Assembly: GCA_016790385.1 (NCBI GenBank)
Contig: JAEUNV010000405.1
Location: 1 to 11,505, forward strand
Reading direction: 5' to 3'
Length of the DNA stretch: 11,505 nucleotides
Source: Zoogloea sp.
GTDB lineage: Bacteria; Pseudomonadota; Gammaproteobacteria; Burkholderiales; Rhodocyclaceae
Positions 1-11,505 of this stretch are shown here, in pieces. The notes under the pieces were generated by a model, which was not told where the DNA came from, searched no databases, and saw only the letters and a list, made by a program, of their open reading frames with translations. The first letter of the stretch is position 1; the number at the start of each line of letters is the position of its first letter. Position numbers and translations under genes: made by a program.

Positions 1-44
1 ATGCATACGGCCACGGCAAGTTGGATGAGGTGCGCGGCGACTGA
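1..44 (+). CDS. Possible C-terminal end of an unidentified gene (partial)
   Basis: Reading plus-strand frame 3 from base 3 gives AYGHGKLDEVRGD and then a TGA at 42-44, two bases before the stop codon of the convergent minus-strand gene. The hydrophilic, charged tail and the tight convergent spacing fit the end of a real gene running in from the left. With only 13 residues visible, no family can be named. It could equally be chance open frame in GC-rich DNA. Confidence 0.3.
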   Translation, partial: AYGHGKLDEVRGD

Positions 45-46
45 TC

Positions 47-2497
47 TCATGCATGACTCCGTTGAGCCGTAATGGAGCGGGTGGTGAGCCACGCTTCCAC
101 CTTGTCTGCAGAAATGGCGGGAGAAAACAGGTAGCCCTGCCCGAAATCGCAATTGAGCTCCCGCAGCAGATCCGCTTGAGCTCCTGTTTCAATACATTCC
201 GCAACGACGCTCATGCCTAGCTCATGGGCAAGGTGGATGCTGGCGCCCACGATGGCGCGCAGGCGCGTGTCACGCACGATCTCGCGAATGAACGATCCAT
301 CGAGCTTGATGGTGTCGCAGGGGATGGAGTGCAAGTAGCTCAGGGAGGAATAGCCCGTGCCGAAGTCATCGATGAGGATTTTGAGGCCCTTGGCGCGGAG
401 CTTTCCAAGCTGGCTGGTTGCCAGTTCCTTGCGCGTGACCAGCGTGCCTTCAGTGATCTCCAGCTTGAGGGCGCTTGGCGGCAGACCGTGCTTCTCGATG
501 CAGGCAACGATCTGGTCGGCGAGGTCGAGCTGGGTCAGTTGCCGTGCCGAAAGATTCACGCTGATGCTGATCTCGTCGTCGGCAAGACCGCGATCACGCC
601 ACGCTTTGAGGCATCGGCAGCTCTGGTCGAGCATTTGCATGCCAAGGTCGTGAACCAGACCGAGGGATTCCGCAAGGGGAACGAAAACGTCCGGGCCGAT
701 CTGGCGGGTGTTGACCTGGGGCCAGCGGACCAGGGCTTCGAAACCGGTGGTCAGGCTGGATCTCAAATCGACGATGGGCTGAAAATGCGCCACCAGTAGC
801 TGTTCGCGTAGCGCCGCCCGAAGCAGGGATTCGAGTTGCAGGTCGCGCATCACCTGCTGGTGCATGGCGGACTGGAATACGGTGATGGTGCTTTCGGCGC
901 TGCTGCGGGAACGATGCATGGCGTTGTCGGCGTCACGCATCAGGTCTTCGGCATTGTGGAAGCCGCCGCTGCCAAGGGCCACACCGATGCGTGTCTTCGG
1001 ATAGAGGGCGTGTCCGTTGAGTTCGGCGTTCTCGGCCAGGTGTGTCTGCAGCCTTTCGGAGAACCGGATGGCTTCCCCTGCTTCCGCGATGTCGTTGAGA
1101 AGCACGGCAAACTGATCGCCGCCAATGCGCCCGACGACATCACCGGGGCGCGCCAGAGTACGGATGCGCGAGGCGACCAGGCGCAGCAGATCGTCGCCGG
1201 CCGAGTACCCAAGGCTGTCATTGACCACATGGAAGCGTTCGATATTGACGTGAAGGACGGCGAACAGACTGCCTTCAACCCGGTCGGCATGGCGTAGGGT
1301 GTTTTGCAGGTGCTCGACAAACAGCGCCCGGTTGGCGAGGCCGGTGAGGCCGTCGTGAAGAGCGTCGTGAATGAGTTGATCTTCGGCGCGCTTGCGCAGA
1401 TGAATGTCACTGATGGAGCCCGCCATGCGAATCGCGCGGCCGGTGCCCGGATCGAATACGGCAATACCGCAAGCGAGGATCCAGCGATAGGTGCCGTCGG
1501 AGTGACGAATGCGCAGCTCGACCATCAATTGGGCCGATTCGCGCTTCAGATGGGCGATCAGTCGCAGGCGGAAGGCTTCCCTGTCCTCCGGGTGGAGATG
1601 GTCGAGGAGCGTTTCCTTGCGGATCAGGGAAGAGTCGGCGGGAAGGCCGAGGATTTCCATGAAGCGAGGTGCGAAGTAGATCTTGTCGCTGAGGATGTCC
1701 CAGTCCCAGAGGCCGTCGTTGGCCGCGCGTGTGGCGAGGGCGTAACGTTCTTCGCTGGTGGTCAGCTGGCGGGCGGTACTCTCGAGTTCATGGATTCGGG
1801 ACTGGAGCGCCTCGGCCATGCGGTTGAAGTGCTGGCACAGCTGGGCGAGTTCATCCCGCCCATGCTCGGGCAGCCGGTGAGACAACTGACCGGCCGCAAT
1901 GGCCTGACTGCCCCGCAGCAGGCGCCCCAGGTTGCGTGTCATCAGATAGCCGACGGCACCCAGAAGCAGCAGCGTGAGGAGCACCTCGGCGCTGGCGATG
2001 GCGATGCCCTGGTTGAGGATGCGTTGCTTGGCCAGACTAAGGGCGGATACCGAGACGCCAAATTGCACGTAGCCGACCTGGTTGCGTTCGAGCAGGACGG
2101 GGCGTCGGATGTGGATCAGATTGTGCTGCGTGCCGGCGCCCAGGTTGAGGGCTGCGGCATCGTCAGGCTGGGGCAGGGTGAGCATCTCCGGCAGCCCGGC
2201 ACGTACCCGGGTCTGGCCGGCGCTGTCCACGATGCGAACGTAGATGAGCCCCTCGTTGGTTTCGTTGAGAAGCTCGCCCAGGGCGTCCTGGAGTTCGGTG
2301 TAGCGCCCGTGGGGAACAAATGTGGCAGTCACCACATTCAGAATGCCGGCGTTCTGTGCGATCAGCGTATTCAGGCTGGCGGTGGTGGCCTCGTTCATGA
2401 GTCGGCCACTGTTCGTCAGCAGGAGCGTCAGCATCACCACCTGGACCACTGTGCTGGCCAGCAGGAGACGAACGCGGATCGAGAGGTTGCTCAACAT
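47..2497 (-). CDS. Membrane-bound HAMP-PAS-GGDEF-EAL protein, probable c-di-GMP phosphodiesterase
   Basis: This 816-residue inner-membrane protein probably hydrolyses the second messenger c-di-GMP. Order: membrane segment about 10-29, periplasmic sensor about 30-165 (no family recognised), second membrane segment about 167-187, HAMP about 187-240, PAS about 250-370, GGDEF about 378-545, EAL about 555-805. The EAL catalytic residues known from the family are all visible: E587 (EALVRW), N648, E680, D710-D711 (DDFGTGYSS), K731, E767, E770 and Q787. The GGDEF half is degenerate: the first metal-binding aspartate is N418 (NIERF) and the signature is GGDQF (459-463). The product-binding RPGD (450-453) sits exactly five residues before it and is intact. 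The GGDEF half therefore probably acts as a regulatory domain, with the EAL half as the enzyme; this is inference. The ATG lacks a strong Shine-Dalgarno, and no better in-frame start is evident. It lies 142 bases downstream of glnS. Confidence 0.93.
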   Translation of the reverse strand: MLSNLSIRVRLLLASTVVQVVMLTLLLTNSGRLMNEATTASLNTLIAQNAGILNVVTATFVPHGRYTELQDALGELLNETNEGLIYVRIVDSAGQTRVRAGLPEMLTLPQPDDAAALNLGAGTQHNLIHIRRPVLLERNQVGYVQFGVSVSALSLAKQRILNQGIAIASAEVLLTLLLLGAVGYLMTRNLGRLLRGSQAIAAGQLSHRLPEHGRDELAQLCQHFNRMAEALQSRIHELESTARQLTTSEERYALATRAANDGLWDWDILSDKIYFAPRFMEILGLPADSSLIRKETLLDHLHPEDREAFRLRLIAHLKRESAQLMVELRIRHSDGTYRWILACGIAVFDPGTGRAIRMAGSISDIHLRKRAEDQLIHDALHDGLTGLANRALFVEHLQNTLRHADRVEGSLFAVLHVNIERFHVVNDSLGYSAGDDLLRLVASRIRTLARPGDVVGRIGGDQFAVLLNDIAEAGEAIRFSERLQTHLAENAELNGHALYPKTRIGVALGSGGFHNAEDLMRDADNAMHRSRSSAESTITVFQSAMHQQVMRDLQLESLLRAALREQLLVAHFQPIVDLRSSLTTGFEALVRWPQVNTRQIGPDVFVPLAESLGLVHDLGMQMLDQSCRCLKAWRDRGLADDEISISVNLSARQLTQLDLADQIVACIEKHGLPPSALKLEITEGTLVTRKELATSQLGKLRAKGLKILIDDFGTGYSSLSYLHSIPCDTIKLDGSFIREIVRDTRLRAIVGASIHLAHELGMSVVAECIETGAQADLLRELNCDFGQGYLFSPAISADKVEAWLTTRSITAQRSHA

Positions 2498-2639
2498 GCA
2501 ATACGATGGCCTGGAGATGTGGTCGGGTTAGGGCCGCGTTCGTCCTGATGTCCAGGCGGAGAAGGGCTTTGGGTTGCCAACTCTTTGTAATCGGCACAAA
2601 GGAGGCAAGCTTAAGTCCGACGCGACCCGGCCCCAACGC
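2498..2639 (-). other. Intergenic gap between glnS and the GGDEF-EAL gene
   Basis: These 142 bases lie between two genes read leftward. They hold a short inverted repeat at 2583-2601 (CTTTGT, seven-base loop, ACAAAG) with no T-run after it on either strand, so it is at best a weak terminator or pause site for glnS. I found no convincing -35/-10 pair for the downstream gene. Read-through from glnS or a non-consensus promoter are both possible. Confidence 0.4.
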
Positions 2640-4361
2640 TTACTTCTTCCAGGTGTCGCGCAGGGTTACCGTCCGATTGAACACCGGCGCGCCATCCCGG
2701 GAATCAATCCGGTCGGCAACGAAGTAGCCGTGACGCTCGAACTGGAAGCGGGCTTCGGGCCGGGCGGCCCTCAGCGCGGGCTCAAGCTGGGCGGTGATGA
2801 CCTTTAGACTGTCGGGGTTGATGTCCTCCAGGAAGTCCCGCTCCACGCCTTCCGCATCGCCTTCGCGGCGGCTGCCCGGGTAAGCGTGGGCGAAGAGTCG
2901 GTCGTACAAGCGGACCTCCGCCGTATAGGCGTGAGCCACTGCAACCCAGTGCAGATTTCCTTTGACCTTGTAGTTATCCGCCCCCGGGGTGCCGGATTTT
3001 GAGTCGGGCAAGTACTCGCAGAATACCGCGGTTATGTTGCCATCGGCATCTTTTTCGCAGCCTGTGCATCGGACCACGTAGCCATAGCGCAGACGGGCCA
3101 TGTTGCCAGGGTAGAGCCGGTGGTAGCCCTTGACGGGCGTTTCCATGAAGTCTTCGCGTTCGATCCACAGTTCCCGCCCGAAGGGCATTTCGCGCTTGCC
3201 CAGCTCGGGGTGCAGCGGGTGGTTTGGGGCGTGGCAGCGTTCGGTGTGGCCTTCCGAGTAGTTGGTGATGATCAGTTTGAGCGGATCAAGCACCGCGACG
3301 CGGCGTTCGGCGGCTTCGTTGAGATGCTCGCGCATGCAGTCTTCGAGCACGCTCATGTCGATCCATGAGTCACCCTTCGAGACGCCGATGCGCTCGGCGA
3401 AAAGGCGAAAGCCCTCTGGCGTGAAGCCGCGGCGGCGGGCGCCGACGAGGGTGGGCAGGCGGGGATCGTCCCAGCCGGCCACATGTCCGTCATCCACCAG
3501 CTGGATCAACTTGCGCTTGGACAGCACCACGTAGGTCAGGTTGAGGCGCGCGAACTCGATCTGACGGGGCACCGGCCGGGGAAAGAAGCCGCCGTCGGCC
3601 AGGCTGTCCAGCAGCCAGTCATAGAAGGGGCGCTGATCTTCGAACTCCAGGGTGCAAATCGAGTGGGTAACATCCTCCAGCGCGTCCTCGATGGGGTGCG
3701 CAAAGGTATACATCGGATAAACGCACCAGCGGTCGCCGGTACGGTGGTGGGTGGCGTGGCGGATGCGGTAAATGGCCGGGTCGCGCAGGTTGATGTTGGG
3801 CGAGGCCATGTCGATCTTCGCACGCAGGATGTGGGTGCCGTCGGGGAACTCACCGGCCTTCATGCGCTGGAAGAGTTCGAGGTTCTCGGTCACGCTGCGG
3901 TTGCGGTAGGGGCTGTCGGTGCCAGGTGCCGACAGGGTGCCGCGGTAGGCGCGCATTTCCTCGGCACTCAGCGAGTCCACATAGGCCTTGCCGACGGTGA
4001 TCAGATGTTCGGCCATGGCGTACATCTTGTCGAAGTAGTCCGAAGCGAAGTAAAGGTGCTCTCCCCAGTCGAACCCCAGCCACTGTACGGCCTCGATGAT
4101 GGCGTCGACGTATTCCTGCTCTTCCTTTGTCGGATTGGTGTCGTCAAAGCGCATATGGCAGGCCCCACCATATGCCTCGGCGAGGCCGAAATTCAGGCAG
4201 ATGCTCTTGGCGTGGCCGTAGTGCAGATAGCCGTTGGGCTCCGGCGGGAAGCGGGTTTCGACGCGGCCACCCCATTTGCCGAGGCGGCGGTCTTCGTCAA
4301 TGATGTTGCGGATGAAGTTGCTGGGGGTGGCATCGGAGGCCGGGGAGGTGGGTGCGGTCAT
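2640..4361 (-). CDS. glnS: Glutaminyl-tRNA synthetase
   Basis: GlnRS charges tRNA-Gln with glutamine using ATP in the cytoplasm. The protein has 573 residues, close to the 554 of E. coli GlnRS, with a slightly longer N-terminus. It shows the class I signatures: PEPNGYLHYGHAKSICLNFG at 40-59, where HYGH replaces HIGH, and VVLSKRK (278-284) as the KMSKS loop. The block RFDDTNPTKEEQEYVD at 71-86 is typical of GlnRS/GluRS. The C-terminal anticodon-binding beta-barrel follows (about 355-573), including GNLHWV at 468-473. No YqeY or GatB-like extension is present. The start is the ATG at 4361. It is divergent from the TonB-receptor operon across 291 bases. Presence of GlnRS implies direct Gln-tRNA charging, as usual in beta- and gammaproteobacteria. 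GluRS is excluded by the barrel-type C-terminus. Confidence 0.97.
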   Translation of the reverse strand: MTAPTSPASDATPSNFIRNIIDEDRRLGKWGGRVETRFPPEPNGYLHYGHAKSICLNFGLAEAYGGACHMRFDDTNPTKEEQEYVDAIIEAVQWLGFDWGEHLYFASDYFDKMYAMAEHLITVGKAYVDSLSAEEMRAYRGTLSAPGTDSPYRNRSVTENLELFQRMKAGEFPDGTHILRAKIDMASPNINLRDPAIYRIRHATHHRTGDRWCVYPMYTFAHPIEDALEDVTHSICTLEFEDQRPFYDWLLDSLADGGFFPRPVPRQIEFARLNLTYVVLSKRKLIQLVDDGHVAGWDDPRLPTLVGARRRGFTPEGFRLFAERIGVSKGDSWIDMSVLEDCMREHLNEAAERRVAVLDPLKLIITNYSEGHTERCHAPNHPLHPELGKREMPFGRELWIEREDFMETPVKGYHRLYPGNMARLRYGYVVRCTGCEKDADGNITAVFCEYLPDSKSGTPGADNYKVKGNLHWVAVAHAYTAEVRLYDRLFAHAYPGSRREGDAEGVERDFLEDINPDSLKVITAQLEPALRAARPEARFQFERHGYFVADRIDSRDGAPVFNRTVTLRDTWKK

Positions 4362-4418
4362 CGGGTGCTTACCTTGACGGGCGCTGGCGGACAGCCGCCG
4401 GGTTCGAAAAATCCTGTG

Positions 4419-4424
4419 ATTGTA
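4419..4424 (-). promoter_or_regulatory. Candidate -10 box for glnS
   Basis: On the minus strand this reads TACAAT, five of six matches to the sigma-70 -10 consensus, ending about 57 bases before the glnS ATG. The -35 side is poor (CCTTCG or TTCGAT at plausible spacings), so this is a position-based guess rather than a confident promoter. Confidence 0.3.
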
Positions 4425-4482
4425 GCCGATGGCAGCGATATCGAAGGGCGCCTGGGCGGGCGCAATCCATCGGGGGTAGCGT

Positions 4483-4501
4483 GATGAATATCGCGATTAT
4501 C
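4483..4501 (+). promoter_or_regulatory. Weak Fur-box-like or palindromic operator candidate
   Basis: GATGAATATCGCGATTATC matches the classical 19-base Fur consensus at 12 of 19 positions by hand alignment; matches lie mostly in the outer arms. Its centre contains the perfect palindrome ATCGCGAT. It lies about 150 bases upstream of the TonB-receptor start, and such receptors are often Fur-regulated. The central mismatches make this tentative; it may be the site of another dimeric regulator, or chance. Confidence 0.25.
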
Positions 4502-4652
4502 TTTTCTCAAACAGCTTTTTTCCTGCGGCTGCGTATTGTTTGTCATTGTGTGCCAAGCACCTGGGGTAAAAGGCTGGCTGTCCGTGTAAAAATTTAACAA
4601 TGCGACGCGGTAGCTGCACCGATCCCGCCACTCATTTACTCCGAGAGTCCTC

Positions 4653-6683
4653 ATGACGAGCCGATTTGCCCTTCTCCTGGTCGCTCCCGCCCTGTGTTGG
4701 GGGACCGCAGCCCATGCCGATGACCCTTCGTTGGCAGACCTGAGCCTGGAAGAGCTGGTCAGACTTGACGTGTCCGCGGTCTCGCGCAAGGCGCAGAAGC
4801 TTTCGGACACGCCGGCGGCGGTCACCGTACTGTCGGCGGCGGACATCCGGCGAAGCGGTGCCCGGAGCGTGCCAGAAGCGCTTCGCGAAGTGCCCGGCGT
4901 GATCGTGTCGCAGATCGGGTCCGGCCGTTGGTCGGTAGGGGTCCGCGGTTGGGGCGGGCGGTTCTCCAACAAACTCCTGGTTCAGATTGATGGGCGCAGT
5001 GTGTATAGCCCGCTTTTCTCCGGTGTCTTCTGGGAGGCACTTGATGTCGTCCTGGCCGATGTTGAGCGTATTGAGGTGATTCGTGGCCCCGGTGCATCCC
5101 TGTGGGGTGCCAATGCCGTGAACGGCGTGATCAATATCGTCACCCGCAAGGCGACTGCGACGGTCGGCACCCTGGTGTCGGCCGACGTGGATAATGGTGG
5201 GCACGCATCCCTCGCGGTGCGTCAGGGCGTCGACCTTGGCGATGCCGGTGCCCTGCGCGTCTTTGCCAAGGGCGGCGAGCTGGGCGGGTCGCGGACCCGT
5301 GAAGGGGGAGGTGGGCCCGACTACAATCGGGGCTGGGTTGCGGGGTTCCGCATGGATGGGGCCGGTTCGGGCGTGGACGCATGGACGCTCCAAGGGAGCA
5401 GCAACCGCCGGACAAGTGGAGAAAACATCACAACCAACTCGCTCACGGGCGAACAGGCAGCACTGCCCCTCGACTTCGTGTTTGAAAGCACCAACCTGCT
5501 CGGGCGCTACAACTGGGGTCTGGCCGGGGGGGAGGCATCCGTCCAGGCTTATGTCGATCAGCAGCTCGCCAACGTTGGCACCTACGGCAAGGGTACGGTC
5601 AACACCGCCGACCTGGATTTCCAGCATCGACTGGTGCCGTATGGCGTCCACGAAATCATGTGGGGCTTGGGCGGACGGCTGGTACAGACCGAGATCGTCG
5701 CCGCGTCCCCGGTGTTGAGCATCTCTCCGCCCAGGCGCAACTCCCGGGTCTTCAGTGCGTTCGTACAGGATGAGATCACCCTGGTTCCGCAAACCTGGAA
5801 GTTGACCCTTGGCGGGCGCTTCGAATATTCCAGCCTGTCGCGTTTCGAGCCCCAGCCAACCGCAAGGCTGATGTGGACGCCGAATATGGAGGACAGCCTG
5901 TGGGCCAGCTGGTCGCGGGCGGCACGCACGCCATCGATAGGCGAAAGCGATGCGACCATACTTTTTGGTTCTCAGCCGCTCCCGCCGGGCTCTCCGATAC
6001 CCATGGTGGCGCTGGCTTCCCGGCCCGGTGCCAGCTGGAGCCGGCGTGCCGAGCGGGTGGATACGGTGGAGCTGGGTTACCGCCGCAACCTGGGTAACGG
6101 CAGCCTTGAGGCCGTATTGTTCCACAGCGACTACCACCGCCTGATTTCCGAGCAGACCGACCCCAACGGATTGGTTTTTCCGACTTCGCCGCTCCCGGTG
6201 GAGCCTTTCACCGTGCCGATCCAGTACCTGCAACGGGGCAACCAGTCGGCCGCCCGCAGCTATGGCGTCGAGCTTGGGGTGGATCTGCCCGTCACCTCCG
6301 CACTGCGCTTGCAGGCCAGCTATACCCTCATGGACACGCGTGTGAGGCGGAGTGCCGATGCGGTTGCCAACGCCACCGCACGAGAGCGGGAGGAGTCGGC
6401 GCCGCAGCATTGGGGGAGTTTGCGCATGGCCATGAACCTGGGGAGAGGGCAGGAGATTGATGTGGCCGCCCGACGGGTTGGCACCATCGGCACGGGCGAC
6501 GTACCGGCCTATACCGCGGTGGACTTCCGCTACGCCTGGCGCGTGAGCCGCTACTTCGATCTGTATTTCGTCGCGCTGAATCTCTTCGATCCGCTCCACC
6601 TGGAATACGTGTCCAACTTCTTCCCCGGGCAGCCGGTGTATCAGCCCCGGACGGCCTTTCTCCAGGGCGTGTGGCGTTTCTGA
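4653..6683 (+). CDS. TonB-dependent outer-membrane receptor
   Basis: This 676-residue protein should form a plugged outer-membrane beta-barrel energised by TonB-ExbBD. A signal peptide runs to about residue 22 (AHA then DDPS). A short N-terminal stretch, LADLSLEELVRLDVSAVSRK (28-46), precedes the plug domain (about 47-165), which carries DTPAAVTVL (52-60) and the hallmark RGPGASLWGANAVNGVINIV (144-163). The remaining 510 or so residues form the barrel and end in FLQGVWRF, with the terminal phenylalanine used by the outer-membrane assembly machinery. No STN domain is present, so it is not a classical FecA-type transducer; the substrate cannot be read from sequence (siderophore, cobalamin or other). 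GAGAG at 4643-4647 is the likely Shine-Dalgarno. It leads an operon with a YfiR-like protein and a hybrid kinase, suggesting a sensing role. No tonB or exbBD gene is in the window. Confidence 0.93.
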   Translation: MTSRFALLLVAPALCWGTAAHADDPSLADLSLEELVRLDVSAVSRKAQKLSDTPAAVTVLSAADIRRSGARSVPEALREVPGVIVSQIGSGRWSVGVRGWGGRFSNKLLVQIDGRSVYSPLFSGVFWEALDVVLADVERIEVIRGPGASLWGANAVNGVINIVTRKATATVGTLVSADVDNGGHASLAVRQGVDLGDAGALRVFAKGGELGGSRTREGGGGPDYNRGWVAGFRMDGAGSGVDAWTLQGSSNRRTSGENITTNSLTGEQAALPLDFVFESTNLLGRYNWGLAGGEASVQAYVDQQLANVGTYGKGTVNTADLDFQHRLVPYGVHEIMWGLGGRLVQTEIVAASPVLSISPPRRNSRVFSAFVQDEITLVPQTWKLTLGGRFEYSSLSRFEPQPTARLMWTPNMEDSLWASWSRAARTPSIGESDATILFGSQPLPPGSPIPMVALASRPGASWSRRAERVDTVELGYRRNLGNGSLEAVLFHSDYHRLISEQTDPNGLVFPTSPLPVEPFTVPIQYLQRGNQSAARSYGVELGVDLPVTSALRLQASYTLMDTRVRRSADAVANATAREREESAPQHWGSLRMAMNLGRGQEIDVAARRVGTIGTGDVPAYTAVDFRYAWRVSRYFDLYFVALNLFDPLHLEYVSNFFPGQPVYQPRTAFLQGVWRF

Positions 6684-6685
6684 GG
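6682..6685 (+). promoter_or_regulatory. Shine-Dalgarno deciding a GTG start
   Basis: GAGG overlaps the TGA stop of the TonB receptor and lies eight bases before the GTG at 6694. This supports the GTG start, which gives a complete signal peptide to the YfiR-like protein, and suggests that its translation is coupled to that of the receptor. Confidence 0.6.
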
Positions 6686-6693
6686 ACTCGCAG

Positions 6694-7241
6694 GTGATTC
6701 GCCACCTTTGTCGCCATGTGCTGGCGCTGATCATCGGGTTGGCGGGGTCGTCACTGATGGCGGCTCCGCAGCCGGGTGAGTACCAGATCAAGGCGGCTTA
6801 CCTGATCAACTTTGCCCGCTACATGGAGTGGCCGGCGGGCCGTCTGCCTGCGGGAGCGGTCTTGCGCCTGTGCCTGCTCGGCCGTGACCCCTTCGGTGGT
6901 TCGCTGCTTGCTCTGGAGGGGCGGCCGGTGCAGGGGCGCGAAGTACGTTTCAGGCAGGTGGACAGCCTCGATCAGGCACTGGAATGCCATATCGTGTTCG
7001 TCTCCGGTTCGGAAGAGCGCCGCCTGGGGCTGATCCTTCGTGGTCTGTCAGGGCGGGGCGTGCTGTCGGTCAGCGACATCGAAGGCTTTGCCGAAGCGGG
7101 CGGGGGGATTGGCATGGTCACCGAGGATGATCGGGTCCGCTTCGACATCAACCAGGCTGCCCTCACCCGGGACGGTCTGCGCGCAAGCTCCCAGCTGCTG
7201 CGCCTCGGGCGCCAGGTGTTCGGCACCGAAAGGGGCCCGCG

Positions 7242-7245
<4 letters not shown>
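6694..7245 (+). CDS. YfiR-family (DUF4154) periplasmic protein
   Basis: YfiR is a periplasmic repressor that, in Pseudomonas, binds the periplasmic domain of the diguanylate cyclase YfiN (TpbB). This 183-residue protein has a signal peptide of about 23 residues and the family blocks [18 protein letters not shown] (30-47), [11 protein letters not shown] (58-68), [10 protein letters not shown] (98-107), [20 protein letters not shown] (122-141) and [10 protein letters not shown] (148-157). The mature protein has two cysteines, C60 and C98, whose spacing fits the first disulfide pair of P. aeruginosa YfiR (C71-C110, from memory); the second pair is absent. It starts at a GTG ten bases after the receptor stop, and its stop overlaps the kinase start (ATGA). 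The next gene carries the CHASE8-like sensor that YfiR proteins bind in YfiN, so it probably controls that kinase. I omit the name yfiR because the partner differs. Confidence 0.92.
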
Positions 7246-10006
<2,761 letters not shown>

Positions 10007-10010
<4 letters not shown>

Positions 10011-11505
10011 CGGCAACTGAAAGCGCCCGCATACTCGTTGTGGACGATGATCCACTGACCCGCCTGATGGCCTCTGAGGCCCTGCGCGAGGGAGGTTTTT
10101 CAACACTTGAGGCGGAAGACGGCGGGAAGGCCCTTGACCTGTTCGATGCCGCCTTGCCGGACCTCATCCTGCTTGACGTGATGATGCCGGGTTTGAGCGG
10201 CTTTGAGGTATGCCAGCAGATGCGCGCCCGGCGCAACGGTGCGCTGGTGCCGATCATCATGCTCACCGGCCTCGACGACGGTGATTCCGTGCAGCGCGCC
10301 TTCGACGCCGGTGCGACCGACTTCATATCGAAGCCGATCAACTGGACGCTGCTGCGCTTCCGCATCCGCTATGTCCTGCGCTCTGCCCAGGCGATGAAGG
10401 AGCTGACGCGGAGCAAGGAGAGTCTTTCCAACGCCCAGCGTATTGCCCGCCTCGGGAGCTGGGAATGGTTTGTCCAGGAAGATCGGGTCCAGCGTTCAGA
10501 CCAGTATTACCGCTTGTTTGGCCAGGCCGCCAGTGTCTTCGGCGAGGGCATCGAGGCGGTGCTGGAGCATGTCTATCTGCCGGATCGAATTCTCGTCGCC
10601 GCCGCCATCCAGGGCGCGCGTGGTGGCGCGGGCTATCAACTCACTTACCGGGTTGTGTGGCCCGACGGGCGGGTGCGCACGGTCGTCGAGACCGTGGAGC
10701 CCGGGGATTCAAGCGAAGGCGCGGCCGGTTTGGTGATGGAGGGGAGTGTTCAGGACATCACCGATCAGGTGGATGCCCAGCGACGCATCCGGCAACTGGC
10801 CTACTACGATCACCTCACCGGCCTGCCCAACCGGGAGTTCTTTCGCGAGAACCTTCTCGGCGTGGCCGTGCGCTGCCTGCGCAACGATTGCCGCTGTGCG
10901 GTGATGGTCGTCGATATCGATCGTTTTGCGCGGATCAACGACAGCCTCGGCCCCGAACGGGGAGACCAGGTGCTTCAGGTGATCGGCCACCGTCTGCGGG
11001 AGAGCATGGGGGATCGGGCGCCTGCCGAGCCCGCGGGGGGCGGTGCCTTGCCCTGCTTCAAGGTGGCGCGCCTTGCCGCTGATGAATTTGGCATTCTGAT
11101 GCCCGACGTTGGTGATCTGGGGGAGGTCTTGGAGGTCGCCCACCGATTGCTGGGCGTCGTCCGGGCGCCCATCCATGTGCCGGGGCAGGACATCACGCTG
11201 TCCGCACGTATCGGGCTTGCGGTCATGCCCGATCATACCGGCGACGCCGATGCCCTCCTGAAGGCGGCGGAAACGGCCCTCAACCGGGCCAAGCGCACCA
11301 ATGGCGAACCGGTCGCGCTGTTTTCGGAAGAAATGAAGGTCGCCGCCTTCCTGCGCTTCACCCTCGAAGGTGAGTTGCGGCGGGCGATCGGTGATCACGA
11401 GTTGCGGGTTGTCTATCAGCCCATCGTCGATGCGGTGACCGGCACCATCGTCAAGGCCGAGGCGCTGGTACGCTGGCCTCACATGGGGCGCGGGCCGGTG
11501 CCGCC
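10007..11505 (+). CDS. Response regulator REC-PAS-GGDEF-EAL (partial, runs off the right edge)
   Basis: The reading frame stays open from the ATG at 10007 to the window end (499 complete codons). Order: receiver about 7-125 with D13-D15, phospho-acceptor D57 ([10 protein letters not shown]) and K109 (FISKP); PAS about 140-258 ending in the PAC-like [13 protein letters not shown] about 262-440; start of an EAL domain from about 451 with E485 in AEALVRW. In the GGDEF domain the metal-binding D303 (DIDRF) and INDSLG are kept, but the signature is AADEF (357-361) and no RxxD inhibitory site precedes it, so cyclase activity is doubtful. EAL residues beyond E485 lie outside the window. It starts within the kinase stop codon (ATGA) and has no good Shine-Dalgarno, so translation is probably coupled. 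It is the obvious phosphate acceptor for the kinase HPt. Output is inferred to be c-di-GMP hydrolysis or binding. Confidence 0.93.

Follow-up and report, generated by a model that had tools for sequence, protein, structure and literature searches.

An operon on the forward strand of Zoogloea sp. DNA (positions 4653-11505 of the 11,505-nucleotide stretch analyzed here, the window) encodes, in this order, a TonB-dependent receptor (TBDR), a YfiR-like protein, a hybrid histidine kinase and a response regulator, with intact relay motifs and a gene linkage that recurs across genomes. We propose that it specifies a YfiNR-type envelope module with a phosphorelay output, in which the TBDR is the linked outer-membrane component and withdraws YfiR from the kinase; we consider the chances of this reading to be evenly balanced. 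The open reading frames are tightly packed, with a 10-base gap between the receptor and YfiR-like genes and 4-base overlaps at the next two junctions, and the 3' end is lost at the contig end, the window spanning the whole 11,505-base contig. The initial annotation had listed an STN-less TBDR, a YfiR/DUF4154 protein, a CHASE8 hybrid kinase and a REC-PAS-GGDEF-EAL regulator as one four-gene operon, which the open reading frames and Pfam domains confirm (Table 1). The closest relatives of the locus are in Zoogloea. No sigma-70-like promoter was matched in 4300-4760, and Rfam and tRNA scans gave no matches.

Table 1. Positions of the operon genes and their motifs in the window
Feature	Position	Strand	Basis or remark
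TonB-dependent receptor (TBDR), 676 aa	4653..6683	+	ORF; Pfam Plug and beta-barrel; NCBIfam
LSLEEL motif, receptor residues 30-35	4740..4757	+	Resembles motif common to YfiR-linked receptors
YfiR-like protein (DUF4154)	6694..7245	+	GTG start; signal-peptide-like N-terminus (by eye)
Cys60 and Cys98 of YfiR-like protein	6871..6987	+	Aligned with P. aeruginosa Cys71-Cys110
C-terminal hydrophobic patch of YfiR-like protein	7135..7206	+	V148, F150, L171 = P. aeruginosa 160, 162, 183
Hybrid histidine kinase, 922 aa	7242..10010	+	CHASE8 7365-7685, HAMP, HisKA (His282), HATPase_c, REC 9186-9527, Hpt 9699-9914
SPLRF, kinase residues 61-65	7422..7436	+	Aligned here with YfiN AAVVF motif, without the YfiN sequence
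Response regulator, REC-PAS_3-GGDEF-EAL	10007..11503	+	Pfam; ends at contig end inside EAL
Degenerate GGDEF active-site motif, AADEF	11075..11089	+	Sequence reading
EAL motif AEALVRW, intact	11456..11476	+	Sequence reading

The second gene product belongs to the YfiR family, as had been suggested, by both sequence and predicted structure. It matches DUF4154 (Pfam, 3.3e-44) and PDB entry 4xjy (phmmer, 4.2e-11), and its AlphaFold model superposes on solved YfiR (4yn9) with a TM score of 0.74, P. aeruginosa YfiR being the top Foldseek match; with 41 bits it stays below the 85-bit threshold of the NCBIfam equivalog model sequest_YfiR. Cys60 and Cys98 align with the redox-labile Cys71-Cys110 pair of P. 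aeruginosa YfiR (PMC4655355); both equivalents are present in 127 and both absent in 43 of 174 kinase-paired YfiR proteins. The counterpart of the Cys145-Cys152 pair is missing, the only cysteines being Cys6, Cys60 and Cys98. Residues 160, 162 and 183 of P. aeruginosa YfiR have been proposed to bind YfiN (Malone 2012, PMC3375315), and their equivalents here, counted by hand on the alignment to that protein, fall in the C-terminal hydrophobic patch. Among the YfiN-contact residues, F150 is kept in 140/174 and L169 in 166/174 of the kinase-paired proteins.

The initial annotation had made its reading depend on a CHASE8 sensor in the kinase (given as residues 35-158), and Pfam places CHASE8 at residues 42-148 (7e-12). 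When this sensor was aligned with 41 others, 42/42 matched CHASE8, as expected because the 41 had been found with a profile grown from the window sensor. Phe65, the last residue of SPLRF, is aligned with the proposed YfiR-contact Phe of YfiN and is invariant in 174/174 YfiR-paired kinases, a conservation that may reflect folding alone. The Pfam domains and motifs include the HisKA His, the REC Asp, the Hpt His and a separate receiver, and by eye the phospho-acceptor motifs are intact (SHEIRTP, DIQMP and AHKMKS in the kinase; LLDVMMP in the regulator). The C-terminal Hpt domain, which completes an H-D-H-D relay, and the AADEF motif of the regulator were both missing from the earlier description. 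No natural YfiR-CHASE8 fusion was found; in 6 of the 77 YfiR genes of the census described below, YfiR is instead fused straight to a kinase core through what looks by eye like a coiled-coil stretch.

Only the first 41 residues of the EAL domain of the regulator precede the contig end (Pfam). In the window, AADEF and the EAL motif can be read; the orthologues supply the DDFGTG and KID motifs, and AADEF with intact EAL, DDFGTG and KID occurs in 11/11 Zoogloea orthologues. The GG[D/E]EF signature of an active diguanylate cyclase is thus replaced by AADEF in the window and in all 11. Because this degenerate motif accompanies an intact EAL, the Zoogloea regulator probably degrades c-di-GMP. The suggestion of a c-di-GMP output through a phosphorelay therefore stands in part: the domain content bears out a relay ending in a c-di-GMP enzyme, but the activity looks like breakdown, not synthesis. 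Two paralogous Zoogloea regulators (L211 and L214) retain GGDEF, so breakdown is not general for all such systems.

Conserved linkage of TBDR, YfiR and CHASE8 kinase, on which the initial annotation had also staked its case, was assessed in a census anchored on DUF4154, comprising 77 YfiR genes in 76 regions of 54 genomes (one genome per genus, 53 genera out of 94 positive genomes, plus the own second copy). A TBDR lies within 1.5 kb of 44/77 YfiR genes (1.6 expected) and within 6 kb of 48/77 (4.2 expected); where a genome carries six TBDRs or fewer, the figure is 28/33. Counting from the receptors, YfiR is found within 1.5 kb in 39/42 loci, and a CHASE8 kinase is also in the locus in 29/42. 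These counts uphold the linkage and refute chance adjacency of unrelated genes, to which we assign a negligible probability. Five Zoogloea genomes contain 68 TBDRs, and each of their 13 YfiR genes has one of these within ∼6 kb. The linkage depends on the output: a TBDR is present within 6 kb of 26/34 YfiR genes with a CHASE8 kinase partner versus 1/13 of those with a YfiN-type CHASE8-GGDEF protein (Fisher p 2.5e-5), so that receptors accompany mainly kinase or GGDEF-EAL outputs and hardly ever YfiN-type cyclases. The exceptions are 29/77 YfiR genes that lack a TBDR in the 6-kb range and 11 that have one but for which no CHASE8 gene was found within 1.5 kb.

Z. ramigera (L042) and a relative (L043) retain the receptor, YfiR and regulator genes and have lost the kinase core, yet receptor and YfiR remain constrained (dN/dS 0.18 each). 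YfiR therefore need not act only on a neighboring kinase, and from this constraint we infer that it has, or found, another target in these genomes. Both genomes carry orphan CHASE8 kinases, which were rejected as relocated copies of the lost one because their sensor identity is just 26-27%. A one-to-one ratio of YfiR to CHASE8-sensor genes did not hold as a rule and was not taken as evidence: it occurs in 11/12 Zoogloea genomes (split hits counted once) and in 3/7 others.

The receptor has Plug (7.7e-23) and barrel (3.3e-31) matches only; the Pfam scan gave no STN match, in agreement with the earlier description. A profile-based count found an LSLEEL-like N-terminal motif in 140/150 YfiR-linked receptors, all found with one family profile, versus 3/20 unlinked ones. 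In the window receptor, LSLEEL stands just ahead of LDVSAVS (residues 38-44), which by eye resembles a TonB box. The further idea that the receptor replaces YfiB is unproven: YfiB binds YfiR by its OmpA-like domain (PMC4655355), of which the receptor has no Pfam counterpart, and receptor-YfiR coevolution is unspecific. In a first scan of 146 pairs, receptor 26-37 with YfiR 161-172 was the top 12x12 block (z 0.49). We rejected this signal as contact evidence: across 84 loci with a kinase, the receptor N-terminus scores 0.40-0.52 with YfiR versus 0.59-0.63 with the cytoplasmic kinase core.

For YfiR and the kinase, global coevolution blocks between YfiR and the sensor are likewise no higher than those between YfiR and the cytoplasmic kinase core. 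Since the global scans were unspecific in this negative control, only one targeted comparison was used as support, and one block test was excluded because its limits had been chosen after the top pairs were known. In the targeted comparison, the best CHASE8 partner of YfiR 161-172 is sensor segment 56-67 (z 0.49, versus 0.34 for the best cytoplasmic kinase control; 157 kinase loci). YfiR 36-47 passes the same comparison with raw values (0.39 versus 0.27) and fails it after double centering (0.42 versus 0.45). Of the sliding blocks, 0.8% score as high as the block defined by the Malone residues (YfiR 139-175 with kinase 56-70), or 2.0% with the 174 kinases alone; this block gave -0.11 to 0 in eight kinase-only shuffles. 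The mean of the ten best YfiR-sensor pairs is 0.95, versus 0.74 in 20 shuffled pairings (235 unique pairs), although shuffling also removes relatedness; the top single pair (1.16) does not beat the shuffle maximum (1.39). Through the targeted comparison, coevolution lends modest support to a YfiR-kinase contact.

In the module that we propose, periplasmic YfiR would bind the kinase CHASE8 domain via its C-terminal patch, as in P. aeruginosa YfiR, and keep that kinase locked in a single state, which is most likely the off state. A ligand-bound or TonB-worked receptor would withdraw YfiR, most likely via its periplasm-facing N-terminal segment, and so change the kinase state. Phosphate would then pass from His282 to REC, Hpt and the REC of the regulator, whose phosphorylation most likely alters how c-di-GMP is broken down in Zoogloea and, through this, how the cells flocculate or adhere. 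Hydrophobic substrates such as alkanes are candidate ligands, as a lead only. A more specific version, which we hold only tentatively and think improbable as it stands, is a widespread STN-independent route in which a single patch on YfiR is contested by the receptor LSLEEL and the sensor Phe motif of the kinase, and ligand or TonB force on the plug hands YfiR over from kinase to receptor. If true, such handover logic would explain how members of this receptor family, for example TOL_0244 and perhaps Alcanivorax OmpS, start signaling cascades; TOL_0244 reportedly rises sevenfold on n-C28 alkane.

YfiR could instead be a ligand-binding co-receptor, the TBDR importing a substrate and the loaded YfiR switching the kinase, with no need for receptor and YfiR to touch. 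LuxP-LuxQ is a model for a ligand-loaded periplasmic protein that switches a kinase, and it is normal for a TBDR to take up a substrate that is then sensed. The unspecific receptor-YfiR coupling fits this possibility, as does the Foldseek ranking of substrate-binding proteins below the YfiR entries: short Rhodothermus binding proteins match the model from end to end (6k1x, TMt 0.58), whereas the match to the two-lobed 3lft spans about one lobe (TMt 0.31), which argues against it. Solved YfiR moreover acts by protein-protein contact with YfiB (PMC4655355), and the contact residues are kept here; we consider a co-receptor rather unlikely. The receptor might also be a co-regulated transporter with no input, its substrate being useful under the same conditions, while envelope state or redox is sensed by YfiR and the CHASE8 kinase unaided. 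The alignment of Cys60-Cys98 with a redox-labile pair favors this, and YfiNR pairs without YfiB exist (PMC3375315), but the linked receptors, found with one family profile, have an N-terminal motif in common, and their linkage follows the output domain, which is not what one expects of a mere passenger; we judge this reading unlikely. Similarly doubtful is the possibility that YfiR activates the kinase or assists it as a co-factor, with polarity opposite to that on YfiN. Polarity is unreadable from sequence, and the constraint on YfiR after kinase loss and the YfiR-kinase cis fusions fit either sign; in P. aeruginosa, however, YfiR represses YfiN (PMC3375315).

The withdrawal of YfiR by the receptor, our preferred reading, suggests how an outer-membrane receptor could signal inward without the usual signaling domain, and that evolution has exchanged the inputs of the YfiNR module as well as its outputs. 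To our knowledge, ligand reporting by STN-less TBDRs is poorly explained. The receptor-YfiR-kinase set recurs in many Pseudomonadota and offers a specific, testable route that ties uptake to c-di-GMP; it could account for alkane-responsive receptors said to start signaling. Zoogloea is a floc former of sewage treatment, and the genes of this operon are candidates for flocculation control.

FecA-type TonB transducers signal inward through an STN domain. The TBDR here is proposed to signal inward too, but it has no STN, none of the six window proteins scanned with Pfam is an anti-sigma or sigma protein, and the route would run through YfiR to the kinase. WalK, whose structure 9a5d is a Foldseek match (TM 0.63), is likewise a kinase with an extracytoplasmic PAS/Cache-type sensor governed by accessory extracytoplasmic proteins, YycH/YycI, which belong to another family; that system has no outer membrane and no c-di-GMP regulator. 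Compared with YfiBNR (P. aeruginosa PA1119-1121), the operon shares a YfiR-family protein adjoining a CHASE8/PAS-HAMP inner-membrane protein, the contact residues and a c-di-GMP-related output. It differs in that a TBDR is present and no OmpA domain, hence no YfiB (an OmpA/PAL lipoprotein), occurs among the six scanned window proteins; in that CHASE8-HAMP leads to HisKA-HATPase-REC-Hpt and a separate regulator, whereas YfiN is CHASE8-HAMP-GGDEF; in a regulator that looks like a phosphodiesterase; and in the absence of the Cys145-Cys152 pair. Three NCBIfam models, NF053590 (TOL_0244 TBDR, the best match of the receptor), NF053591 (TOL_0243 YfiR-like) and NF053592 (histidine kinase near YfiR-like), describe the same three families, although the window proteins fall under their curated cut-offs (514/645, 120.1/125 and 147.8/194 bits). 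The model names imply the same neighborhood in Thalassolituus oleivorans and state no mechanism. Malone 2012 (PMC3375315) already proposed that YfiR and YfiN[PAS/HAMP] form a modular core whose outputs include kinases, and with it the action of YfiR on a YfiN-like kinase sensor. The divergent systems of that work likewise place YfiR beside a (hybrid) histidine kinase that bears a YfiN-like sensor; in one of them, from Thauera sp. MZ1T, two YfiR accompany a hybrid kinase. The window agrees with that core: yfiR adjoins a kinase with a CHASE8-HAMP input, and the hydrophobic contact residues are conserved, the sensor having been aligned to the YfiN motif without the YfiN sequence. The word "TonB" is absent from the main text of that paper, and the passages drawn on here describe neither a receptor nor a response regulator, both of which are present in the window. 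Given these family names and the earlier proposal, novelty is limited; besides the invariant sensor Phe, the AADEF regulator with intact EAL and the N-terminal motif of linked receptors, what is new relative to prior work is that the receptor linkage is now quantified and tracks the output domain.

The receptor, YfiR-like protein, hybrid kinase and regulator are encoded by four plus-strand genes that form a tight operon from 4653 on. The window spans the whole of contig C388, part of a draft genome of 3.0 Mb, 696 contigs and 72% completeness. Pfam bore out the operon domains named in the initial annotation and added an Hpt at the kinase C-terminus, and a Pfam scan found no STN domain in the receptor. 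The eleven nearest receptor loci are all from Zoogloea, at 55-87% identity. The HAMP-PAS-GGDEF-EAL gene near the operon carries a site of the GGDQF type, and a gene of the same make-up occupies a like place in most complete Zoogloea loci among L033-L041. The same genome holds a second, paralogous receptor-YfiR-CHASE8 kinase locus (L159, C342:12200-16900), with no c-di-GMP enzyme found on contig C342.

Features of the operon, its upstream neighbors and the kinase-less Zoogloea operons
Feature	Coordinates	Strand	Basis or remark
HAMP-PAS-GGDEF-EAL gene	47-2497	-	upstream of operon, opposite strand; ORF call, Pfam
Glutamyl/glutaminyl-tRNA synthetase gene	2640-4361	-	upstream of operon, opposite strand; ORF call, Pfam
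Receptor (TBDR)	4653-6683	+	ORF call, Pfam
YfiR-like gene	6694-7245	+	ORF call, Pfam
Hybrid kinase	7242-10010	+	ORF call, Pfam
Regulator	10007 to contig end	+	ORF call, Pfam
Kinase replaced by short Hpt protein	L042 9978-11192; L043 4312-4896

The receptor-YfiR-kinase set is a real, conserved module. Linkage was asked from both the receptor and the YfiR side, and four loci reached via the kinase (L003, L160-L162) were excluded from the counts. When the genome collection was searched with the receptor alone, a YfiR gene lay within 1.5 kb of the receptor in 39 of 42 loci, 29 of which also held a CHASE8 kinase; the loci lacking YfiR were L059, L065 and L073, the last of which ends at the receptor. 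Of 398 genomes in the phylum, 94 contain DUF4154. The YfiR-anchored census covered 53 genera, represented by one genome apiece with every DUF4154 place listed for it; adding the second copy in our own genome gave 76 regions and 77 YfiR genes. Across these genera, which are not independent evolutionary samples, 44/77 YfiR genes had a TBDR within 1.5 kb and 48/77 had one within 6 kb, where the TBDR counts of the individual genomes predict 1.6 and 4.2, respectively; both expected and observed values are slightly low, because the TBDR counts of two genomes (G467 and G524) are "at least" values and the neighbors were called with our own receptor-family profile. In genomes with six or fewer TBDRs, 28 of 33 YfiR genes were TBDR-linked.

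Receptor linkage varies with the output domain. In the census, a TBDR accompanied 26/34 YfiR genes with a CHASE8 kinase partner and 1/13 with a CHASE8-GGDEF partner of the YfiN type (kinase versus GGDEF, Fisher p 2.5e-5). Linkage was 4/7 for CHASE8-GGDEF-EAL partners, 3/3 for CHASE8 partners with unread output, and 11/14 for YfiR genes lacking a CHASE8 hit within 1.5 kb; three of the six YfiR-kinase fusions adjoin a TonB receptor. At one locus (L163, 13767-18416), in a genome with seven DUF4154 places (G278), a receptor-YfiR pair is followed by HDOD-REC-GGDEF and REC-GGDEF-EAL genes and no CHASE8 protein. A further Zoogloea system (L209, L210) has the order YfiR, kinase, REC-PAS-GGDEF-EAL, receptor.

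There is modest support, from the model match, kept residues, fusions and coevolution, for YfiR acting on the kinase. The YfiR-like structure model (pLDDT 93.9) matches solved YfiR with a TM of 0.74. Passages of Malone et al. (PMC3375315) and of the crystal paper (PMC4655355) locate YfiR residues in, or close to, the contact with YfiN or YfiB, and among 174 kinase-paired YfiR such contact positions are kept at F150 in 140 and at L169 in 166. The sensor Phe65, which lines up with the Phe of YfiN AAVVF in an alignment of our own that did not include the P. aeruginosa YfiN sequence, is invariant in 174/174 kinases (unique pairs, not independent lineages) and 43/43 GGDEF partners. Six of the 77 census genes join YfiR to a kinase core, two of them Pfam-checked; all six (L112, L113, L117, L118, L154, L168) run from a YfiR domain through a coiled-coil-like stretch to a histidine kinase core. 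Over 157 kinase loci, the best coevolving partner of YfiR 161-172 is sensor window 56-67, with a z of 0.49; within the cytoplasmic kinase core, the top window reaches 0.34. Against such an action, in the global scan blocks of that core equaled or exceeded sensor blocks, and the top single YfiR-sensor pair was no better than shuffles.

On the receptor side, a segment resembling L-x-D-L-S-L-E-E-L is shared by linked receptors, directly before a TonB-box-like stretch. A hydrophobic-[EDQ]-x-[LMI] motif occurs in 140/150 linked receptors (123/144 in a column-based count) versus 3/20 unlinked receptors from Zoogloea genomes. The three controls with the hydrophobic-acidic-x-Leu motif (L384, L390, L396) carry the N-terminal stretch FFE(D/E)LPTVLSASR. 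A single family profile retrieved the linked receptors, so common descent may account for the shared motif, and the coevolution signal between this segment and YfiR lacked specificity. According to a passage of the crystal paper (PMC4655355), the YfiB contact on YfiR overlaps residues tied to YfiN; we infer that the receptor could use the same YfiR surface as YfiB.

Two Zoogloea operons have lost the kinase naturally. Z. ramigera (L042) and a second Zoogloea (L043) show the order receptor, YfiR, short Hpt protein and regulator, without the CHASE8 sensor or the kinase core, and the Hpt protein retains what by eye is a HisKA-region-like remnant. Receptor and YfiR are still under constraint, the Hpt less so: between the two genomes dN/dS is 0.18 for both receptor and YfiR, with 0.05-0.25 and 0.07-0.22 in six kinase-keeping pairs, and 0.56 for the Hpt versus 0.05-0.31, dS exceeding 1 in some comparison pairs. 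Each genome encodes a CHASE8 kinase without a YfiR neighbor, but we rejected it as the lost kinase moved elsewhere, as sensor identity is 26-27%. YfiR in these genomes either serves another kinase now or has a second role.

The cyclase site of the regulator reads AADEF in the window and in 11/11 Zoogloea orthologues, where EAL, DDFGTG and KID are intact; from these motifs, the operon output is therefore most likely c-di-GMP breakdown. GGDEF or SGDEF stands at this site in the regulators of such loci from outside Zoogloea (L048, L125, L136, L160-L163) and in two paralogous Zoogloea regulators (L211, L214), so the sign of the output is not fixed across the family. No GGDEF-like motif was found in the cyclase domain of L209 and L210.

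We note that kinase coupling of YfiR is already known in outline. Passages of Malone et al. (2012, PMC3375315) describe divergent systems that carry sensor kinases, Hpt domains or a GGDEF-EAL pair in place of the YfiN GGDEF domain, name a Thauera hybrid kinase system, and put forward a YfiR-YfiN[PAS/HAMP] core; the coupling is therefore not new. We found no paper in open-licence full text linking YfiR to a TonB receptor and kinase, and the link is not described in the portions consulted of PMC9611778 or PMC8294551. NCBIfam has models named TOL_0244 (receptor) and TOL_0243 (YfiR-like), plus one for kinases whose name refers to the adjoining YfiR, and the window proteins score under the cut-offs of all three. 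By the relevant passages, TOL_0244 is up sevenfold in Thalassolituus on n-C28 alkane versus Tween 80 and shows 40% similarity to Alcanivorax dieselolei OmpS (PMC6304351), itself described as the starter of the alkane signaling cascade (PMC5174103). The receptor as linked outer-membrane partner, which we found elsewhere only in database names, is quantified here.
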